Positions 1 to 64,000 of a stretch of DNA of 64,000 nt are shown in pieces. The position numbers and the translations under genes were made by a program. The notes under the pieces are model-generated. The model ran no database searches, was not told the DNA's origin, and worked only from the letters and a program-made list of their open reading frames with translations. Within the stretch, counting starts at the first letter, position 1; each line of letters starts with the position of its first letter. The DNA is from Trichocoleus desertorum ATA4-8-CV12. Lineage in GTDB: Bacteria > Cyanobacteriota > Cyanobacteriia > FACHB-46. The stretch is taken from contig JAHHIL010000005.1 of NCBI GenBank assembly GCA_019358975.1, forward strand, positions 62,001 through 126,000, given 5' to 3'.

Positions 1-1010
1 AACCCCATTCGTTCTTGCCGGAAAAAGATCGGGCCTGGAGAAGACAACTTGATCGCGATCGCCACAGCCAAAAAGAGAGGCGACAGCAGAATCACACCAA
101 CTAAAGCCCCGAAGACATCCATCCAACGTTTTAAGCTATACTCCAAACTGCTTAAGAAACGCGGCTCTACCCGCAGAGTTGGTAAACCAGCAAAGATCTC
201 AGGCAGACCGCGACGATGCAACATATCTACACTGGAAGGTAGCAAGCGCAAAGTAATGCCCTGACGACGTAGCTGCCAATAAAGCGCTGAGGCCAGTGCA
301 GTGTTGGGTAAGTTCTCGACTAAAACCTCTTTGGCCTTGGATGCCAAAATGGTTTGTAGAGTAGTCGGAGCATGAGCGGTGGTTGCTAGTGCTGCGCCAA
401 CGACTTGATAACGTGAGGCATCCTGACCCTTGAAATTTAAACGCTGTTCTAATACATGGGCCAAAGTTGACAAGCGATCGCCTGGGGCAATCAAAAAAAC
501 AGGAATCGGAGACTGGCTTTGCTCAAACTGACGCAAAATTAAGGTTGTTAACAGCCGAAATCCTATTACTAACCCGACACTACTCAACCAGGCTGTAAAG
601 AATAGCGATCGCGGTGGGTCTAGCTTAGGGTCATAAAAATACCCCATCACTAAGGAGAGCGAATAAACCATGCTCACCAACTTGCCTGCCCGGAGGTAGT
701 TCTTCCATTGCGTTGCCGAGGAGTACAACCCCCCGTAAGCAAAAAACAGCAACGTCGCAGCAGCAAATAGCCAAAATAGACTTGGCAGACCCAACCAGCT
801 CCACCAGTTCAGCTCCGGTGGTAAAGGTGAATAAAATTGATTCAAATGTGCCGCAATCTGCCAAGCCATTCCCAACGCTAAGACGTCGCTGAGCAGTAGT
901 GCTAGCATTCGATACCCTTGCCAACCGCGAAGCTGTAACAAGTTCAACTTGCCAGGAGCACGAATATCTAGCTTGGAATTGTTGGAAGCTCTGCCAGAAA
1001 ACTCAATCAT
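1..1010 (-). CDS. Exopolysaccharide polyprenyl glycosylphosphotransferase, 5' part (runs off window)
   Basis: About 336 codons are visible; the gene continues beyond base 1. Enzymes of this family transfer a sugar-1-phosphate to undecaprenyl phosphate at the cytoplasmic membrane and so start a polysaccharide repeat unit. Hydrophobic stretches in the first 150 residues (for example around YRMLALLLSDVLALGMAW) form the N-terminal membrane domain. A soluble middle region follows. A last membrane segment (WMDVFGALVGVILLSP) precedes SPGPIFFRQERMG, the recognisable beginning of the bacterial sugar transferase domain of the WbaP/GumD type. The catalytic half lies outside the window. The start is taken as ATG at 1010; an in-frame GTG at 1061 is possible. 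It is the last visible gene of the minus-strand polysaccharide cluster, and the sugar it transfers cannot be told from sequence. Confidence 0.85.
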   Translation of the reverse strand, partial: MIEFSGRASNNSKLDIRAPGKLNLLQLRGWQGYRMLALLLSDVLALGMAWQIAAHLNQFYSPLPPELNWWSWLGLPSLFWLFAAATLLFFAYGGLYSSATQWKNYLRAGKLVSMVYSLSLVMGYFYDPKLDPPRSLFFTAWLSSVGLVIGFRLLTTLILRQFEQSQSPIPVFLIAPGDRLSTLAHVLEQRLNFKGQDASRYQVVGAALATTAHAPTTLQTILASKAKEVLVENLPNTALASALYWQLRRQGITLRLLPSSVDMLHRRGLPEIFAGLPTLRVEPRFLSSLEYSLKRWMDVFGALVGVILLSPLFLAVAIAIKLSSPGPIFFRQERMG

Positions 1011-1143
1011 TGCAGTATAAGCAGATTGCGGAGATGCAGTAGGAATTGCTTCGGCTATCACTATTTTTGAAGAAATGATGAAGCAGCAACTTCATTCAGT
1101 ATTCCGCAAAATCCAAACAAACCTGACAGAACCCAAAATTGAA

Positions 1144-1920
1144 TTATTTGAGTCGCAGCCAGTGACGTAACAACTGCCAACCAAACAAAATGACAAAGGC
1201 AGGATTATTGATGCAATAACGCTGCCACAAGCGCCTTGGCTCCTGTGAAAAACGATATAACCACTCCAACCCTAGTTTCATCATCCACCGGGGGGCTTGA
1301 ACCACTTCACCACTGTGGAAACTAAAAGCTGCTCCCACACCAATCATCACAGCAGCAACTTTGCCTTGCTGCCGAGCCATCCATTCTTCTTGCTTGGGAC
1401 AGCCTAACCCCACAAAAACCACAGATGCGCCAGAGTCATTAATCCGCTGCACATCTGACTCCTCCTCTTTTAGAGTCAGAGACCTAAAAGGGGGCGCATA
1501 GCTATCTGCGATCGCCAAATCCGGAAATTTCTGAGTCAGATTGTGCTTTAGCTTCTCTAGCATTGACTCGGTGCCACCATATAAATAGATAGGCATTTCT
1601 AACTGAGCTGCGCGATCGCACCAAGCCAGCATTAAATCTGGCCCATACACTCTGGTTTGGTCTTTGATTCCCAACAGTCGCAAGGCCCAGACAAGCGGCA
1701 TGCCATCCGGACTGACCAGAGCCGCTTGATTAATGATTTGTTGGTACTGCCGCTGCCAATAAGCCGTCATCACCACATGAACATTGGCAGCGACGATGTA
1801 GCAGGAGTTTCGGGCCTCAGCCCAAATTTGGATGCGATCGCAGGCATCAATATAGCTCGTCGCATAAACAGGAGTTAAGATGACAGTGACAACAGGACAT
1901 TCCTGATTTGCTTTGCTCAT
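1144..1920 (-). CDS. WecG/TagA/CpsF family glycosyltransferase
   Basis: 258 residues, full length for the family, which adds a second sugar (for example ManNAc or glucuronate) to an undecaprenyl-linked sugar on the inner face of the membrane. Family landmarks are visible in order: NVHVVMTA near residue 45, SPDGMPLVWALRLLG near 70-85, RVYGPDLM near 90, YLYGG near 115, VFVGLGCPKQEEWM near 168 and IGVGAAFSFHSG near 195. The C-terminal part with GLEWLYRFSQEPRRLWQRY is the usual amphipathic membrane anchor. It lies directly upstream, in transcription order, of the glycosylphosphotransferase, so the two probably carry out successive steps of lipid-linked repeat synthesis. The donor sugar is unknown. 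Confidence 0.9.
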   Translation of the reverse strand: MSKANQECPVVTVILTPVYATSYIDACDRIQIWAEARNSCYIVAANVHVVMTAYWQRQYQQIINQAALVSPDGMPLVWALRLLGIKDQTRVYGPDLMLAWCDRAAQLEMPIYLYGGTESMLEKLKHNLTQKFPDLAIADSYAPPFRSLTLKEEESDVQRINDSGASVVFVGLGCPKQEEWMARQQGKVAAVMIGVGAAFSFHSGEVVQAPRWMMKLGLEWLYRFSQEPRRLWQRYCINNPAFVILFGWQLLRHWLRLK

Positions 1921-1953
1921 ATTCCTCCTATGCCCTTCTAAGGCTTTGCCTGC

Positions 1954-2880
1954 TTACCGGCGCTGACGCGCATAACTTGCCAAGCCTCGCAATCCAAAGG
2001 CTGGAATTGCTAAAGCTACCAGGGTTGAAGAGCGAAATTGCCCATTGCGGAGACAACGCATCAAAGCTTGGCTATTATTTTTAATATCTTCAGCTTGATT
2101 TAGCCATTTACTGCCCAGCAATAACAGTTCATAGGCCCGGTACTCTAAGCCAAGCTGACGATAGAGATCGAAATGGCGTTTAACCACCCGATACCAAGCC
2201 AAAGGTGTCACTAAACGACTATTGCTGCCTAAGTATTTGCGCCATGTATAAATAGTTTGGGAAATTGCGTGATAGTCGCACTCAGTAGCGATCGTTCGTA
2301 TCCAAAACTCGACGTCATGTAGATCGTCTACACCAAACTCTGTATCGTATCCACCTACAGACTGCCAGAGAGATTTACGCAGGGGGGTTGTTCCGATCAG
2401 TTTCCAGTTTGAACTTAGGGAAAAAGGCTTAGAGCGCAGCATGGTTTGCAGAGATACATCGCCTGGATGAACTGCGATCGCGTCACCCTCGGCACGGTCC
2501 TGCCGCAAATAAGCGCCGTAAATAAAACCAGCCTCTGGATGCTCTTGAAACGCTTGATGAATGGCTGCTAAAGCATGTTCAGGCAGCACATCATCTCCAT
2601 CTAAAGGCACTAAAATCTCGCCTTTCGCTGCTTTGAAGCCGTCATTTCTCGCTGCTGAGGGCCCGCCGTTTAGCTGTCGCCAAATCACCCGAACATCAGG
2701 TTGCATCTCTAACTGATGGCATACATTGACTGTGTCAGGATGCCTTGAAGCATCATTCACCACAAGAATTTCTAGCGCCGGAAAAGACTGCTGCTGAATA
2801 CTATGAATCGCATCCCAAAGCAACTCCCCCTCTGAGTAACAGGTGATTACCACACTAATATTGCTAACAGCTGTCATCAT
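1954..2880 (-). CDS. Glycosyltransferase family 2
   Basis: 308 residues with a GT-A fold family 2 beginning: VVITCYSEGELLWDAI near residue 10, the nucleotide-binding VVNDASRHPDT near 40, and the metal-binding PLDGDDVLP near residue 95. Conserved acceptor-side features include GGYDTEFGVDDLHDVEFWIR near residue 180. There is no membrane segment, so it should act at the cytoplasmic face on a growing lipid-linked glycan. It sits 6 bases downstream of the next GT2 gene and is clearly in the same transcription unit. Two ATG codons are adjacent at 2880 and 2877 and either could be used. Donor and acceptor cannot be assigned. Confidence 0.88.
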   Translation of the reverse strand: MMTAVSNISVVITCYSEGELLWDAIHSIQQQSFPALEILVVNDASRHPDTVNVCHQLEMQPDVRVIWRQLNGGPSAARNDGFKAAKGEILVPLDGDDVLPEHALAAIHQAFQEHPEAGFIYGAYLRQDRAEGDAIAVHPGDVSLQTMLRSKPFSLSSNWKLIGTTPLRKSLWQSVGGYDTEFGVDDLHDVEFWIRTIATECDYHAISQTIYTWRKYLGSNSRLVTPLAWYRVVKRHFDLYRQLGLEYRAYELLLLGSKWLNQAEDIKNNSQALMRCLRNGQFRSSTLVALAIPAFGLRGLASYARQRR

Positions 2881-2886
2881 GTGGAG

Positions 2887-3795
2887 TTATGAGTTCAAAG
2901 TTTTAAGCAAATGAGCACCTCGCTGTCTTAATCCTATAGGCAAGAGCCGCATGGCACTGATCAGCACGATTGATGCATACTTCTTGCAGAACATTACCAG
3001 ACCCCACAGTCCATAGGCTTCCCAATTCAGCTGCCACCATACCCGCCAACTTAAGCCAGATTGCAGTACAAAGACTAGCTTCAAAATTTTGAGAGGATCT
3101 CCATCAGCCAATAACCAATTGGAGGGGTACAGCCGAGGCTCACCAGGGAGATTCCAAGCAGCATGGCGAGTATCTACAAAAAGCTGAAATCCTGCTTTTT
3201 GAGCCCGGATCAAGTACAGAGAGTCGCCACCATAGTGAGGTGTGATTTTACAATCAGGATAGCCAATCGCATCTACTACTGCTCGAGGAATGCACACTAA
3301 ATTGCCGCTGAGCAAATCACAGGGGATGACTTGCCCTGGAGTTGGTTGAATGAACCGATACCCCTTCCAGGTCTTGACCTTACCCCCAAAGGAAAGCTGA
3401 TTTGGACTATCAGTCTCAAAGCCCTGTGCCCCTACAATTGCTTTGGGGCGTTCACGGCAAAAGCTAACTAAATCTGCGATCGCTCCTGGTTCTACTCGGC
3501 AATCATCATTCAGCCAAATCAAGAATTCTGCACCCTGCTCATAGGCATAGGCCATCCCCTTATGGATTGCCCCCGTCCACCACAGATTGCCATCTCCCTT
3601 CAGGATCTGCACGTCCGGATATTCTTTTTGAATTGCCTCCGCGCTGCCATCGGTTGAGCCATCATCCACTATGAATGTATGGTAGCGTTGTAAATCTCCC
3701 ACTTTATGAAGCGTACATAGGCAAGATAAACTGATCCGCCTACGGTTATGTACTGGAATAATGATATGAACAGGTAACTTTTCTATTCGACACAT
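2887..3795 (-). CDS. Glycosyltransferase family 2 (rhamnosyltransferase-like)
   Basis: 302 residues. The N-terminus reads IIPVHNRRRISLSCL, followed by FIVDDGSTDGSAEAI near residue 40, GNLWWTGAIHKGM near 70 and the metal-binding WLNDDCRV near residue 95. The NLWWTGA element is typical of a GT2 subgroup often annotated as rhamnosyltransferase or GalNAc-type transferase. A hydrophobic C-terminal part (GLWGLVMFCKKYASIVLIS) suggests peripheral membrane association. The start ATG lies just downstream of the preceding gene's stop (3812). It is one of five glycosyltransferases in the cluster; the sugar specificity is not readable. Confidence 0.87.
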   Translation of the reverse strand: MCRIEKLPVHIIIPVHNRRRISLSCLCTLHKVGDLQRYHTFIVDDGSTDGSAEAIQKEYPDVQILKGDGNLWWTGAIHKGMAYAYEQGAEFLIWLNDDCRVEPGAIADLVSFCRERPKAIVGAQGFETDSPNQLSFGGKVKTWKGYRFIQPTPGQVIPCDLLSGNLVCIPRAVVDAIGYPDCKITPHYGGDSLYLIRAQKAGFQLFVDTRHAAWNLPGEPRLYPSNWLLADGDPLKILKLVFVLQSGLSWRVWWQLNWEAYGLWGLVMFCKKYASIVLISAMRLLPIGLRQRGAHLLKTLNS

Positions 3796-3811
3796 AATTC
3801 AGTTACCAAAG

Positions 3812-4768
3812 CTATAGAATTCGCCTATATTGGGCTTCGCCTGTAATTAAATATTTCCAACGGCGTACGGTTGCATACACTCCTTTTTGAAAGGCAATAT
3901 AAGGTATTGAAATGCCGCTATGGTGGAGGTAGGTGATACTTTCTAGAAGTGAGTCAATATATTTTTCATAAAGTCCTAGTCCTCGAATGCCAATTCGATA
4001 CCCAAAAAACAGTTGAATATGGGTTGGACTGGTAATTCTAAATCCATGAAAATGGTAAAAAACTGGATGCAGTTTATCTAATTGCCGCTTGGTAAAAAAA
4101 TTGACGTTCCAAGGAGCCAAAGTTTTTTCAACTTTTTGTAAGATGTGAACTTCATTATTAAAATGAGTGGGCCAAGAATCTAAATATTTCTGGTCGCCAA
4201 ACTTCCCATCCTCGCATCTATTGAAACACCATTCTAGACACTGAGCCTGCCACTGATGCATCAGATTAGCCGCGGCTTCTGACCGTTTAAAGGTTATGAA
4301 TTGCACACAGAAGCGCCCACTCACTAGGGACTGGTCATATTCAGGTGCATAGGCATGATCAGTAATTAAAACTTGTTTTTGATTGAGTTGAAGCTCTTGT
4401 AGCAAGATGCGCGGATCATCGAAAAAGAAAAGATCAGCGTCTAGATATGTAACTTGCTGCACACAAGGATTTTGTTTAAAGACAGCTTCAAAGCTGAAGG
4501 GGGTTAAGGTCCAGCAATACTCGCCTCTACTTCTTCCTGCTTTGACTGCTAGCAATTCAGGAGTTTCAACATCCTGAAGAGGAATTAAGCTAACGTGAGG
4601 TAAAGCGAGTTGTTGCAGATGCTTTTCTACGCTTGAATCCATGCATAGAATCCATAGATGAAACGGTTGAGCATGCATCATTAATGAGTGATGCAATGTC
4701 ATTCCCATTGGAAGAAAATTATAGTCAAACAGCGTGCAAAAATGCTCGGTCGTTTTACTGGTACTCAT
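3812..4768 (-). CDS. GT8-like nucleotide-diphospho-sugar glycosyltransferase
   Basis: 318 residues. FCTLFDYNFLPMGMTLHHSL at the N-terminus and VTYLDADLFFFDDP near residue 105-115 (the DxD metal site) place it in the group of family-8-like transferases with a GT-A fold. A His-rich stretch, FYHFHGFRI near residue 240, fits the C-terminal metal ligand region of GT8 proteins. The 5' end overlaps the 3' end of the aminotransferase gene by 14 bases, which indicates translational coupling. There is no signal peptide. The role is inferred as extension of the cluster's polysaccharide; the exact sugar is unknown. Confidence 0.8.
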   Translation of the reverse strand: MSTSKTTEHFCTLFDYNFLPMGMTLHHSLMMHAQPFHLWILCMDSSVEKHLQQLALPHVSLIPLQDVETPELLAVKAGRSRGEYCWTLTPFSFEAVFKQNPCVQQVTYLDADLFFFDDPRILLQELQLNQKQVLITDHAYAPEYDQSLVSGRFCVQFITFKRSEAAANLMHQWQAQCLEWCFNRCEDGKFGDQKYLDSWPTHFNNEVHILQKVEKTLAPWNVNFFTKRQLDKLHPVFYHFHGFRITSPTHIQLFFGYRIGIRGLGLYEKYIDSLLESITYLHHSGISIPYIAFQKGVYATVRRWKYLITGEAQYRRIL

Positions 4769-5852
4769 TCACTATTGTGATTACTCGATTAATATCTGCA
4801 TCACTCATCTGAGGATGGCAGGGAATTGATAAGCACGATTGAGCATATAACTCTGCATTGGGCAAACCTTTTGGGTCACATTTGAGGTTTTTAGCAGGAG
4901 GCTGATGATGAATAGGAACTGGATAATGGCTAAGATTACTAATTCCATGAGCCTTGAGGAAATTACTAAAGTGCTCTCGTTGCTCACAAAGTACAACAAA
5001 GAGATGATAAACGTGGTTTTCTGCTTGTAGCGGTTTGGCAAGCAGTTTAATTTTGGAATTACTAATGCCCTTAAAGTAAGCTCTAGCAATCTGTTGCCGT
5101 CGGTTAGTGAAAGTATCTAGCCAGGTTAATCGTACTGAAAGTAAGGCAGCTTGTAATTCATCTAAACGACTATTTAACCCGATTTCTTGATGATAGTAAC
5201 GTTGTGTTTGACCGTAATTGCGGAGTATTTGAGCTTGTTGAGCGATCGCCTCACTATTGGTTACAAGCGCTCCTCCATCTCCGATTGCTCCCAAGTTTTT
5301 AGTAGGGTAAAAACTATAGGCACCCCAGGCACCAAAACTCCCAGCCGTCCTACCATTGCTGTAGGCTAGATGAGCTTGGGCACAATCTTCTAAAAGATGA
5401 ATATTAGCGCGATCGCATAACTCATGCCATTGATGCATCTGACGTATCTGGCCATATAAATGTACTAGCAAGATGGCTTTGGTATGAGGCGACAGACAAC
5501 GTTCTACACTAGACGAATCAAGCAAACCTGTTGTTGGGTCAATATCTGCTAAAACTGGAGTTGCTCCTGCTCGTATAATTGCTAAAACAGTGGCAAAAGC
5601 TGTCATAGGAGTCGTAATCACCTCGTCACCTGGGCCAATCTTAAGGGCGTGAAGGCCAATTTCGATTGCGTCCATGCCGTTACCAACCCCAAGGGCAAAG
5701 CTAGTACCACATTGCTTCGCCCATTTTGACTCAAAGTTTTTAACTTCGTTTCCTAAGATATACCAACCAGACCTTAGCACTCTCTCGACAGCAACCAGCT
5801 CTTGCTCTAGAAGAGCTTCTGGTTCTGCTTGAAAGTCATTCATGAGGATCAT
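4755..5852 (-). CDS. DegT/DnrJ/EryC1/StrS family sugar aminotransferase
   Basis: 365 residues from the chosen ATG at 5852. PLP enzymes of this family aminate a keto sugar nucleotide, and their product is an amino-sugar donor. Visible landmarks: GVGNGMDAIEIGLHAL near residue 55, GDEVITTPMTAFAT near 75, LLEDCAQAH near 155-165 and the PLP lysine in SFYPTKNLGAIGDGG near residue 183, followed by RNYGQ and GLNSRLDELQAA. The reading frame stays open upstream to 5939, but that part overlaps the epimerase gene by 82 bases and looks non-family, so the start 5 bases after that gene's TAG is preferred. Together with the upstream dehydratase/epimerase gene it probably makes a rare amino sugar. Confidence 0.88.
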   Translation of the reverse strand: MILMNDFQAEPEALLEQELVAVERVLRSGWYILGNEVKNFESKWAKQCGTSFALGVGNGMDAIEIGLHALKIGPGDEVITTPMTAFATVLAIIRAGATPVLADIDPTTGLLDSSSVERCLSPHTKAILLVHLYGQIRQMHQWHELCDRANIHLLEDCAQAHLAYSNGRTAGSFGAWGAYSFYPTKNLGAIGDGGALVTNSEAIAQQAQILRNYGQTQRYYHQEIGLNSRLDELQAALLSVRLTWLDTFTNRRQQIARAYFKGISNSKIKLLAKPLQAENHVYHLFVVLCEQREHFSNFLKAHGISNLSHYPVPIHHQPPAKNLKCDPKGLPNAELYAQSCLSIPCHPQMSDADINRVITIVNEYQ

Positions 5853-5857
5853 AGTTG

Positions 5858-6850
5858 CTACCAGTAATACGATTTGTGCTGGATGTAGTAAGCCAAGGTT
5901 TGTTTGAGTCCTTCTCGGAGAGAGACAATCGGTGACCACCCTAATGCCTGATTAATCTTGGAGTAATCACTGTAATAGTCACCAATATCTATTGCCTTCC
6001 GGTCAGGCGGAAAAGGTACTAGTTCATAGTTACCCTCTCCATAAAGTTCAACCATAAGCTCGGCCAGGTCTTTAAGGTTGATGTATTCGCTACTACCTAA
6101 GTTAAATACTTCCCCATTAGCCTTTGGATCAATTGCAGCCCTCAATAATGCCTCTACCGTGTCATCAACATAATTAAAATCACGTAGTTGAGCACCATCA
6201 CCGAATACTTGAATAGGCTTGCCCTCGATTAAATTACGAATCCACACACCCAAGAATGTTTGTCGAGCATCTTTTACTCGCATACCAGGCCCGTAAGTAT
6301 TTGTGAGTCGTAGGGCACAGGCTTGGATTTGATAAACATTGTTATATAGCAAGTGATACCACTCACCCGCTAGCTTATTAATTCCATTTACGTCTACTGG
6401 CCGAATTGAGTGCTTTTCATCTACAGGTAAGTACTCAGGTTTTCCATAAAGTTGACGAGTGCTGGCAAAAATAATTTTAATTTTTGGATTATGTCTTCGA
6501 CAGGCTTCTAAAATTGATAATTGAGCAGATGCATTAATATTCAAGTCAGTTAACGGATCTGTCATTGAATCAATATGACTTGTTTGCCCTGCTAGATTAA
6601 ACAAGAAGTCTTGGCCTTGAACCAAATAGGCCATTGCATAAGGATCACGTACATCTGTAATATTTATATTCACGTCATCCTTAATATCATGAATATTAAA
6701 TAAGTTTCCTCCATACTGGGGAATTAAGCTATCTACTAAGGTTACCTTGCTATTTAAGCGCACCAATCGGCGAGCTAAAGAAGAGCCGACAAATCCTAAC
6801 CCTCCAGTGATAAGAATATTGGAGTTTTCAAGATTCTGGATATGATTCAT
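5858..6850 (-). CDS. NAD-dependent epimerase/dehydratase (extended SDR), catalytic Tyr replaced by Asn
   Basis: 330 residues from ATG 6850, which has GGAA about 8 bases upstream; the open frame to 6889 overlaps the preceding gene. The Rossmann motif GGLGFVG is at residues 16-22, D/E-type cofactor region VDSLIPQYGG near 40, FNLAGQTSHIDSM near 85-97, the Ser/Thr active-site stretch FASTRQLYG near 125, and SNTYGPG-like LTNTYGPGMRVKDARQ near 180. The usual YxxxK catalytic pair appears as NGINK (residues 155-159): the lysine is present but the tyrosine is asparagine. The protein otherwise looks intact. It may work on a nucleotide sugar with another general base, or with Tyr from the STRQLYG segment. 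It precedes the aminotransferase gene, consistent with one sugar-nucleotide pathway. Confidence 0.85.
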   Translation of the reverse strand: MNHIQNLENSNILITGGLGFVGSSLARRLVRLNSKVTLVDSLIPQYGGNLFNIHDIKDDVNINITDVRDPYAMAYLVQGQDFLFNLAGQTSHIDSMTDPLTDLNINASAQLSILEACRRHNPKIKIIFASTRQLYGKPEYLPVDEKHSIRPVDVNGINKLAGEWYHLLYNNVYQIQACALRLTNTYGPGMRVKDARQTFLGVWIRNLIEGKPIQVFGDGAQLRDFNYVDDTVEALLRAAIDPKANGEVFNLGSSEYINLKDLAELMVELYGEGNYELVPFPPDRKAIDIGDYYSDYSKINQALGWSPIVSLREGLKQTLAYYIQHKSYYW

Positions 6851-6854
6851 TAAT

Positions 6855-7583
6855 TCATTCCGCACTATTTTCTTGAGCCAAGATAACAAGGTCTAAATAT
6901 AAGTCTTCATTTGTAGGTAAAATTTTTCCAAGGAGTTCCCCAAAAATATTGAATGGAGCGATCAGAAATAGTACAACCAAGAAATTAAGGTATTTATTGG
7001 TTGTGTTGGTTTTTTTGTATAAATAAGTGTTTATCAGTTGGAAAATCACTCTGATATCATTAACACTTTTTCTGCACTCCTTGATTTCAAAACCATTTTT
7101 TTCTAAGATAAATCTAAGACCAAAAGATGAATATCGAGCGTAATCAAAAGGTTGTTCGTGCTCATCCCAAATAAAAGGAACAGTTATAAGCAATTTTCCT
7201 TTAGGTTTGATTACTCGTCGAACTTCAATTAAAAAATGATCAGGATTAAAAACATGCTCAAAAACTTGATTAATAACAATAGAATCAAATTGCTTATCCT
7301 CGAATGGAAAAACTCCACCATCGTAAAAATAGTCGGCAGACTTATGAACACGATTCTCTGGCGAGTCGATTTCTAGTCCCAAATATTCAGAAACGTGAAA
7401 GAGACTTCGATAGGGTTTCTGTCCACAACCTATATCCAAGGTTTTACCATGAATATGTTGGCTTAAATCAGTAATATGATTAATCAATCCCTTACGAGCA
7501 AAATAGAAGGGATTAATGAATATGCCAAGAACAGACGGATTAAATTGCTCCTTTTTGATTTTTTCCTTAATCTGCTTTAACAT
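6855..7583 (-). CDS. Class I SAM-dependent methyltransferase
   Basis: 242 residues from ATG 7583, which follows an AAAGATGG-like ribosome site; the longer frame to 7667 overlaps the upstream gene by 101 bases and is less likely. SAM-binding motif I is LDIGCGQKPYRSLF near residue 50, an acidic residue at the end of strand 2 is in LGLEIDSPENR, and motif IV/post motifs are SIVINQVFEHVFNPDHFL near 105 and KPKGKLLITVPF near 130. The C-terminus has a hydrophobic segment (YLNFLVVLFLIAPFNIFG), which could anchor it to the membrane. It sits among three other methyltransferase-like genes in an AT-rich stretch without HIP1. The substrate is probably the polysaccharide or its precursor (inference). Confidence 0.82.
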   Translation of the reverse strand: MLKQIKEKIKKEQFNPSVLGIFINPFYFARKGLINHITDLSQHIHGKTLDIGCGQKPYRSLFHVSEYLGLEIDSPENRVHKSADYFYDGGVFPFEDKQFDSIVINQVFEHVFNPDHFLIEVRRVIKPKGKLLITVPFIWDEHEQPFDYARYSSFGLRFILEKNGFEIKECRKSVNDIRVIFQLINTYLYKKTNTTNKYLNFLVVLFLIAPFNIFGELLGKILPTNEDLYLDLVILAQENSAE

Positions 7584-8403
7584 AAGCCATCTTTCTAAGA
7601 GTAAATCCTTTAAACTGAGAGGGAATATTTGCTTTGTCGGTTGAATTAAATTCAAATATAATTTCATATTCCTTATTGAAGAAATTTAAAAACTTTGGCT
7701 TACTAAAAAACCATGCTGGATAGCTAGAGTCATAAATCCTAGAAGATACCCTTTGTACCGTCAACCTATCCACATTGCTCTCTATGAAAGGAGTTCTATC
7801 GACAATAATATATTCTATATTTTGGTCAATCAGCTCTCTTAAAACACCATATGGATTTTCTAAGTATTGAAGAACACTAGAAAGCAGTATTACATTTGGA
7901 TTTCGGGATTGTGCGCAGCTTTGAATATCATTAAAAAAATTTAAATACTCATCTTCAAATAGCTCCTTGCCGCAACTGACGAAATTCTTCTGTTCAACAA
8001 TGCTCCATTGAAATTCTTTTAGTTTTAACAGAAATCTCTTGTTCTGATAATAGGAACTACCCAAAGAGCCTCCATAGTCTAATACGCTCAAACAATTATT
8101 GTTTTCAATCGCGATACTTAATAATCCAGCAAGGAGCGGAAAAGAATAATCTAACTTATTAAATACAACAGAATCTCTTTCATAAGCCGCTCTGCCCTCT
8201 TTGACTTGCAAAAGCGAAGTTTTAACTTTACTTAGAATTAAATCCGAATCATATCCAGAGGAGTTTTCTCGAGCATCAGCCCAAGACTTATAATTGCCAG
8301 AAAAACTATATGCCCGATTCCTGGATCTATAAGCCTCCAATATAACTGGAGGTATTAGCTCTTTAAGTATGAACTTTAGCTTTTGAAACTTTATAGTAGC
8401 CAT
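7567..8403 (-). CDS. Putative methyltransferase, TIGR04325/LIC12133 family
   Basis: 278 residues. The combination WADARENSSGYDSDLIL near residue 42, SVLDYGGSLGSSYYQNKRF near 108, WSIVEQKNFVSCGKELF near 135 and VLQYLENPYGVLRELI near 180 is characteristic of the LIC12133-type putative methyltransferases of surface-polysaccharide loci. The glycine-rich DYGGSLGSS takes the place of SAM motif I. Its 3' end overlaps the next gene's chosen start by 17 bases, and its 5' end overlaps the CgeB-like gene by 13 bases, so the block is tightly coupled. Composition is AT-rich compared with the rest of the window. The true substrate is unknown. Confidence 0.82.
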   Translation of the reverse strand: MATIKFQKLKFILKELIPPVILEAYRSRNRAYSFSGNYKSWADARENSSGYDSDLILSKVKTSLLQVKEGRAAYERDSVVFNKLDYSFPLLAGLLSIAIENNNCLSVLDYGGSLGSSYYQNKRFLLKLKEFQWSIVEQKNFVSCGKELFEDEYLNFFNDIQSCAQSRNPNVILLSSVLQYLENPYGVLRELIDQNIEYIIVDRTPFIESNVDRLTVQRVSSRIYDSSYPAWFFSKPKFLNFFNKEYEIIFEFNSTDKANIPSQFKGFTLRKMAYVKAD

Positions 8404-9617
8404 TTACGAATGATCTGATCTAATTGAAGGGCCCGCTTTTCAAATGTATGATCTTTGAGGGTTCGAGCCTGTCCTGCTTGGGCGATCGCTACTCGCTCTT
8501 GAGGATGCTCAAGTAACCACTCAACTTTTTCAACACATTCATCAGCAGATTGATAAGTTACTACTTCGTTGTCAGGATCAAACAATTCTGCAAGGTTTTC
8601 TTTCCAATCTGTGACCAAACATGTCCCTACTCCAGTAGCTTCAAACAAACGCATATTAGAAGCTGAGCGAGGTGAAATATTAATATGATTATTGAACGTT
8701 ATTTTGGAGTTTTGAAGTGTTTGAAACATTTCAAGGCCAAAGACAGCAGGCTTTATAAAAGGGCGTAACCGAGGGCTAACTATCTGTGTTGGCATACTAC
8801 CTTGTGAAGCAAATTTACCTATTTTAGGTAGCTTCCTCAACCAACTTTGCGATATACCTATTCTTTGTAATCCTTGCATGAATCTGTAAATCTTATTTTG
8901 CAATAGTACCTTTAACTCACTATTCCATTGATGAAAGGTGCTAGGTGAGTATATTTCTATTGCAAGCTCATTAACTAGCTTCTCTAAAATCAGTTCTCGT
9001 TCAGAATGGTATTTATAGTTGGAAACAATTTGGCCAATAAAAGAGAAATTAATTGTTGGTTGACTATATCTGTCGATACGCTCAAGTAATCGGGAATCAA
9101 AAGCGTGATTAATATGTTCGCTTAAGTGCCCCATTCTTTGAAATTGTGCGACTAGCTCCGGAACACATGATAGAACAACATCATATGCTTGAAAGACAGT
9201 TGCATCTTCATAAGGTGCACCACACCAACCCATCACTAACTTAATAGATGGGCAAACCTGCCGTATCTCTTTAAGCCATGCATAACTAAATGTAGAGTAG
9301 TCCTCCATAAACAAAATTTCTGGTTGAAAGCTTTTAACTTGTTCAAAAGTGATATCCAAAAGCCAATTACCTAGGCTAAATTCTAATCCCCTTTCTAAAG
9401 CCCAACTCATCTGAAGGGGTTTTGCATTGGCCAAAACCTCCATCATTTCATAGCCAAAAGGAGTAAGAGCATGAGACCAAAAATCGCTCCAGCCAAAAGC
9501 ATCGTAATCTAGTCTTGACTTTTGTTCATGATGACAAGTACTAAGAAGATCAGAATAGCTATTGTAAAATCTTTTCAAATATGCTGGATAAGCAGTAGTA
9601 ATTTTTAATATTCTCAT
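8391..9617 (-). CDS. CgeB-like glycosyltransferase (GT-B fold)
   Basis: 408 residues. No recognised N-terminal motif apart from MRILKITTAYPAY, but the C-terminal 100 residues carry the Glyco_trans_1_2/CgeB pattern: NNHINISPRSASNMRLFEAT near residue 310-325, GTCLVTDWKENLAELFDP near 330, and a final helix with AGQARTLKDHTFEKRA. These residues bind the nucleotide sugar in GT-B enzymes. A gap of about 140 bases with no gene follows upstream, so it may be the first gene of a sub-operon. It keeps one HIP1 site (near 8484), the only one in several kilobases. Donor and acceptor are unknown. Confidence 0.8.
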   Translation of the reverse strand: MRILKITTAYPAYLKRFYNSYSDLLSTCHHEQKSRLDYDAFGWSDFWSHALTPFGYEMMEVLANAKPLQMSWALERGLEFSLGNWLLDITFEQVKSFQPEILFMEDYSTFSYAWLKEIRQVCPSIKLVMGWCGAPYEDATVFQAYDVVLSCVPELVAQFQRMGHLSEHINHAFDSRLLERIDRYSQPTINFSFIGQIVSNYKYHSERELILEKLVNELAIEIYSPSTFHQWNSELKVLLQNKIYRFMQGLQRIGISQSWLRKLPKIGKFASQGSMPTQIVSPRLRPFIKPAVFGLEMFQTLQNSKITFNNHINISPRSASNMRLFEATGVGTCLVTDWKENLAELFDPDNEVVTYQSADECVEKVEWLLEHPQERVAIAQAGQARTLKDHTFEKRALQLDQIIRKWLL

Positions 9618-9759
9618 TTTAATTTTCTAGATTAGACAAAGAAATAATATTTTCGATGAAATAATATTCGTGGTTGAGTATTTTGATTTAACTCTTAATT
9701 TAGAGAAAAAGTGCTTAATCTTGAATTCGGATTGGGTTGAATATACTATATCTGTGTTT

Positions 9760-10473
9760 CTAATCGCTGAATTTATCTAAAATCTCTCCATTTTTATTTA
9801 TAACTATGTAATTGAAATTTTCCTTCCATAACAACATGTTGACAAATAAATCTCGGTTTTTATGAACCAGATCTTGAAAGGGATTTTTCCAGCGAGAATG
9901 AAACTGACGAAAGAAGTAGTCAGTACCTAAATCTCGTCTTTCGCTATCTTGCCATTCAATAAAAATTAAAGTGTTGTACACTAACTGGACATGCCACTTG
10001 TGATGATCATGCAACTTCGTGAAGTTAAACATCACATCTGAGAGCTTTGACGGTGTCTCAATATATCCTCGTTTTCCAATGCGCATTATTTCCCGACAGG
10101 CTTTAGCCGGATCAGAGACATGCTCTAAAACATGTGAACAATAAACAAAATCAAACTCGTTGTCCTGAAAGGGAGTTTGCTCAACGCTGCAAATAGTAAG
10201 TGGCCGAGAATCCCGTTTGAGTTTCTCAGTTCTATGAGTAGTAGAACCTTCGTAGCGATCTGCTAAATGAGTTGCTAAAGGAAATGGATAACCTCCACTA
10301 CCAATATCAAGAACTTTTTCGTCTGGCTTTATATTAAAATTAATATACTTTGTTTGGTATGAATACCGATCTAGTTCGGGTCCATATCCTCTTTTTAGTG
10401 ACTTGAGTGAGAATGGTAGTGCTTCCTTTAAATAACCTTTTATTTTATATTCAAACTGAACTAATTGGTTCAT
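9760..10473 (-). CDS. Class I SAM-dependent methyltransferase (Methyltransf_11 type)
   Basis: 237 residues from ATG 10473. This start has GGAGAAA 4-10 bases upstream and overlaps the preceding stop codon as ATGA, a common coupling arrangement. SAM motif I is VLDIGSGGYPFPLATHLA near residue 52, motif IV is FDFVYCSHVLEHVSDPAKAC near residue 108-125, then GKRGYIETPS near 140. The SHVLEHVSDP element is typical of methyltransferases acting on small molecules or sugars in glycan clusters. C-terminal residues are of unknown function. The pair with the next upstream gene suggests both modify the same glycan (inference). Confidence 0.83.
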   Translation of the reverse strand: MNQLVQFEYKIKGYLKEALPFSLKSLKRGYGPELDRYSYQTKYINFNIKPDEKVLDIGSGGYPFPLATHLADRYEGSTTHRTEKLKRDSRPLTICSVEQTPFQDNEFDFVYCSHVLEHVSDPAKACREIMRIGKRGYIETPSKLSDVMFNFTKLHDHHKWHVQLVYNTLIFIEWQDSERRDLGTDYFFRQFHSRWKNPFQDLVHKNRDLFVNMLLWKENFNYIVINKNGEILDKFSD

Positions 10474-11201
10474 GGCTTTCTCCAAGCACAAGTTTTCCAA
10501 AAATAGTGATTGTAAGGACCTGGGCCAGAAAAGTCATATTTTCTCCAGCCTTTGTCGTATAGGTATTCATGTATATAAGAGTAATGTGATCGTTCTGCAT
10601 TATCTAATAAGATAAAACCATTTTGTTTTACTTTAGAAAATGCATGATGAAAGCATGATGGCCGTGAACGACCGTCAATTAAAACCACATCAAAATAATT
10701 ATCTTGATATTTTTCTATACTGCTAGCATAGCCCCTAAATGATTTCTCACAAAATATGTCTGAACTTGAAATGTATGAGCCTGGATCGGCACTATTTTTA
10801 ATGGTGGAAGCTAAGTTTGATTCTGGTTCTATTAGATGGAGTTGGCAATTTGTATAATCTTTTACTTTTAAGTAATTTGAAACCTTTAAATACCAACTTT
10901 TATCATGCTCAACCGAGACTACTTCCTCTGCTCTTTTACTAAAAAAAACAGTAGAACCGCCTGAGCCATATTCAAAGACGCTCATATGTTTCATTAAGAT
11001 TTTCTCTAGAAAATTTATAGCTGGAAATGTTATCCAGGGCTGTTCATCTTCTAAGGGATTTGCAAGGGCTTGTAAACTGTGTTCCCATCGAGGGAAATAG
11101 CGCAAATCCTGGCTGTAAGAATGTTCTGGATTTGATGCTTTTAACTTAATAGATTCTTGTATATAAATATAAGAATTTTTAATTTTTTTGAATGGTAGCA
11201 T
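10470..11201 (-). CDS. SAM-dependent methyltransferase-like protein
   Basis: 243 residues. SAM-binding-like motif SVFEYGSGGSTVFFSKRAEEVVSVEHD is split here as VFEYGSGGST near residue 73 and VVSVEHDKSW near 92; a strand-4 aspartate lies in FDVVLIDGRSRPSC near residue 168, followed by NGFILLDNAERSHY near 192. This pattern matches the group annotated as class I methyltransferases with VEHD (Methyltransf_24-like). The gene starts 14 bases after the ABC ATPase stop. It is AT-rich and free of HIP1. Whether it transfers a methyl group or has another SAM-linked role cannot be decided from sequence. Confidence 0.75.
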   Translation of the reverse strand: MLPFKKIKNSYIYIQESIKLKASNPEHSYSQDLRYFPRWEHSLQALANPLEDEQPWITFPAINFLEKILMKHMSVFEYGSGGSTVFFSKRAEEVVSVEHDKSWYLKVSNYLKVKDYTNCQLHLIEPESNLASTIKNSADPGSYISSSDIFCEKSFRGYASSIEKYQDNYFDVVLIDGRSRPSCFHHAFSKVKQNGFILLDNAERSHYSYIHEYLYDKGWRKYDFSGPGPYNHYFWKTCAWRKP

Positions 11202-11215
11202 CGTTAAGGGGAGGT

Positions 11216-12511
11216 TTAATGTGATGTTGAAAAATAGTGGTCAACTAAAAAAAATCCTTGGCTTTCTGGCGGTATTTTGCCAGTATCGTAATAATCCCCT
11301 GCTTCGATATCAAAAAATCCTGCATTTTGTACCCAATCAGCAACAATGCCGTTGATGGCACAGTAAATTGTAAATGCATATCTTCCCGGCATAAGCGGTA
11401 ATTTCTCAATGCATACTTTTATGGACTCATTATCCGGTGTTATCTCCGATAAGTTCTGATCTAACATTTCACTGCTTAACAGGGTTATCCTTTCACCGAA
11501 CTGGTTGTCGATTCCTATTGCAAGATGTACATTTTTGATTATTTGATTCAGATAATTCCTGTAGTTGAATAGAATCTGCACATCCTGGCCACTGTAGAAT
11601 GAATTAACACTCTCCCCATTGAGATCCTGAAGAGAAACGGAGGTGAATCTGATATGGCCGCTTCCTTGTCTATCGTTTCTATTATTTAGTAATATTTGAG
11701 GTGAATTAGAGAACTCACTGATGTACTTGCTGACTGTAAAATCTGTTTTATCATCTACCAAGACTTCTCCTTCTTTGAGCAGGATCGCTCGTTGGCATAG
11801 ATTTTGTATTGCTGCCATTTGATGGCTGACAAATAAAACTGTTCTTCCTTCTTTATGTGCTACATCACTCATTTTTCCTAAGCACTTTTTCTGAAAAATA
11901 GAATCACCGACTGCCAAGACTTCATCTACAATCAACGTTTCTGATTCCAAATGAGCAGCAACGGCGAATGCAAGACGGACATACATTCCAGAAGAGTAGT
12001 GCTTAACTGGGGTATCTAAGAACTTCTTTACCTCAGCAAAGGCCACGATCTCATCAAATTTTTTTTTAATCTCAGCTTTGCTCATGCCAAGAATGGCACC
12101 GTTGAGATATATATTTTCGCGGCCTGTCAATTCTGGGTGGAAACCTGTGCCTACTTCTAACAAACTGGCAACACGGCCTTTGGTCGAAATACGGCCTGTT
12201 GTAGGTTCAGTGATTCGGCTTAATAGTTTCAGAAGTGTAGATTTTCCAGCGCCGTTGCGACCGATGATGCCAACGCGCTCGCCTTGCTTAATTTCAAATG
12301 ACACATCTTTGAGTGCCCAAAATTCCTCTTTTGTAGGTGAGAGAGGTTGTTGAGCAAAAGGATTGAGGATTCGACGACCAACAGATTTAGCACCATCAGC
12401 AAGCACATCTCTCAGGGCTGTGTAGCGCGATCGCCCCTGCTGCTGATGCCCAATAATATATTTTTTGCCTAAATTTTCAACTCGAATGACTGTATCAGAC
12501 ACACCCGTCAT
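11216..12511 (-). CDS. wzt: Polysaccharide ABC exporter ATPase with C-terminal ligand domain (Wzt type)
   Basis: 431 residues. The N-terminal nucleotide-binding domain has Walker A GRNGAGKSTLLKLL near residue 90, the polysaccharide-exporter region VASLLEVGTGFHPELTGRENI near 120, signature HYSSGMYVRLAFAVA near 180, Walker B ESETLIVDEVLAVGD near 195-208 and the switch histidine in LFVSHQM near 230. Residues about 285-431 form an extra beta-rich domain of the Wzt C-terminal type, ending LPLMPGRYAFTIYCAI and VADWVQNAGFFDIE. In characterised Wzt proteins this domain binds the modified non-reducing end of the finished polymer. Six bases separate it from the permease gene. Methyltransferase genes directly downstream make a methylated end cap a plausible export signal (inference). 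Confidence 0.92.
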   Translation of the reverse strand: MTGVSDTVIRVENLGKKYIIGHQQQGRSRYTALRDVLADGAKSVGRRILNPFAQQPLSPTKEEFWALKDVSFEIKQGERVGIIGRNGAGKSTLLKLLSRITEPTTGRISTKGRVASLLEVGTGFHPELTGRENIYLNGAILGMSKAEIKKKFDEIVAFAEVKKFLDTPVKHYSSGMYVRLAFAVAAHLESETLIVDEVLAVGDSIFQKKCLGKMSDVAHKEGRTVLFVSHQMAAIQNLCQRAILLKEGEVLVDDKTDFTVSKYISEFSNSPQILLNNRNDRQGSGHIRFTSVSLQDLNGESVNSFYSGQDVQILFNYRNYLNQIIKNVHLAIGIDNQFGERITLLSSEMLDQNLSEITPDNESIKVCIEKLPLMPGRYAFTIYCAINGIVADWVQNAGFFDIEAGDYYDTGKIPPESQGFFLVDHYFSTSH

Positions 12512-12517
12512 TCCTAC

Positions 12518-13348
12518 TTAAATTACGTCTGCAAACGTGCGCTCGGTTTGGCGGAAGTACCAAATGCCACTCAGCAACAGTAGCGCAACTAGACCTGTTG
12601 AGAGCATAAATCCTGGCCAGTACAACTGAGCCTCACCTCCTAAGATTGCCCAACGAAAGCCATCAATAACACCCACCATTGGGTTAATTGAGTAGAGCAG
12701 TCGCCATTGTGGTGGCACGATGCTGCTGCTGAAGCCTACGGGGGAGATATAGAGGCCGAATTGCACAATAAACGGCACAATGTAGCGGAAATCGCGGTAC
12801 TTCACGTTTAGAGCTGCCAGCCATAAACCTGCCCCCATCGCAGCGGCAAAGGCCAGCAGAATAAATAGAGGCAAAGTTACAATTCGCCAATCTGGTACAA
12901 AGTTGAACCAAATCATTAAGGCCAGCAAAATTATTCCAGAGATCAGAAAGTCTACAAAGCTAACGATTACAGCGCTGGAAGGCACAATCAGCCGGGGAAA
13001 GTAAACCTTAGAAATCAGATTGGAATTAACAATGAGGCTATTGCTACACTCGGCTAAGGCACTGGCAAAAAACTGCCAAGGTAGCATGGCAGCAAAGACT
13101 AAGATTGGGTAGGGCGCACCGCCAGATGGTAGCTTAGCCAGATTGCCAAAGACGATGGTGAACACAATCATGGTGAGGAAGGGGCGAATCAATGCCCAAG
13201 CAATGCCAATTACGGTTTGCTTATAACGGACCAGGATGTCTCGCCAAGCCAAGAAGTAAAATAACTCTCGGTATCGCCAGAGGTCTTTCCAATATTGACT
13301 CTCTGTACGACCTGCTTCAATGATCAGTTCTGGAGGATGTGGACTCAT
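12518..13348 (-). CDS. wzm: Polysaccharide ABC exporter permease (Wzm type)
   Basis: 276 residues with the ABC-2 permease layout: a cytoplasmic N-terminus with YWKDLWRYRELFYFLAWRDILVRYKQT near residue 18-45 (the coupling region), then six hydrophobic segments. Motifs ALIRPFLTMIVFTIVFG near 55, YPILVFAAMLPWQFFASAL near 80, LNVKYRDFRYIVPF near 180 and YSINPMVGVIDGFRWAILG near 215 are typical of Wzm/TagG exporters. It is the most upstream gene of the minus-strand cluster. About 160 bases separate it from the divergent gene at 13513, so the cluster promoter is likely there, although I see no certain -10/-35 pair. Confidence 0.92.
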   Translation of the reverse strand: MSPHPPELIIEAGRTESQYWKDLWRYRELFYFLAWRDILVRYKQTVIGIAWALIRPFLTMIVFTIVFGNLAKLPSGGAPYPILVFAAMLPWQFFASALAECSNSLIVNSNLISKVYFPRLIVPSSAVIVSFVDFLISGIILLALMIWFNFVPDWRIVTLPLFILLAFAAAMGAGLWLAALNVKYRDFRYIVPFIVQFGLYISPVGFSSSIVPPQWRLLYSINPMVGVIDGFRWAILGGEAQLYWPGFMLSTGLVALLLLSGIWYFRQTERTFADVI

Positions 13349-13512
13349 AGACGGGCAAAGTGAGCGAGTAAGAGTGGGGGCGATCGCTCGATATGAATAT
13401 TAGAGTAACTTGATTCTGAGAATGCCCTAGAATCTAGCTCAAGCGATCGCCTTGGCGAGTTTTTCAGTAGTTTGCAGCCTGAATCCGGTAGCTAAAGTTG
13501 TAACTAGGACAA

Positions 13513-14313
13513 ATGATGGTGTTCTCTCGGCAAGCTTGGGGCCAGCTGATTGGTCCTTCCCTAGTTGCATTAGCCTGTGCCGCTGTTATTGGGGCCACGC
13601 AATTGCCGCAACTAAGAAAGATCAGTACCAAAACCAGTACGGCTCCCGTGGCGGTTCTGAACCGAGAACTTGCGGCGGAGAAGTTGCGCCTCAACTTGCT
13701 AGAAAAGCTACCGACCTTCGGATTCAGTAACTTGCTAGCAGATTGGGTCTTCTTAAATTTTTTGCAATACTTTGGTGATGATGAAGCCCGAGAAAAAACT
13801 GGTTATGAGTTAAGCCCAGAATATTTTGAGGTTATTCTCAGCCGCGATCCCTATTTCTTAGATGGTTACTTCTTTCTCTCTAGCAGTACCTCCTTATTTG
13901 CAGGTATGCCAGAGCGTTCTGTTGACATTATGAACCGAAGCTTGCAACGTCTCTCTCCCAAGGTCCCTCCTAATGCTTACTATGTGTGGCGTTACAAGGG
14001 AACTGATGAACTGTTATTTTTAGGTGACTCCAAGGCAGCGCAGCACTCTTTTGAGATGGCAGCAAATTGGGCTAGTACTTATACAGACTCAGAGAGTCAA
14101 AGCATCGCTGCATTTTCGCGGCGCACCGCTCAGTTTTTAGCTCGTAATCCTCGAAGTAAGTTTGCTCAGGTGGCAACGTGGTCCCAAGTTTTAAGCAATG
14201 CCACCGATGACCGTACTCGTCAGATTGCGGTTAAACGGATTCGGGCTTTAGGCGGAGATGTGATCACAGGCCCAGATGGAACATCCAGGATTAAGTCACC
14301 CCCACGAGATTAA
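13513..14313 (+). CDS. Conserved cyanobacterial membrane-anchored protein
   Basis: 266 residues; I recognise no named family. One N-terminal membrane segment (IGPSLVALACAAVIGATQLP, residues about 12-33) is followed by a largely helical soluble region. Several short motifs look conserved in type: LPTFGFSNLLADWVFLNFLQYFGDD near residue 65-90, FLDGYFFLSSSTSLFAGMPE near 118 and YYVWRYKGTDELLFLGD near 155. Spacing of helices from about 100 to 240 is reminiscent of TPR repeats (AAQHSFEMAANWA). Two ATG codons are adjacent at the start. It is divergent from the exporter genes and followed by pabC. No function can be claimed. Confidence 0.75.
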   Translation: MMVFSRQAWGQLIGPSLVALACAAVIGATQLPQLRKISTKTSTAPVAVLNRELAAEKLRLNLLEKLPTFGFSNLLADWVFLNFLQYFGDDEAREKTGYELSPEYFEVILSRDPYFLDGYFFLSSSTSLFAGMPERSVDIMNRSLQRLSPKVPPNAYYVWRYKGTDELLFLGDSKAAQHSFEMAANWASTYTDSESQSIAAFSRRTAQFLARNPRSKFAQVATWSQVLSNATDDRTRQIAVKRIRALGGDVITGPDGTSRIKSPPRD

Positions 14314-14399
14314 TCAAGTCTAGCGAGCACCATTGATCCCCGTTTGCTCGGAACTGTAAGATTTGTCTGGATCTTCTTCAACTAGGGTCAGGCGGGCAG

Positions 14400-15215
14400 T
14401 TGCTGAACTTGAACTCGCAATTTTTCTGGTACGCTGGGGAACTGGTTTGTGCTGGCTCTGTGACGCTGCCTGTGGATGAACCAGGGCTGCTCTATGGTGC
14501 TACTCTCTTTACGACATTGCGGATTTACTCCCAATCATTAGAAGCACCGTTAACCAACTGGGCAGGACATTGCCAGCGGTTAAAGCGGAGTTTGCGATCG
14601 CTCGGTTGGCAAGCTCCAAACTGGCAACGAGTGCGGCAAGGAGCTGAGGCTTTAATCCCTTACTTTCCCGTTCTTCGGATTACGCTGTTTCCCGATGGTC
14701 GGGAGTGGATTACTGGGCGATCGCTCCCTGCAAGCTTGGGTGAATGGCAACAGCAAGGAATTGTAGCTTGGTTGGCTGAATCTTCTCGGTTTGAGCGATC
14801 GCTACCCGTACATAAAACAGGAAATTACTTACCAGCATGGCTAGCTCGGCAAAGCGCTATGCAGAAGGGGGCACAAGAAGCGATTTTGGTGAATCATCAG
14901 GGAGATTGGCTAGAAACTAGTACGGGCAATCTCTGGGGATGGCTTGATGGCGATTGGTGGACTCCCCCCCTAAAGGCAGGAATTTTACCTGGACTGATGC
15001 GATCGCAGCTAATTTCTTGGTTGATGAGCCAGAATAGGACAATAAGAGAAGAACCTTGGTGTCTGGATCTGGTAATGGAGTTTGAGGCGATCGCCTACTG
15101 TAATAGCGTAGTAGAAATCGTCCCGATTCACGGAATTCTGAGACATCACTCTCAGCTTGCCTATGACCCCACCCATCAAGGTTTTCAGCAATTGCGGGGG
15201 CTTTTCCTGGGTTGA
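14400..15215 (+). CDS. pabC: Aminodeoxychorismate lyase / class IV aminotransferase
   Basis: 271 residues of the PLP-dependent fold-type IV family. PabC converts 4-amino-4-deoxychorismate to p-aminobenzoate and pyruvate for folate synthesis. Visible landmarks: GLLYGATLFTTLRIYS near residue 30-45, the PLP lysine in VHKTGNYLPAWLARQ near residue 140, EAILVNHQGDWLETSTGNLW near 160-180 and the phosphate-binding AGILPGLMRSQLISW near 193-208. The TTG start at 14400 follows AGGCGGGCAG and is preferred because no later Met fits the conserved N-terminus. Branched-chain or D-amino acid aminotransferase is the main alternative; the short length and divergent N-terminus favour PabC. Confidence 0.75.
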   Translation: MLNLNSQFFWYAGELVCAGSVTLPVDEPGLLYGATLFTTLRIYSQSLEAPLTNWAGHCQRLKRSLRSLGWQAPNWQRVRQGAEALIPYFPVLRITLFPDGREWITGRSLPASLGEWQQQGIVAWLAESSRFERSLPVHKTGNYLPAWLARQSAMQKGAQEAILVNHQGDWLETSTGNLWGWLDGDWWTPPLKAGILPGLMRSQLISWLMSQNRTIREEPWCLDLVMEFEAIAYCNSVVEIVPIHGILRHHSQLAYDPTHQGFQQLRGLFLG

Positions 15216-15218
15216 TTG

Positions 15219-15244
15219 TTAACCTGATTCTGAAATTAGGTTAA
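15219..15244 (+). promoter_or_regulatory. Inverted repeat between pabC and ftsH
   Basis: Arms TTAACCT and AGGTTAA flank a 12-base AT-rich spacer about 65 bases upstream of the ftsH start. It begins just after the pabC stop. There is no T run after it, so a terminator is less likely than an operator or folded leader. Function is unknown. Confidence 0.3.
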
Positions 15245-15308
15245 TATTAGTTAACAAAGCAAATTTGAAAAAAGTCCCCGCAACTTACAACTAGGAGGAT
15301 TGACCTCA

Positions 15309-17147
15309 GTGAACAAACGGTGGAGAAATGCGGGACTGTACGCGCTTCTAGCAATTGTGGTGGTTGCACTGGCAACTGCACTCTTTGATAAGCAACCCCA
15401 GAGTCGAGAGACGTGGCGATACAGTCAGTTTATTCAAGAAGTTGAAGGCAATCGAGTAGAAAAAGTCAGCCTTAGCTCCGATCGCTCCAGAGCTTTAGTC
15501 ACAGCTCAAGACGGTAGTAAGGTTTTGGTTAATCTGCCCAGCGATCCTGAGCTGATTGATACTTTGACTAAAAATAATGTTGATATCTCAGTTCTGCCTC
15601 AAACCGACGATGGCTTCTGGCTCAAGGCCTTGAGCAGTCTATTCTTCCCAGTCTTATTGCTGGTTGGTTTGTTCTTCCTACTGCGTCGTGCCCAAAACGG
15701 CCCTGGTAGCCAAGCGATGAACTTTGGTAAATCCAAGGCTAGAGTCCAAATGGAGCCTCAAACCCAGGTTACCTTTGGCGATGTCGCGGGAATTGACCAG
15801 GCAAAACTAGAACTAAATGAAGTTGTAGATTTTCTTAAAAACGCCGATCGCTTTACCGCCGTTGGAGCCAAGATTCCTAAGGGTGTGCTGCTAGTCGGCC
15901 CTCCGGGAACAGGTAAAACCCTGCTGGCTCGTGCAGTGGCGGGTGAAGCAGGTGTGCCTTTCTTCTCCATCTCTGGTTCAGAGTTTGTAGAGATGTTCGT
16001 AGGCGTGGGTGCTTCTCGCGTCCGTGACCTCTTCGAGCAAGCCAAAGCCAATGCTCCCTGTATCGTCTTTATTGATGAAATTGATGCGGTTGGTCGGCAG
16101 CGGGGTGCGGGTCTAGGTGGTGGCAACGACGAGCGGGAACAGACCCTCAACCAGTTGCTGACCGAAATGGATGGCTTTGAAGGCAACAATGGCATTATTG
16201 TGATTGCGGCAACCAACCGCCCAGACGTATTAGATTCAGCGCTGTTGCGTCCGGGTCGCTTCGACCGTCAAGTTGTCGTCGATCGCCCTGATTTTGCCGG
16301 TCGTTCAGAAATTTTGCGGGTGCATGCTCGTGGCAAAACCTTAGCTAAGGATGTGGACTTAGACCGGATTGCGCGTCGTACCCCTGGGTTCACTGGTGCT
16401 GACCTGTCTAACCTGCTAAATGAAGCGGCAATTCTAGCGGCGCGTCGGAACTTAACCGAAATCTCGATGGATGAAGTTAACGATGCGATCGATCGCGTCT
16501 TGGCAGGTCCAGAGAAGAAAGACCGGGTGATGAGCGAGAAGCGCAAGCAGCTAGTGGCTTATCACGAAGCAGGTCACGCACTTGTTGGTGCCCTGATGCC
16601 AGATTACGACCCCGTGCAAAAGATCAGCATTATTCCTCGTGGTCGTGCAGGTGGTCTGACTTGGTTCACTCCTAGTGAAGACCGCATGGATTCTGGTCTC
16701 TACAGCCGCTCCTATTTGCAAAACCAGATGGCGGTAGCTTTAGGTGGCCGTATTGCTGAAGAAATCATCTTTGGCGAAGAAGAAGTGACGACTGGTGCAG
16801 CCAGCGACCTACAACAAGTGGCTCGTGTGGCTCGCCAAATGGTAACTCGCTTCGGCATGAGCGATCGCCTCGGCCCCGTTGCGTTGGGTCGCCAACAAGG
16901 CAACATGTTCCTGGGAAGAGATATTGCTGCTGAGCGGGACTTCTCGGAAGAGACTGCTGCCACGATTGACGACGAAGTTCGTAACTTGGTTGAGCAAGCA
17001 TATCGTCGCTCTAAGTCAGTTTTGATCGAGAACCGTCACGTCTTAGATCAGCTAGCAGACATGCTGGTTGAGAAAGAAACGGTGGATGCGGAAGAGTTGC
17101 AAGAGTTGCTTGGCAACAATGACGTGAAGATCGCAGCGATCGCGTAA
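15309..17147 (+). CDS. ftsH: ATP-dependent zinc metalloprotease FtsH (cyanobacterial FtsH3 type)
   Basis: 612 residues from GTG 15309, which lies 10 bases after AGGAGG; a TTG at 15300 is too close to that site. Two N-terminal membrane segments ([17 protein letters not shown] and [15 protein letters not shown]) flank the small lumenal/periplasmic domain. Then come Walker A GPPGTGKT near residue 200, Walker [12 protein letters not shown] near 255, the second region of homology with RPGRFDRQV near 318, and the zinc site HEAGH near 420. The N-terminus and C-terminus closely resemble the Synechocystis Slr1604 (FtsH3) type, which forms hetero-complexes with FtsH1 or FtsH2 in membrane protein quality control. 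The C-terminus ends [11 protein letters not shown] clear terminator follows. Confidence 0.95.
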
Positions 17148-17205
17148 GCCCCAGTTAGGCATAAGCAACATCGCTCCGAAAACGGTTAACCCTCCTTAAA
17201 ATTGC

Positions 17206-17257
17206 AGAGTCGAGGTCAGTCCTGAAATTCTCAGGTTTTGAGCCTCGACTCTTTTTA
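17206..17257 (+). terminator. Rho-independent terminator of ftsH
   Basis: Stem GAGTCGAGG / CCTCGACTC with an inner hairpin (CCTGA/TCAGG) and a following run TTTTTA. It lies 60 bases after the ftsH stop codon and before the convergent DUF2382 gene. Confidence 0.85.
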
Positions 17258-17286
17258 TGATTTGATTTTATTTTTGTGATTTGGGA

Positions 17287-18228
17287 TTAATGAGCGGAGT
17301 ACTGCGCGAGCCAGTTAGCGTAAGTTTCTTGCAGCTTTGGATCGGATAAGATGATTTCAACTTGGATTTTTTCGCAGCCATGCCGATGAGTTTTAGCGAT
17401 CGCATCCAGGAACTGGCTGGCTGCACCAGGGGAAGTGAACTCACCGCGAACCACAGACTGTTGATTGTCAGCAGTCATCACGTTGGCTAGCTCCACCGCG
17501 CTCAGGTCGCCTTGGCTCAAATCAATTTCTGCAAGTTGCCTACGTTCTGGGCTGAGTTGCTCCACAATTAGTTTTTCGCGGCGTACTGGAACTTCCACAA
17601 TTTGAGTTTCGACGGCTTTGCGGACAATCACTTCGCCGATTTTATGCTTGCTACGGTCTACAACGAGGCGTTCTTCTAATAAGCGAATGGCTTCTTCTTC
17701 GACAACCCGAGTCATGGCTGTGTCATCGATGCGATCGTCTTCAATAGGAAGATCTAGAGGATTTTGATTTGGGGTTGAATCGGTGAAACTTTCCATAGGG
17801 TTTGGGATTGAATTAGAACTTTGGGGAGAATTGGGGCTACTCGCTTCAAAAGGTAAGGCCACAGGTTTGGAGGGTAAAGCTGAGGATTGAGCACCCACTG
17901 GGCTAGATAGCGAGGATTCGGACAATTGGGCGATTTCCGCTGCGCTCAGATGAGTCAGCACTGAACGGTTGGCGGAGTCAATACTGTGGATGGATTTGCT
18001 AGTTAACAAAACTAGGCGGAATCCTTTATGCGCGTCTGGTAGAGAAACCACAAACTGAAGTTGGCGATCGGATGTGAGCTGCACATCTCGTACCTCACCC
18101 ACTAACTCGCCTTGGCTATCTCTCACCGCAAAATTTTTCAGTTTGTGGCGTACTTTATTAACTAAAGTATCGAGACGAGCTTGTTTGCTATCAGGTTTGG
18201 ATTGACCTGGAAATAGTGAATTATTCAT
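17287..18228 (-). CDS. DUF2382 (YsnF/AvaK) domain protein
   Basis: 313 residues. The N-terminal 100 residues (NFAVRDSQGELVGEVRDVQL) resemble a PRC-barrel-like fold, the middle (about 110-170) is Pro/Ser/Asn-rich linker, and residues about 180-235 hold the DUF2382 core: IRLLEERLVVDRSKHKIGEV, VPVRREKLIVEQ. The C-terminal 60 residues (GEFTSPGAASQFLDAIAK and IQVEIILSDPKLQETYANWL) are not in the two neighbours. DUF2382 proteins are linked to stress and akinete states in cyanobacteria (AvaK), but no biochemical function is established. It is convergent with ftsH and lies downstream of two paralogues. Confidence 0.82.
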   Translation of the reverse strand: MNNSLFPGQSKPDSKQARLDTLVNKVRHKLKNFAVRDSQGELVGEVRDVQLTSDRQLQFVVSLPDAHKGFRLVLLTSKSIHSIDSANRSVLTHLSAAEIAQLSESSLSSPVGAQSSALPSKPVALPFEASSPNSPQSSNSIPNPMESFTDSTPNQNPLDLPIEDDRIDDTAMTRVVEEEAIRLLEERLVVDRSKHKIGEVIVRKAVETQIVEVPVRREKLIVEQLSPERRQLAEIDLSQGDLSAVELANVMTADNQQSVVRGEFTSPGAASQFLDAIAKTHRHGCEKIQVEIILSDPKLQETYANWLAQYSAH

Positions 18229-18275
18229 AAAACACCCGTTGAGTGATCAAGAAGTAAAAAATTAAAATTCGGGTG

Positions 18276-18313
18276 AAAAAATGCAGGCAGAGCTTAACAT
18301 TGCCCTACCTGCA
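18276..18313 (-). terminator. Terminator after the middle DUF2382 gene
   Basis: On the minus strand TGCAGG and CCTGCA arms enclose a 20-base loop region and are followed by TTTTTT. Nearly the same element follows the next paralogue at 19469-19499. Confidence 0.65.
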
Positions 18314-18373
18314 CCGTTTGGTTGGCGCTTCCTCTAGTTGAGTCATATCTATAACTCAGACGAAGCGGTTAGT

Positions 18374-19390
18374 TTAGCGGCGATCGCGAGGAGAGCTACC
18401 TGGGCGGTTATCTCGAATAGAACGGCCTTGAGTATCGATGTCCAGTTCTTCGCGACGAATTTTGTCTTCGGCGGTAACAGTATCACGTTCGACCTCTTTG
18501 CGAATGTTGACCTGCTCTCGCACAAAGGCTTCCTTATGCACGTCTGCTGTTTCTTCGTAAACTTCTACCCGGGCAACTTCACCTTCGCGGAAGTCAGCAG
18601 CTCCAGGTGTCACAGAAGTGCCAACTTGAGTCGGGTTGGTGCGCTGAATGACCACTCGTTCCCGCTCGACAGGCACCGCAACTCTAGCAGTCTCCGTTTC
18701 GACATGCTTGCCAACAGAAACTTCTCCCGCTTTGCGACGGTGTTTGTTAGCGACCAATCGCTCTTCGTATAGCCGAATCGTTTGGTGATCCTGCTCGTTC
18801 ATATTGTAGAGAGCTGGTTCTTGGTGGTAATCGTAAGCTGGGCGGGTAGTAGGAGCTACTGGACGAGTTTGGTCACGACCTCTTAGAGCCGCACTATCTA
18901 CCGGAATAGAAGCTTCGACGGGTGCAGGCTGACTCTGTTTATAAAGAGTGCTACCTGCTGTGTAAGTCCGTTCTACCGGAACAGAAGCTTCGAGAGGAGC
19001 AGATGCCTCAAGGGGGACTGAGGACTCTAACGCAGGGCTACGGTAAACACCACGAACTCGTTCTTCGTAGTCGTAGTCCACGGTCATGCTGTCGTTATAC
19101 TCAGGCAAGTTTTCTGCCTGTTGTTTCGTCAAGCCAACCGTGTAGATCCGCTGAGCCTGTGGATCGCTACGGAAGCGACCTACAGGAAGCAATACTTTTT
19201 TGCCAAAAATCCAAAAACCTGTGTCTACAACCAAATAACGAAAATGACCTTCTTCATCAACTAGAACGTTGTGAATGCTGCCAATCTTCTCGTCCTGCTC
19301 GGTGTAGACATCTAGTCCTTTGACATCGTTACCGTCAAATAATTCTTGACGGTAGTCAGGATAGAAATCATCTAGTTTGTAGAGAGCCAT
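18374..19390 (-). CDS. PRC-barrel plus DUF2382 (YsnF/AvaK) protein
   Basis: 338 residues. Residues 1-115 are a PRC-barrel domain: DDFYPDYRQELFDGNDVKGL, IGSIHNVLVDEEGHFRYLVVDTGFW and KVLLPVGRF. Residues about 120-200 form a linker with repeated PLEAS/PVEAS-type units. Residues about 205-325 are DUF2382: IRLYEERLVANKHRRKAGEVSVG, VPVERERVVIQR and a highly charged end with VNIRKEVERDT and KIRREELDID. It is a close paralogue of the gene at 19557-20465, with the linker being the main difference. ATG 19390 is preceded by TTTTAGGAGCAAGTCT, a good ribosome site. The family is associated with stress responses; the molecular role is unknown. Confidence 0.88.
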   Translation of the reverse strand: MALYKLDDFYPDYRQELFDGNDVKGLDVYTEQDEKIGSIHNVLVDEEGHFRYLVVDTGFWIFGKKVLLPVGRFRSDPQAQRIYTVGLTKQQAENLPEYNDSMTVDYDYEERVRGVYRSPALESSVPLEASAPLEASVPVERTYTAGSTLYKQSQPAPVEASIPVDSAALRGRDQTRPVAPTTRPAYDYHQEPALYNMNEQDHQTIRLYEERLVANKHRRKAGEVSVGKHVETETARVAVPVERERVVIQRTNPTQVGTSVTPGAADFREGEVARVEVYEETADVHKEAFVREQVNIRKEVERDTVTAEDKIRREELDIDTQGRSIRDNRPGSSPRDRR

Positions 19391-19468
19391 AGACTTGCTC
19401 CTAAAAGGTTAATGTCAGCGATCGCCTCACCCCAATTTGGTTTAGAAAAGGCGATCGCTAGATTTGCG

Positions 19469-19499
19469 AAAAAATGCAGGCAGGTCAAGCCTCCCTGCA
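19469..19499 (-). terminator. Terminator after the first DUF2382 gene
   Basis: On the minus strand TGCAGG-G-AGG pairs with CCT-G-CCTGCA around a CTTGA loop and is followed by TTTTTT. It terminates the gene at 19557-20465 and matches the element at 18276-18313. Confidence 0.75.
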
Positions 19500-19556
19500 C
19501 CCTTGGTATTGAATCAACTTAACGGCCTATCAGTGGCCTAGAAGATTCAGGCTGAT

Positions 19557-20465
19557 TTAACGGCGATCGCGGTTGGTGGTTCCTTGGTCGATAATGCCGC
19601 GACCTGCATCATCAATGTCTAACTCTTCACGACGGATCTGCTCTTCGGCGGTCACTGTGTCTTGCTCAACTTCCTTGCGGATGTTGACTTGCTCTCGGAC
19701 AAAAGCTTCCTTGTGTACGTCGGCTCTTTCTTCGTAGATATCGACGTGAGCTACAGTGCCTTCTTGAAAAGCAGCGTCTCCAGGTGCAACTGGAGTACCA
19801 GCACCAGTCGGAGTGGTGCGTTCAATGACGACTCGCTCTTTTTCTACAGGTACAGAAACTCTGGCAGTTTCGGTTTCAACGTGCTTACCAACTGTGACTT
19901 CTCCAGTCTTCTGGCGCTGTTTGTTAGTAACCAACCGCTCTTCATACAACCGTAGAGTCTGATGGTCGCGCTCGTTCATGTCATATAGCGTGGCATCTTG
20001 CTTGTAGTCATAGGTGTCACGGTTGAAGGGCACATTGCCAGCGGTGCTAGCCGTACTCGCGGTGCTAGCAGCAGTACTACCTGTCTGGGCAGTACCAGTT
20101 CTACCAGCTGCCATCGGACGGTAGACTCCCCGGACATTTTCTTCGTAGTCTTGATCGATTTTGAGATCGTCGGTGAATTCGGGTAAGTTTTCGACTTGTT
20201 CTTTGGTCAGGCCGCTGACGTTGACGCGACGCTGAGAGTAGTCAACTTGAGCCAAACCAATGGGAAGTAATACTTTTTTGCCTAAGACCCAAAAGCCTGT
20301 ATCAACGACGAGGTAACGGAACTTACCATCACGTTCATCTACCAAAACGTCATTAATTGAACCAACTTTGTCATTTTGGGCGTAAACATCTAAAGATTTG
20401 ATGTCATCACCGTTGTTGTGGTCTTTGTAATCTGGATAATAGGTTTCAAGTTTTGTGAGAGCCAT
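19557..20465 (-). CDS. PRC-barrel plus DUF2382 (YsnF/AvaK) protein
   Basis: 302 residues from ATG 20465, which has AGGAGGAGC upstream; the frame extends to 20504 but without such a site. PRC-barrel residues 1-110: TYYPDYKDHNNGDDIKSLD, GSINDVLVDERDGKFRYLVVD split here, KKVLLPIGLAQ. The linker (about 125-155) is rich in Ala/Ser/Thr (TGSTAAS-type repeats). DUF2382 core: LRLYEERLVTNKQRQKTGEV, VPVEKERVVIERTTP, VHKEAFVREQVNIRKEVEQ. It is the most upstream of three tandem DUF2382 genes and probably has its own promoter in the 300 bases upstream. It was likely the source or product of a duplication with the 18374 gene. Confidence 0.88.
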   Translation of the reverse strand: MALTKLETYYPDYKDHNNGDDIKSLDVYAQNDKVGSINDVLVDERDGKFRYLVVDTGFWVLGKKVLLPIGLAQVDYSQRRVNVSGLTKEQVENLPEFTDDLKIDQDYEENVRGVYRPMAAGRTGTAQTGSTAASTASTASTAGNVPFNRDTYDYKQDATLYDMNERDHQTLRLYEERLVTNKQRQKTGEVTVGKHVETETARVSVPVEKERVVIERTTPTGAGTPVAPGDAAFQEGTVAHVDIYEERADVHKEAFVREQVNIRKEVEQDTVTAEEQIRREELDIDDAGRGIIDQGTTNRDRR

Positions 20466-20819
20466 GAATGCTCCTCCTAAGTAATGTTTAAAACAACTTT
20501 GCATTCACCTCCCAGGTTAGGAAGCTGTGAGTTGAAGTTCATCTCCCGGATGGCTGACCTAAACGAAGTTCTTTCTTCTGAAAACTAATTAAAATTGTGA
20601 TCCATCTACAGTTGGGAGTAATGAATACAAGCTAGTGTCCTCAAGGCTTAGCAAATCTATTGGTGATAAATTTACAAATGGGATCAAATTGGCTTTTCGA
20701 CACAAGTTGGTACGCCGAAAGAGTGAGTGTAGAGTGATAGTTCCTTAAATTGAATGAGGCTTAGGCAAATTTGAAAAACTTTTGGCAGCGAAATTGCCTG
20801 AGTGAAATTATCAGAAAAT

Positions 20820-21467
20820 ATGTCTGAGCATTTTTGGTTATCAACCTTAAAACAAGAACGGGCGATCGCGGTCATTCGTGCTCCTACGTTTGAGCTAGGT
20901 CAACAAATGGCGTGGGCAGTGGCGGCAGGCGGTATGCGATTAATTGAGATCACTTGGAATAGCGATCGCGCTCCCGAGCTGATTGCGGCTCTGCGCTCTG
21001 AGTTACCCAACTGCTTAATTGGTACAGGTACTTTGCTAAATCGTGAGCATTTGCAGTCTGCGATCGCCGCTGGAGCGCAATTTTTATTTACGCCGCATGT
21101 GGATTTTGGCTTGATTCAATTGGCTTTACAGCAAGGCGTACCGATTGTGCCTGGGGCTTTGTCGCCAACCGAAATTGTGACGGCTTGGCAAGCTGGAGCT
21201 AGTAGCGTCAAAGTATTTCCGGTTCAGGCAGTCGGGGGCGCTAGCTATATTCGTAACTTGCAGGGGCCATTGGGTCAGATTCCTCTCATCCCGACGGGTG
21301 GGGTCACCCTTGAGAATGCCAAAGACTTTTTGGCAGCAGGGGCGATCGCCGTAGGCTTATCGGGTAATTTATTTCCAGTGGCAGCGATTCAAGCAGGTAA
21401 TTGGCAAGCGATCGCCCAACAAGCAAGAAATCTGCGCCAGCAAGTTGCAAATGTCTCGATTTCATGA
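20820..21467 (+). CDS. eda: KDPG aldolase (2-dehydro-3-deoxyphosphogluconate aldolase)
   Basis: 215 residues from ATG 20820 (an in-frame ATG at 20802 is also possible). This class I aldolase splits 2-keto-3-deoxy-6-phosphogluconate to pyruvate and glyceraldehyde-3-phosphate in the Entner-Doudoroff route. Visible: the catalytic glutamate region LIEITWNS near residue 42, GTGTLLN near 68, FTPHVDFGLI near 90, the Schiff-base lysine in SVKVFPVQ near residue 128 and the phosphate-binding PTGGVTLENAKDFLAAG near 155. Trimeric fold length is normal. The gene stands alone on the plus strand with L,D-transpeptidase after it. It could also serve KDPGal or related hydroxyketo acids. Confidence 0.9.
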   Translation: MSEHFWLSTLKQERAIAVIRAPTFELGQQMAWAVAAGGMRLIEITWNSDRAPELIAALRSELPNCLIGTGTLLNREHLQSAIAAGAQFLFTPHVDFGLIQLALQQGVPIVPGALSPTEIVTAWQAGASSVKVFPVQAVGGASYIRNLQGPLGQIPLIPTGGVTLENAKDFLAAGAIAVGLSGNLFPVAAIQAGNWQAIAQQARNLRQQVANVSIS

Positions 21468-21550
21468 TTTATGGTGAACATAGAAAAATAGCCATCCGGG
21501 TGCTTTATCTATTGGCAAATATTCCTCTCGTTTTTTAGGAGGCTATTAGG

Positions 21551-22069
21551 ATGGGCAGTATTACCCAATTTAAAGGGGAGCAACGTTGGCACCGAATTTG
21601 GTTGAGTACGGCGTTGGCATTAGCGGTGTTGGGGGTAGAACCTGCCTTTACGGCAAAGGTTGCGGCTCAGCAGGCAGGCCCACTCGTGACCAAAATGCAG
21701 GCGTTGCGTCAATCGGATCAGCGGTGGATTGAAATTGATCTCTCATCCCAGCGCTTGATTGCTTGGGAAGGCCAAACTCCGGTTTACGCCATTATCGTTT
21801 CTACGGGGAAGTCCTCAACTCCTACTCGTACAGGGGCTTTTGCCATTCAAACCAAGCATCGTCAAGCGCGAATGCGAGGGGCTGATTACGATATTTCTGA
21901 CGTGCCCTACACCATGTATTACTCTGGCAACTACGCGATTCATGGTGCTTATTGGCATCACAGATTCGGGACACCAGTGAGTCATGGCTGCGTCAATGTG
22001 GCCGTGAACCACGCCAACTGGCTATTCGACTGGGCGACGGTGGGTACCTCAGTAGTCGTACATTCTTGA
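21551..22069 (+). CDS. Secreted L,D-transpeptidase (YkuD domain)
   Basis: 172 residues. Residues about 16-40 form a signal peptide (WLSTALALAVLGVEPAFTAKVAAQQ). The YkuD domain follows: WIEIDLSSQRLIAWEGQ near 57, VSTGKSSTPTRTGAFAI near 78-95, and the catalytic block HGAYWHHRFGTPVSHGCVN near residues 137-155 with the nucleophilic cysteine in SHGCVN. Enzymes of this kind make 3-3 cross-links in peptidoglycan or attach proteins to it, in the periplasm. There is no LysM or other binding domain. ATG 21551 has TTAGGAGGCTATTAGG upstream. Confidence 0.93.
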   Translation: MGSITQFKGEQRWHRIWLSTALALAVLGVEPAFTAKVAAQQAGPLVTKMQALRQSDQRWIEIDLSSQRLIAWEGQTPVYAIIVSTGKSSTPTRTGAFAIQTKHRQARMRGADYDISDVPYTMYYSGNYAIHGAYWHHRFGTPVSHGCVNVAVNHANWLFDWATVGTSVVVHS

Positions 22070-22107
22070 GATTTGGCTAATTAGATTTGGCTAATTTTAA
22101 CGATCGC

Positions 22108-23709
22108 TTAGCTGAGTTGCACCACAACTTGGTCATCGAGCAAGGTTTGATTCATCAGCAAATCTTCGACGGTGATCCGCAGGAAACGCTGAGCATCAAC
22201 TTGGAACAAAATCTTAATGCGATCGCTACCTGGATATCCAGGCGGTGTGAGTTGAGCGATCGTCCGGGCACCTTCGCGGTCGTTTAGGGGTTGCACTTGG
22301 GTTTGACCACCCGCTAAGCTCCGAGTCACCAAGCGATCGCCATCAAAGTACACTTCTGTACCACCTGACTCAGACCCCATTTCGCCCAAAATCAGTTCAA
22401 TGCTGGGTTGTCCCTCTGCGGAAGCTCCTAGTACCAGTTCTATAGGGTCTGTCATCGGATAAGGTTGGCCCGATTTGACGATCGGGTGCCAGTTGTGGCA
22501 GTTTTGGCGACGGTCCCAGTAGCGCACACCATAGCTGTGGTAGAGGAAATCTTTGAGTTCTACCCCTTGATTCAGTTGCAAGGCTCCTTGAGCGATCGCC
22601 TCAAAGGGTTTGGAGGAGCGGATTTTGGCAATATCAAAATACTGCTGCACCCAGGTTTGCACGGCGGGGATTTGCGCGGTTCCTCCTACCAGCAACACGC
22701 CACTGATGTCCTCAATTTCGATGCCCTGTTGTCTGGCTTGGCGTAGCACTTGAGTCATGCTGTCATCCAGGCGATCGAAAAACTGATTTTCCTGCAAGAT
22801 TGATTCAAAGCGATCGCGATCGAGGGCTAATTCATAACTCTCGAAGGTTTCGTCGTTAAAGTAAACTTCGTTGGCTTGAGTTTGGAGCGATAGCTGGATT
22901 TTTAGGCGCTCTGCTAAGCGGGTGGTGAGCGGGGTTTTTGCGAGTCCCTGAGTGGCTGCAAAGTAATCAACTAACCAGTGATCAATATCGGCTCCACCCA
23001 AATTTTGACCTGCTTTGGCTAGAACGCGAGCTATTTTGGGTCGTTGGCTAGTACTGTCAGCCAGGGATTTCTGACCCCACTGCAAAATGAAGCCCAAAGG
23101 CTTGTTATTGGGTTGTTTTCCTAAATCTAAACGCACTAGCGAAAGGTCTAGGGTACCGCCGCCAAAGTCAACCACCAGCAGAATTTCTTGATCCGCCAGT
23201 CCATAACCCAGTGCTGCCGCCGTGGGTTCATCCAGCATCCGGACTTGCTCAATTTGTAGCGATTGGCAAACTTGTCCGAGCCAGTTGCGGTACACCTCGA
23301 AGCTGTCTACTGGCACCGTAAACACCAGTGATTCTTTAACTTCTGGATAACTGGTTTTGAGTTCTTCAATGATGTGAGCTAGAAACCAAGTACCTGCTTG
23401 ATCAAAGGTGACTAGCTGACCATCCAATTCTGGGACAAAGCCTGAAATGGGGGAGCCAATCCCACGCTTAAAGTTGCGGAAAAAGCGAGGATCGCTGCTG
23501 AGGTCGAGGCCGCGATCGCGGACTGCTTGCCCCAATACCATTCGATTCTCAGCAGCATTTTCTACGTAAAGCAGGCTAGGAATTAAAGGCGGATTTTGCC
23601 CCAACTGAAATGATAAGCCTGGTAAAGCGAGGGTTTCTGGCTGTTGCGTAGCGCGATTCCAACGAGCGACAACTGTGTTGCTAGTCCCAAAATCAATTGC
23701 AATATCCAT
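22108..23709 (-). CDS. Hsp70 family protein (DnaK-like, divergent)
   Basis: 533 residues, shorter than DnaK (about 630-700). The ATPase domain is intact in outline: phosphate loop IDFGTSNTVVARW near residue 4-16, EPTAAALGYGL near 160-172, second phosphate loop VVDFGGGTLDLSLV near 178-191, and adenosine motif VLLVGGTAQIPAVQ near 325. The substrate-binding part (about 385-533) is reduced and ends in VEDLLMNQTLL; there is no long C-terminal lid. Proteins like this are frequent in cyanobacteria and may have specialised clients. It is convergent with the transpeptidase gene (39 bases apart). Confidence 0.9.
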   Translation of the reverse strand: MDIAIDFGTSNTVVARWNRATQQPETLALPGLSFQLGQNPPLIPSLLYVENAAENRMVLGQAVRDRGLDLSSDPRFFRNFKRGIGSPISGFVPELDGQLVTFDQAGTWFLAHIIEELKTSYPEVKESLVFTVPVDSFEVYRNWLGQVCQSLQIEQVRMLDEPTAAALGYGLADQEILLVVDFGGGTLDLSLVRLDLGKQPNNKPLGFILQWGQKSLADSTSQRPKIARVLAKAGQNLGGADIDHWLVDYFAATQGLAKTPLTTRLAERLKIQLSLQTQANEVYFNDETFESYELALDRDRFESILQENQFFDRLDDSMTQVLRQARQQGIEIEDISGVLLVGGTAQIPAVQTWVQQYFDIAKIRSSKPFEAIAQGALQLNQGVELKDFLYHSYGVRYWDRRQNCHNWHPIVKSGQPYPMTDPIELVLGASAEGQPSIELILGEMGSESGGTEVYFDGDRLVTRSLAGGQTQVQPLNDREGARTIAQLTPPGYPGSDRIKILFQVDAQRFLRITVEDLLMNQTLLDDQVVVQLS

Positions 23710-24050
23710 TCAGTCTCTGTTCCCGATAGGGAGATTCCACAAATCCGGTGAAGTTGAACCGAGGCAAATTTTATCTCAATTTCTGCTCGGCTGGACTCTC
23801 TACCAGGGTTGGAGTCTACGCAGATATCTAGTTATCTCGGCTCTAATGAAGCTGGATTTGGCCTTCGGTAAGGTAAGCCCGGATATAGGAGAGTCGTAGT
23901 TTTGTTGTTTCCAATGTATATCCCTGGATCTATGGCAAGTGTAAATGACATTTCTTAACATAGTAGTAACAACGGCCATGAGGTTGTCAGTCGTCCTCAA
24001 GTAGCAGTGCCGCTGTTTTCCCACCCAGTTAGTTAGGAAACGGCCCCATC
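23710..24050. other. Intergenic region without a supported gene
   Basis: 341 bases between the divergent Hsp70-like gene and the small membrane protein gene. It should hold promoters for both. I see no strong hairpin with a T run, no tRNA and no convincing short gene. Confidence 0.5.
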
Positions 24051-24305
24051 ATGAATAACGGCATGGATAACGGACGTTCTACAGACGATTTCATGGGCAC
24101 TCTTAAGAATGGAATTTGGCTCTTAGGAGTTTCTTCCTGGTTATTCGGTATCACTGATAGAAGCATTGCTTCTCTTGCAGATGGCTACCTGTCCGCCATT
24201 GACCTGATGCAGCTCTTGACAGCTAGCTTTTTCTTTCTGAGTTGGTTATTTCTCAAGCCTGCTTCTTTCAAGCTATTGCCTTGGGCACCCGTGAACCGAA
24301 CTTAA
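24051..24305 (+). CDS. Small two-helix membrane protein, unknown function
   Basis: 84 residues. Two hydrophobic segments are visible, IWLLGVSSWLFGITD near residues 23-38 and LMQLLTASFFFLSWLFL near 54-71. The N-terminus is polar (MNNGMDNGRSTDDFMG). TTAGGAAAC about 14 bases upstream is a weak ribosome site. I recognise no family. Support is the open frame, codon use and the clear two-helix pattern. It could be a light- or stress-related small protein, but this is not shown. Confidence 0.45.
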   Translation: MNNGMDNGRSTDDFMGTLKNGIWLLGVSSWLFGITDRSIASLADGYLSAIDLMQLLTASFFFLSWLFLKPASFKLLPWAPVNRT

Positions 24306-24430
24306 GAATAGTGCAGTCAAAATGCTGTGTAGAACTGTGCGCACTAACCAAGAAGGGTACCGATCGCCAAATCAGCACCCTGAAGTTACGTCTTGTTTGC
24401 CAGTAGCTACGGTAGCTCGTTCAAAGTCAA

Positions 24431-25735
24431 CTATTTAGTTGCTTCTACGTGAGCACGTGTTCTTAACTCTGCAATGCGCTGCTTCAGCTCGTCAGGACTA
24501 TTTAGCAGTTCTGCTTGGGCGATCGCCTGTTGTTCTCCGGAAACCAACCACTTAATTTGAACGGTTTGGTTCTCTGCCTCGGTGTCTCCCAAAATTAAGC
24601 AAGCTAATGCTCCGCTGCGATCAGCCCGTTTGAGCTGTTTACCAAAGGCACTACCACTTAGGTCTAGCTCCGCTGCAAAGCCAGCCTGACGCAGTTTCTG
24701 AGCTAAAACCAAAGCTTGAGCTTCAGCGCGATCGCCCCGTGACACTAAGTAGAAATCTAGTGTTGATTGAGGGGCTGCACTCAATTGTTGTAGCAGCAAC
24801 ACCAAGCGTTCTAGCCCGATCGCCCAACCCACTGCTGGGGTGTTAGGGCCGCCCAACTGGGAAACTAAGCCATCATAGCGACCTCCGCCACAGACTGTTG
24901 CTTGGGCACCCAAATGAGTAGACTGAATTTCGAAAGCGGTGTGAGTGTAATAGTCTAAGCCCCTCACTAGGCAAGGGTTGAGTTGATAAGTAATGTTTAA
25001 GTCAGTTAAAAATTGCTGAACTTGATCAAAGTGGCGCTTAGACTCAGATCCTAAATAATCCAGGATGCTAGGTGCGTTTTGCGCGATCGCCTGAGTTTTG
25101 CCATCCTTACTATCTAGAATTCTGAGTGGATTGCGCGTCAAACGATCTTGAGAGTCGGAGTCTAGCTCTTCCTTGTAGGGAGTGAAGTAAGCAATTAAGG
25201 CATCCCGGTACTGCTGACGATCATCTGCATTACCCACCGAGTTGAGTTGTAGGTGTAGATCAACCACACCTAGGGTTCTGAGAATATCTGTAGCGATCGC
25301 TATTACCTCCGCATCAGCGCGGGGGTCTGCACTACCTAAAACTTCTACCCCAATTTGATGAAACTGGCGTTGCCGTCCTGCTTGAGGGCGTTCGTAGCGG
25401 AACATGGGGCCAGTGTACCAGAGGCGCTGTACTCCACCCTGTGCGTGCAGGCTGTGTTCAATAAAAGAGCGAACCGTCCCAGCCGTGCCTTCGGGTCGCA
25501 GCGTCATTGAGCGATCGCCGCGATCCTTAAAGGTATACATTTCCTTGCCGACTACATCGGTCGCTTCGCCAATGCCCCGCTCAAACAGCTCTGTTTGCTC
25601 GAAGATCGGGGTGCGAATTTCTTGATAAGCAGCGCGACTGAGAATCGTCCGAGCCGCCGACTCTATTTGTTGCCAGTATTTAACTTCGTCCGGCAGAATA
25701 TCACGGGTTCCGCGTAATGCTTGAATCGCGCCCAT
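24431..25735 (-). CDS. hisS: Histidine--tRNA ligase
   Basis: 434 residues, normal length. It charges tRNA-His with histidine in the cytoplasm. Class II synthetase motifs are visible: [10 protein letters not shown] near residue 9, motif 2 region [15 protein letters not shown] near 76-90 and [16 protein letters not shown] near 112, histidine-specific [15 protein letters not shown] near 258 and [15 protein letters not shown] near 282, and motif 3 [13 protein letters not shown] near 302. The C-terminal anticodon-binding domain starts near 330. The genes at 25768 and 26084 lie just upstream on the same strand and may be co-transcribed. Confidence 0.97.
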
Positions 25736-25767
25736 TCCCTCTCAGGTTCCAATTACAAAAAGTATTG

Positions 25768-26064
25768 TCAATCTTGCTGGGCTTTCCAAGCACCATAGCG
25801 ATCGCTATAGTAGGCCAAAATCTGATCAATCCGTCGTCGCATTGCTCGACTCAGCTCAGGTTGGTCACCTTCCGGTGGATACTCTAACCACAAGCCGCCC
25901 ACCTGACTATAGGTGTAATCAAACTCTTTGGCTGATTGAGGGATCAGTCCCGCTTTGACTCCACTAACCTGATGGAGGTGAGCCACAATTTCTCGGTATA
26001 CAGCTAGGGGTAAAGTGGGATTGTAAAATTCATGCCTTAACTGTTCCTGATTAGCAGCTTGCAT
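25768..26064 (-). CDS. Small conserved cyanobacterial protein, unknown function
   Basis: 98 residues, no known domain. Features visible: NPTLPLAVYREIVAHLHQVSGVKAGLI near residues 14-42 and QVGGLWLEYPPEGDQ near 52, followed by a basic helix RAMRRRIDQILAYYSDRYGAW. No signal peptide or membrane segment. It starts 20 bases after the LuxR-type regulator gene ends and is followed by hisS, so the three are probably transcribed together. The amphipathic tail hints at protein binding, but nothing more can be said. Confidence 0.7.
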   Translation of the reverse strand: MQAANQEQLRHEFYNPTLPLAVYREIVAHLHQVSGVKAGLIPQSAKEFDYTYSQVGGLWLEYPPEGDQPELSRAMRRRIDQILAYYSDRYGAWKAQQD

Positions 26065-26083
26065 TTTTGTCTAAAACTTACGT

Positions 26084-26359
26084 TTAACTAATTACTTCGT
26101 CGTTGGCAGAAGGTAAAGGGCAGCAGTTCACATTATTGAGGCAAACCTTACCCCACTGTAATGCCCACATAACGAGTGCTACTCGGTTCTCTGTAGCGGT
26201 TTTAGTCAAAATATTACTGATATGGTTGTCAACCGTGCGTTTGCTAATGGCCAATTTTTCTGCGATTTCCTGGTTAGTCAAGCCAGCAGCCACTAGTTCA
26301 ATCACTTGCAACTCTCGGTCTGAGAGGACTCCGTGGTTCTGAGACCCGACACCAGACAT
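26084..26359 (-). CDS. pedR: Small LuxR-type DNA-binding regulator, PedR-like
   Basis: 91 residues and no receiver domain. A complete LuxR/GerE helix-turn-helix is visible: LSDRELQVIELVAAGLTNQEIAEKL (in parts) near residues 12-36, then KRTVDNHISNILTK near 41-54. The C-terminal tail carries VCLNNVNCCPLP with three cysteines. Size, lack of receiver and C-terminal cysteine agree with PedR (Synechocystis Ssl0564), a regulator whose activity follows thioredoxin-linked photosynthetic electron flow through a C-terminal cysteine. Which cysteine corresponds is not certain. Alternative: another stand-alone NarL-type regulator. Confidence 0.75.
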   Translation of the reverse strand: MSGVGSQNHGVLSDRELQVIELVAAGLTNQEIAEKLAISKRTVDNHISNILTKTATENRVALVMWALQWGKVCLNNVNCCPLPSANDEVIS

Positions 26360-27014
26360 AACCTATCCCTATCCGTGTATATTTACTTATTCCTACTCTA
26401 ATTCTAGAGGTAATTTTCATAAACACCCCAGTTTCAGAGGGTTACATGACTAATTTTTGATCTCTCCTCCTAAAGAGGGGCAAACGGCTGCAAGCATATA
26501 ACAAAGCGAATAATCGTGAACTCGCGTAAAGTTCTTTCAAATTTTTACGGCGATCGCTCGAAGAAACTTGAATTTATGGTGAGGAAAGCACCAGTGTAGC
26601 GGTTGATACACTGGTGCTTTCCGATGTTTTTTTACTCTAGATGAGGTAATTTAGAGTAGGAACTTACCAAGTGTCATTTAGTTTCCCCATCGCCTAGGTG
26701 TTTAACCTACTTCGATGTTTGTTTAGTTCCCTGCCGTAACGTGGCCTTCCTAAGGTGTGTGTCCTGGTCTTGGTGAGTTGATTTAGAGTAGTGAGTCGCT
26801 ATTGCGAGTTTGCGATCAGTTGATTGCAAAACTTAGGCTTCTACCTAAAAACCGTCAGTGGGTTCTTCCGCTGTTTTCGCAAGCTTGAATTCAATGAAAT
26901 TGGAGGTTCAAGGCTCCTGCCGTTAACCTTTTGATTTCAATAAGCATCCATATTTAAAGAATTTTTTAACTCCAATGCCAAACGCTACATTCTTGCCTGA
27001 GGGTAAACGTTTTT
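26360..27014. other. Intergenic region with an orphan terminator
   Basis: 655 bases with no supported protein gene. It holds the pedR promoter side and, on the plus strand, a very strong terminator at 26583-26633 with no gene in front of it. The rest (26640-27014) shows no clear hairpin or open frame. Confidence 0.5.
26583..26633 (+). terminator. Strong orphan rho-independent terminator (possible sRNA 3' end)
   Basis: Perfect 16-bp stem (GGAAAGCACCAGTGTA with its complement), 8-base loop, then GATG and seven T. No plus-strand coding sequence precedes it for over 2 kb, so it probably ends a non-coding transcript that starts in 26400-26580. Confidence 0.75.
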
Positions 27015-27344
27015 ATGCAACCATTGGTCGTCACTGAGCAGCAAAGTTCCTCGTACTTCAAGTTTTGGCACAACGATGCCGTGCATGAAGGCATGTGCTA
27101 CAGCAATGAGCTATTTCGTCACTTTCGAACTTTTAGTACCCATCGGCGCAATCATGCCTACAGCTTAGGCTGTGCTCTTGCGCAACGAGGTATCCAGGCA
27201 GTTATTACTTGCATCAGCGATCGCAATACGGCCCCTGCTGACCAACGTTACATTCTCTGGATTAGCCTACGCTCTCCCTGGCCCGAATATGAACCATCCT
27301 TGGCAGAGCCACTCACTCCTAGCTTAGTGGGCGCTGTATCCTGA
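27015..27344 (+). CDS. Small protein, unknown function
   Basis: 109 residues. It has no membrane segment or known motif. Its composition is rich in aromatic, His and Arg residues: SSYFKFWHNDAVHEGMCYSNELF near 12-35, HRRNHAYSLGCALAQRG near 43-60, then a beta-type stretch QAVITCISDRN and RYILWISLRSPWPEYEPS. GAGGGTAAACG lies 5-15 bases upstream of the ATG. It is 17 bases before the DUF4168 gene, suggesting co-transcription. The function is unknown. Confidence 0.6.
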   Translation: MQPLVVTEQQSSSYFKFWHNDAVHEGMCYSNELFRHFRTFSTHRRNHAYSLGCALAQRGIQAVITCISDRNTAPADQRYILWISLRSPWPEYEPSLAEPLTPSLVGAVS

Positions 27345-27361
27345 TCTGGCTTTCCCGCGTT

Positions 27362-27826
27362 ATGACGTGCGGCTGGATGCAACTTTTACGGAGTTTTGTC
27401 CGGGCTAGATTACTGGCCTTGGTGATGGTCGTGGTTTTGCTAATTTCTGTGGAGAGCATACCCGCGATCGCCTGGGCAGAATCATTATCCGCAGCTTCCG
27501 AGGGGCTAGAACTATCGACAGAGCCCTCTGCATCTAGTCGCACCAGCCCAGACTCAAACGATATTCCGTCCGAGAAGGTGAATCAGTTTGTCCATGCTTT
27601 TTTGCAAGTACTGGATCTGATTGAACGCCGGGAAGGTGAGCTACAGGGAGCCGAAACTGAATCCGAATCTCTGCAAGTTCAACGCGATATAGAAACTGAA
27701 GCCCTAGAAATTATTGCGACCGTAGGACTCACCAAAACCGAATATCTGCAACTATTGGGCTTAGCCAATACAGATTCAGAATTTGGAGAGCGGGTGGCAG
27801 CTCAGATCCAGGAGGCCACTGATTAA
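27362..27826 (+). CDS. Secreted DUF4168-like protein
   Basis: 154 residues. A signal peptide is clear: basic start, then LLALVMVVVLLISVESIPAIAWA ending near residue 39. After a Ser/Thr-rich linker the C-terminal 80 residues form three predicted helices: EKVNQFVHAFLQVLDLIERREGEL (in parts), ETEALEIIATVGLTKTEYLQLL and a terminal helix ending in VAAQIQEATD. The pattern VNQF..A...V..I...........A...I....L....Y..I resembles DUF4168, a periplasmic cyanobacterial family without known function. It ends 35 bases before an IS200/IS605-like remnant. Confidence 0.65.
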   Translation: MTCGWMQLLRSFVRARLLALVMVVVLLISVESIPAIAWAESLSAASEGLELSTEPSASSRTSPDSNDIPSEKVNQFVHAFLQVLDLIERREGELQGAETESESLQVQRDIETEALEIIATVGLTKTEYLQLLGLANTDSEFGERVAAQIQEATD

Positions 27827-27860
27827 GCTCTGACCCGCGAGAAAAGTGAAATTCGCCCCT

Positions 27861-27950
27861 TTGACATCCTCACCACCCTAGAAGTGCGGTGATTCCCAAG
27901 CCTCACGACTTAAGTTTTCTGCTCGTGCTAGAAGCACGGGGTTTCAGACC
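27861..27950. mobile_element. IS200/IS605-like terminal remnant or MITE
   Basis: After TTGAC two small imperfect hairpins occur: TCACC...GGTGA (27870-27892) and CGTGC...GCACG (27924-27938). Both contain CTAGAAG in or near the loop. Such paired subterminal hairpins next to TTGAC are typical of cyanobacterial IS200/IS605 element ends. There is no transposase gene. The assignment is by pattern only. Confidence 0.4.
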
Positions 27951-28125
27951 CAATTTTCTGATGATGATAGGCGTCTAGGGTGGTTCCTGACAGTCGGGTC
28001 TGTTACTTGTATAAGGCTCTAACTTAGCTCAGTTGCAGTTTCTTGGGAAAGCGGCAATTTGGCTAAAGACCGCTACTAAAAGGCGGTGTTTGATAGGCTT
28101 GGAGAAATGAAGAAGGAGTGTTGGT

Positions 28126-29112
28126 GTGGTTCACCCGCGAGTCCTCTGTCTTGGCGAAATTTTATTTGACTGCTTGGCGAATCAATTGGGGCGATCGCTA
28201 GAGCAAGTAGAGTCTTGGACTCCCTATCCTGGTGGGGCTCCAGCTAACGTCGCTTGTGCGCTGGTTAAGCTCGGCACCACAGCTGGGTTCGTCGGCTGTG
28301 TCGGTCAAGATGAGCCAGGAGCCAGTTTGGTTCAACTGTTGCAAACTGTGGGCGTGGACACCAGGGGAGTGCAGCAGCATCCCACCGCTCCTACGCGCCA
28401 AGTTTATGTGTTGCGTTCAGAGACAGGCGATCGCATGTTTTCTGGCTTTGGGGATCTAGATACGGCAGAATTTGCCGATACTCACCTGCAAGCTGACCAG
28501 CTACCAGTTGAGCTGTTTGAGGCAGCTGATTTCTTGGTGTTAGGCACCTTGGAGCTAGCCTACCCAGAGAGCCGAGCCGCTACAGAACGGGCTTTGCAGT
28601 TAGCAGAGCAGCATTATGTCAAGACTTTAGTGGATGTAAACTGGCGACCCATGTTCTGGCCTGATCCAGAAATTGCGCCTGCCATGATTCAAGATTTGCT
28701 AAAGCGAGTTGATTTTCTCAAGCTCGCGGACGAAGAAGCGGAGTGGCTATTCGGCACTAGTGATCCCGGCGCGATCGCCCATCGTCTGGGGAACACCGAG
28801 AGTGTGCTAGTGACGGCTGGAGCCAAGGGCTGCGCTTATTACTTGGGCGGGAATGAAGGTCACTTAAACGCCTTTGAGGTGGAATCAGAAGACACGACAG
28901 GCGCAGGTGACAGCTTTGTCGCTGGGTTTCTGCATCAAGTGGCTCAAAATGGGCTGCAAAGCCTCAGCGATCCCGAAACAGCCAAAAAGGTCGTCACCTA
29001 CGCCAGTGCGGTTGGAGCTTTAACCACCACACGACCAGGCGCGATCGCCGCTCAACCGACCCCAGCAGAAGTTGAGGCATTTCTTTACCTCAATCAACAA
29101 CTATCTGGCTAA
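28126..29112 (+). CDS. PfkB-family sugar kinase (fructokinase-like)
   Basis: 328 residues. It phosphorylates a sugar with ATP in the cytoplasm; fructose is the most likely substrate by overall pattern. PfkB signature 1 region is YPGGAPANVACALVKLG near residue 34-50, a substrate-side FVGCVGQDEPG is near 60, and PfkB signature 2 is DTTGAGDSFVAGFLHQ near 257-272 with the catalytic aspartate in GAGD. The GTG start at 28126 has AAGGAG 7 bases upstream. Its stop overlaps the start of the next gene (TAATG). Alternatives: ribokinase- or adenosine kinase-type enzymes. Confidence 0.88.
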   Translation: MVHPRVLCLGEILFDCLANQLGRSLEQVESWTPYPGGAPANVACALVKLGTTAGFVGCVGQDEPGASLVQLLQTVGVDTRGVQQHPTAPTRQVYVLRSETGDRMFSGFGDLDTAEFADTHLQADQLPVELFEAADFLVLGTLELAYPESRAATERALQLAEQHYVKTLVDVNWRPMFWPDPEIAPAMIQDLLKRVDFLKLADEEAEWLFGTSDPGAIAHRLGNTESVLVTAGAKGCAYYLGGNEGHLNAFEVESEDTTGAGDSFVAGFLHQVAQNGLQSLSDPETAKKVVTYASAVGALTTTRPGAIAAQPTPAEVEAFLYLNQQLSG

Positions 29113-29600
29113 TGGCTACTGAAATCGAACGTAAATTTCTCGTTAAACCGGAAGAGTGGCAGCAATTCCAGCAGCGCTCTGATCCCACTTTGCTGAGCAG
29201 CACCCGCTATCGCCAAGGCTACATTTCTTCTAGCGCCACTAAAACGGTGCGAATCCGAATTGCGGGCGATCGCGGTTTCATCACGATCAAAGGCCCCACG
29301 GTTGGCTATTCTCGCTCGGAGTTTGAGTACAGTATTCCGCTAGCCGACGCAGAAACCATGCTCAATCATCTTTGTGAGCCGCCTCTAATCGAAAAAACTC
29401 GCCATAAAGTTGCTTGGGACAACTTAATTTGGGAAGTGGATGAGTTTGCTGGCGACAACCAAGGGTTAATGGTGGCGGAAGTTGAACTGAGCGATGCGGA
29501 CCAAGCTATTACCTTACCCAATTGGGCTGGCGAAGAAGTTTCCCATGACCCTCGTTATTACAACGCTAATCTAGCCAAGCATCCCTTTAATCGTTGGTAA
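29112..29600 (+). CDS. CYTH domain protein (triphosphate tunnel metalloenzyme)
   Basis: 162 residues. It begins MATEIERKFLV, the ExExK motif of the CYTH family, whose members bind triphosphates with Mg or Mn inside a beta-barrel. Other tunnel residues are visible in RYRQGYI near 32, TVRIRIAGDRGFITIKG near 45-62, SRSEFEYSIP near 70, KTRHKV near 95 and WEVDEFAG near 110. Bacterial homologues of this short form act as tripolyphosphatases; adenylate cyclase or thiamine triphosphatase activity is found in others. It overlaps the sugar kinase stop by one base, so both are co-translated. Confidence 0.92.
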   Translation: MATEIERKFLVKPEEWQQFQQRSDPTLLSSTRYRQGYISSSATKTVRIRIAGDRGFITIKGPTVGYSRSEFEYSIPLADAETMLNHLCEPPLIEKTRHKVAWDNLIWEVDEFAGDNQGLMVAEVELSDADQAITLPNWAGEEVSHDPRYYNANLAKHPFNRW

Positions 29601-29668
29601 TTGAGATTGGTGGCTGAGTTAGCTTTGCAAACGGCTCTGGTTTAGGGACAATCAGAGCGATAGAACAT

Positions 29669-30586
29669 GTGACGGTTACCCAAACTATGCATTTATTGGC
29701 TCAGCTGTCGGGTCAGCTCCTCAGTCAGCAGTTGGCTCAACTCCTTGTGAATGGCATTGCAGTCGGCTCCATCATTGCTCTGGCAGCTGTCGGTCTGACA
29801 CTCACCTATGGAATTTTGCGCTTAGCTAACTTTGCCCACGGTGATTTTCTGACGCTAGGAGCCTACCTCACGCTCTTAGCTAACGGTTTTGGGCTTAACA
29901 TTTGGCTGGCCGTAGTCCTGGGCGTGGTCGGGACTATTTTGGCAGTGTTGCTCATCGAAAAACTGTTGTGGTCGCCTATGCGCGATCGCCGAGCTTCTTC
30001 CACCACCCTAATCATCATTTCCATTGGTCTAGCCCTATTTCTTCGCAACGGCATTATTTTGTTCTGGGGCGGTGGGAATCAAAACTACGACCTACCAGTC
30101 GCCTCTGCCGTCAGCCTTTTTGGGATTCGAATTGCTTACTATCGCCTGATTGTTGTGGGGCTAGCGATTTTAGTGATTTTGGGCCTGCACTACCTCTTAC
30201 AAAACACCAAAATCGGTAAAGCGATGCGAGCTGTGGCGGATGACATCGATTTAGCCCGGGTGTCGGGAATTAACGTAGACCAAGTCGTAATCTGGACTTG
30301 GGTGATTGCGGGTAGCCTCACCGCCTTGGGGGGTGGCATGTACGGTCTAATTACCGCCGTGCGTCCTAACATGGGCTGGTTTCTGATTTTGCCCATGTTT
30401 GCCGCAGTCATCCTAGGCGGGATTGGTAATCCTTATGGCGCGATCGCGGGTGCTTTGATTATTGGGGTGGCCCAAGAAGTTAGCACTTACTGGCTACCCA
30501 CCGAATACAAGCTAGGAGTAGCTTTATTAATCATGGTGCTAGTGCTACTCGTGCGGCCACAAGGCTTATTTAAGGGCACAATTTGA
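29669..30586 (+). CDS. Branched-chain/neutral amino acid ABC transporter permease (LivH type)
   Basis: 305 residues with about eight hydrophobic segments. LivH-type landmarks: NGIAVGSIIALAAVGLTLTYGIL near residues 29-51, RLANFAHGDFLTLGAYL near 52-68, the coupling-loop region TKIGKAMRAVADDIDLARVSGIN (in parts) near 182-205, and GGIGNPYGAIAGALIIG near 252-268. Cyanobacterial NatD is of this type. The partner LivM, ATPase and binding-protein genes are not next to it, which is common in cyanobacteria. GTG 29669 is used; ATG 29687 is also possible. Confidence 0.9.
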   Translation: MTVTQTMHLLAQLSGQLLSQQLAQLLVNGIAVGSIIALAAVGLTLTYGILRLANFAHGDFLTLGAYLTLLANGFGLNIWLAVVLGVVGTILAVLLIEKLLWSPMRDRRASSTTLIIISIGLALFLRNGIILFWGGGNQNYDLPVASAVSLFGIRIAYYRLIVVGLAILVILGLHYLLQNTKIGKAMRAVADDIDLARVSGINVDQVVIWTWVIAGSLTALGGGMYGLITAVRPNMGWFLILPMFAAVILGGIGNPYGAIAGALIIGVAQEVSTYWLPTEYKLGVALLIMVLVLLVRPQGLFKGTI

Positions 30587-30646
30587 GTAACACTAGCGCC
30601 TAACCTAAGTAGACCAAAACCGAACCAAAGCAGAAGTCTGAGACCA

Positions 30647-30799
30647 CTAAGGGTTGATCGCACGGAAGTAAATAGCTGCAACCAAGAAATTGCCAGCTAA
30701 GAGAACCAAGCTAACAATAGTGCGGTATGGATAAGGGGGCTTAGACTCATCCACAACTGCTTTGGTTTTAACAGATGATTTCATTGATTGAGCGTTCAT
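30647..30799 (-). CDS. Small single-helix membrane protein, possibly Psb35-like
   Basis: 50 residues from ATG 30799, which has AAGGAG about 9 bases upstream; upstream codons of the open frame look unrelated. The N-terminal half is charged (MKSSVKTKAVVDESK), then PPYPYRTIVSLVLLAGNFLV, a single membrane helix, and the end AAIYFRAINP. The pattern of a short polar N-terminus, PYPYRT and one helix fits a conserved cyanobacterial thylakoid-type small protein; Psb35 (Ssl2148) is a possible match but I cannot confirm it. Two copies of TGTGTAACT lie just upstream, 19 bases apart. Confidence 0.65.
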   Translation of the reverse strand: MNAQSMKSSVKTKAVVDESKPPYPYRTIVSLVLLAGNFLVAAIYFRAINP

Positions 30800-30964
30800 T
30801 AAACAAGCTCCTTGTGTAACTCGACTGTGTCTGTGTAACTCTACTAAACAGAGATACCAAAGAGCCTGGGTCGAACACACGCGCCAGTAGGAAGATTTTA
30901 TTTTGCTTTAGCGAAGATTTTTCTCAATCCCGCGAGGGACTTCCCTACTAAACCCTTAGGCTGG

Positions 30965-31927
30965 CTAAACCGCTTCCCCAGCATGGTAAGAACTACGCAC
31001 TAAGGGGCCAGAGCGCACATGAGAGAACCCCATTTCACGGGCGATCGCCCCTAAGTGCTCAAATTCTTCGGGAGTCCAATATCTTTGGACGGGTAAGTGT
31101 TCTAGAGATGGGCGCATGTATTGACCCAGGGTGAGGCGATCGCAATCAATGGCCCGCAAATCCTTCAGGGCCTGTATCACCTCTGATTCGGTTTCGCCAT
31201 GCCCCAACATTAAGCCAGACTTGGTCGGAATCTGGGAGTTTAGCTCTTTCACCACTTGCAGGACTTGCAGCGATCGCTCATACTTTGCACCACGTCTGAC
31301 TGGGCCTTGTAAGCGCTTCACTGTTTCAATGTTGTGGTTGTAGCAAGCAGGCTGAGCCGAAACCACTTTAGCAATTCGCTGCCGCTGCATCTCTGCTGCC
31401 TCTAAATCAGCCGCTCGGCCACCCCAAAAATCAGGGGTCAGCACTTCAATTTGAGTTTTGGGGTTCGTTTTGCGAATCGCTGCCATCGTAGCTGCAAACC
31501 AACTCGCTCCTTGATCGGGCAAGTCATCTCGCGCGACTGAGGTCAGTACTACATACTCTAACCCTAGTAACTTAACTGATTCAGCAATTTTCTTTGGTTC
31601 CTGAGGGTCAAGTGGCATCGGGGCATGGCCTTTATCCACCTGACAAAAGCCACAGGCACGAGTACAGATAGGCCCCATCAGCAGGAAGGTTGCCGTTTTT
31701 TGGGCGTAACACTCTCCCCGATTCGGACAGCGTCCCTCTTCGCAAATTGTGTGAATCTGCCGCTGCTTGATAATCTTTTGAACCGTAGAAATCTCACTAG
31801 CCTTACCCACCGGACGCCGGAGCCATTCGGGCATGCTGGTAATCTCAGCTCGACGGGTAGCAGCAGATGGGGTCGGTAAAGTTGGCTGTAGGGTTGGTTG
31901 TAGGGTTGGCTCTACTTCGGCAGGCAT
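30965..31927 (-). CDS. lipA: Lipoyl synthase
   Basis: 320 residues. This radical SAM enzyme inserts two sulfurs into octanoyl-E2 proteins in the cytoplasm. The auxiliary cluster cysteines are in [20 protein letters not shown] (residues about 60-80, pattern CxxxxCxxxxxC). The radical SAM motif CTRACGFC is near residue 88-95. The C-terminal RSSYHAGE motif that binds the auxiliary cluster is present. The first 32 residues contain short LQPT repeats ([13 protein letters not shown]) and look dispensable; a second Met is at EITSMPEWL. Cyanobacteria often have two lipA genes; only one is in this window. Confidence 0.95.
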
Positions 31928-32412
31928 AAAACTTGGGTGGCTCCAGCCAGGGGTTAGCGAGTTCAGGTCGTCTGATTACAAATTCTAGAACTTGTTATCG
32001 AAATTGCAATTTTGACTTTTCGCGTCACTGATAATAGCGGCAGTCACCAAAACGCAATCTATGCGAAAGTCAACGGTAGCGCGATCGCTTTTGCTTTTAG
32101 ATTAATTTTGGGGAGATTTTGGGCATATTAGAATGCCTGTCCTGTGCCAACATCACCAGACAGGTGTTTAACCCAGCCGAAATTAGAGTAATTTCACTTG
32201 CAGAAGCTACGCTGGTTTATGGTGTCATAGAATTACCACTATGCCTGTACTCAACATCACTTGAGTGATGTATACCAAATTTCTCTACTTAACTGTGCAT
32301 TGATTAATTCTTCACCTAAGGTTATCCTCCGACAGGATCAAACAGCAGGACGGTCGAGAAATAATAATCCAAATCTTCACTAAACCTTGAGTCACCCCCT
32401 AAGGAGTCAGTT
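31928..32412. other. Intergenic region with one dyad
   Basis: 485 bases between lipA (minus) and the response regulator (plus). It should hold both promoters. The only clear structure is the dyad at 32254-32271. No protein or RNA gene is supported. Confidence 0.5.
32254..32271. promoter_or_regulatory. 18-bp dyad upstream of the response regulator gene
   Basis: Arms ACATCACT and AGTGATGT flank the bases TG. It lies about 140 bases before the GTG start at 32413 and resembles a dimeric regulator site. Confidence 0.35.
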
Positions 32413-32979
32413 GTGGCAAGTCACAAGATCCTAGTTATCGATGACAGCAGAGTCATCCGGATGCGAGTGCGAGATATGTTACCCAAAGGTAACTTTGAAG
32501 TTCTCGAAGCAAAAGATGGGGTTGAAGGTCTTAACTTAATCCGGCAAGAACGGCCAAACCTGATCATGCTAGACTTTCTGCTACCCCGGATGAGTGGCTG
32601 GGAAGTATTTCAACAGATTCAGAATCAATCCGATTTACAAAGCATTCCCCTCGTGGTGATGTCAGGGCGTCGCGAAGAAGTGACCGAGAAAATCCCTGAG
32701 CCTTTTGAGTTTTTCGAATTTATTGAAAAGCCTTTTGAGCAGAAAGAGCTAATTGAAGCGATTAAGGCCTCAATGGCTAAAGCAAAACTGCCACGGGTAC
32801 AACCAGCCCCCGCAGCCGCAGCCCCCACAGCAACCGCAGCAGCACCTACAGAGTCAGGAGCATCGGCTGCTGAGATTCAAGCGCTGAATGAGAAGATTGC
32901 CAAGATGCAGACAGAAATTGATGGGCTGAAGAAACAACTAACGCAGATTGTCACCTTCATTAAGCAAAAGCTGAAGTAG
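32413..32979 (+). CDS. Response regulator, receiver domain with coiled-coil tail
   Basis: 188 residues. The receiver domain covers residues 1-120: acidic pair VIDDSR near 9, phospho-acceptor aspartate in LIMLDFLLP near residue 54, the Thr/Ser position in LVVMSGRR near 80 and the conserved lysine in FIEKPFEQKEL near 104. A linker rich in Ala and Pro (about 125-150) leads to a coiled coil (EIQALNEKIAKMQTEIDGL, 150-180). There is no DNA-binding output domain, so it likely works by protein contact, like PilG or PatA-related regulators. GTG start; no kinase gene is adjacent. Confidence 0.88.
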   Translation: MASHKILVIDDSRVIRMRVRDMLPKGNFEVLEAKDGVEGLNLIRQERPNLIMLDFLLPRMSGWEVFQQIQNQSDLQSIPLVVMSGRREEVTEKIPEPFEFFEFIEKPFEQKELIEAIKASMAKAKLPRVQPAPAAAAPTATAAAPTESGASAAEIQALNEKIAKMQTEIDGLKKQLTQIVTFIKQKLK

Positions 32980-33036
32980 TTTATGGCAGGTGGGTGAGGG
33001 GCGATCGCCTACCGTTTTAGTGCCATAAACTTACTT

Positions 33037-33654
33037 CTAGTCCAACTCTCGTCGGCCCTCTAGTGCCCTTGCCAACGTCACCTCATCGGCATACTCTAGG
33101 TCGCCCCCCATTGGCAAGCCAAAGGCAATCCGAGTCACTTTTGTAAACGGCTTCAATAGCTGGCCGACGTAGAGGGTGGTCGTTTCACCCTCAATACTAG
33201 GGCTAATGGCTAGAATGGCTTCTTGAACCTTATCCTGGCTGACTCGCCGCACCAATTGATGGATGTAGAGTTGGTCGGGGCCAATTCCATCCATCGGTGA
33301 GATCAAGCCGCCTAATACGTGATACTTACCGCGATATTCTCGGGTTTTTTCGATCGCAATCACATCTCGTGAATCGGCTACGACACAGAGCGTAGTGCGA
33401 TCGCGATTTGCGGTGCGACAAATTTCACAAACAGGTTCAGCCGACAGGTGAAAACAGACAGAACACAGGCCAATCTGTTGCTTTGCTTCCATCAAAGCTT
33501 GAGCAAGTGCTTGGACCTCTGTTTCTGGACGTTTGAGAATATGTAAAGCGAGCCGTTGCGCGGTTTTAGGCCCCACACCTGGTAAGCGTTGTAGTTGCTC
33601 AATTAAGCGAGCTAAGGGACGTGCGTAAACCGTGGGACTGCCTCCTAAATTCAT
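33037..33654 (-). CDS. recR: Recombination mediator protein RecR
   Basis: 205 residues. RecR forms a ring clamp with RecO and RecF that loads RecA on gapped DNA. The helix-hairpin-helix [20 protein letters not shown] is near residues 18-37, the zinc finger is [16 protein letters not shown] near 69-84, and the Toprim domain begins with [19 protein letters not shown] near 94 and includes [18 protein letters not shown] near 115. The length is normal for the family. It stands alone, with a 626-base intergenic region upstream. Confidence 0.96.
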
Positions 33655-33798
33655 CCAAGCTCAAATCATAACGGTTGCAGTTGCTCGACTCACAAAAATT
33701 CTGGCGATCGCTTGTGAGTGAAGCTCAGGCCGCAAAAGGTACTCACCTCGTCCAGGTAGCCTCTTGTAACGTCACCCGATTCTATTTCTAGCCTAATG

Positions 33799-33827
33799 AA
33801 AAAAGCGCCCTCTGTGTGGAGAGAGCC
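33799..33827 (-). terminator. Orphan minus-strand terminator (possible sRNA end)
   Basis: On the minus strand GCTCTCT and AGAGGGC arms enclose CCACAC and are followed by GC and six T. The nearest minus-strand gene upstream already has its own terminators, so this may end a short RNA starting in 33850-34130. Confidence 0.55.
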
Positions 33828-34140
33828 TTTAACTTGCTTGGATGTATTGAGATGAAGCAGTTAAGGGGGCCAAAACCTGGCTACCTAATATATAGGTTTA
33901 ACCTAATTTCTCTCCTCAATGTTGTTAAATAATGTTCGTTCCTTGGGAGTGTTCAACTACAGAGTAATTAATTTTTGTAAAGGAATTTTGGTATCATAAT
34001 TATTTGGTTTTTTCCGCAGCTAGAGTCTTGTCGAAGCAATCATAAAAAGATTCTAAAGCCGCTACCTACAAGCCTTGGGTAATGAATGGGTAGATTAACC
34101 CTAGCCTGGGAGCCAGAAGTTAGCGAAGATGATTGTACAA

Positions 34141-34187
34141 ATAAAAAACAAATAAAAGCCGCCAGCGACTTACATAAATTAGCTGGC
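34141..34187 (-). terminator. Second terminator of the acyltransferase operon
   Basis: On the minus strand GCCAGC and GCTGGC arms are followed by GGCTTTTATTTGTTTTTTAT. It lies about 95 bases after the stop codon at 34281. Confidence 0.65.
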
Positions 34188-34199
34188 ATTTAATAAACA

Positions 34200-34236
34200 G
34201 AAGCCCTGATCAATTTGACCAGGGCTTCCTTGTTTT
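34200..34236. terminator. Bidirectional terminator after the acyltransferase gene
   Basis: Stem GAAGCCCTG / CAGGGCTTC with extra pairs near the loop. T-rich tracts follow on both strands (CTTGTTTT on plus, TGTTTATT on minus). On the minus strand it lies 45 bases after the stop at 34281. Confidence 0.65.
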
Positions 34237-34280
34237 AAAGTTGCTTTTAGCGCTTCATTTAGAACCCCCTAGGGATGGCT

Positions 34281-35789
34281 CTAGAAGTCAAAGTAGATGT
34301 AGGGCAGACTGCCTTGAGGGGCTAGCAACCAAACTAGGTAGAAGCTAATCGGGACTAGCAGCAGTTTTAGCGGCCAATTGATTTGTAACTTCAGGCCTCG
34401 GCTAAAAGCATAGGCAATGCCCATTAACGCCACAATTAACCACAACAATAGGGCGATTTGAGGTCGCTCCATTTTTAACCCTTCTATATAAATCTTTTGG
34501 GTAAATTGGGCATCCGCTGTGTGACCCCAAAGATGTTGCACCACCCAAAGCGAGTCTTTTAAATTGGGGAGGCGGAAGAAAATCCAGGCTGTAAACACCA
34601 TCAGTTGCGTAATCAACCAAGCAGTAACCCCACCCGGAATGCTGAGCCAGAAGGTTTTGAGTGCAGGGACGCGATCGCTATAAGCCTGTGTGAGTCGATG
34701 CACCACCAAAGCCAGCCCGTGGATGGCTCCCCAAACCACAAAGCCCCAAGCGGCTCCGTGCCAAATTCCCGCGATCAGCATCACAATCATCAGGTTGAGG
34801 CAGGTTCGCTGTAATCCTTGACGGGAGCCTCCGAGCGGAAAGTAAAGGTAGTTCCGCAGCCAGTCCCCCAGAGTCATATGCCAACGTCGCCAAAAATCGG
34901 CAATGCTGGTGGAGAGGTAGGGAAAGTCAAAATTTTGTGGCAGGTTGAAGCCGAGCAAAATGGCACTGCCTCGGACAATATCAACGTAGCCGCTGAAATC
35001 TAAATAAAGTTGCAAGCCGTAGGCAAAAGTGGCGAGCCACAAGTCACCGCTACCCGCCCGCTGGATATTCCCAAAACAAAGATCGACAAAAGTACCAATG
35101 TTGTCGCTCAAAAGCCCTTTTTTGAGCGCACCACAGGCAATCAGCCAGATCCCTTCTACTATCTGATCTGGCTTCGGAAACCGCTGTGCTTTAAATTGGG
35201 TGGCGAACAGGTGAAACCGGGTAATCGGCCCAGAAATCAACTTGGGAAAAAACAGTTTATAAGCAGAGAACTTGAGAAATTGCTGGGTGGCGGGAGCACC
35301 GCGATAGACATCGACCAAGTAGGCAATGCACTCAAACGTAAAGAAGCTTAGTCCTAGCGGTACTACTAGGTTTGCGTCTAGCCAACTAGCATTTTGCTGC
35401 GCAGCGGCCCAATTTAGCCCACCTCCTAGGCTGGAGAGTAAGAAAGGCACGTACTTAAAGCCCACTAGCAGCAGGACATTGGCGATGATGCCAAACCACA
35501 ATAACTGAGCTCGACGGCGATTCCAATCCTGTTGCGCGAACTGCCAGTCTTCAATTCGCCAATCGGGTGGCTCACCGATCGCTTGCCCAACCCGAAAATT
35601 TAGCCACAAACTCGCAAACAGCAGGGGAATATAGACCACCTGCAAGGAGGCATAAAACACCAAGCTAGCAATCAACAGGGTCCACAACCGCCACCACGGT
35701 TCCCGAACCGACCAGTAAATGCCGAGAATGATGAGCAGAAAGAGTCCGTAGGTCAGCGAAAGAAAGGTCATGGGTAGGAGCAGAACCAA
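34281..35789 (-). CDS. MBOAT family membrane O-acyltransferase (AlgI/DltB-like)
   Basis: 502 residues with many hydrophobic segments. AlgI/DltB-like landmarks: PLGLSFFTFECIAYLVDVYRG near residue 145-165, FPKLISGPITRF near 185, FSGYVDIVRGSAILLGF near 265-282, NFDFPYLSTSIADFWRRWHMTLGDWLRNYLYFP (in parts) near 286-318, and the catalytic histidine region GIWHGAAWGFVVWGAIHG near 342-360. Such proteins move acyl groups across the membrane to extracytoplasmic polysaccharide or teichoic acid. The upstream gene encodes an SGNH-domain protein, the usual partner that finishes the transfer to glycan. Target polysaccharide unknown; it may be the product of the cluster at 1-13 kb (speculative). Confidence 0.93.
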   Translation of the reverse strand: MVLLLPMTFLSLTYGLFLLIILGIYWSVREPWWRLWTLLIASLVFYASLQVVYIPLLFASLWLNFRVGQAIGEPPDWRIEDWQFAQQDWNRRRAQLLWFGIIANVLLLVGFKYVPFLLSSLGGGLNWAAAQQNASWLDANLVVPLGLSFFTFECIAYLVDVYRGAPATQQFLKFSAYKLFFPKLISGPITRFHLFATQFKAQRFPKPDQIVEGIWLIACGALKKGLLSDNIGTFVDLCFGNIQRAGSGDLWLATFAYGLQLYLDFSGYVDIVRGSAILLGFNLPQNFDFPYLSTSIADFWRRWHMTLGDWLRNYLYFPLGGSRQGLQRTCLNLMIVMLIAGIWHGAAWGFVVWGAIHGLALVVHRLTQAYSDRVPALKTFWLSIPGGVTAWLITQLMVFTAWIFFRLPNLKDSLWVVQHLWGHTADAQFTQKIYIEGLKMERPQIALLLWLIVALMGIAYAFSRGLKLQINWPLKLLLVPISFYLVWLLAPQGSLPYIYFDF

Positions 35790-35849
35790 CTGGGCCGAGG
35801 ATACGACAGAATTGTCCCATCAGAAATGGCTATCTGGGACTGGCAAAGT

Positions 35850-38800
35850 TTAGGGGGTGTTAGCGGTTGAAGTTTGCGATCGCGGCCAAGGGATTAGGGG
35901 GTCTTGAGCCAAGCGGCTTGAGACTTCGTAGGCTCCGTAGCGATTCAGGTGACTAGGGTCAGAAAAATAGTCATTTTCAGCAGGCCAAAGCTGACTCAAA
36001 TCTCGAAAGACAAATCCATTCTCAGTGGCTAGCTGGAGCATCTGCTGGCGAAACTCAACTTCATGCTCCATCCGGACAGCATCTAAATAGTCTTGGGTCA
36101 GGGGTAGGTTCACAAAAACTAGGGGGATGTCTTGGGCTTGGGTAAACTGCACCAAAGACGTGAGGGCCTGCATTTGCTTGCCTTTCAACTCAAATGCATC
36201 ATAGTCGCTATCGTAGTCTCCCGAAACTTTGGCGTATTTCTGATAGTAAGTCGCGGGATTAAACCGCAGAGACAGTGGCAAGAAACCATCAAAATCGATT
36301 GCATAGAGGAGTGAATCTGCTTCAACTCCCTCAGCATTAGGCGAGGCTGATTTTGCCGCAAATTGGCCTTGAGTCGCCAGTAATTCCTCTAAAGTTGGAT
36401 TTTGCTTCAACACACCTGACCATTGTTGCTGCAATAACTGTTTCAGTTGATCGCGCTGGGCATAGGTTGCCGAAAAGGTACCCAAGGATTCATTCATCCA
36501 TTGGTTCAAGGCTTGATAACTAGCTGCCAAAGAAGTGCCAACAGCCTGGTTGGTATCAGAGGGCGTCCCTGCTGGAGTTGCAGTACTCAGGTTGTTTGTG
36601 GCGACTGAAGTTGCAGCGCTCGAAGCCGCACCATTCGGTGTATCAGGGATCTTACCCGCCAAAACTTGCCGATACCCTTCAGAAACAGCGACCGCGTTGT
36701 AAGTAATGTCAACTCGACCGCTGTTAAACGCTCGCGCCCCATCCGCCCACACAATCAGCTTCGGCATCTGGTCAGGCGTGAGCACCTGGCGCAAAATGAC
36801 ATCTACAACTTGAGCGGTCGCTCCATTTACCCCAAAGTTAAACACACTCAAGCCAGCGTAACCTTGAGTGGCCAAAGCTTTCTGGAGGGCGGCGGGGTCA
36901 ATGCCTCGCAAGGCTCTGGAACTTCCTATAACCAAGATGTCGGGGGGGCCAGATTCCGCGAGACGCTGATAGTAAAGGGCTAACTTTTCATCTAATTGAC
37001 GACTGTTGAAGGTGGGATAAGGCGATCGGGCTGCGGCCAGAATAGCAGCTGAAGTGGCAGTCGTTTTTAGCGGTTCTGCGGGTAAAGGTTTGGGGGCGAT
37101 TCCACTGCCATTTGCCAAGGCTTCTACTGGAGTAATTGATTCGGTAAAGCCAGATGCATTAAAGACTTTTTGATCATTCCCCTGAGGTTTCTTGAGCGAT
37201 ACCGGGGGTTTAGGCACAGCTAAGGGAGGACGTGGTCGGGTGGCCGCAGATTTCGTAGCTACAGACTCTTGAGTGGCCGATCTTTCTGCCGATCCTTCTA
37301 CCGCTCCTTTAGCGGATGCAGTTGTGGGCCGAGCATCTACCGAGGCTACATTGGTTCTCACTTGAAGAATTTGCCCCAAGACCCAGTCTGCTTGCAGGGT
37401 TAACAGCAGACCTAAGGTACCCCAAACAACAGCCACTGCTGTTGCCTTATAGCTGCCTTGCTGCCCCAAAGGTTGATCGTTGGGCAGGAATAACTGCGAT
37501 CGCAGCAAAATCTGTTGCAGCGTTTGAGTTACGCGCTGGGTCGTTTGGCTGACTGCTGCCTGTAGGGCTTCAGAAGTTAGCTCAGGGCGTAGACCAATTT
37601 CGTTGGGTTGGGTTAATAACTCATTGACATAAGCATCTGAAGCGGCAAACTCTGGAGTGGCTTCTGGTACGAGGCGATCGCGGGTAGCAAAGTCAGCGCC
37701 ATAACTCCACAATGGACGCTTCTGACCTGCGCGGCGGCCATACACCCGAATGCCTGCTACGTGAGAAATCTTGAGTTGCCGCACAAATTTAGCGACGGTT
37801 TGCCCCACCTGCTTTTGCTTGGGGCAAACGGGCGCATCGCTCATGATGTGCAACAAATCCTCTCGATCTAGGACTTGAATGCGTACTCCTCCAGTCGCCA
37901 AGCGCCGATCGAGGTTGGGGTTGAGTAGGCGACTCAATAAAAACTGCAAGGCAGGGCGATCGCCTTGTTGCGCCAATACCAGCGCTGAGTCTGTTAATGC
38001 GCCATGTTGAGCCGCAGGTAAGTTGAGCCAATCTACCCAAGCAGGCGCTTCCTGACCCGCCACCTGCCCGTAAAGAGTGGCTGCATGAATCCCTTGGGGT
38101 GCTAAAGCTTCCAGTAAAGTTGAAATTGTCGGGACTACCGTTGCTCGGCTGGGCGCTTCACTCGTTTTTTTGCCATCCGAGTTAGCAATACTACAAAGTA
38201 GATGCAGGGTTGATTCTTTTAGCTCTGCTACCACTTCAATTTTCTCTACGGCCAGGGGGCGATTGAGGAGGCGGGCGATCGCTTGTACATCTCCCCAACG
38301 CGCCCAGTCTTTGAGCATTTCATCGGGAGGGGTTAAGTCAACCTGCAGCCGCCAATCGGGTCGAGCCTCACCGCTGACCTGACTAAAAACTAGAGCGTCT
38401 CGAAAACTATCTAGTTCCAAACCTCGGAGCTTTTGCGCGATCGGCTCGGCGAGAGTCGCAGGATCGGGGCTGTAGGGTGCTTCACAGATAATCCAAAGCC
38501 GCTGGTTGCGATGCTGGTGATCGGTGGCAGCATCAGGCGTACAGGGAATCGCCTTAGCCGTTACTTCAACCGCAACTCCCATTGCTCCCAGGGTTTCACT
38601 CAAATAACGAGCGATCGCCTCTGGTTTACCTTGCTTTGCTAAAGTGCGGTTGGGAACCAAGAGGGCTGTACCTGCTGCCGAGGCAGAGCGAGGAGCTGTA
38701 GGGGCAGGAGCTTTGGGTTGAGTTGCTGTTGGCGAACTTGCCAGTTTATTAGAGGGTGGTCTATTGGCTTTCTGAGTCGTAGGAACTGCTTTGAGCGCAG

Positions 38801-39218
38801 TCGTGGCTGAGTCACGGGATTGTAGAGGCGGTTGCCGTAAGGCAAAGCTAGAGAGATCAGGAGGTGGGGGTTGGAGATGCTTCAGCTGTTCTAAATGCTG
38901 ATCGAGCTGGTTGAGATAGATGGGCTCTGACCAACTAGGGCGATCGCTCCCTAAGCCACGACCATAGAGGAAAATCTGGTAAATCGGATGTGGATCGGGA
39001 GGCAGCAAGGCAGCCAAATCTGCTTGAGCTAGCGCTTCTACCACGCGACTCATCACGACAGCCGAGTCCGGAGGTTGCGGTCCTTCACACAGAATATGGA
39101 GGAGATTTCCGCGCAACCTAACGTGGACCCGTACGCCATGCAAATTAATGGCACGGACAACCCACTGTGCGATGACGGCCTGACGACCTGAAGCCCGTTC
39201 ATTTACATTCACCATCAA
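35850..39218 (-). CDS. Large multi-module protein with C-terminal SGNH (DUF1574) domain
   Basis: 1122 residues. The first 540 or so residues contain four divergent copies of a roughly 100-residue module with the theme GV.V......L.I.CE.P...(D) then an alternation ending in R...W; clear copies begin near INLHGVRVHV (25), LGAMGVAVEV (205), a weaker one near 320 and GGVRIQVLDRED near 440. A membrane helix AVAVVWGTLGLLLTLQADWVLG is near 590-612. A Pro/Ala/Ser-rich linker leads to the SGNH domain: nucleophile in VIGSSRALRG near residue 766, NFGVNGATAQVV near 795 and the catalytic DxxH in FSDPSHLNRYGA near 1088. The C-terminal domain should be extracytoplasmic, the modules cytoplasmic. It is the upstream partner of the MBOAT acyltransferase, 60 bases apart. 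Confidence 0.85.
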   Translation of the reverse strand: MMVNVNERASGRQAVIAQWVVRAINLHGVRVHVRLRGNLLHILCEGPQPPDSAVVMSRVVEALAQADLAALLPPDPHPIYQIFLYGRGLGSDRPSWSEPIYLNQLDQHLEQLKHLQPPPPDLSSFALRQPPLQSRDSATTALKAVPTTQKANRPPSNKLASSPTATQPKAPAPTAPRSASAAGTALLVPNRTLAKQGKPEAIARYLSETLGAMGVAVEVTAKAIPCTPDAATDHQHRNQRLWIICEAPYSPDPATLAEPIAQKLRGLELDSFRDALVFSQVSGEARPDWRLQVDLTPPDEMLKDWARWGDVQAIARLLNRPLAVEKIEVVAELKESTLHLLCSIANSDGKKTSEAPSRATVVPTISTLLEALAPQGIHAATLYGQVAGQEAPAWVDWLNLPAAQHGALTDSALVLAQQGDRPALQFLLSRLLNPNLDRRLATGGVRIQVLDREDLLHIMSDAPVCPKQKQVGQTVAKFVRQLKISHVAGIRVYGRRAGQKRPLWSYGADFATRDRLVPEATPEFAASDAYVNELLTQPNEIGLRPELTSEALQAAVSQTTQRVTQTLQQILLRSQLFLPNDQPLGQQGSYKATAVAVVWGTLGLLLTLQADWVLGQILQVRTNVASVDARPTTASAKGAVEGSAERSATQESVATKSAATRPRPPLAVPKPPVSLKKPQGNDQKVFNASGFTESITPVEALANGSGIAPKPLPAEPLKTTATSAAILAAARSPYPTFNSRQLDEKLALYYQRLAESGPPDILVIGSSRALRGIDPAALQKALATQGYAGLSVFNFGVNGATAQVVDVILRQVLTPDQMPKLIVWADGARAFNSGRVDITYNAVAVSEGYRQVLAGKIPDTPNGAASSAATSVATNNLSTATPAGTPSDTNQAVGTSLAASYQALNQWMNESLGTFSATYAQRDQLKQLLQQQWSGVLKQNPTLEELLATQGQFAAKSASPNAEGVEADSLLYAIDFDGFLPLSLRFNPATYYQKYAKVSGDYDSDYDAFELKGKQMQALTSLVQFTQAQDIPLVFVNLPLTQDYLDAVRMEHEVEFRQQMLQLATENGFVFRDLSQLWPAENDYFSDPSHLNRYGAYEVSSRLAQDPLIPWPRSQTSTANTP

Positions 39219-39603
39219 AGCCCCGACCCGTTGGATTGATTCAACTGAGCAGCCCGCCTTTTACGAATAACGCCCTCTGGCCTGGTTAAACCCCTAAGTT
39301 TGGTTAAACTTCTAAGACAGATGCGATCGCTTCCAGAAACGTTATACTGACGAAGACTATCTCATCCTAAGACGCTGTGCAAATACCAGCTTAAGTCTTT
39401 TATTACTAGAGTATTACTAGAGCAATACCAAGCTCCAAAAGTGGCTGAGGATTGCTAAAAAAGCTTTACAACTGGTTTGTCCGTCTGACTATAACAGGGT
39501 GAGCTTTGACGCAGCGTACCACATGCTAGTTAAGACTAGTAAGCCGCCTCAACCTGACAGTTTTCCAACTCAACGCTTGATTAGCAGTCTGTAGGGCCTT
39601 GCT
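39219..39603. other. Intergenic region with short direct repeats
   Basis: 385 bases. TGGTTAAAC..CTAAG occurs twice in tandem near 39284-39316 and TATTACTAGAG twice near 39401-39422. The operon promoter of the acyltransferase genes is probably here. No gene is supported. Confidence 0.45.
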
Positions 39604-39831
39604 ATGCCATCCACCTCAAAGCGACCTAACCCTGATCGATCCAGAGCCAACCCTAACCCCTGGTTGAGCTTAGCTACTGGCCCTTTACTTATAGCCTTGT
39701 TGGGCGGTAAAGCCTTAGCCGAGTGGATGCAAGAGTTGGGGCAGATGAGTGAGGAAGTATTTAGAGGCGATCGCCTACCCCCTATAGACTTTCCAACGCC
39801 TCATCCAGCTAACTCCGAAATTTCTGAGTGA
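39604..39831 (+). CDS. Short hypothetical protein
   Basis: 75 residues. The N-terminus is basic and Asn/Pro-rich, then LSLATGPLLIALLGGKALAEWM forms one weakly hydrophobic segment (about 22-43), and the C-terminus is acidic and Pro-rich (RLPPIDFPTPHPANSE). No recognisable ribosome site is obvious. Support is modest: a reasonable composition and one HIP1 site inside the frame. A chance open frame cannot be excluded. Confidence 0.4.
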   Translation: MPSTSKRPNPDRSRANPNPWLSLATGPLLIALLGGKALAEWMQELGQMSEEVFRGDRLPPIDFPTPHPANSEISE

Positions 39832-40095
39832 ACTTTAAGTCACTGGAATTCTGATACTATTTTTTAACTCTAAAATCTAGCGAGTTCTCGTTATACTGCC
39901 TGAGATTGGTCTCAATAACTACTTGAAGTTAGTTTGCCAGACTGCCTGAAGAAAGCGACAGCTCTCAATGCTAGTAATGAACTGAAACAAGCGAAAGATT
40001 GGGGTAGAGTCAGGCTTTATTGACGCTAAAACCCCCAAAACTAGAGCTTAACCCATAAAATTGTTGAGTATTTTAACTGCGCTGGAACAGACTCC

Positions 40096-43000
40096 ATGAG
40101 TTCAACCTTCCATTCGTCAGATGATGCCTACAGCTCTGTAGCCATGTCGGCCCCAGAGGCATCACAAACAATGGCTGTGAGCACTACCTCAGAGCTGTTT
40201 CCGCATCAAAAAACGCCATTTCCCCTACGCGAACGCCTAAAAGTCGTGGAAGACTTGTGGGAATCGGTGCTACAGCAAGAATGCGGTCAAGAGCTGGTGG
40301 ACTTGTTAAATCAACTGCGGGCCATGTGTTCGCCGGAAGGACAAGCCGCCAATGCTTTGGAACCAGAGGTGTTAAAGGTCGTCGAAAAGCTCGACCTCAA
40401 CGAAGCGATTCGGGCCGCTCGTGCTTTCGCGCTGTACTTTCAATTAATCAATATTGTCGAGCAGCATTACGAGCAGCGGGGCCAACAGCAACAATATCGA
40501 GCTGCGTACGAGGGGGGTGGATCGCAAAATAGCGATCGCTCCCAAGACTTAATCGCCTCGCTCATGGGCGAACCCCTCGAACAGCCTGCTGCCGAGCCAC
40601 AACTAGATTTACAGGCCAATCTCCTAGAAAAGAGCCTGCAAGAAACCAACCCACCCCGCCGAGAGATGGGGACATTTCACGGGCTGTTTCCCAAGCTACG
40701 AGAACTGAATGTGCCCCCGCAGCATATTCAAAGATTGATTGATCAATTGGATGTGCGTCTGGTCTTCACTGCGCACCCCACCGAGATTGTTCGCCATACG
40801 ATTCGGGACAAACAGCGACGGATTGCCAAAATTCTGCGCCAGCTCGATCGCATTGAGGAAGGTGGTGATGCAGCCAACCTCGTTTCTTCCTGGGAATTGG
40901 AAGCCCTGCGAGAACAACTGACTGAAGAAATTCGGCTTTGGTGGCGTACCGACGAGTTGCACCAGTTTAAGCCCACGGTCTTGGATGAAGTGGACTATAC
41001 GTTGCACTATTTCCAAGAAGTGTTGTTTGATGTGATTCCTCAGCTCTATCAACGCTTCAAACGGGCGCTTGACACTTCTTTCCCGCGTTTGCGTCCGCCT
41101 CAGCATAGTTTCTGTAGATTCGGCTCTTGGGTTGGGTCAGACCGAGACGGCAACCCTTCTGTTACGCCTCAAATTACTTGGCAAACGGCCTGTTACCAGC
41201 GCAACTTAGTTCTAGAAAAATACCTCCAGTCGGTGCGGCGGCTCACCAACTTATTGAGCCTCTCGTTGCATTGGTGCGATGTTTTACCTGACCTGCTGGA
41301 ATCTCTAGAACAGGACCAAATGCAACTGCCTGACGTGTATGACCGATTGGCCATTCGCTATCGCCAAGAACCGTACCGCCTCAAGCTTGCCTACGTCCTC
41401 CAACGCTTAGAAAATACTCAGGCACGCAACTCCCGCTTGCAGACGGGCGATTATTTGCAAAACGAAATTCTAGAGAGCCAGCCTGCCAATACCTATCGCT
41501 CTGGGGCTGAGTTCTTAGCAGAACTGCAACTGATTCATCGCAACTTGACCGCGACGGGGCTGAGCTGCCGCGAGCTAGAGAATCTGATTTGTCAGGTGGA
41601 GATTTATGGTTTCAACCTGGCTCATTTGGATATTCGTCAAGAAAGCTCCCGCCACTCAGATGTGTTTAACGAAGTGGCAGAATATCTGCAAATTCTGCCC
41701 AAGTCCTACAACGACATGTCAGAGGCACAGCGATCGCTCTGGCTTGCTACTGAGTTGCAAACGCGGCGACCGTTGATTCCAGCCGAGCTGCCCTTCTCCG
41801 AAAAAACCTGCGAAATTATTGAAACCTTCCGGGTCGTGCGGAAATTGCAGCAGGAGTTTGGCCCTGAAATTTGCCAAACCTACGTGATTAGCATGAGTCA
41901 CGAGGCTAGCGACTTGCTAGAAGTGCTGCTCTTGGCCAAAGAAGCAGGACTTTACGACCCCGCTACGGGTATGGGGACGCTTCAGGTTGTGCCTCTGTTT
42001 GAAACCGTGGAAGACTTGAAGCAAGCGCCCTCGGTGATGCTAGATATCTTTGAACTGCCTTTGTATCGGGCTTTTCTGGCAGGGGGCTATGTAGCAGCAA
42101 CCAACCCAGAGCTGATGCTGCCGATGCTGCAAGAGGTGATGTTGGGTTACTCGGACAGCAACAAAGACTCTGGCTTCCTCAGCAGCAACTGGGAAATTCA
42201 TAAGGCTCAGCAAGCATTGCAGCAGATTGCCGAAACCTACGGAATTCATCTGCGGATCTTCCACGGTCGGGGTGGATCGGTCGGTCGCGGTGGCGGCCCT
42301 GCTTACGAAGCGATTTTGGCGCAGCCCGGTCGGAGCGTCAACGGTCGGATCAAGATTACCGAGCAGGGAGAAGTCTTAGCTTCTAAGTATTCTTTGCCCG
42401 AACTGGCGCTCTTTAACTTGGAAACCGTCACGACTGCGGTGATTCAAACCAGCTTGCTGCGGAACGGGTTTGATGACATTCAACCCTGGAACGAAATTAT
42501 GGAGGAACTGTCTCGGCGATCGCGGACCCACTATCGCGCTTTGATCTACGAGCAGCCAGACTTTGTTGACTTCTTCCACCAAGTCACCCCGATCGAAGAA
42601 ATTAGTCAACTGCAAATCAGCTCTCGGCCAGCGCGTCGGGGCGGCAAAAAAGACCTGGGCAGTTTGCGGGCTATTCCTTGGGTGTTTAGCTGGACTCAGA
42701 GCCGTTTCTTAGTCCCATCTTGGTATGGGGTCGGCGCTGCTCTAGATCAATTTTTACAAGAGGAACCAGAAGAGCATCTGAAGCTGTTGCGCTACTTCTA
42801 CTACAAGTGGCCTTTTTTCAAGATGGTGATTTCTAAGGTGGAAATGACTTTGGCCAAGGTGGACTTACAAATTGCCCACCACTATGTAGGAGAGCTGTCA
42901 GAGCCAGAAGACCGTGCCCGATTTGAAGCTTTGTACGAGCAGATCGCTAAGGAATACCACCTGACACGAGATTTGGTGCTAACTATCACGGGTCATAAGC

Positions 43001-43224
43001 GCTTACTGGATGGTGACCCAGAGCTACAGCGATCGGTGCAACTTCGCAATGGCACGATTGTTCCGCTGGGATTCTTGCAGGTTTCTCTGCTCAAGCGTTT
43101 GCGCCAGCATCGTAGCAGCTCTACTACTGCCATTATTCGCTCCCGCTATAGCAAGGGAGAACTGCTCCGGGGAGCTTTGCTCACCATCAACGGCATTGCT
43201 GCGGGTATGCGGAATACGGGCTGA
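40096..43224 (+). CDS. ppc: Phosphoenolpyruvate carboxylase
   Basis: 1042 residues, typical of cyanobacterial enzymes (about 1000-1050). It makes oxaloacetate from PEP and bicarbonate in the cytoplasm, the main anaplerotic step. The first catalytic histidine is in [18 protein letters not shown] near residue 225, the bicarbonate/PEP loop is in [17 protein letters not shown] near 345, [14 protein letters not shown] near 505, the second catalytic region [16 protein letters not shown] near 680, and the glycine-rich loop [14 protein letters not shown] near 720. The C-terminus AAGMRNTG is the conserved end. There is no N-terminal serine phosphorylation site of the plant type. A stem-loop-like sequence follows the stop codon. 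Confidence 0.98.
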
Positions 43225-43323
43225 TCTAGCTGAGCTAAAAAGCTAGGCTGAATTAAAAAGCTGGCTTAGAATAAACCTAAGTCAGCTTGGTAAGCCCATC
43301 TAAAAGTCCCGCCAGAGGCGCTG

Positions 43324-44019
43324 ATGTCTCCTAGACGTACCCTAATTTGCACGGTTACTGCGCTCACGTCAGGTGTTTTTGGGGCGTACCTGGGAGGACA
43401 GCTTGGCGTTTCTGCCCAAAATCGGGCCTGTGAAGCTCGCTTTTTGGGGCCTAAATTGGTTTGCAAAGTTGCTACTGCTCCCGGAGCTATGTGGAAAGGA
43501 AGTTTCACGGGGCTAGGAACTGGAGCTATTTTAGGAGCTTTCTTAGCGGGTGTGGCAACCCGTAAAACCGCAAAAACTATTTCTTCAACTACGCCTTTCC
43601 CAGACAAAAAGCCTGTAAAAGCAGCAGCAAAAGCAGCACCTCCTCCACCTGCGATCGCTTCCCCAGAGCCAGCAATCACAGCAGTTCCTGCCGCCTTAAC
43701 TTCACTCCAAGCAGAAGTTTTGTATTGTCTATTGGCGCTTCTGACGGCCAAGCAACTTAGTTCTGAGACGATGGGTGATGAGTCACAGTCAATCACTACC
43801 CCCGTTGCATCGTCCAGCTTACCGGAGTTGCGAACTTGGGCGGAGGCAATGGCGCGATCCCAATCAGACACCTATGACGTGACCCAGTTTCCAGACTTAC
43901 AATTTGTGACTGTAGATGAAGCGCGTCAGCTATTAATTGAAGCTGGTTTTTCGGTTCAGGCCGTAGACCAAGCTTGGCAACTGATACAAGCAGCAGGCCC
44001 AACGCCTCCGCTAACCTAG
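43324..44019 (+). CDS. Hypothetical protein with Gly-rich membrane segments and acidic C-terminal domain
   Basis: 231 residues. Residues 8-30 ([19 protein letters not shown]) and 56-75 ([18 protein letters not shown]) are small-residue hydrophobic segments of the glycine-zipper kind. Four cysteines occur near 9-50. A Lys/Ala/Pro linker (near 85-115) leads to a helical region and a C-terminal part, [29 protein letters not shown], that may form a small domain. AGAGGCGCTG precedes the ATG. A long minus-strand frame overlaps it, but the plus-strand protein has the more natural composition. Function unknown. Confidence 0.6.
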
Positions 44020-44045
44020 ATAAATGTGCAGGAGGTTTATTCTCT

Positions 44046-44561
44046 GTGAAAACAATTCAACCTATTTTGCGGCGCTGCTTAGGAATTATTTTGCTGCTGA
44101 GCTTGGCGTGGTTGTGGATTATTCTGTCGGCTACTCCAGCTTGGGCACAGATAGATACGGTGAACTATAACAACGCCAACTTAAACAACCAAGACTTTTC
44201 CCATGCCAACTTGGTCGGAAAAACGTTTGTCGCTGCCGAAATGCGAGAGAGCAATTTTCAGGGGGCGGATTTGACCAACGCGATCTTAACGAAAGGTGTC
44301 TTCCTCAATGCCAACTTAAGGGGAGTTAACTTCACTGGAGCCTTGGTCGATCGCGTCTTTTTACAAGGGGCAGATCTTTCCAATGCGATTTTCCAGGAAG
44401 CCATCATGACCCGCACCAGCTTTGAGGGTGCGACTGTTACTGGGGCAGACTTCACCGATGCTGTGCTCGATCGCTACGAGATTGCTCAGCTTTGCAAACG
44501 AGCTGAAGGAGTTAATCCAGTCACAGAAGTAGCGACGCGCGATAGTTTAGGCTGTCGTTAG
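44046..44561 (+). CDS. Secreted pentapeptide-repeat protein
   Basis: 171 residues from GTG 44046, which follows AGGAGG by about 10 bases; an ATG at 43974 would lose the signal peptide. Residues about 8-36 ([24 protein letters not shown]) form a signal peptide, so the mature protein is exported or goes to the thylakoid lumen. Residues about 45-145 are tandem pentapeptide repeats of the A(D/N)Lxx type: [43 protein letters not shown], giving a quadrilateral beta-helix. The end has a cysteine pair (QLCKRAEG and LGCR). Its 3' end overlaps the convergent SGNH gene by 15 bases. Binding partner unknown. Confidence 0.85.
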
Positions 44562-45263
44562 CGTTTGTCCTGCCCACTGAGCCATTGCGGGCCAACTTAA
44601 GACATCCTCTAGCAGTGACTGATATCCCGCTACATTGGGGTGAAGGCCATCGTCACAGAGGCGCGATCGCCACCAGTCTTCACCCCGCTCTATCCAATTT
44701 TGGAATACATCTAGATAAGGGATTTGCCGCTCTGCACAGGCTAATTGCGTGCATTCTTGGTAGCGTACCTGTTCCGAGTGACTGTAATAGAAGCAATCTA
44801 GAAACGGCATTTTGGCTTCGTCCACTGGCACCATACCCACAAACAAGACTGGGCATAGTTGCTTAGCTTGGTCCAGTAAACCGTTCATTTCAGTTTGAAA
44901 CAGCTCAAAGTCGGTAAAGTTGCGTCCGGTCGGTCGGCCTAGGCGAGCTGAATCATTTACACCAACCGAGAGCACAATTAGGTCTGGTACTCGGTTTCTT
45001 AGCTCTCCGCGATACCGAAACTCGCTTTCTAGACGTTGTGCTACCTGTTGGACTCCGTCTCCCCGCACGCCTAAGTTGTAAAGGACATGGCCAGGGCTGT
45101 CCGGAAGCATCCAACTGCGACGGAGCCGATCTACCCAGCCACCCCCGACTGGATCGCCAAATCCGTACACAATGCTGTCACCTAGGGCGACGATCTTTTG
45201 AGGGTGATGCTTGAAGACAAGCCCGCGTTGTTGCTGAGAAATAGGAGATTCAAGGGTTCGCAT
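44547..45263 (-). CDS. SGNH/GDSL-family esterase
   Basis: 238 residues. The four SGNH blocks are visible: [10 protein letters not shown] near residue 29 (catalytic Ser), glycine in [13 protein letters not shown] near 63, [11 protein letters not shown] near 98 (Asn) and the catalytic Asp-His pair in [12 protein letters not shown] near 212. There is no signal peptide, so a cytoplasmic esterase or lipase-like hydrolase is expected. Substrate unknown. It is convergent with the pentapeptide gene with a 15-base overlap and divergent from rpoZ. The likely start is ATG 45263; other codons nearby cannot be excluded. Confidence 0.88.
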
Positions 45264-45423
45264 GCGATCGCCTGAACGCTGAATCGGACTTTATCATTCA
45301 AACAAAAACTTTGCAAATCTTGATGCACCTATAGAAGCAGACATAAAGGCAACTTTGACCGATCAAACAGCGTCTTGGAGACTCCTGATAGACTAGAGAT
45401 TGCTCTCCCAAGTTAGAAATTCT

Positions 45424-45651
45424 ATGCACAAGCGTTCTGTGTTCGATACCACCCAAATCATGCGACGGGCTGAAGATTTGATTGGTGCCGCTTCTAATCG
45501 TTATCGAATCACGGTTCAAGTTGCCAACCGGGCGAAGCGTCGTCGGTTTGAAGATTTTGACAGCATTGATGACCCCAAGATGAAACCTGTGTTGCGGGCG
45601 ATCATGGAAATGTCGGATGAGCTAACTCAACCAGAAATTATCGGCGAGTGA
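45424..45651 (+). CDS. rpoZ: DNA-directed RNA polymerase omega subunit
   Basis: 75 residues from ATG 45424; the frame is open from 45400 but the family begins at MHKRSVFD. Omega assists assembly of the beta-prime subunit. Typical residues: [34 protein letters not shown] in parts, near residues 8-41, and [23 protein letters not shown] near 48-70. The last bases overlap the next gene (GTGA). The length and sequence are those of cyanobacterial omega proteins. Confidence 0.96.
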
Positions 45652-46268
45652 AAAGACGAAATCGAGTTCTAAAGTTTATTGCGACTGTTCTTAGCGTGGC
45701 GGGTTTGACTGCGATCGCGGCTGTCATGACTTTGGGCAACCCTAGCTTATTCCATCCCACTCCTGCTTTCTCGCAAAGCTTGGTGAGACTGGAGGATGTT
45801 GGGCCGCAAGTCTACCAGCAGGTTCCCAACTTACCCCGTGAAAACCAGTACGTCAGTACAGAAACGGGGAAAATAGACCCTAACAACACATTAGTGCGGC
45901 GAATGATTCGCTATCACGTCTATGTGAAAGGGCGACCACCGGGATACCGCCTCGACTGGAAGCTGACCTTAGCGGATTACTTGGGTGTGAATAGCCTGAT
46001 GCAGGAATCCCGGTATCCAGGGTATGACAGCCTAAAAACGAATCCTCTAGAGGGCGATCGCACTGCTATTGGTCGGCTGAATCGATCCCAACGCGATACT
46101 TTAGCCCAAGCTTTGGCTAATGCGTTTAGCCCTCGGACAGGCCAGACGACTCCTACTCAAGCGCCGCCAAGTAATCGGGTGCCATCGAGGGCGGTTCAGC
46201 CACCCGCAACAGCACCACCTCGGCTACTTCAACCCAAGCCAGGGGATGCCCGCTTGCTCTTGCCCTAA
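45648..46268 (+). CDS. Exported cyanobacterial protein of unknown function
   Basis: 206 residues from GTG 45648, overlapping the rpoZ stop as GTGA. An N-terminal signal or membrane segment covers residues about 9-35 ([21 protein letters not shown]). A compact domain follows: [25 protein letters not shown] in parts, [28 protein letters not shown] near 85-112, and [22 protein letters not shown] near 140-160. The last 45 residues are Pro/Ala/Arg-rich. I know no function. Coupling to rpoZ is likely conserved in cyanobacteria but is not shown here. A strong terminator follows. Confidence 0.75.
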
Positions 46269-46290
46269 GAGTTTGGTTCAACTTAGTTTG

Positions 46291-46345
46291 AGGGATAGTT
46301 GAGTGACGCTTAGATCTTGGTTCACTCAGCTATCCCTATTTTTTT
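46291..46345 (+). terminator. Rho-independent terminator of the rpoZ operon
   Basis: Fifteen to sixteen base-pair stem (AGGGATAGTTGAGTGA pairs with TCACTCAGCTATCCCT, one G-T pair), 15-base loop, then ATTTTTTT. It lies 22 bases after the stop codon at 46268. Confidence 0.85.
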
Positions 46346-46365
46346 GTGAATGTTAAAGCGACGAG

Positions 46366-46731
46366 ATGGAACGATTAGTCAAGAGTGGGTCTGGCTGGCG
46401 GCTGGGCTGGGACCCTAACGCCCTAGAATTTCAGGGTTTAGTGGGTGGCGAAGACTGGGCGATCGAGCTGACGGAGGCGGAATTAAACGATCTTTGCCGA
46501 CTCAGTGAACAGCTGGCTGGCACGATGCAGCACATGGCAACTGAGCTAATGGATGAAGAAAAGATCAGTTGTGAGGCGGAAAGTGATCTCCTCTGGCTAG
46601 AAACAGAAGGCTATCCCCATGCCTACAGCTTGCGCTTTATTTTGCAATCTGGGCGACGGGGAGAGGGCAGTTGGCCTGCTTCAGCGGTGCCCGATCTTCT
46701 GCAAGCCCTTCAGGTACTAAAGGTTTTCTAA
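46366..46731 (+). CDS. DUF1818 family protein
   Basis: 121 residues. The family is found in cyanobacteria and plastids and has no proven role. Visible pattern: SGSGWRLGWDPNALEFQGLVGGEDWAIELTEAELNDLCRL in parts over residues 6-46, DLLWLETEGYPHAYSLRFIL near 75-95, and GRRGEGSWPASAVPDLLQALQ near 98-118. The single compact alpha/beta domain has no membrane segment. It is followed 46 bases later by the tRNA-Pro gene. Confidence 0.85.
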   Translation: MERLVKSGSGWRLGWDPNALEFQGLVGGEDWAIELTEAELNDLCRLSEQLAGTMQHMATELMDEEKISCEAESDLLWLETEGYPHAYSLRFILQSGRRGEGSWPASAVPDLLQALQVLKVF

Positions 46732-46775
46732 TTTTTTGTGCTGAATTGGAGAGTTATGCTATGCTTGTAAAGCAC

Positions 46776-46851
<76 letters not shown>

Positions 46852-46860
46852 TCGTATAAG

Positions 46861-46895
46861 ACCTGCTCATTTAATTGGGCAGGTTTTGTTGTTTT
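46861..46895 (+). terminator. Terminator of the tRNA-Pro gene
   Basis: Nine-base-pair stem ACCTGCTCA with TGGGCAGGT (one G-T pair), short loop, followed by TTTGTTGTTTT. It begins 10 bases after the tRNA. Confidence 0.8.
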
Positions 46896-47227
46896 AAACA
46901 GAAATTTTTACACCGAACTGAGCGATCGCCAGCTCACAACCCCAAAGTCTGCAACTAGTGGGTTGTTTTTTGGGAGGGAGCGATCGCCTTTTGGCTATCT
47001 TCTTTGACACGAGCAATAGATAAGACTGAGGTCTTGGTAAGTTAATAGTAAAGGTGAAGCGTATCCCTTAATCTACCTGAACAGCATAATATATGAAAGA
47101 TTTTTATACATTTGTTCGACTTGAGGTGGTAAATAGAAAAAGAGACACTTAAATTAGCTAAACTAACCTGATTTTCGAAAGCAAAAAATGTAGTCTTAGT
47201 TCCACTTCTGTAAATAGAGAGAATTGC
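46896..47227. other. Region between tRNA-Pro and the OLD-like gene
   Basis: 332 bases. HIP1 sites occur up to about 46987 and then stop. The part from about 47040 is AT-rich. A 19-codon frame starts at 47093 but is too short to call. No attachment-site repeat of the tRNA 3' end was found by eye. Confidence 0.45.
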
Positions 47228-48772
47228 ATGCGTATTTCTGAAATAAAGTTAAAAAATTTTAGAAGTTTTGTTGACGCAAATATCAATTTATCCAAAGGAA
47301 TCAATCTAATTATTGGACCTAATAACTCAGGAAAGTCAACACTACTAAAGTCTGTGTCGTGGGTTCAGCAGGGTTTTCAAGTATTTACTAGCGATTTGCG
47401 TATTTTTCAAGATAATGGCTTCATTGAATTACGATTTGACAATCCCAAGAAATATTTTGGCAAAAAAGCTGAGTTAAGAAAAACACTTAAAGTCTACCTA
47501 TTTTTGAATGGAATAATTAAGCTGGAAAATTCTGATGTTAGTTTAGTAGGAGATCAGTCAGGCGGCGGAGTTCAAACTACGAATGCCTATACTTATGGTA
47601 TTTCAAATTCTGAGCCAAAAAACTTTATATACCCTTATTTATCAAAGAGAAAAGTGACCGCTTATGGAGAGCAAGTCAATTTAGATCACATTAATCTTGT
47701 GTCAGGAAACTTTTATAACCTGTATGCAAAAATTGATCGCCTATCCAACCCTGACATACCAGCAAATAAACAATATGTTAAAGCATGCGAAGAAATAATA
47801 GGATTTCGAATAACAGCAGTAAATTCAGTAGGTGGAAAAAAGGCAGCTTATACTGTTAGCGATTTTGAGAGCATACCATTAGAAGTAATGGGAGAAGGTA
47901 TTGCTAACTTAGTGGGCCTTATTGTGGATTTGTGTATTGCTGATGATAAGCTTTTTTTGATTGAGGAGCCAGAAAATGATGTTCACCCAAAGGCCCTAAA
48001 GAAACTTCTTAATCTTATTACTGAGAAGTCTGAAAATAATCAATTCATAATTACAACTCATTCAAACATTGTTGTGAAGTATTTAGGAGCACAGCCTGAA
48101 ACTAAACTATTTCAAGTAAAAATGAATTTTGAAAATAGAATTCCCACCTCAAGAGTTGAAGAAGTAGGTAATTCCCGAGAAGCCCGCTCACTCATTCTTG
48201 AAGAACTAGGTTACGAGTTTTTTGATTTCGATCTGTGGTCTGCTTGGCTATTTCTTGAAGAAGCCACAGCAGAAAAAATTATTAGAGACTATTTAATCCC
48301 TTGGTTTGCTCCTAAATTACAAGGTAAGCTTAGAACATTTTCAGCTCGCTCGTTAAGCGAGGTCAAAGATAAGTTTGAGGCTTTTAATAGACTATTTGTA
48401 TTTTTGCATCTTCAGCCCATCTACAAAAATTTAGTTTGGGTCATCATTGATGGAGGTAGCAAAGAGAAGGAAGTGATTGAGGATCTAAAGAATCAATATG
48501 TCTCTAGTGGATGGCAGGAAGATCACTTCTTACAATTTCAGCAACATGATTTTGAACTGTACTATCCTCAGGAATTTCAACCAAAGGTGGGCCAAGTTTT
48601 TCAATCGGACAAAAAACCTCAGCGAAGCCTTAAAAAAAATCTCTTTGATGAAGTAGAAACTTGGATTAACGAGAATCCTGAAGCAGCTAAAACTGCCTTT
48701 GTGACATCAGCAGCAGAAGTTATTTCGATTCTGAAACAAATAGAAGTTAACTTAGCTTCACCTCAGCAGTAG
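47228..48772 (+). CDS. OLD-like AAA ATPase with possible Toprim region
   Basis: 514 residues. The N-terminal RecF/SMC-like ATPase has Walker A GPNNSGKST at residues 30-38, Walker B-like FLIEEPENDVHP near 242-253 and the H-motif TTHSN near 276. The C-terminal 180 residues contain FLEEATAEKIIRDYL near 340 and WVIIDGGSKEKEVIEDL near 402, placed like the EGxxE and DxD elements of Toprim nucleases, but divergent (EEATAE, IDGGSKE). OLD-family proteins act in phage and plasmid defence, often paired with a helicase or reverse transcriptase gene; none is adjacent here. The gene is AT-rich and HIP1-free, next to a tRNA, all signs of transfer. A RecF-like repair ATPase is an alternative. Confidence 0.7.
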   Translation: MRISEIKLKNFRSFVDANINLSKGINLIIGPNNSGKSTLLKSVSWVQQGFQVFTSDLRIFQDNGFIELRFDNPKKYFGKKAELRKTLKVYLFLNGIIKLENSDVSLVGDQSGGGVQTTNAYTYGISNSEPKNFIYPYLSKRKVTAYGEQVNLDHINLVSGNFYNLYAKIDRLSNPDIPANKQYVKACEEIIGFRITAVNSVGGKKAAYTVSDFESIPLEVMGEGIANLVGLIVDLCIADDKLFLIEEPENDVHPKALKKLLNLITEKSENNQFIITTHSNIVVKYLGAQPETKLFQVKMNFENRIPTSRVEEVGNSREARSLILEELGYEFFDFDLWSAWLFLEEATAEKIIRDYLIPWFAPKLQGKLRTFSARSLSEVKDKFEAFNRLFVFLHLQPIYKNLVWVIIDGGSKEKEVIEDLKNQYVSSGWQEDHFLQFQQHDFELYYPQEFQPKVGQVFQSDKKPQRSLKKNLFDEVETWINENPEAAKTAFVTSAAEVISILKQIEVNLASPQQ

Positions 48773-48859
48773 CTTTTGTGTGCTGTCAGCAATAGCAATG
48801 ACGAGGGACAATAGGAAGACGATCGCCCTACTGAGGTGAAGAAACAACGCTCTTAGGGG

Positions 48860-49180
48860 TCAAGTCGCAGTCAACCTCCCTATACAAAACCTGCTCTCGA
48901 CCATCTGCAAGAGCGCGAAAGCATCAAACTTCACCCGCCGCATGAACTCGGTAACGATGCAGCCCATAAGCTGCAAATGGTGAGAGTAAAATACAGTTCT
49001 ACTGCCTAGAGCGATCATCACCAAAACCCGTTTCCACTGAATCGTCATGAGCCTGCCTTCATCTCCGCGCTCAGGTTCCCGGATTCCGTCAGCAAATGGC
49101 AACGAAGGGTAATAGGGGAGCGATTCGCACGGGTTCAATTTGTGCACGCCCAGTTTTATAGTCTCTTGTTTCCTCGCCAT
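48860..49180 (-). CDS. Doubtful ORF downstream of the small membrane protein gene
   Basis: 106 residues. Its start overlaps the end of the gene at 49156-49437 by 25 bases. The C-terminal stretch (HHLQLMGCIVTEFMRRVKFDAF) and VESRFCIGRL looks like a repeated genomic sequence that yields open frames, rather than a known protein. Composition is unconvincing, without domains. It may be a remnant of a mobile element or a chance frame. Confidence 0.22.
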   Translation of the reverse strand: MARKQETIKLGVHKLNPCESLPYYPSLPFADGIREPERGDEGRLMTIQWKRVLVMIALGSRTVFYSHHLQLMGCIVTEFMRRVKFDAFALLQMVESRFCIGRLTAT

Positions 49181-49437
49181 CTCGCTTTGACTTCACGGAC
49201 AGCAACCGCTGCAAGGACACCCACCACAGCCACTATAGAGCCAGCAAAAAGTTGAGCGATCGGCCACATTGATGCTCCACCTCCTTGGTAGGGGACGAAA
49301 TACTCGTTGTAGAGTAGCCACGCCAGCAGCCCAAACCAAGGAATTGCACCTCCTAGAATAACGGAACGATACCCCTGGAAAATCCAGCCGCAAATGCCTC
49401 CGGTGAGCGCAGCTAAAGAGATCAGCATTAACCACAT
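49156..49437 (-). CDS. Small multi-helix membrane protein, unknown function
   Basis: 93 residues with three hydrophobic segments: WLMLISLAALTGGICGWIF (2-20), VILGGAIPWFGLLAWLLY (26-43) and IAQLFAGSIVAVVGVLAAVAV (59-79). It ends in basic residues (REVKARWRGNKRL), which fits a cytoplasmic C-terminus. No family is recognised. It lies in the HIP1-poor stretch after tRNA-Pro. The start is ATG 49437; GTG 49435 would be in another frame. Confidence 0.55.
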   Translation of the reverse strand: MWLMLISLAALTGGICGWIFQGYRSVILGGAIPWFGLLAWLLYNEYFVPYQGGGASMWPIAQLFAGSIVAVVGVLAAVAVREVKARWRGNKRL

Positions 49438-49666
49438 GAATGAAATATACCCTTAAGATTGCATCAAGCCCTTTGGCTATGTTTTCAATGGTGCTCTACG
49501 AAAAGAGCGTTTTAGCAAGCGGACATCCTGCAGCCTGGTATTGGAAAGCCGCTATTCAGCGATTTCGCTAACTATAGTTCCGCCAGTTTAGTGAGTACAG
49601 TAGAGAAAACTGAGCGCACAATAAAGGGAGTCTGTAACTTCACACAAACTTGATATAGAGAGCCTG

Positions 49667-50080
49667 ATGCCAATCACTAAGCTTTGCAATTCAACAACGG
49701 TTAAAAAGCGAATTTTGATCGTTGAGGACAATGAGCTTCATCGCCTAATCACTCATGATTGCTTAGAAGCCGAGGGTTACACCGTTCTCAGCCTGCCTGA
49801 TGGACTCAACTTCTTTCCATCTGTAGCCAAGTTTCAGCCTGACTTGCTCTTACTCGACCTCAAGTTGCCCTGTATTGATGGTTTTACACTGTTACAGCAG
49901 TTGAAAGCATCTCCTTGGGCTGCTATTCCAGTCATCATCGCTTCTGCCTATGCCTTCCAGAGCGAGAAGCGAAAGGCGATCGATTTAGGAGCTAGTTCTT
50001 ATCTCACAAAACCGATCGCTCTTGAGAATTTGGTAAAAACAATTGAAGCTCAGCTAGAAGCTATCTGCTCAATTCTATGA
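49667..50080 (+). CDS. Single-domain response regulator (CheY-like)
   Basis: 137 residues. Receiver fold is complete: acidic pair in LIVEDNELH near residue 17, phospho-acceptor aspartate in LLLLDLKLPCIDGF near residue 66, Ser/Thr position in VIIASAYAFQ near 93, and lysine in SYLTKPIALENL near 115. There is no output domain, so it acts by protein contact. No histidine kinase lies nearby. It resembles the many CheY-like cyanobacterial regulators in sensory networks; the input is unknown. Confidence 0.88.
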   Translation: MPITKLCNSTTVKKRILIVEDNELHRLITHDCLEAEGYTVLSLPDGLNFFPSVAKFQPDLLLLDLKLPCIDGFTLLQQLKASPWAAIPVIIASAYAFQSEKRKAIDLGASSYLTKPIALENLVKTIEAQLEAICSIL

Positions 50081-50084
50081 CCCA

Positions 50085-50285
50085 TTATGGTTCCTCTTGC
50101 TCCTCAATGAATGATTCAACAATTTCATTGATTTTGCTGTAATTTACAGGAATTTTATCTGCTAAGTCGCTAAATTTAGTTGCCAGTTCACTAAAACTTC
50201 TAGATAGACTCACTAAAGTTTGCAGATCATTGCCCAAGCCATTTTGAGCTGCTAAATAAGCCTCTCTAAATTCTTCCGGTGTCAT
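50085..50285 (-). CDS. Small helical protein, unknown function
   Basis: 66 residues. Amphipathic helices are evident: EEFREAYLAAQNGLGNDLQTL and SFSELATKFSDLADKI, then an acidic tail EEQEEP. It is convergent with the response regulator, 4 bases apart at the 3' ends. The ribosome site is weak. Possibly an antitoxin-like or adaptor helical protein, but nothing in the sequence proves it. Confidence 0.4.
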   Translation of the reverse strand: MTPEEFREAYLAAQNGLGNDLQTLVSLSRSFSELATKFSDLADKIPVNYSKINEIVESFIEEQEEP

Positions 50286-50501
50286 AGGGATTAGGTCTCT
50301 TCAAGCCAGAAATGGAATATTTGCGCTTAACTATCCAATTCTGTACTCGCAGACCCCTAAACTCCCCTAGCCAAATGACTCAACCTCTATCAGCGATTCC
50401 GCCTAACCATTCAATCCTACTAATTACCTTTACAGAAACAAGTCAAAAAAAGCCTTTTGCGATCGCTTCATTTCACAAAAGCTAATTTTACCCAAACAAC
50501 C

Positions 50502-50534
50502 AAATAAAAAGAGGTGGAAATTAGATTCCACCTC
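50502..50534 (-). terminator. Terminator of the first dps gene
   Basis: On the minus strand GAGGTGGAA and TTCCACCTC arms around a 6-base loop are followed by TTTTTATTTG. It lies about 30 bases after the stop codon at 50564. Confidence 0.85.
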
Positions 50535-50563
50535 CTACGCCCTACAAAATTAATCTAGTGAAT

Positions 50564-51103
50564 CTAGCCAGCAGCTACAGTTAGCTTGGGTTCCGCGCTA
50601 GTCTGACCATCGGGTTGGATGGATTGTCCTTCAATAAAGGAACGTAGCATCCAGGCCATTTCTTCGTGTTGTTCCATCAAGCCTGTGAGGAAGTCAGCCG
50701 TTCCTTGATCATGGAAGTTGTCGCCGCACTGATCCACATGGTCACGCAGATTACGAATCACCTGCTCGTGGTCACCGACTAAGTTAAAGACCATTTGTTC
50801 CGCTGTGGGAATATCACCACCATGCTCTTGAATAGATGCATTTTCCAAAAAGCCTTGAGCAGTTCCGACAGGGTAGCCACCTAGCATGCGGACTCGCTCA
50901 GCGATCATATCAATACTTTCAGTTAGAGCTTGGTAATGCTCTTCCCACATCTGGTGTAGAGAGCGGAATTGAGGACCAACGACATCCCAGTGGTACTTCT
51001 TAGTTTTGATCAAAAGTAAATAAGCATCAGACAAATCGCGATTAAGCAAGCCAACCACGCCCTGACGCTGTTCTTCAGTCAAACCAATATTTAACTTACG
51101 CAT
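50564..51103 (-). CDS. dps: Dps-family ferritin-like protein
   Basis: 179 residues from ATG 51103, which has GGAGAAC about 8 bases upstream; the frame to 51166 is open but has no ribosome site. Dps proteins form 12-mers that oxidise and store iron and shield DNA. The ferroxidase ligands are visible: KYHWDVVGPQFRSLHQMWEEHY near residue 37-58 (His, His) and SIDMIAERVRMLGG near 66-79 (Asp, Glu). The C-terminal tail (GQSIQPDGQTSAEPKLTVAAG) extends beyond the core. The paralogue at 52048 lies 0.9 kb upstream. A strong terminator follows. Confidence 0.93.
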   Translation of the reverse strand: MRKLNIGLTEEQRQGVVGLLNRDLSDAYLLLIKTKKYHWDVVGPQFRSLHQMWEEHYQALTESIDMIAERVRMLGGYPVGTAQGFLENASIQEHGGDIPTAEQMVFNLVGDHEQVIRNLRDHVDQCGDNFHDQGTADFLTGLMEQHEEMAWMLRSFIEGQSIQPDGQTSAEPKLTVAAG

Positions 51104-51243
51104 TTTTATTGTTCTCCACGCTTTAGCTCTCCTTACTACTGCAACAAATCCACACAATTGCAGCATCAGTCGAATGAGAGATTATGCAAGAGATACAGGT
51201 TCTGAATCTTGGCGGATGCTAAAACGTTAGGTTTTAAGCTGGC

Positions 51244-51945
51244 TCAGGGCTTTCTGAGCACTACGGGACTTACTTTAGCTCGATAGAGTAGCTTTTCTCC
51301 TTGGCAGTAGCCTGTATAGCGCACTCGCACAAGCTCACCAGGCTGAGCAGTTCCTTCCATCAGTTGATGCTGGGTTGGGTCGTAAGGTAGTTCTTTTCCA
51401 ACTTCCGCGATCGCTTCTACACCCCATTCCTGCAACAGGTTTTTAATAGGTTGAAGTAAAGGCAGAAGTTTCAGAGCTGGAGCTTGCGGGTTCTGTTGGG
51501 CCGCATAAGCCGCTGTGGGCCATTGCAACAGCCAAGATTCGATCGCTTGCAACGTAGCTTGTTGAAACTCTTGCCAAAGCACCTCTCGTTGTTGAGCTAG
51601 CTGAGCTTGCGATCGCTCGTATTCCAACTTTACAGCTGCTAAGTCAGTGGCTAAAGCCGCTTGACCCCCGCTAGCTTGATCCCTACTAGGCAGAGTAGAG
51701 GGTAGCTCTAGCTTTAGAGACTGAGAGAAAGTGCTGATCAGTTCAGGTAACGAAATTTGTAAAGCATGGCTCAGCTTGATCAAAGCTTCTGCTCGCATCT
51801 GAGCCGCTTGGCCTTGCCGCAGTTGCCTCACCTGCCACTCTGACACGCTAGCTTTTTGGCTGAGGGCTTTAAAGCTGGAAACACCCACCTGTTGCATAAG
51901 CTGTCGCAACTGATGGGTGTAGTCTGGAGCGTTTGATTGGATCAT
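51244..51945 (-). CDS. HTH plus GrpE-like domain protein
   Basis: 233 residues. Residues about 8-60 form a helix-turn-helix of the XRE kind: QLRQLMQQVGVSSFKALSQKASVSEWQVRQLRQGQ in parts, followed by LSHALQISLPELI. A coiled-coil region (LAAVKLEYERSQAQLAQQREVLWQEFQQ) follows at about 100-130, then a C-terminal beta-type part: AIAEVGKELPYDPTQHQLMEG and PGELVRVRYTGYCQGEKLLYRAKVSPVV. That C-terminal pattern (YDP..HQ, RY.GY) is like the GrpE beta-domain. The function of such fusions is unknown; a nucleotide-exchange factor with DNA or protein binding is possible. It sits between two dps genes. Confidence 0.65.
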   Translation of the reverse strand: MIQSNAPDYTHQLRQLMQQVGVSSFKALSQKASVSEWQVRQLRQGQAAQMRAEALIKLSHALQISLPELISTFSQSLKLELPSTLPSRDQASGGQAALATDLAAVKLEYERSQAQLAQQREVLWQEFQQATLQAIESWLLQWPTAAYAAQQNPQAPALKLLPLLQPIKNLLQEWGVEAIAEVGKELPYDPTQHQLMEGTAQPGELVRVRYTGYCQGEKLLYRAKVSPVVLRKP

Positions 51946-52047
51946 CCTACTTACAGTTCAACGGGTAGCTATGAAGTAATACCATCTCATGTTCTACCCG
52001 TTAGTGAGCCCAAAGTTAATCCAGCCTGAACTGATGAATTCGAGATC

Positions 52048-52539
52048 TTACTGATCCAGTAGGCTTCTCAACATCCAAGCGGTTTTTTCATGAATTTGCA
52101 TCCGCTGGGTTAGCAGGTCAGCAGTGGGTTCATCATTGACCCGCTCCGTGACCGGGAAGACAGAACGAGCAGTTCGAGCCACAGATTCTTGACCTGCTAC
52201 CAGAAGACGAATCATTTCATCAGCCGAGGGGACACCAGGGGTTTCCTCAATGGAACTAAGGCGAGCAAAATCGCTGTAGGTGCCAGGAGCAGGAAATCCT
52301 AAGGCCCGAATCCGCTCCGCAATCAGATCTACGGCCAGAGCCAATTCGGTGTACTGAGTCTCGAACATGAGGTGGAGAGTCTGGAACATTGGACCCGTTA
52401 CGTTCCAGTGGAAGTTATGAGTTTTGAGGTAAAGCGTGTAGGTGTCTGCGAGCAGACGGGAAAGTCCATCCACAATCTCCTTGCGATCGGCTTCATCAAT
52501 ACCGATATTAATGGCGATACCTTTAGATTGGGCTTGCAT
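52048..52539 (-). CDS. dps: Dps-family ferritin-like protein
   Basis: 163 residues, standard Dps length. Ferroxidase ligands are in [20 protein letters not shown] near residues 41-60 (two His) and [14 protein letters not shown] near 68-81 (Asp, Glu). The N-terminus ([13 protein letters not shown]) is short. The sequence after the core ends [21 protein letters not shown]. Together with sulfiredoxin just upstream it suggests an oxidative-stress cluster. It differs from the paralogue at 50564 in the loop and tail, so they may differ in metal preference. Confidence 0.94.
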
Positions 52540-52678
52540 AATATCTCCGTAATTAACTAAAGGATTTTGTTAGCTCACTGTCCAGCTTGCTTCTAGATTA
52601 TGGCAGGGCAGGTGGATAGTTACAGCCAAGCGTCAGGGTAAACCCAAAAGGCAGTTTACCAAGTTGCTGCGGTTTGCC

Positions 52679-52942
52679 TTATGCCAGGTGCATCCGCAAA
52701 ACCGATCGCGGAGCCCGACGCACATTGCAGCGAATCGTTTCATGACCTAAGAGACTACAAGCCTCGAAGCGGTGGCAACCAGAGAACCCGTAGTACTCGC
52801 CCTCAACTTCCAAGACATCAATCGGTTCTCTCAAGCCCTCTGCTTGAATAGAGGTCATCAGAGCTGCAACTTTGGCTTGGTCGTTTTGGCGGAATAAGGG
52901 ACGACGAATTTTTTGGATGGGGATATCTTCAACTCTTGACAT
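52679..52942 (-). CDS. srx: Sulfiredoxin
   Basis: 87 residues. Sulfiredoxin reduces the sulfinic form of 2-Cys peroxiredoxin with ATP in the cytoplasm. The catalytic signature FSGCHRFEAC is near residues 52-61, with the active cysteine in GCHR. Other conserved features: PIQKIRRPLFRQNDQAKVAALM near 8-29, GLREPIDVLEVEGEYYG near 36-51. The length is normal for cyanobacteria. It lies upstream of dps on the same strand, and divergent from the SpoIID gene. Confidence 0.95.
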   Translation of the reverse strand: MSRVEDIPIQKIRRPLFRQNDQAKVAALMTSIQAEGLREPIDVLEVEGEYYGFSGCHRFEACSLLGHETIRCNVRRAPRSVLRMHLA

Positions 52943-53098
52943 CGGATGTTGCCGAGCGATGTGTTGCTTATATTCTAAATCATACTCATTATGACTATGA
53001 GTTGCAATATTTTTTATGATTCACTAATGATTTTTGCGGATCTTTTCCCCTGTTTTTTTCGTCGAACTGGCGTATTCTGTCAAAGAAGTCTTCTTGCA

Positions 53099-54835
53099 AT
53101 GCAGCGACCTGTGAGTCAAACGCTTCAGCCGATTGATTACCCCAAATCTAAAAACTTGAAGATTCAAAACCACCAATTGCCTCTCCCTTGGCTAATGCGG
53201 TTATCGGGTCTGATGATCGCCGTTGGCTTGGCTAGTTTAGGCACCTCCGTGAGGGTGTCGGCAGCGCCAGCTGAACCAGAGCTACAAATTGGCGTAGTGC
53301 AACGATTTGGCACCAAACCTACCGATGAGCTAACGCTCCAAGCTCCAGCAGGCGATCGCCTCACGCTAACCTTTGAAACCGGAGGGAAGCGCCAAAGTCT
53401 CAGCACTAGCAAGATGAAAGTTGATGTGGTGATGCAACCTTTGCCAGAGCCACAAGTCAGCGAACGAGTCGTTTTGAGCACCCACCGCAGCTTTGAGAGT
53501 GCGGAAGACAGTGCTGAAAAGTGGCGATCGCAAGGCATTGAGGTTGAGGTGGCTCAACCAGAGCGTTGGCAAGTTTGGGCCAAGCGGGATGTGTACAGCT
53601 CACCGTTGCTGCGGCGCTTACTCCTGCAAAGCCTACAAGATCAAGGCAATAACACTGCCTACGTTGATTCACAAGTGCTGGCTCAGGTGCCGAAAGCTTC
53701 ATTCGTGGTGGATGGCTACCGTTACACCCGGGATCAGTTGCAAGTCGCTAGTAGTAGCAGCTTGGTGCAGGTGACTCAAGGCAGCAAAGCCAAAGACAAG
53801 ACCGCCGAACAAATTGCCAAAGAGAACCAAACGAGCCGTCTATATGCGGGGACGGTGCGCCTGCAACCCAACTCTTACGGCACTTATACACTCGTCAATC
53901 AAGTCCCGATCGAAACTTACCTGCGGGGAGTTGTGCCGCATGAAATTGGTGCAGAAGCTCCCCAGCCTGCGGTTGAGGCTCAAGCGATTTTGGCTCGTAC
54001 CTATGTTTTGCGTAATCTGCGCCGCTTTGCGATCGATGGTTACGAGCTTTGTGCCGATACTCAATGCCAAGTCTATTGGGGATTGAAGGGAACCATCCCT
54101 GAAGCCGATCGCGCGATCGCTGCTACTCGTGGCTTGGTCCTGACCTATCAAAATGAGTTGGTCGATGCTTTGTACTCTTCCACTACAGGTGGCGTGACCG
54201 CACCCTTTAATGATGTCTGGAATGGCGCACCTCGGCCTTATTTACGGGCGGTAGTCGATTCAGCCGCTAGTATTTGGGATTTGTCGCGCCGTAGCTTGGC
54301 TGATGAGCAAAACCTCCGTGCCTTTATTACGCAGCGTAAAGGCTTCAATGAAGAAGGGTGGGATATGTTCCGCTGGCGCGAGGAGAGTAGCTTAGCTCAG
54401 CTCACCCAAGACTTGAAGAAGTATTTGCAGGGCAATAAGCATCCCTTGGCTAACTTCACCGCAATTCAGCAGCTTCAGGTTACCCAGCGATCGCCTGCGG
54501 GACGAGTCCAAAAAATGGTGGCCCAGACGGATCGAGGCGCGATCGAATTAGAAAAAGATGACATTCTCAATGCTTTCTATGCCCCCAACAGCACCCTCTT
54601 TTACTTAGACCCTATTTATGCGGCGAATAAAGTCTTAAAGGGGTATGCATTTGTGGGTGGTGGGCTAGGTCATGGCGTTGGCATGAGTCAAACTGGGTCT
54701 TATCGGCTCGGTCGCCTTGGGTGGACCAGTGGACAAATTTTGAACTTCTATTACCCCGGTACTCAGATTCAGCCGATTAGCCAAGCCTTGACCTTTTGGC
54801 GAACTCCCTCTCCTGAGGCAGCACCCAAAAGCTAA
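53099..54835 (+). CDS. SpoIID/LytB domain protein (exported)
   Basis: 578 residues from ATG 53099; the frame continues upstream to 52991 but the first 36 codons look unrelated. A signal or anchor segment lies near residues 30-50 (WLMRLSGLMIAVGLASLGTS). Residues about 50-200 are a Lys/Gln-rich region without known motif. The SpoIID/LytB domain follows: IETYLRGVVPHEIGAEAPQPAVEAQAILARTYVLRN in parts near 270-305, DTQCQVYWG near 320, TGGVTAPFNDVW near 360 and the C-terminal GLGHGVGMSQTGSYRLG near 520. Members modify peptidoglycan at the cell surface. Cyanobacterial copies are frequent; their targets are unproven. Confidence 0.9.
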   Translation: MQRPVSQTLQPIDYPKSKNLKIQNHQLPLPWLMRLSGLMIAVGLASLGTSVRVSAAPAEPELQIGVVQRFGTKPTDELTLQAPAGDRLTLTFETGGKRQSLSTSKMKVDVVMQPLPEPQVSERVVLSTHRSFESAEDSAEKWRSQGIEVEVAQPERWQVWAKRDVYSSPLLRRLLLQSLQDQGNNTAYVDSQVLAQVPKASFVVDGYRYTRDQLQVASSSSLVQVTQGSKAKDKTAEQIAKENQTSRLYAGTVRLQPNSYGTYTLVNQVPIETYLRGVVPHEIGAEAPQPAVEAQAILARTYVLRNLRRFAIDGYELCADTQCQVYWGLKGTIPEADRAIAATRGLVLTYQNELVDALYSSTTGGVTAPFNDVWNGAPRPYLRAVVDSAASIWDLSRRSLADEQNLRAFITQRKGFNEEGWDMFRWREESSLAQLTQDLKKYLQGNKHPLANFTAIQQLQVTQRSPAGRVQKMVAQTDRGAIELEKDDILNAFYAPNSTLFYLDPIYAANKVLKGYAFVGGGLGHGVGMSQTGSYRLGRLGWTSGQILNFYYPGTQIQPISQALTFWRTPSPEAAPKS

Positions 54836-54874
54836 AAAATAAGGCAGGTAGCACAATTTGTACTCCTGCCTATT
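54833..54874 (-). terminator. Terminator of petF
   Basis: On the minus strand AGGCAGG and CCTGCCT arms are followed by TTATTTTTTAG. It lies 14 bases after the petF stop codon and overlaps the end of the convergent SpoIID gene. Confidence 0.8.
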
Positions 54875-54887
54875 GGAAAGAAAATTT

Positions 54888-55187
54888 TTAGTACAGTTCT
54901 TCTTCTTGGTGGGTCATGATGGTGCAATCAGAGGTGGGGTAAGCCACGCAAGTTAGCACAAAACCAGCTTCAATTTGGTCGTCATCCAAGAAGGACTGAT
55001 CGCTTTGATCAATGCTGCCGCTGGTGATCTTGCCAGCACAGGTAGAGCAAGCACCAGCACGGCAGGAGTAAGGAAGGTCGATTCCTTGCTCTTCGGCAGC
55101 GTCGAGAATGTACTCGTCATCAGGAACTTCAATAGTGGTGTTAAGCCCTTCAGCCTCGTTGATCAAGGTGACCTTAAAAGTTGGCAT
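54888..55187 (-). CDS. petF: Plant-type [2Fe-2S] ferredoxin
   Basis: 99 residues. It carries electrons from photosystem I to FNR and other soluble enzymes. The cluster ligands are in [16 protein letters not shown] (residues about 39-54) and [11 protein letters not shown] near 77. The acidic surface is preserved (DDDQIEAGF). The length is that of photosynthetic ferredoxin-1. A clear terminator follows. The divergent gene bvdR lies 480 bases away across a region with two palindromes, so regulation may be from that side. Confidence 0.96.
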
Positions 55188-55488
55188 CAGTAGTCCTCTC
55201 TGTTCAATAATCGGCGTGTGAAGTGCATAGAAAGCTAGCGCCAGGTAATTTCCTGAGTAATGGCTTCCTTAATCAGCTTCACTTCTAGATACTACGGGAA
55301 AACTCAAAACTTGTAACACCAAATCAGGTCTTGGGTTGAATGGGATTCGTAATGAAATTTGGCTATTTGATCTACTTATACTTATGGGACGGTCAAAAGC
55401 TTGACTAAATGGACTTTTACTAGTTGCTTCTCGGTCTGTTTATTAGTTTTGCGACCCACAGCTGAGGTGCTATGAGGGTTTGGCAGTT

Positions 55489-55510
55489 GACAAATAGAAT
55501 TCTATTTGTC
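55489..55510. promoter_or_regulatory. Perfect 22-bp palindrome
   Basis: Eleven-base arms GACAAATAGAA meet head to head without a spacer, about 160 bases upstream of bvdR and 300 from petF. It looks like the binding site of a symmetric dimeric regulator. Confidence 0.5.
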
Positions 55511-55536
55511 CCAAAATCGAGTAATAAATTAGTAAG

Positions 55537-55578
55537 AATTATCTGCCTTATTAGAATTCATCAATAAGGCAGATAATT
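55537..55578. promoter_or_regulatory. Perfect 16-bp inverted repeat with 10-base loop
   Basis: Arms AATTATCTGCCTTATT and its exact complement flank a 10-base centre. It follows the first palindrome by 26 bases. No T run follows, so it is not a clear terminator; an operator, insertion scar or RNA hairpin are possible. Confidence 0.5.
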
Positions 55579-55670
55579 GGGTTCTGAAGAAATCTGCCCA
55601 CCAGATAAAAATAATTCGGTAATCTATAGGTTCGCGATCTTTTTAATAAAACTGATTCGGGCTTGTATCT

Positions 55671-56690
55671 GTGACGACTTATTTCTCTAAGGAAACGGCT
55701 CCATTCCCACTAAAAGTGGGGTTGGTTGGCACTGGTTATGCGGCGAAGCTACGAGCAGAGGCATTTCAGGCAGATTCGCGATCGCAACTAGTATCAGTTG
55801 CAGGCCACGACCTAGAAAGAACAACGACTTTCAGCCAAACTTACCAAGCTGAGGCCCTAGACAATTGGCAAGCTTTACTCGATCGCTCTGAGATTGATTT
55901 GGTGGTGATCTGTACTGTGAATCGGGATCACGGGGCGATCGCCCGAGCGGCACTGGAGGCAGGCAAGCATGTTGTGGTTGAGTATCCCTTGGCTTTGGAT
56001 GTCGCTGAAGCAACCGCATTGATTGCCCTAGCCAAAACCCAAAACAAATTGCTGCACGTCGAACATATTGAGCTACTGGGTGGCTTGCATCAGGCTCTAG
56101 TCAAGTCTTTGTTGCAAATCGGCTCGGTCTTTTACGCCCGCTACACCACGATCAACCCTCAACATCCTGCTCCGCAGAAATGGACTTATCAGTCAGAATT
56201 GTTTGGCTTTCCCTTTTCTGGAGCGACTTCTCGCATTCATCGCTTGACCGATTTGTTTGGGGAAGTGGCAAGTGTGAGTTGTCAGGCGCGGTATTGGAGC
56301 CACCCTGAAACCGCTCAACAGCCTGGATTCTATCAGGCGTGCTTGTGTACAGCCCACTTGAATTTTGCCAGTGGTGTGCTAGCCGAAGTCACCTATGGCA
56401 AAGGGGAAACGCTATGGCAATCGGCTCGTACCTTTGAAGTCCAAGGAACTCAAGGAGCTTTAGTTTTTGATGGCGATCGCGGGACTCTCATCCAAGCGGA
56501 TGGTGAACAGGTCGTTGAGGTGGGTGGACGACGGGGGCTGTTCGCGAAAGATACAGCCAATGTTTTAGATCACTTATATAAAGGCACTCCTTTATATGTG
56601 TCCCCAGAAGCCAGCTTGTACGCCTTGAAGGTGGCAGATGCAGCTCGGCGATCGGCAGAAACAGGACAGGTGGTAGCGGTCGGCGGTTAA
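55671..56690 (+). CDS. bvdR: Biliverdin reductase
   Basis: 339 residues from GTG 55671. It reduces biliverdin with NADPH (phycobilin/tetrapyrrole metabolism, redox protection). The Gfo/Idh/MocA Rossmann start is VGLVGTGYAAKLRAEAF near residue 16-32. The middle and C-terminal regions closely resemble Synechocystis BvdR: HVEHIELLGGLHQAL near 126, FYARYTTINPQHPAPQKWTY near 150, RIHRLTDLFGEVASV near 188, GRRGLFAKDTANVLDHL near 285 and LYVSPEASLYALKVAD near 305. It is divergent from petF. Downstream lies a convergent glycosyltransferase gene. General Gfo/Idh enzymes are the alternative, but the match of motifs is specific. Confidence 0.88.
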   Translation: MTTYFSKETAPFPLKVGLVGTGYAAKLRAEAFQADSRSQLVSVAGHDLERTTTFSQTYQAEALDNWQALLDRSEIDLVVICTVNRDHGAIARAALEAGKHVVVEYPLALDVAEATALIALAKTQNKLLHVEHIELLGGLHQALVKSLLQIGSVFYARYTTINPQHPAPQKWTYQSELFGFPFSGATSRIHRLTDLFGEVASVSCQARYWSHPETAQQPGFYQACLCTAHLNFASGVLAEVTYGKGETLWQSARTFEVQGTQGALVFDGDRGTLIQADGEQVVEVGGRRGLFAKDTANVLDHLYKGTPLYVSPEASLYALKVADAARRSAETGQVVAVGG

Positions 56691-56714
56691 AGAGCGATCG
56701 CCCTACCCAATGTT

Positions 56715-57704
56715 CTATCGTCGTTCGGCATGACCATTAGAGATTGCTCTAAAGCTAGGAGCCTCAGTTTCTTGGAAGCCTTGCACTTCCGCCAGGGTAT
56801 AGAGTGGCCTGCCTTTAATTTCTTCGTAGATGCGGCCAATGTATTCGCCCAAGATGCCGATGCTAACCAGTTGTACGGCACCGAGAAAGAAGATTGCCAC
56901 AATAATGGCAGCGTAGCCAGTTAAAGGTGAACCAGGGGCGAAAAAGCGCCAATAAAGCACCAGAATTGCCATGCAGAGCGCGATCGCTGCTGAAAATAGC
57001 CCAATATAAGTGGAGATGCGGAGCGGTACTTTGGAAAAAGAAACTAACCCATTGACTGCTAGCCCCAAGGACTTCTGGAAGGTATATTTCACATCGCCTG
57101 CGAAGCGAGGATTGCGCTCAAACAAAATTGCGGTTTGGCGAAACCCTACCCACGATCGCAAGCCTCGAATATAACGATTACGCTCTGGCATCGCATTCAG
57201 CACATCAACTACTTGGCGATCGAGCAAACAAAAGTCTCCCGTATCGGTGGGAATTTCGACATCGGCTAGCTGCTTGAGGATGCGGTAAAAAGCATAAGCC
57301 GTGAAACGCTTAAACCAACTTTCTCGGTGGCGCTGGGTGCGTTGCGCATAAACAACTTGATAGCCTTGCCGCCATTTTTCCACCATGTCGGGGATCAGTT
57401 CTGGCGGGTCTTGCAAATCTGCATCCAGAATCACCACCACTTGACCACGAGCAAAATTTAGCCCTGCTGTCACCGCAATTTGGTGGCCGAAGTTGCGGGC
57501 TAAGCTTAGGTAGCAAACTCGCGTATCCCGTTGGTGCAGGTCTCGGAGCATTTCCAGAGAGCGATCGCGACTGCCATCATTAATTAACACCAGTTCCACT
57601 GGCCCATCCATGCGGTCCATGATGCTGCTAATGCGGTGGTACAGCTCTGGAATCGTGGCTTCTTCGTTATAAATAGGAACAACAAAAGAATACTGAGGGC
57701 GCAT
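56715..57704 (-). CDS. GtrB-like membrane glycosyltransferase (family 2)
   Basis: 329 residues. GT2 motifs: [16 protein letters not shown] near residue 7, [15 protein letters not shown] near 38, metal-binding [15 protein letters not shown] near 89-103, and [13 protein letters not shown] near 157. Two C-terminal membrane helices ([19 protein letters not shown] and [21 protein letters not shown]) end in [15 protein letters not shown]. This layout is that of GtrB/DPM1-like enzymes that load glucose or another sugar onto polyprenyl phosphate for later transfer outside. The acceptor route here is unknown. It is convergent with bvdR. Confidence 0.92.
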
Positions 57705-57877
57705 GATTTGTCTCTAGCTCGCGGGTACTGGCACGCTGACCTGTTGATGAATATACCCCTAGTTGCTATATCTTCGAGCGATCGCTAGAACTAAGCAGTA
57801 AGCCTAAGTGATGCCATTTCTGCGGAACAGCAGAGTCCTAATTCTGTCAATGAGGCTAGGGCGAGTTGAAATAGTTT

Positions 57878-57997
57878 ATGAGCACGGACACTGAAGTTTT
57901 AAGGCAGCCATATAACTGCATTCTTGCCAGCTTCATTGGCTTAGCCAGCGTCTGGCTTGTCTTAGCTGGGCCACTATTTATTGACTGGATACGTTGA
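57878..57997 (+). CDS. Possible 39-residue membrane protein
   Basis: MSTDTEVLRQPYNCILASFI is the first half; the second half is a single hydrophobic helix (GLASVWLVLAGPLFIDWIR). Length and layout are like the small one-helix subunits of photosynthetic or NDH complexes, but I do not recognise it as any of them. A strong hairpin follows 11 bases after the stop. There is no clear ribosome site, so this is tentative. Confidence 0.35.
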   Translation: MSTDTEVLRQPYNCILASFIGLASVWLVLAGPLFIDWIR

Positions 57998-58007
57998 CTA
58001 AAATACA

Positions 58008-58048
58008 GGACCCACCATTAGCTTTAAAAACTGACTAATGATGGGTCC
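58008..58048 (-). terminator. Terminator hairpin after ndhM
   Basis: 14-bp stem GGACCCACCATTAG with CTAATGATGGGTCC, one mismatch, 13-base loop. The minus-strand side is followed by TGTATTTTAG, so it fits ndhM, whose stop is 73 bases away. It may also end the small plus-strand frame, which lies just before it. Confidence 0.6.
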
Positions 58049-58120
58049 AGAAAAGCCTAGCCTAGCTCTATCAGCTGTCCTTAAAAAGGGCTATTTTTAT
58101 GCAAGATTGGCGAACAAGCT

Positions 58121-58465
58121 TTACCCGTTGTCTTGAGCAACCACTTGAGGCAAACCCATGCTGTAGTTAAGCACGCGGCTCTCTAGGTTGTAGCTAATTT
58201 CGCCCTTTTGGATCAGCGATCGCACAAAGTGTTCCAAGTCTGAACCAATGCGACGCAGGTTATAGTCAGTTAAATCCGCGCCTTCATTGGCTGCAACTAG
58301 CTCATCAAACTTGCGGTATACCTGTTGCAGGGCAGCGTCATTCCATACGAACTCGTTGTCTGGGTCAACATCCAGCGTCAAAACGCCATCAGCAGGGTTC
58401 AGTTCGGTGCCTTTTACTTCCGCAGTGAAGATGTGGATGTGGCGAGTTGTAGACTTGAGTAGCAT
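58121..58465 (-). CDS. ndhM: NAD(P)H-quinone oxidoreductase subunit M
   Basis: 114 residues. NdhM is a peripheral subunit of the cyanobacterial/plastid NDH-1 complex of the thylakoid membrane, for cyclic electron flow and respiration. The family pattern is clear: [18 protein letters not shown] near 2-19, [29 protein letters not shown] in parts near 28-57, [21 protein letters not shown] near 64-84, and [18 protein letters not shown] near 89-106. The length is normal. It is divergent from the histidine phosphatase gene. Confidence 0.97.
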
Positions 58466-58515
58466 AGGAAATGTTACGGTCTATTGAGTGTATTGAATCA
58501 TTCTAAACTACGGCC

Positions 58516-59256
58516 ATGAAACTCCTGTTTATTCGCCATGCTCAGTCTGTGGGAAACATAGAGCGGCGCATGCAGGGGCATGGTGAGTTTGAGCTTTCGG
58601 TCAATGGCAAGATTCAAGCGGGGAAGCTGGCTCAGCGTTTACTAGAAGAATCTTGGTGGCCTTCCGCAGTTTATAGCAGTCCGTTAAAGCGAGCGGTGCA
58701 GACGACAGAAATTTTGATAAATCACTTTGTCACAGCTCCTCTACCTGCCGCTGTTAGTGATCTGATCGATAGTGAAGACGCCTCTCCCGTGGGCGTTTCG
58801 ACAACAACTCAAAAGCCCCCAACCTTTCAAGTGCATTATGCCGATGAGTTGGCAGAGTTTCAGAATGGGGTTTTTCAAGGTTTGACTTGGATGGAAGCCA
58901 AGGCGCGATACCCAGAGTTTTGCCGCACCCTAGAAACCTCGCCCGATTGGATTCAAATTCCCGAAGCCGAATCGTTGCAAGAAGCTCGCGATCGCGCCCA
59001 TCAGTTCATTCAAAAGTTACTGGGGCAACATCAGGATTCTGACAAAATTTGGATTGTTACGCATAGTTGGATTTTGCAGCATTTGATCGCGGAGTTGATG
59101 GGTTGCGATCGCTCTTGGCGCTTACATGCCCGCAATACTGCTTTATTTGAATTTTGGCTCGATCGATCGCGTTGGCACCTACAAGACCAAAACCGTTTTA
59201 ATACTGATCTCTGGCAAGTGCGCCGCTTTAATGATTGCCGTCATTTAGCCTCTTGA
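58516..59256 (+). CDS. Histidine phosphatase family protein (GpmB-like)
   Basis: 246 residues. The phosphohistidine motif is LLFIRHAQSVGNIERRMQGH near residues 3-22 (RHxxS, not the RHG of true mutases), with the basic residue RYSSPLKR-like YSSPLKRAVQTTEIL near 54-68. Other elements: FQNGVFQGLTWMEA near 115 and the second histidine IWIVTHSWILQHL near 177. A long insertion of about 40 residues near 75-110 is unusual. It most likely is a phosphatase with unknown substrate. Start ATG 58516. Confidence 0.9.
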   Translation: MKLLFIRHAQSVGNIERRMQGHGEFELSVNGKIQAGKLAQRLLEESWWPSAVYSSPLKRAVQTTEILINHFVTAPLPAAVSDLIDSEDASPVGVSTTTQKPPTFQVHYADELAEFQNGVFQGLTWMEAKARYPEFCRTLETSPDWIQIPEAESLQEARDRAHQFIQKLLGQHQDSDKIWIVTHSWILQHLIAELMGCDRSWRLHARNTALFEFWLDRSRWHLQDQNRFNTDLWQVRRFNDCRHLAS

Positions 59257-59413
59257 AACCTGGGCAACGAGGCGCTAAAGTCTCTGTCAAGACAGGTTTC
59301 TAACTGAGGTTTTTGAACAGTTTCAATCCGCCTTAGAGTACAGTATTGTGAGCAGGGAACCTGGATGACTGCGACTAAAGTTCAGGATTTTTATTTCGAC
59401 CGCTGAGCGCACA

Positions 59414-60418
59414 ATGGTAGATTCGATTGAAAATATTACTAAGCAAGCCCGCCAAGGCAGTGTGGCCGCTATTATTCAAGTTTTGAATGACAAGCTGGCG
59501 GATTCTGGCGTGAGAACTAGAGCCATTTTTGCGGATGGCGTGCTACAGCTTTTGTGCGAAGCTCCTGATGTGGATCAACTGGAGCAATCTACCTTAGTTG
59601 AGCGGGTGCGTCAGATTCTAGAGGCGATTTCACCCCGTAATATTCGCCGCGTCAAAATTAACAGCCGCATTGTGCGTGAGCAACAATTGTTGTGGTTAGA
59701 GGAAATTAATCGCGACCCAGAAAACCAGGTGCTTTGGTCGCAAGAAATTACCCTGACTCGGCCTAACTTGTTCAAACAGTTCATGGAGGATTTGCAGAGC
59801 CAGCAAGCAGATCAATCAAAGTCTGGCATGCCAAAGACTCCATCTCCGCGTCAAGTCCGAGAGCAACGCCAATTTAAGCGTGGTGTGGTGGGTGGCACTG
59901 CGGCCAGCTTACTTTTGCTGTTGCTGGCTTGGGGCGTCTACAGTTGGTTCGGTCCCAAGTTGCAAGCAAACAGCCAAGCGAATACAGCAACATCTCCTGA
60001 TCCTGCCCAATCTCCTGAGCCTATTACGCCTGCGCCTGCTTCTCCCAACTCTACTGCCGCGATCGCCCCTAGCCCGTCTCCAGTTGCCTCAGTTAGTCCT
60101 AGCCCCAGTCCTGAAGCTGCTGCGATCGCCCCAACCTCTGCTCCAACTTCTGCTGACCCCTTCGCCGATGCAGTCAGGCTAGCTGAACAAACCGCCAGTG
60201 CTGGTAAATCAGCCCAATCCTCCGCCGATTGGTTAGCTCTAGCCGCCAAATGGCAACAAGCCTCCGATCTGATGAGCCAAGTCCCACCTCAAGACAAGCG
60301 CTACAGTATCGCCCAAGACCGCACCACCGTTTACCAACGCCACAGCGAAGCCGCCCTACAAGAAGCCAAAAAGAAACAAGGTCAAACTGCTAGCAAAGCT
60401 TCGGACCAACAGATTTAG
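59414..60418 (+). CDS. Single-module protein related to the 1122-residue SGNH protein
   Basis: 334 residues. Residues about 15-110 hold one copy of the module seen four times in the protein at 35850-39218: VAAIIQVLNDKLADSGVRTRAI in parts, LQLLCEAPDV, VRQILEAISPRNIRRVKINSR and LLWLEEINRDP. A membrane helix AASLLLLLLAWGVYSWFG lies near 160-178. The next 80 residues are an Ala/Pro/Ser-rich spacer, and the end has helical sequence with LALAAKWQQASDLMSQVPPQDKRY in parts. So the module faces the cytoplasm and the C-terminus faces out. Function is unknown; the arrangement hints at a sensor or scaffold. There is no partner acyltransferase next to it. Confidence 0.7.
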   Translation: MVDSIENITKQARQGSVAAIIQVLNDKLADSGVRTRAIFADGVLQLLCEAPDVDQLEQSTLVERVRQILEAISPRNIRRVKINSRIVREQQLLWLEEINRDPENQVLWSQEITLTRPNLFKQFMEDLQSQQADQSKSGMPKTPSPRQVREQRQFKRGVVGGTAASLLLLLLAWGVYSWFGPKLQANSQANTATSPDPAQSPEPITPAPASPNSTAAIAPSPSPVASVSPSPSPEAAAIAPTSAPTSADPFADAVRLAEQTASAGKSAQSSADWLALAAKWQQASDLMSQVPPQDKRYSIAQDRTTVYQRHSEAALQEAKKKQGQTASKASDQQI

Positions 60419-60578
60419 AACGGTAGTTATAGCGGTTCCTAATCTGGTGAGGTACAAGTCACAAGCTGAAATCCTTACCCAGACTGGATATGTGTACCTC
60501 ATTTCGAGGAGAAACGCTATATGTTGGTGTTAGGAATCTGAATCGCTAAGGTTATTAAATAGTTCTTGGAAGTTAAAG

Positions 60579-60622
60579 CAACGTATCTCTTAGCCAAGCA
60601 CAACGTATCTCTTAGCCAAGCA
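60579..60622. repeat. Two perfect tandem copies of a 22-base unit
   Basis: The unit starts CAACGTATCTCT and ends AGCCAAGCA. Copies are 60579-60600 and 60601-60622. They lie 17 bases upstream of the DUF6883 gene start and could be part of its regulatory region. Confidence 0.8.
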
Positions 60623-60639
60623 CAAGGATAAAACTGATA

Positions 60640-61320
60640 ATGCCTTTGGAGATACACAACTATATTTTGAGAGGGAAACGCCTAGTACAAATCGAAACTC
60701 AGCCTAATCATATTGATGGCGTATTAGATGCAATTCAGAATGTACGAAGAAGTTCCAATTTAGATTGGAAAGACATCTATTCAGCCCATTATGAGTATGC
60801 AGAGGACAGCACAATTACTTTCTACGAAGGTGAGAGTGCAGAAGCAGGTAATCCAGGTGTTTGGACTTACGTGGTATGCGACTGTGCTGAAGGCAACGAA
60901 GAAGTTGTACGCAATGCCAGCATCAATGCCCTAGCGACTTTATCAAAGGTTCAACAAGGGCTTGAAGAGCAGAGGATTAGTGCAGGAGGGTTACTTCCAT
61001 TCGCTGAGAATGCCATAGTCGATATTCGAAAGCTTCGTGACTATTGTCTTAGCCCAAGTCATGATGAAGGTAAGCACAAATCTAGGCTATTTTCATCAAT
61101 TTTGGGTATGACTGCTAAAGATGCTGAAGATTTGCGTCAAATTCTTCTCGAAGTCATCAAAAGCCAAGAGGCTCGACTAGGACGACATGATGAGTTTGGG
61201 CAACGCTACACTGTAGATTTCCCGCTTCAATGGCAAGATAGAAGTGCAATTGTCCGGAGCGGTTGGATCATCGAACAAAATTCTAAGATTCCTAGATTAA
61301 CGACCTGCTATCCCTTGTAG
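60640..61320 (+). CDS. DUF6883 domain protein with unknown N-terminal domain
   Basis: 226 residues. The C-terminal 95 residues match the DUF6883 pattern: IRKLRDYCLSPSHDEGKHKSRLFSSILGM in parts near 129-155, DAEDLRQILLEVIKSQEARLGRHDEFGQRYTVDFPL in parts, ending SAIVRSGWIIEQNSKIPRLTTCY. Its conserved His, Lys and Arg look like a catalytic set. DUF6883 occurs as an effector-like domain beside DUF4926. The N-terminal 115 residues (ETQPNHIDGVLDAIQNVRRSSN, VWTYVVCDCAEGNEEVVRNA) are unfamiliar. The adjacent DUF4926 gene (20 bases away) suggests a toxin-antitoxin or immunity pair, which is inference. Confidence 0.65.
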   Translation: MPLEIHNYILRGKRLVQIETQPNHIDGVLDAIQNVRRSSNLDWKDIYSAHYEYAEDSTITFYEGESAEAGNPGVWTYVVCDCAEGNEEVVRNASINALATLSKVQQGLEEQRISAGGLLPFAENAIVDIRKLRDYCLSPSHDEGKHKSRLFSSILGMTAKDAEDLRQILLEVIKSQEARLGRHDEFGQRYTVDFPLQWQDRSAIVRSGWIIEQNSKIPRLTTCYPL

Positions 61321-61339
61321 CGTCTGAAGGTGATACGAA

Positions 61340-61585
61340 ATGACGACTAATACTTTAATTAAGCTTCTTGATGTGGTGGCACTGACAGTTGATCTTCCTC
61401 AGTACAATCTTCGACGCGGGCAGGTTGGCACGGTTGTTGAGGTCTTGGCTAGCGGAGCAGCGTTTGAAATAGAGTTCGGTAATCGTGATGGTCGCACTTA
61501 TGAGTCTTTAGGTTTGCGTCCAGAGCAAATTATGGTTCTGCATTTCGAGCCAGTGTTTCCAGAACCAGCAGTTGAATGGTTGTAG
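61340..61585 (+). CDS. DUF4926 family small protein
   Basis: 81 residues. The DUF4926 pattern is KLLDVVALTVDLPQYNLRRGQVGTVVEVL in parts near 8-38, FEIEFGNRDGRTYESLGLRPEQIMVLH near 46-72. It is a compact beta-barrel-like domain, small and slightly acidic. AAGGTGA lies about 7 bases before the ATG. Its position 19 bases behind the DUF6883 gene suggests an antitoxin or immunity protein in a two-gene unit. Confidence 0.75.
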   Translation: MTTNTLIKLLDVVALTVDLPQYNLRRGQVGTVVEVLASGAAFEIEFGNRDGRTYESLGLRPEQIMVLHFEPVFPEPAVEWL

Positions 61586-61635
61586 CATAGGCAGCATGGC
61601 AGGTCACTGAACTAGTAAGCAAATCGTATTTCTCA

Positions 61636-62226
61636 TCAGTCTAAGACACACTGGAGTTGGAGTGCTTGGTTGAGTAGGACACGATATTCTTTTTGCTTAA
61701 TGATGTAGGCTCCAAACCGTTCTAGGTGGGGGTTCATCATTTGGGCATCGAAGAAGACAAATTGGCGCGATCGCAAGCGTTCTACTAGCTTTACCATTGC
61801 TACCTTCGAGCCATCGGGGATGTGGAAGAACATCGACTCGCCAATGAACGCGCCACCGATGACGATGCCTAAAATGCCGCCTGCTAAGCGATCGCCTTGC
61901 CAAGTTTCAAAACTGTAGGCCCAACCTGCGGCGTAGAGGGCTTGATAGATTTCTTTGAGTTGAGGAGAAATCCAAGTGGTTTCGCGATCGGCACAGCCTT
62001 CTACCACTGCGGTAAAGTCACGATTTACAGCAACCGTAAAGCGCTCTTGATTTAGGACTCGTTGGAGCGATCGCGGATAGCGAAACCGTTCATCTAGCGG
62101 AATCAGTGTACGTTGGCGGCTAGAGTACCAATCCAATGCGCCCGACTCATCCGCCATTAAAAAATAGCCCTGAGCGTACCCCTGAACAATCGTTGGAACA
62201 TCAAAGGGTAAGGATTTCGACGCCAT
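61636..62226 (-). CDS. aat: Leucyl/phenylalanyl-tRNA--protein transferase
   Basis: 196 residues. It adds Leu or Phe to proteins with N-terminal Arg or Lys, an N-end rule step. Landmarks: [13 protein letters not shown] near 14-26, [14 protein letters not shown] near 32, [26 protein letters not shown] near 61-86 in parts, [32 protein letters not shown] in parts near 102-133. The end after [15 protein letters not shown] is conserved. The start ATG at 62226 lies inside the 3' end of map (26 bases overlap). Length is normal for the short cyanobacterial form. Confidence 0.9.
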
Positions 62227-62959
62227 CCTCAGTTACAGCTACAGTGTGTTCAAATTGGGCAGAAAGTTTGCGATCTTTGGTGACAGCTGTCCAGTTGTCT
62301 TCTAAAACTTCGACTTCCCATGTGCCTTCATTGATCATGGGTTCAATCGTGAACACCATGCCTGTTCGCAGCTTTTTACCTGTGCCCCGCTTGCCATAGT
62401 GAGGAATAAACGGTTCGGTATGGAAGACTCGATGCACTCCATGCCCAGTAAAGTCTTGCACGACCGAAAAGCCTTGTGCTTCGGCATATTCCTGAATCGC
62501 GGCCCCAATATCTCCGACTCGCGCATCCGGTTTAACTTCAGCAATGCCTCTTCTTAAAGACTCCTCTGTCACTTCAACCAACTTCTTCGCTAGAGGTGAC
62601 GGCTGACCGACAAAGAAGGTTCTAGAAGTGTCTCCATAAAAACCATCCAAGATGGGCGTGACATCAATGTTGATGATGTCTCCTTCTTTCAAAATCTGCT
62701 TGGCGTTGGGGATACCGTGACAAACCACATGGTTGACACTGGTACAAATTGACTTGGGAAAGCCGTGATAACCTAAGGGCGCACTTTTCGCTCCACGCGC
62801 TTGAGTCCAGCGCTCTGCTTCGTCATTGATTTCCAAGGTGCTAACGCCGGGTCGCACCATCGGTTCTAGATGACTCAGCAACTCAGCCCCTAAGTGTCCA
62901 GCCTGACGCATTTTGTCTATCTCCCGATGTGAGAGTAGCACCAGTGGTTCTTTCCCCAT
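62201..62959 (-). CDS. map: Methionine aminopeptidase, type I
   Basis: 252 residues. It removes initiator Met co-translationally and is a dinuclear metal enzyme. Metal ligands and family motifs are visible: [13 protein letters not shown]-like [15 protein letters not shown] near residue 70 (His), [23 protein letters not shown] in parts near 94-117 (two Asp), [20 protein letters not shown] near 168-185 (His), [12 protein letters not shown] near 199 (Glu) and [13 protein letters not shown] near 233 (Glu). There is no N-terminal zinc-finger extension. Its 3' end overlaps aat. Confidence 0.97.
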
Positions 62960-63146
62960 TGTCTTTAATCCCCCTGTTGTCTTAGCCGAGCTGAATGGTT
63001 GTTGCAGTTTGTTCAGAGGCTCTAATCCAGTGTTGGGGTAGCGGTATAGTGGTTAGAGAAACTGTCTGTTTTCCTAGAAGCACCCTAGTCGAGCTGAGCT
63101 AGCTTCACCCAGACTGCCTTCAAACAGTTGTCACTTTGCTAGGCCA

Positions 63147-63476
63147 ATGGCTGAACCAATTCCCCCCATCACCTTACCTCCTGCCGAAAATCCTCAGCAG
63201 GAAGGAGAATGGCTAAAAAATGTTTTGTGTCAGTGGCTTGACCACGAATTTATCCCCGAAGCCATTAATCAGCAGATTGCTGAGCGAGCCACTCAAGTTT
63301 TTGTGCGGCAGCGAATGGAAGGCGAAAATGACCTAGGGTCGCTCGTCATTGCCATCGTTACCGAAATGCAAGCATTTGATTTTTCTAAAAGCTTTTACAG
63401 TGAATTTGCCGTGGCAAATGCTGTTAGCGACCTGCTCTTAGATAGCTTAGGAATCGATCGCTGCTGCGGTCAATAG
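63147..63476 (+). CDS. Small conserved cyanobacterial protein
   Basis: 109 residues, no known domain. Visible elements: EWLKNVLCQWLDHEFIPEAINQQIAERATQVFVRQRM in parts near 21-57, DLGSLVIAIVTEMQAFDFSKSFYSEFAVANAVSDLLLDSLG in parts near 62-101, ending CCGQ. No signal or membrane segment. It is probably an alpha-helical soluble protein. Possibly co-regulated with the neighbouring translation genes, but no proof is in the sequence. Confidence 0.7.
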   Translation: MAEPIPPITLPPAENPQQEGEWLKNVLCQWLDHEFIPEAINQQIAERATQVFVRQRMEGENDLGSLVIAIVTEMQAFDFSKSFYSEFAVANAVSDLLLDSLGIDRCCGQ

Positions 63477-63495
63477 AACTAATTGTCGCTGGGTA

Positions 63496-63558
63496 GATCT
63501 TGGATTTTGGATTTTGGATAGAAATTTCTGACTAATCCAAAACCTAAAATCCAAAATC
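63496..63558. repeat. Inverted repeat of TTTTGGA-rich units
   Basis: The left arm repeats GGATTTT (63496-63519) and the right arm (63535-63558) is the near-complement with three differences. The loop is 15 bases. Such TTTTGGAT-rich stem sequences recur as dispersed repeats in cyanobacterial genomes. It sits between two convergent genes. Confidence 0.6.
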
Positions 63559-63561
63559 TGT

Positions 63562-63864
63562 TTACCAGCTGGACTTGACCACTCCGGGTAGTAGACCTTC
63601 GTGGGCCATTTCCCGGAATACGTGACGAGACAAACCAAAGTCGCCATAGTAACCTCTAGGACGACCTGTCACCCAGCAGCGATTCCGCAAACGAGTGGGG
63701 GCACTGTTACGAGGTAACTGTTGAATTTTGCGATGAATTTCAAGTTTTGCTTGTTGGGAAGTCGCTTGGTCAAACTGTTCTTGTAACTCTTCCCGTTTTT
63801 GAGCGTACTTGTCAACCAACTTCTGGCGACGCTTTTCCCGCTCAATCATGCTTTTCTTAGCCAT
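63562..63864 (-). CDS. rpsN: 30S ribosomal protein S14
   Basis: 100 residues from ATG 63864; the frame starts at 63885 but the family begins at [11 protein letters not shown]14 binds 16S rRNA in the small subunit head. Visible: basic N-terminal helix [19 protein letters not shown] near 9-27, the conserved core [38 protein letters not shown] in parts near 50-87, ending [10 protein letters not shown]. There is a single cysteine, so no zinc finger; this is the long, zinc-independent form usual in cyanobacteria. Confidence 0.97.
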
Positions 63865-64000
63865 GAATTGCCTAGTTTCTCTCAAATAAAGACAGCATTT
63901 TCTATTGTATCTGATTCAACAGACCCTGATCTACCTAATGTTGATTGAATCAAAGTTGTGGGGCTGTGAGTAAGGGCGGTTGCAGAGTGGTTATGTCCAC

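Follow-up and report, generated by a model that had tools for sequence, protein, structure and literature searches.

Four copies of an undescribed cyanobacterial module precede the SGNH domain of a putative envelope acyltransferase

A four-module SGNH protein and its neighbors

We analyzed a 64,000-nucleotide stretch of Trichocoleus desertorum ATA4-8-CV12 DNA, here called the window. It contains a gene for a large SGNH protein, a gene for an MBOAT acyltransferase next to it, and a third gene encoding a smaller membrane protein. The features are listed below, with amino acid (aa) positions counted from the TTG start of the SGNH protein or from the start of the smaller protein.

34281..35789, reverse strand, MBOAT acyltransferase (DltB-like), presumed partner, 60 bp downstream of the SGNH gene on the same strand
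35850..39218, reverse strand, four-module SGNH (DUF1574) protein, 1122 aa from TTG, with orthologs
38901..39197, reverse strand, module copy 1 (aa 8-106)
38664..38900, reverse strand, linker between copies 1 and 2 (aa 107-185), disordered from aa ~116, conservation low (mean 0.52)
38322..38663, reverse strand, module copy 2 (aa 186-299), from hhalign, AlphaFold2 and conservation
38007..38321, reverse strand, module copy 3 (aa 300-404), of the four copies the nearest to the protein at 59414
37677..37994, reverse strand, module copy 4 (aa 409-514), bearing a near-invariant GVRxYGRRxGxxxPxW
37362..37448, reverse strand, predicted membrane helix (aa ~591-619), AlphaFold2 being among its bases
37044..37361, reverse strand, Ala/Pro-rich linker C-terminal to the helix, conservation low (mean 0.60)
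35889..37043, reverse strand, SGNH domain, Pfam DUF1574, with a variable insert at about aa 861-970
36915..36926, reverse strand, GSSR block (aa 765-768) with the putative catalytic Ser, invariant (80/80)
36822..36833, reverse strand, GVNG block (aa 796-799), I/V variation only (G[IV]NG)
35949..35960, reverse strand, DPSH block (aa 1087-1090) with the putative catalytic Asp/His, invariant
59414..60418, forward strand, single-module membrane protein with a SAQSxxDW-type tail
59414..59728, forward strand, its module copy (aa 1-103)
59882..59938, forward strand, its membrane helix (aa ~157-175)

An ATG at 39215, one codon after the TTG, would give an SGNH protein of 1121 aa. The protein passed the gathering score of DUF1574 (PF07611; 33.5 vs 29.1 bits), and the catalytic blocks of the SGNH superfamily (Ser, GxNG and DxxH) are all present, their conservation having been scored on the 79-80 sequences that cover each block. 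The Pfam match spans only part of the SGNH domain and leaves the modules outside. With 17.2 bits, the protein stays below the equivalog cut-off of DltD (TIGR04092, 150 bits). The DUF1574 family has no characterized member or function (PMC9487903).

The copies are related and share a predicted fold

The original prediction described this protein as four divergent modules of about 100 residues followed by a membrane helix and an SGNH domain, and both hhalign and AlphaFold2 agree with that layout. Profiles made for each copy from 80 orthologs matched one another with pairwise hhalign probabilities of 94.7-98.4%, whereas probabilities did not exceed 7.7% against the rest of the protein and 7.0% in 60 column-shuffled controls. 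It had been proposed that structure prediction would tell whether the copies share a fold; AlphaFold2, run with 35 sequences, gave the same order of elements, H-E-E-H-E-E (alpha-beta-beta-alpha-beta-beta), in all four. The pLDDT was mostly 90-98 in copies 3 and 4, about 75-95 in copy 2 and about 74-94 in copy 1, and a stretch of some 70 residues (aa ~115-188) between copies 1 and 2 was predicted to be disordered. The modules are as conserved (0.77-0.82) as the SGNH domain (0.82-0.84), carry a near-neutral net charge of about +0.9 and have a conserved YGRxxG...PxW hairpin region, in which the Arg of YGR is found in 66%. Judged by profile comparison and predicted structure, the four copies are one homologous domain of about 100 residues with one fold.

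The same module had been claimed to occur once in the protein at 59414-60418, and in a whole-genome search this protein retrieved copy 3 at E = 2.7e-4. Its parts also follow the predicted order, one module, then the helix and then a Pro/Ser linker, and its lone module was folded confidently by AlphaFold2 (pLDDT 89.7, pTM 0.81). Profiles built on single-module proteins from other genomes matched all four window copies at 98.9-99.7%. On these sequence comparisons, the module at 59414-60418 belongs to the same family as the four copies of the SGNH protein.

The tail of the 59414-60418 protein (60146-60367) has the pattern DPFxxAxxxAxxxxxxxQSAQSxxDWxxxxxxWxxAxxLMxxVP, for which Pfam gave no match. 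Further proteins of the genome (C3, C22) share it, and it also precedes some module-free SGNH paralogs (L228-L230).

The SGNH protein is paired with an MBOAT acyltransferase

An ortholog-seeded scan of 84,980 species yielded 376 relatives. The best 80 of these were examined, and all were cyanobacterial and carried exactly four modules (80/80). The four-module SGNH protein is thus an old, conserved ortholog family.

The neighboring protein (34281-35789) passed the MBOAT gathering score (PF03062; 106.2 vs 27 bits) and matched DltB of the PDB (6bug) with an E-value of 1.2e-28, but it remained below the DltB equivalog cut-off (TIGR04091; 155.5 vs 375 bits). As predicted, the protein that bears the four modules is a membrane-bound SGNH protein with an MBOAT partner: the MBOAT gene adjoins the four-module gene in 66 of 77 evaluable loci, the other 3 of the 80 being left out as cut by contig ends or truncated, and a linked MBOAT was absent at about 11 orthologs. 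Co-occurrence was then scored in 30 genomes picked for contrast. A close MBOAT ortholog (about 60-98% identical) was found in 20 of the 21 genomes with the four-module protein, mostly elsewhere in the genome, and in none of the nine genomes without it; the one genome with the four-module protein and no close MBOAT is 88% complete. Three genomes that presumably belong to Gloeobacter, an assignment that their G+C content fits, had only an MBOAT relative of about 40% identity. This co-occurrence ties the two proteins together functionally. Module-free SGNH paralogs served as a control. None had an MBOAT in the flanking sequence retrieved with it, and in several the N-terminus contains a hydrophobic stretch, so all they establish is that the SGNH domain can occur without modules.

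The arrangement is like that of DltB/DltD, PatA/PatB and AlgI/AlgJ, where the SGNH protein likewise spans the membrane once, has its catalytic blocks intact and adjoins an MBOAT protein. The SGNH protein described here has in addition a cytoplasmic arm of about 590 residues made up of the four modules, which DltD, PatB and AlgJ are not known to have.

In one genome (G020), three module proteins stand in a row (L087; C1:1073000-1078500) about 7 kb from the MBOAT ortholog (1084915); its four-module SGNH gene lies elsewhere, at 4165154.

The module is an N-terminal handle on many unrelated proteins

A profile search with the module and a mapping of its carriers, both proposed earlier, gave 5-12 matches per genome in 11 of 12 chosen cyanobacterial genomes, on unrelated partners. 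In an even sample of the phylum, matches were found in 78 of 292 genomes and 46 of 116 genera. No match was found in the three presumed Gloeobacter genomes, or in viral contigs and phages; two plasmids, both cyanobacterial, had matches. Its absence outside the cyanobacteria refers to the 84,980-species scan and the plasmid search.

Among 72 module proteins from the 11 genomes, the module lies no more than 40 aa from the N-terminus in 68, and in most a helix follows it. Their tails fall into about 36 clusters, one large cluster being partly joined by low-complexity sequence. Fusion partners include PGA_cap (capsule), S26 signal peptidase I, M50B-like, Pkinase/Ank, AAA, TPR, EcsC and pentapeptide domains. 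In the Trichocoleus genome itself, the module stands ahead of signal peptidase I, a PGA_cap protein and others, including a protein that by eye resembles DUF4177. The module is therefore a promiscuous N-terminal handle on many unrelated, mostly membrane, proteins; some module proteins (pentapeptide, TPR and kinase fusions) are soluble.

In 43 proteins with a single helix, K/R residues numbered 116 before the helix and 50 after it, with the bias in this direction in 31 proteins vs 8. Because this is the positive-inside bias, the module side is cytoplasmic, as had been predicted.

Several module proteins (L091, L099, L118, L121, L123, L129) resemble site-2-type intramembrane proteases; HExGH-like motifs were seen by eye in four of them, and Pfam M50B matches were sub-threshold. 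The Trichocoleus genome also has a 66-aa module fragment ending in a stop (L047; C21:5208-5372), whose counterpart in a genome of the same genus (G002), the M50B-like protein L099, is complete at 378 aa and carries the same module. By this sequence comparison, the fragment is probably a broken gene. Two tandem modules were seen in L122, L129 and L105, which shows that proteins outside the SGNH family differ in how many modules they carry.

The module is undescribed in the libraries searched

It had been asked whether the module is a Pfam family under another name. No consistent Pfam match was obtained for 74 isolated modules, and the 72 module proteins had no Pfam or NCBIfam family in common that might correspond to the module. 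A sequence search of the PDB found no relative, only weak, unrelated matches (E 0.006 or worse), and we found no description of the module, or of cyanobacterial DUF1574, in the open literature. The module is thus undescribed in Pfam, NCBIfam, the PDB by sequence and the open papers searched.

Foldseek with a single module found nothing in the PDB at E <= 1e-3; the nearest folds, type II KH, BolA-like and alpha-lytic-prodomain-like, are similar in overall topology (TM about 0.5). Matches of the whole four-module model (CidB, FliF, YscD, OsmY and others; TM about 0.1) were set aside as repeat artefacts. A type II KH identity was rejected as well, for the AlphaFold2 models have no GXXG loop and place a single helix between the two hairpins.

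Discussion

What do the modules do for the acyltransferase? The SGNH protein would be one half of a two-protein envelope acyltransferase, with the neighboring MBOAT protein as the other half. By analogy to DltB/DltD and PatA/PatB, the MBOAT protein would carry an acyl group through the membrane, for the SGNH domain to attach to an envelope glycan. Because the module is common to proteins that have nothing else in common, we regard the copies as docking handles. Each would bind one shared partner in the cytoplasm or at the membrane periphery, and having four of them would add avidity and place the acyltransferase with other module-bearing envelope enzymes. An adaptor role would agree with the existence of soluble fusions to pentapeptide, TPR and kinase domains. 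We give this reading as a whole, in which the SGNH/MBOAT pair is an envelope acyltransferase and its four-copy arm consists of docking modules used promiscuously in cyanobacteria, a probability of roughly 0.45. The anatomy, the kinship of the copies and the MBOAT pairing, taken jointly, are very probable, and the putative docking step is tentative, at somewhat less than even odds.

The original prediction had the modules sense or tether something in the cytoplasm and thereby control surface acylation. Its cytoplasmic side is borne out by the charge bias, and sensing or tethering is plausible, but the tie to acylation was too narrow: a dedicated controller of acylation is unlikely because many carriers of the module have nothing to do with acylation. 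The findings are better matched by a handle of general use, for docking or sensing.

The strongest rival to docking is that the module senses a small ligand, such as a second messenger or a metabolite, whose binding in the cytoplasm alters the activity of the attached protein. An N-terminal, cytoplasmic module on diverse outputs, kinases and proteases among them, would suit this; a sensor would show equal promiscuity and N-terminal placement, and the YGRxxG...PxW segment could form the ligand pocket. However, sensors less typically occur as four tandem copies, in soluble fusions to pentapeptide domains or joined to tails that look structural, and beyond the Arg of YGR there is no conserved set of charged residues. 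We hold a sensor to be unlikely, at perhaps half the odds of docking. A little less likely again is a self-assembly domain, comparable to ring-building or BON-type alpha/beta domains, that clusters membrane proteins into oligomers. The FliF MS-ring, YscD/PrgH and BON proteins do appear in the weak Foldseek list, but they arise only from the multidomain model, for which TM-scores of 0.08-0.12 are meaningless, and the single-module search favors the KH/BolA-like folds instead.

A KH-type nucleic-acid binder, tying membrane proteins to mRNA, the ribosome or the nucleoid, is improbable. The top PDB folds are indeed type II KH domains (Era, ribosomal S3), with probabilities up to 1.00, but the module lacks their second helix and the GXXG helix-loop-helix, and its near-neutral charge speaks against nucleic acid. 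Nor is there profile similarity: against real Era and S3 KH domains from eight cyanobacterial genomes, hhalign gave at most 2.8%, a weak test in which even the true pair Era-S3 reached only 13%. Equally improbable is a role mainly in membrane targeting or topology, such as sorting between plasma membrane and thylakoid: the module does stand before the first helix and gave no match in the presumed Gloeobacter, a genus without thylakoids, but soluble module proteins exist and at least 194 of the 292 phylum-sample genomes, which should include thylakoid-bearing species, had no match.

If docking is the right reading, the module might amount to a common docking code of cyanobacteria that recruits envelope enzymes, proteases, signal peptidases and kinases to one scaffold, with the four-copy acyltransferase as its highest-avidity client; this wider proposal is speculative and rather doubtful.

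A module found in 5-12 copies across most genomes examined, with dozens of partners, yet lacking a model in Pfam and NCBIfam, leaves a considerable hole in how cyanobacterial proteins are annotated. The four-copy acyltransferase is a good handle for finding the partner or ligand of the module, which, if found, would bear on how proteins of capsule formation, acylation, proteolysis and signaling are controlled from the inner side of the membrane.

What the first reader, a model, noticed from the sequence alone, without database searches (positions are those of the whole stretch)
60640..61585. DUF6883/DUF4926 gene pair as a toxin-antitoxin or immunity-like unit
Seen: two short genes 19 bases apart, an effector-like domain with many conserved charged residues and a small partner, preceded by two exact 22-base tandem repeats. 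Known: DUF4926 genes occur beside small effector-like genes. Inferred: a two-gene poison/protection unit. The N-terminal 115 residues of the first protein are unfamiliar and could decide its target.
Basis: partly seen in the sequence, partly recalled or inferred. Interest (0 to 1): 0.6.

Follow-up and report, generated by a model that had tools for sequence, protein, structure and literature searches.

The report
RNase toxin with its protector gene
Two neighbouring cyanobacterial genes of unknown function look like a poison that cuts RNA and the small protein that blocks it, a unit also found on the tips of phage and bacterial weapons, and here the poison is attached to an unrelated ordinary protein.

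Summary
The two genes, the 19-base gap and the exact 22-base tandem repeat are real. DUF6883 and DUF4926 go together: 79 of 80 DUF6883 loci from named genomes have a DUF4926-like gene downstream, and 20 of 20 apparently unpaired loci had one when a held-out profile was used. DUF6883 is also the tip of two phage MuF capsid proteins and an eCIS-type toxin. Its predicted fold matches CDI tRNase toxins best (CdiA-CT Kp342, Z 11.2, rmsd 2.4 A over 100 residues). The active-site Lys and Tyr are conserved in 131 of 131 domains and the Thr/Ser in 128. I read DUF6883 as a colicin D/CdiA-like BECR ribonuclease, probably a tRNase, and DUF4926 as its SH3-like antitoxin. Toxicity and RNA cutting are untested. 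Nothing shows that the N-terminal 105 residues choose a target: they are a small cyanobacterial protein that elsewhere stands alone or is fused to a Doc antitoxin-like tail. The held open-access library had no functional paper on either family. New member of a known kind.

The parts
60579..60622 (+). two exact 22-base tandem repeats upstream of ORF1; private to this locus
60640..61320 (+). ORF1, 226 aa, fusion of a cyanobacterial small-protein domain with the DUF6883 toxin domain
   Evidence: homologous fusions L139, L165, L186
60640..60954 (+). N-terminal domain, residues 1-105; family of about 110-aa cyanobacterial proteins of unknown function
   Evidence: no Pfam or PDB match above chance
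60991..61317 (+). DUF6883 domain (residues 118-226), predicted BECR-fold ribonuclease
   Evidence: Pfam; pLDDT about 95-98; structure matches
61030..61032 (+). codon of Lys131, inferred active-site residue
   Evidence: 131 of 131 domains; mapped to K157 of 6cp9 and K204 of 6cp8 from the alignment end points; site residues from PMC9086364
61042..61044 (+). codon of Tyr135, inferred active-site residue
   Evidence: 131 of 131 domains; same Lys+4 spacing as K204/Y208 of CdiA-CT EC3006 (PMC9086364)
61294..61305 (+). codons of Arg219 to Thr222; Arg219 and Thr222 are inferred active-site residues
   Evidence: position 222 Thr 104 + Ser 24 of 131, position 219 Arg 80 + Lys 38 of 131; mapped to R252/T255 of 6cp9 and T330 of 6cp8
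61340..61585 (+). ORF2, 81 aa, DUF4926, inferred antitoxin/immunity protein with an SH3-like small barrel
   Evidence: fold from a homologous pair

Best explanation
A two-gene toxin-antitoxin unit. [quoted passage not shown] It probably stops growth by cutting tRNA. The second protein, DUF4926, is a small SH3-like barrel that probably binds over the active site and keeps the enzyme off. In this genome the toxin is carried as the tail of an unrelated small cyanobacterial protein. Shown by computation here: pairing, domain architectures, predicted fold, conserved residues, decay pattern, purifying selection. Inferred: RNA cleavage, tRNA as target, neutralisation by DUF4926, any regulatory role of the N-terminal domain.
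For: Pairing: 98 of 150 listed DUF6883 hits have a DUF4926 hit downstream on the same strand within 400 nt. Of the other 52, 20 were fetched, and a DUF4926 profile trained without those loci found exactly one ORF in each of the 20, next to DUF6883 (18 separate downstream genes, 1 fused in the same ORF, 1 fused to the upstream HsdR-like ORF; 238 ORFs tested, 0 hits in shuffled ORFs). 79 of 80 DUF6883-fetched genome loci are paired; the miss, L203, ends about 120 bases after the gene. The pair also occurs outside cyanobacteria: Chloroflexota and Planctomycetota, Actinomycetota, Gammaproteobacteria, Deinococcota and Bacillota. Toxin-tip architectures: Phage_Mu_F + DUF6883 in L247 and L254, eCIS_core + DUF6883 followed by DUF4926 in L119; BFVD matches are phage minor capsid proteins, E 3.7e-10 and 3.3e-9. 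Fold: 6cp9_G Z 11.2, rmsd 2.4, 100 aligned; 6vek Z 9.0; 6cp8 Z 8.6; BrnT 6.6; RelE 5.8; the top 17 listed rows are all CDI or toxin-antitoxin entries. Conserved residues: compared with the sites in PMC9086364 and PMC6851490. Decay: 15 of 93 pairs have a broken DUF6883, none has a stop in DUF4926 (hand count; length-weighted p 0.002). dN/dS 0.06-0.19 for the N-terminal, toxin and partner parts where computable.
Against: No experiment. Foldseek alone gave no PDB match under E 0.001, and sequence profiles found no BECR structure in the PDB. The exact residue pairing with 6cp9/6cp8 is read from alignment end points, not from a residue-by-residue list. Docking of the two domains in the read-through model is not confident (pTM 0.57). 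The small gene after the MuF toxin of L254 has no DUF4926 profile match under E 1, and those after L247-L249 match only weakly (E 8e-5 to 2e-4, 9 loci searched). 32 of the 52 unpaired rows were not examined. Antitoxin-side autoregulation, usual in type II modules, has no support: no DNA-binding domain was recognised in ORF2. DUF4926 also occurs without DUF6883.
Confidence: 0.82

Rival explanations
1. A delivered effector and its immunity protein: ORF1 is exported or injected into competitors, with the N-terminal domain as a delivery part.
For: DUF6883 is a tip of MuF and eCIS-type toxins and follows a 190-residue toxin-like stem in Rahnella L255.
Against: No trafficking domain in ORF1; its N-terminal family also occurs as a plain 110-aa protein and before a Doc toxin; most DUF6883 genes in the listed loci are stand-alone genes of about 110 aa.
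Confidence: 0.07
2. A domesticated, non-toxic RNA-binding or RNA-processing pair: the fold is kept but the unit has a housekeeping role, and the fusion makes the toxin domain a functional tail of a resident protein.
For: Fusion of the same N-terminal family to DUF6883 is kept in four lineages with dN/dS about 0.1.
Against: All inferred catalytic residues are present in ORF1, DUF4926 is kept beside it, and the DUF6883 family is patchy (75 of 145 genomes) and often decays.
Confidence: 0.08
3. Reversed roles: DUF4926 is the toxin and DUF6883 the antitoxin.
For: DUF4926 also occurs without DUF6883, near other toxin-antitoxin-like genes.
Against: DUF6883, not DUF4926, is the tip of polymorphic toxins and has a ribonuclease fold; in broken pairs DUF6883 is the broken one.
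Confidence: 0.02

Closest known systems
CdiA-CT/CdiI of Klebsiella pneumoniae 342 and E. coli 3006 (PDB 6cp9, 6cp8/6vek)
   Same: Closest predicted fold (Z 11.2 and 8.6-9.0); Lys-Tyr-Thr(-Arg) site; toxin followed by a small partner gene; both are tRNases for tRNA-Ile(GAU) (passages of PMC9086364 and PMC6851490).
   Different: Sequence identity only 12-16%; no CdiB or CdiA stem here; DUF4926 is SH3-like, whereas one CdiI is almost all beta and the other all alpha-helical; target of DUF6883 unknown.
Colicin D tRNase
   Same: BECR fold; the Lys-Tyr-Thr residues of CdiA-CT Kp342 superimpose on its site (PMC6851490, passages).
   Different: Plasmid-borne bacteriocin with its own receptor and immunity parts (recalled); not compared directly here.
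RelE/HigB/BrnT type II toxins
   Same: Small cytoplasmic BECR toxins in two-gene units; structural matches Z 3.7-6.8.
   Different: Weaker structural match; their antitoxins usually bind DNA (recalled), and DUF4926 has no recognised DNA-binding domain.
MuF polymorphic toxins of temperate phages (PMC5576092, passages read)
   Same: L247 and L254 carry DUF6883 as the C-terminal tip of a MuF protein with a small gene behind it.
   Different: The window protein has no MuF domain and lies among ordinary genes.
Doc modules fused to the same N-terminal family
   Same: Same N-terminal family, with another toxin-antitoxin module attached at the same end.
   Different: There the fused part is antitoxin-like and the separate gene is a Fic/Doc toxin.

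Membership tests
DUF6883 (PF21814) | profile match over the curated cut-off | tested here: met
   94.5 bits against a cut-off of 27
DUF4926 (PF16277) | profile match over the curated cut-off | tested here: met
   92.3 bits against 29.1
BECR-fold RNase toxins | N-terminal helices followed by a four-stranded sheet, matching solved BECR toxins | tested here: met
   predicted model, pLDDT about 95-98 in the domain; 6cp9 Z 11.2 over 100 residues, then 6vek, 6cp8, BrnT, RelE; a prediction, not a solved structure
BECR-fold RNase toxins, colicin D/CdiA-CT Kp342 type | Lys-Tyr-Thr/Ser active site | tested here: met
   131/131, 131/131 and 128/131; mapping by alignment end points to sites listed in PMC9086364
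BECR-fold RNase toxins | ribonuclease activity | not testable with these tools
   needs an enzyme assay
Type II-like toxin-antitoxin module | small, co-directional two-gene unit with a conserved partner, patchy and spread across phyla | tested here: met
Type II-like toxin-antitoxin module | toxin inhibits growth and partner neutralises it | not testable with these tools
   needs expression tests
Type II-like toxin-antitoxin module | antitoxin binds the toxin directly | tested here: inconclusive
   read-through model of a homologous pair: both domains well predicted, docking not confident, pTM 0.57
Type II-like toxin-antitoxin module | antitoxin with a DNA-binding domain for autoregulation | tested here: inconclusive
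   only DUF4926 found in ORF2; SH3-like matches
Polymorphic (delivered) toxin | N-terminal trafficking or structural delivery domain | tested here: not met
   ORF1 residues 1-115 match no such domain; met in relatives L247, L254, L119
Named Ntox families in Pfam | profile match | tested here: not met
   26 of 26 DUF6883 rows match DUF6883, none matches an Ntox model at E up to 0.1
Known anti-phage defence protein (PADLOC) | profile match | tested here: inconclusive
   only a weak hit, PDC-S05, E 0.011, residues 5-61 of ORF1

The most novel reading that the evidence does not exclude
The N-terminal cyanobacterial protein is a platform whose C-terminal end has been taken over independently by unrelated toxin-antitoxin modules: the DUF6883 RNase toxin in the window genome, FACHB-471, a UBA999-type genome and Nostoc FACHB-130 (and, as a decayed relic, G097), and a Doc antitoxin-like tail in six other genomes. 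The fused protein would then act as a sensor or anchor that ties toxin release to the state of the host protein, and the toxin module may be exchanged on a conserved scaffold much as tips are exchanged on polymorphic toxins.
Probability: 0.2. Interest if true: 0.7.

Novelty: new member of a known kind. Interest (0 to 1): 0.5.

Why it matters
Two families of unknown function, present in about half of the 145 cyanobacterial genomes sampled (75 and 81), get a concrete and testable job: a colicin D/CdiA-like ribonuclease with named catalytic residues, and its antitoxin. The same toxin domain serves as a two-gene chromosomal unit, as a phage-capsid toxin tip and as an eCIS-type toxin tip, so one assay would inform several conflict systems. 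The host-protein fusion raises a testable question about how toxin-antitoxin modules become tied to resident genes.

Tried and rejected
PDB by sequence: no meaningful match for ORF1 or ORF2, none of the right fold for profiles A1 and A2 (best A2 hits were a plant kinase and FeoB, E 0.008-0.02), none for the N-terminal profile A8 under E 0.36.

The weak RhuM match of the N-terminal part (E 0.24 and 0.055; 1 of 12 family members) and the PADLOC PDC-S05 match (E 0.011) were not used.

Single origin of the fusions: the N-terminal parts of the four fusions form one clade (100/100), while their DUF6883 domains do not; but the direct test did not reject one clade (p-AU 0.081, 39 of the 74 rows), so module exchange is left open. 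No N-terminal relic was found beside the close unfused relatives.

Docking of toxin and partner: read-through model, not confident.

Phages collection: no match for either DUF6883 query. Viral scan with the second subfamily: nothing. PHROGs: nothing. The 22-base repeat as a regulatory element: not conserved.

Literature: 0 papers name DUF6883 and one names DUF4926 in passing; searches were of the held open-access library only, by these names and the Pfam accessions PF21814 and PF16277, so a description under another name is possible. A broader search found nothing. PMC3482391 and PMC5512222 were read by passages only; the passages shown do not name this family.

Full report
WHAT IS THERE. ORF1 (60640-61320, 226 aa) and ORF2 (61340-61585, 81 aa) lie on the + strand 19 bases apart. 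ORF1 ends in a DUF6883 domain and ORF2 is a DUF4926 protein. Two exact 22-base repeats lie at 60579-60622; they are unique in the window and absent from all fetched relatives at the time. The window lies in a 6.06 Mb genome; its named relatives with the same fusion are cyanobacteria.

THE PAIR IS A UNIT. In the same genome all three DUF6883 stretches are followed by DUF4926; two of the three DUF6883 genes are damaged (the C2 copy has a usable start only for its last 70 residues, the C24 copy is a 49-position fragment) while their DUF4926 partners are intact. A fourth DUF4926, on C13, has no DUF6883 match. Across 145 genomes DUF6883 occurs in 75 and DUF4926 in 81, together in 71. By Pfam alone, 98 of the 150 listed DUF6883 rows have a DUF4926 row just downstream (further rows of both tables were not printed). 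Of the 52 others, 20 were fetched. A DUF4926 profile trained only on 45 ORFs from other loci found one ORF in each of the 20 loci, always the neighbour of DUF6883: 18 as separate downstream genes, one fused to DUF6883 itself (L072), one fused to an HsdR-like upstream ORF (L085); shuffled ORFs gave none. Every one of 21 diverse DUF4926-like ORFs also matches PF16277 itself at E up to 0.1. Among 80 DUF6883 loci fetched from named genomes, 79 are paired. Over all loci L139-L249, 86 of 89 full-length DUF6883 ORFs are paired, but the viral loci L219-L245 were fetched with DUF4926 and so are not an unbiased test. The pair is also seen in Chloroflexota, Planctomycetota, Actinomycetota, Gammaproteobacteria, Deinococcota and Bacillota.

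WHICH GENE IS THE POISON. Three independent lines point to DUF6883. First, architecture: in L247 (an IMG/VR phage contig, behind a portal-like gene) and L254 (a phage gene cluster on an Anoxybacillus plasmid record) DUF6883 is the C-terminal tip of a Phage_Mu_F minor capsid protein, and in L119 of a protein with an eCIS core domain whose next gene is DUF4926 by Pfam. In Rahnella L255 it ends a 301-residue toxin-like stem followed by an annotated DUF4926 gene. MuF toxins with a small immunity gene behind them are described in PMC5576092 (passages). The partner after the MuF toxins is a weak DUF4926 match in L247-L249 and no match in L254. Second, decay: a hand count over searches gives 15 of 93 pairs with DUF6883 interrupted, split or reduced to a fragment away from contig ends, and no pair with a stop inside DUF4926 (one, in G122, has a shortened DUF4926 beside a broken DUF6883). 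Weighting by length, 0 of 15 falling on DUF4926 has p 0.002. In 8 of 8 such loci that I opened, the DUF4926 ORF is present. Apparent orphans such as L086 and L089 keep only the tail of DUF6883 upstream. Third, fold.

FOLD AND ACTIVE SITE. The DUF6883 domain of the window protein is predicted with pLDDT about 95-98 as three helices followed by four strands. VIA-align matches are 6cp9_G (CdiA-CT of Klebsiella 342; Z 11.2, rmsd 2.4, 100 aligned, 16% identity), 6vek_A (Z 9.0) and 6cp8_A (Z 8.6) of CdiA-CT E. coli 3006, then BrnT, RelE, HigB and MqsR entries; the first 17 rows are all CDI or toxin-antitoxin entries. A second model, of a homologous pair, gives the same top match. Foldseek by itself ranks 6vek first but at E 0.006. 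Against predicted viral proteins the best matches are two phage minor capsid proteins, E 3.7e-10 and 3.3e-9. The review PMC9086364 lists the sites of these toxins as K157, Y160, H170, R252, T255 and K204, Y208, H256, R260, T330 and both as acting on uncharged tRNA-Ile(GAU) (passages); PMC6851490 says the Lys-Tyr-Thr residues superimpose on the colicin D site (passages). The alignment end points put window K131 on K157 and on K204, T222 on T255 and on T330, and R219 on R252; Y135 has the K+4 spacing of Y208. Over 131 distinct full-length DUF6883 domains, position 131 is Lys in 131, 135 Tyr in 131, 222 Thr or Ser in 128, 219 Arg or Lys in 118. The residue mapping is inference from end points. 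I conclude that DUF6883 is a colicin D-type BECR ribonuclease and, less surely (about even odds), a tRNase.

THE PARTNER. DUF4926 is predicted as a small beta barrel; its matches are SH3-like/KOW barrels (the N-terminal stretch of Hpy99I Z 8.9, NusG Z 8.3, Ssl0352 Z 8.3, NdhS Z 8.0). The fold came from a chain made by reading through the stop between two in-frame genes of a homologous pair (L140). The placement of the two domains is not confident (pTM 0.57), so the blocking mode is inferred from CdiI proteins, which generally bind over the active site.

THE N-TERMINAL PART. Residues 1-105 belong to a family found in 28 of 388 sampled genomes of the class. It stands alone as a protein of about 110 aa in 15 opened loci (in six genomes of one genus, g17, it overlaps a hexapeptide-repeat acetyltransferase-like gene, a name given by eye), is fused to DUF6883 in the window genome, G065 and G225, and is fused to an antitoxin-like tail directly before a Fic/Doc toxin in G195, G144, G162, G029, G358 and G005; the toxin is PF02661 and DOC_P1. 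G182 has a shorter tail of that kind and no toxin seen; three of the opened loci gave no ORF by my filter (L283, L284, L287) and L285 is a divergent longer protein. Among the 80 named loci the same DUF6883 fusion is in L139, L165 and L186 (L139 matches the G065 locus, and L165 and G225 carry the same protein). In G097 only the first 34 residues, a DUF6883 tail and DUF4926 remain. N-terminal, toxin and partner parts are under purifying selection: dN/dS 0.07-0.19, 0.08-0.13 and 0.06-0.13 where dS could be computed (many dS values are above 1, so the ratios are rough). The N-terminal parts of the fusions form one clade; their toxin domains do not in the best tree, but a single clade is not rejected (p-AU 0.081). 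Other, unrelated N-terminal parts are fused to DUF6883 in L023, L128, L190, L212 and L213. So nothing suggests that the N-terminal part chooses the toxin's target; a tie between host protein and toxin is possible.

KNOWN OR NEW. Toxin-immunity pairs with BECR RNases are a well-known kind (PMC3482391, PMC9086364, passages). In the held open-access library no paper names DUF6883, and one names DUF4926 in a list. No Ntox model of Pfam matches any of 26 diverse DUF6883 rows. I file it as a new member of a known kind; the fusion to a resident protein family that is also fused to a Doc antitoxin-like tail is the unusual part.

Noticed in passing
L036:1845-2438, L100:738-1430 (-), L126:1447-2022: DUF4926 with a long C-terminal tail holding a repeated 'INQYGxGDNIxGDK'-type motif, in operons behind large Roc/COR-like NTPase genes that carry a similar motif (family names recalled, not from a call).
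   Followed up: no
L015:1836-3317 (-), same place as L085: DUF4926 fused to the C-terminus of a type I restriction HsdR-like protein, directly before a DUF6883 gene.
   Followed up: partly
L091, L094, L099, L104: DUF4926 genes without DUF6883 lie next to what look like RelBE, Phd-Txe, PIN/VapC-type and HicAB genes (read by eye from translations).
   Followed up: no
L220:1512-3210: IMG/VR contig with an XRE/HigA-like gene plus DUF4926, then a complete DUF6883-DUF4926 pair: two units in tandem.
   Followed up: no
L072:1274-1876: Natural single-chain fusion of DUF6883 and a DUF4926-like domain (201 aa) in G114.
   Followed up: partly
L013, L016, L021, L259: DUF6883-DUF4926 pairs beside HsdM-like, Cas5-like, DUF262-like and helicase/VapBC genes; defence-island-like settings (partly by eye).
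   Followed up: no
DUF4926 rows of alignment A2 (for example L013:1836-2159): Some DUF4926 proteins have a C-terminal tail; 2 of 21 rows match DUF2281 (E 0.01), a tail of a kind I recall from antitoxin-like proteins.
   Followed up: no
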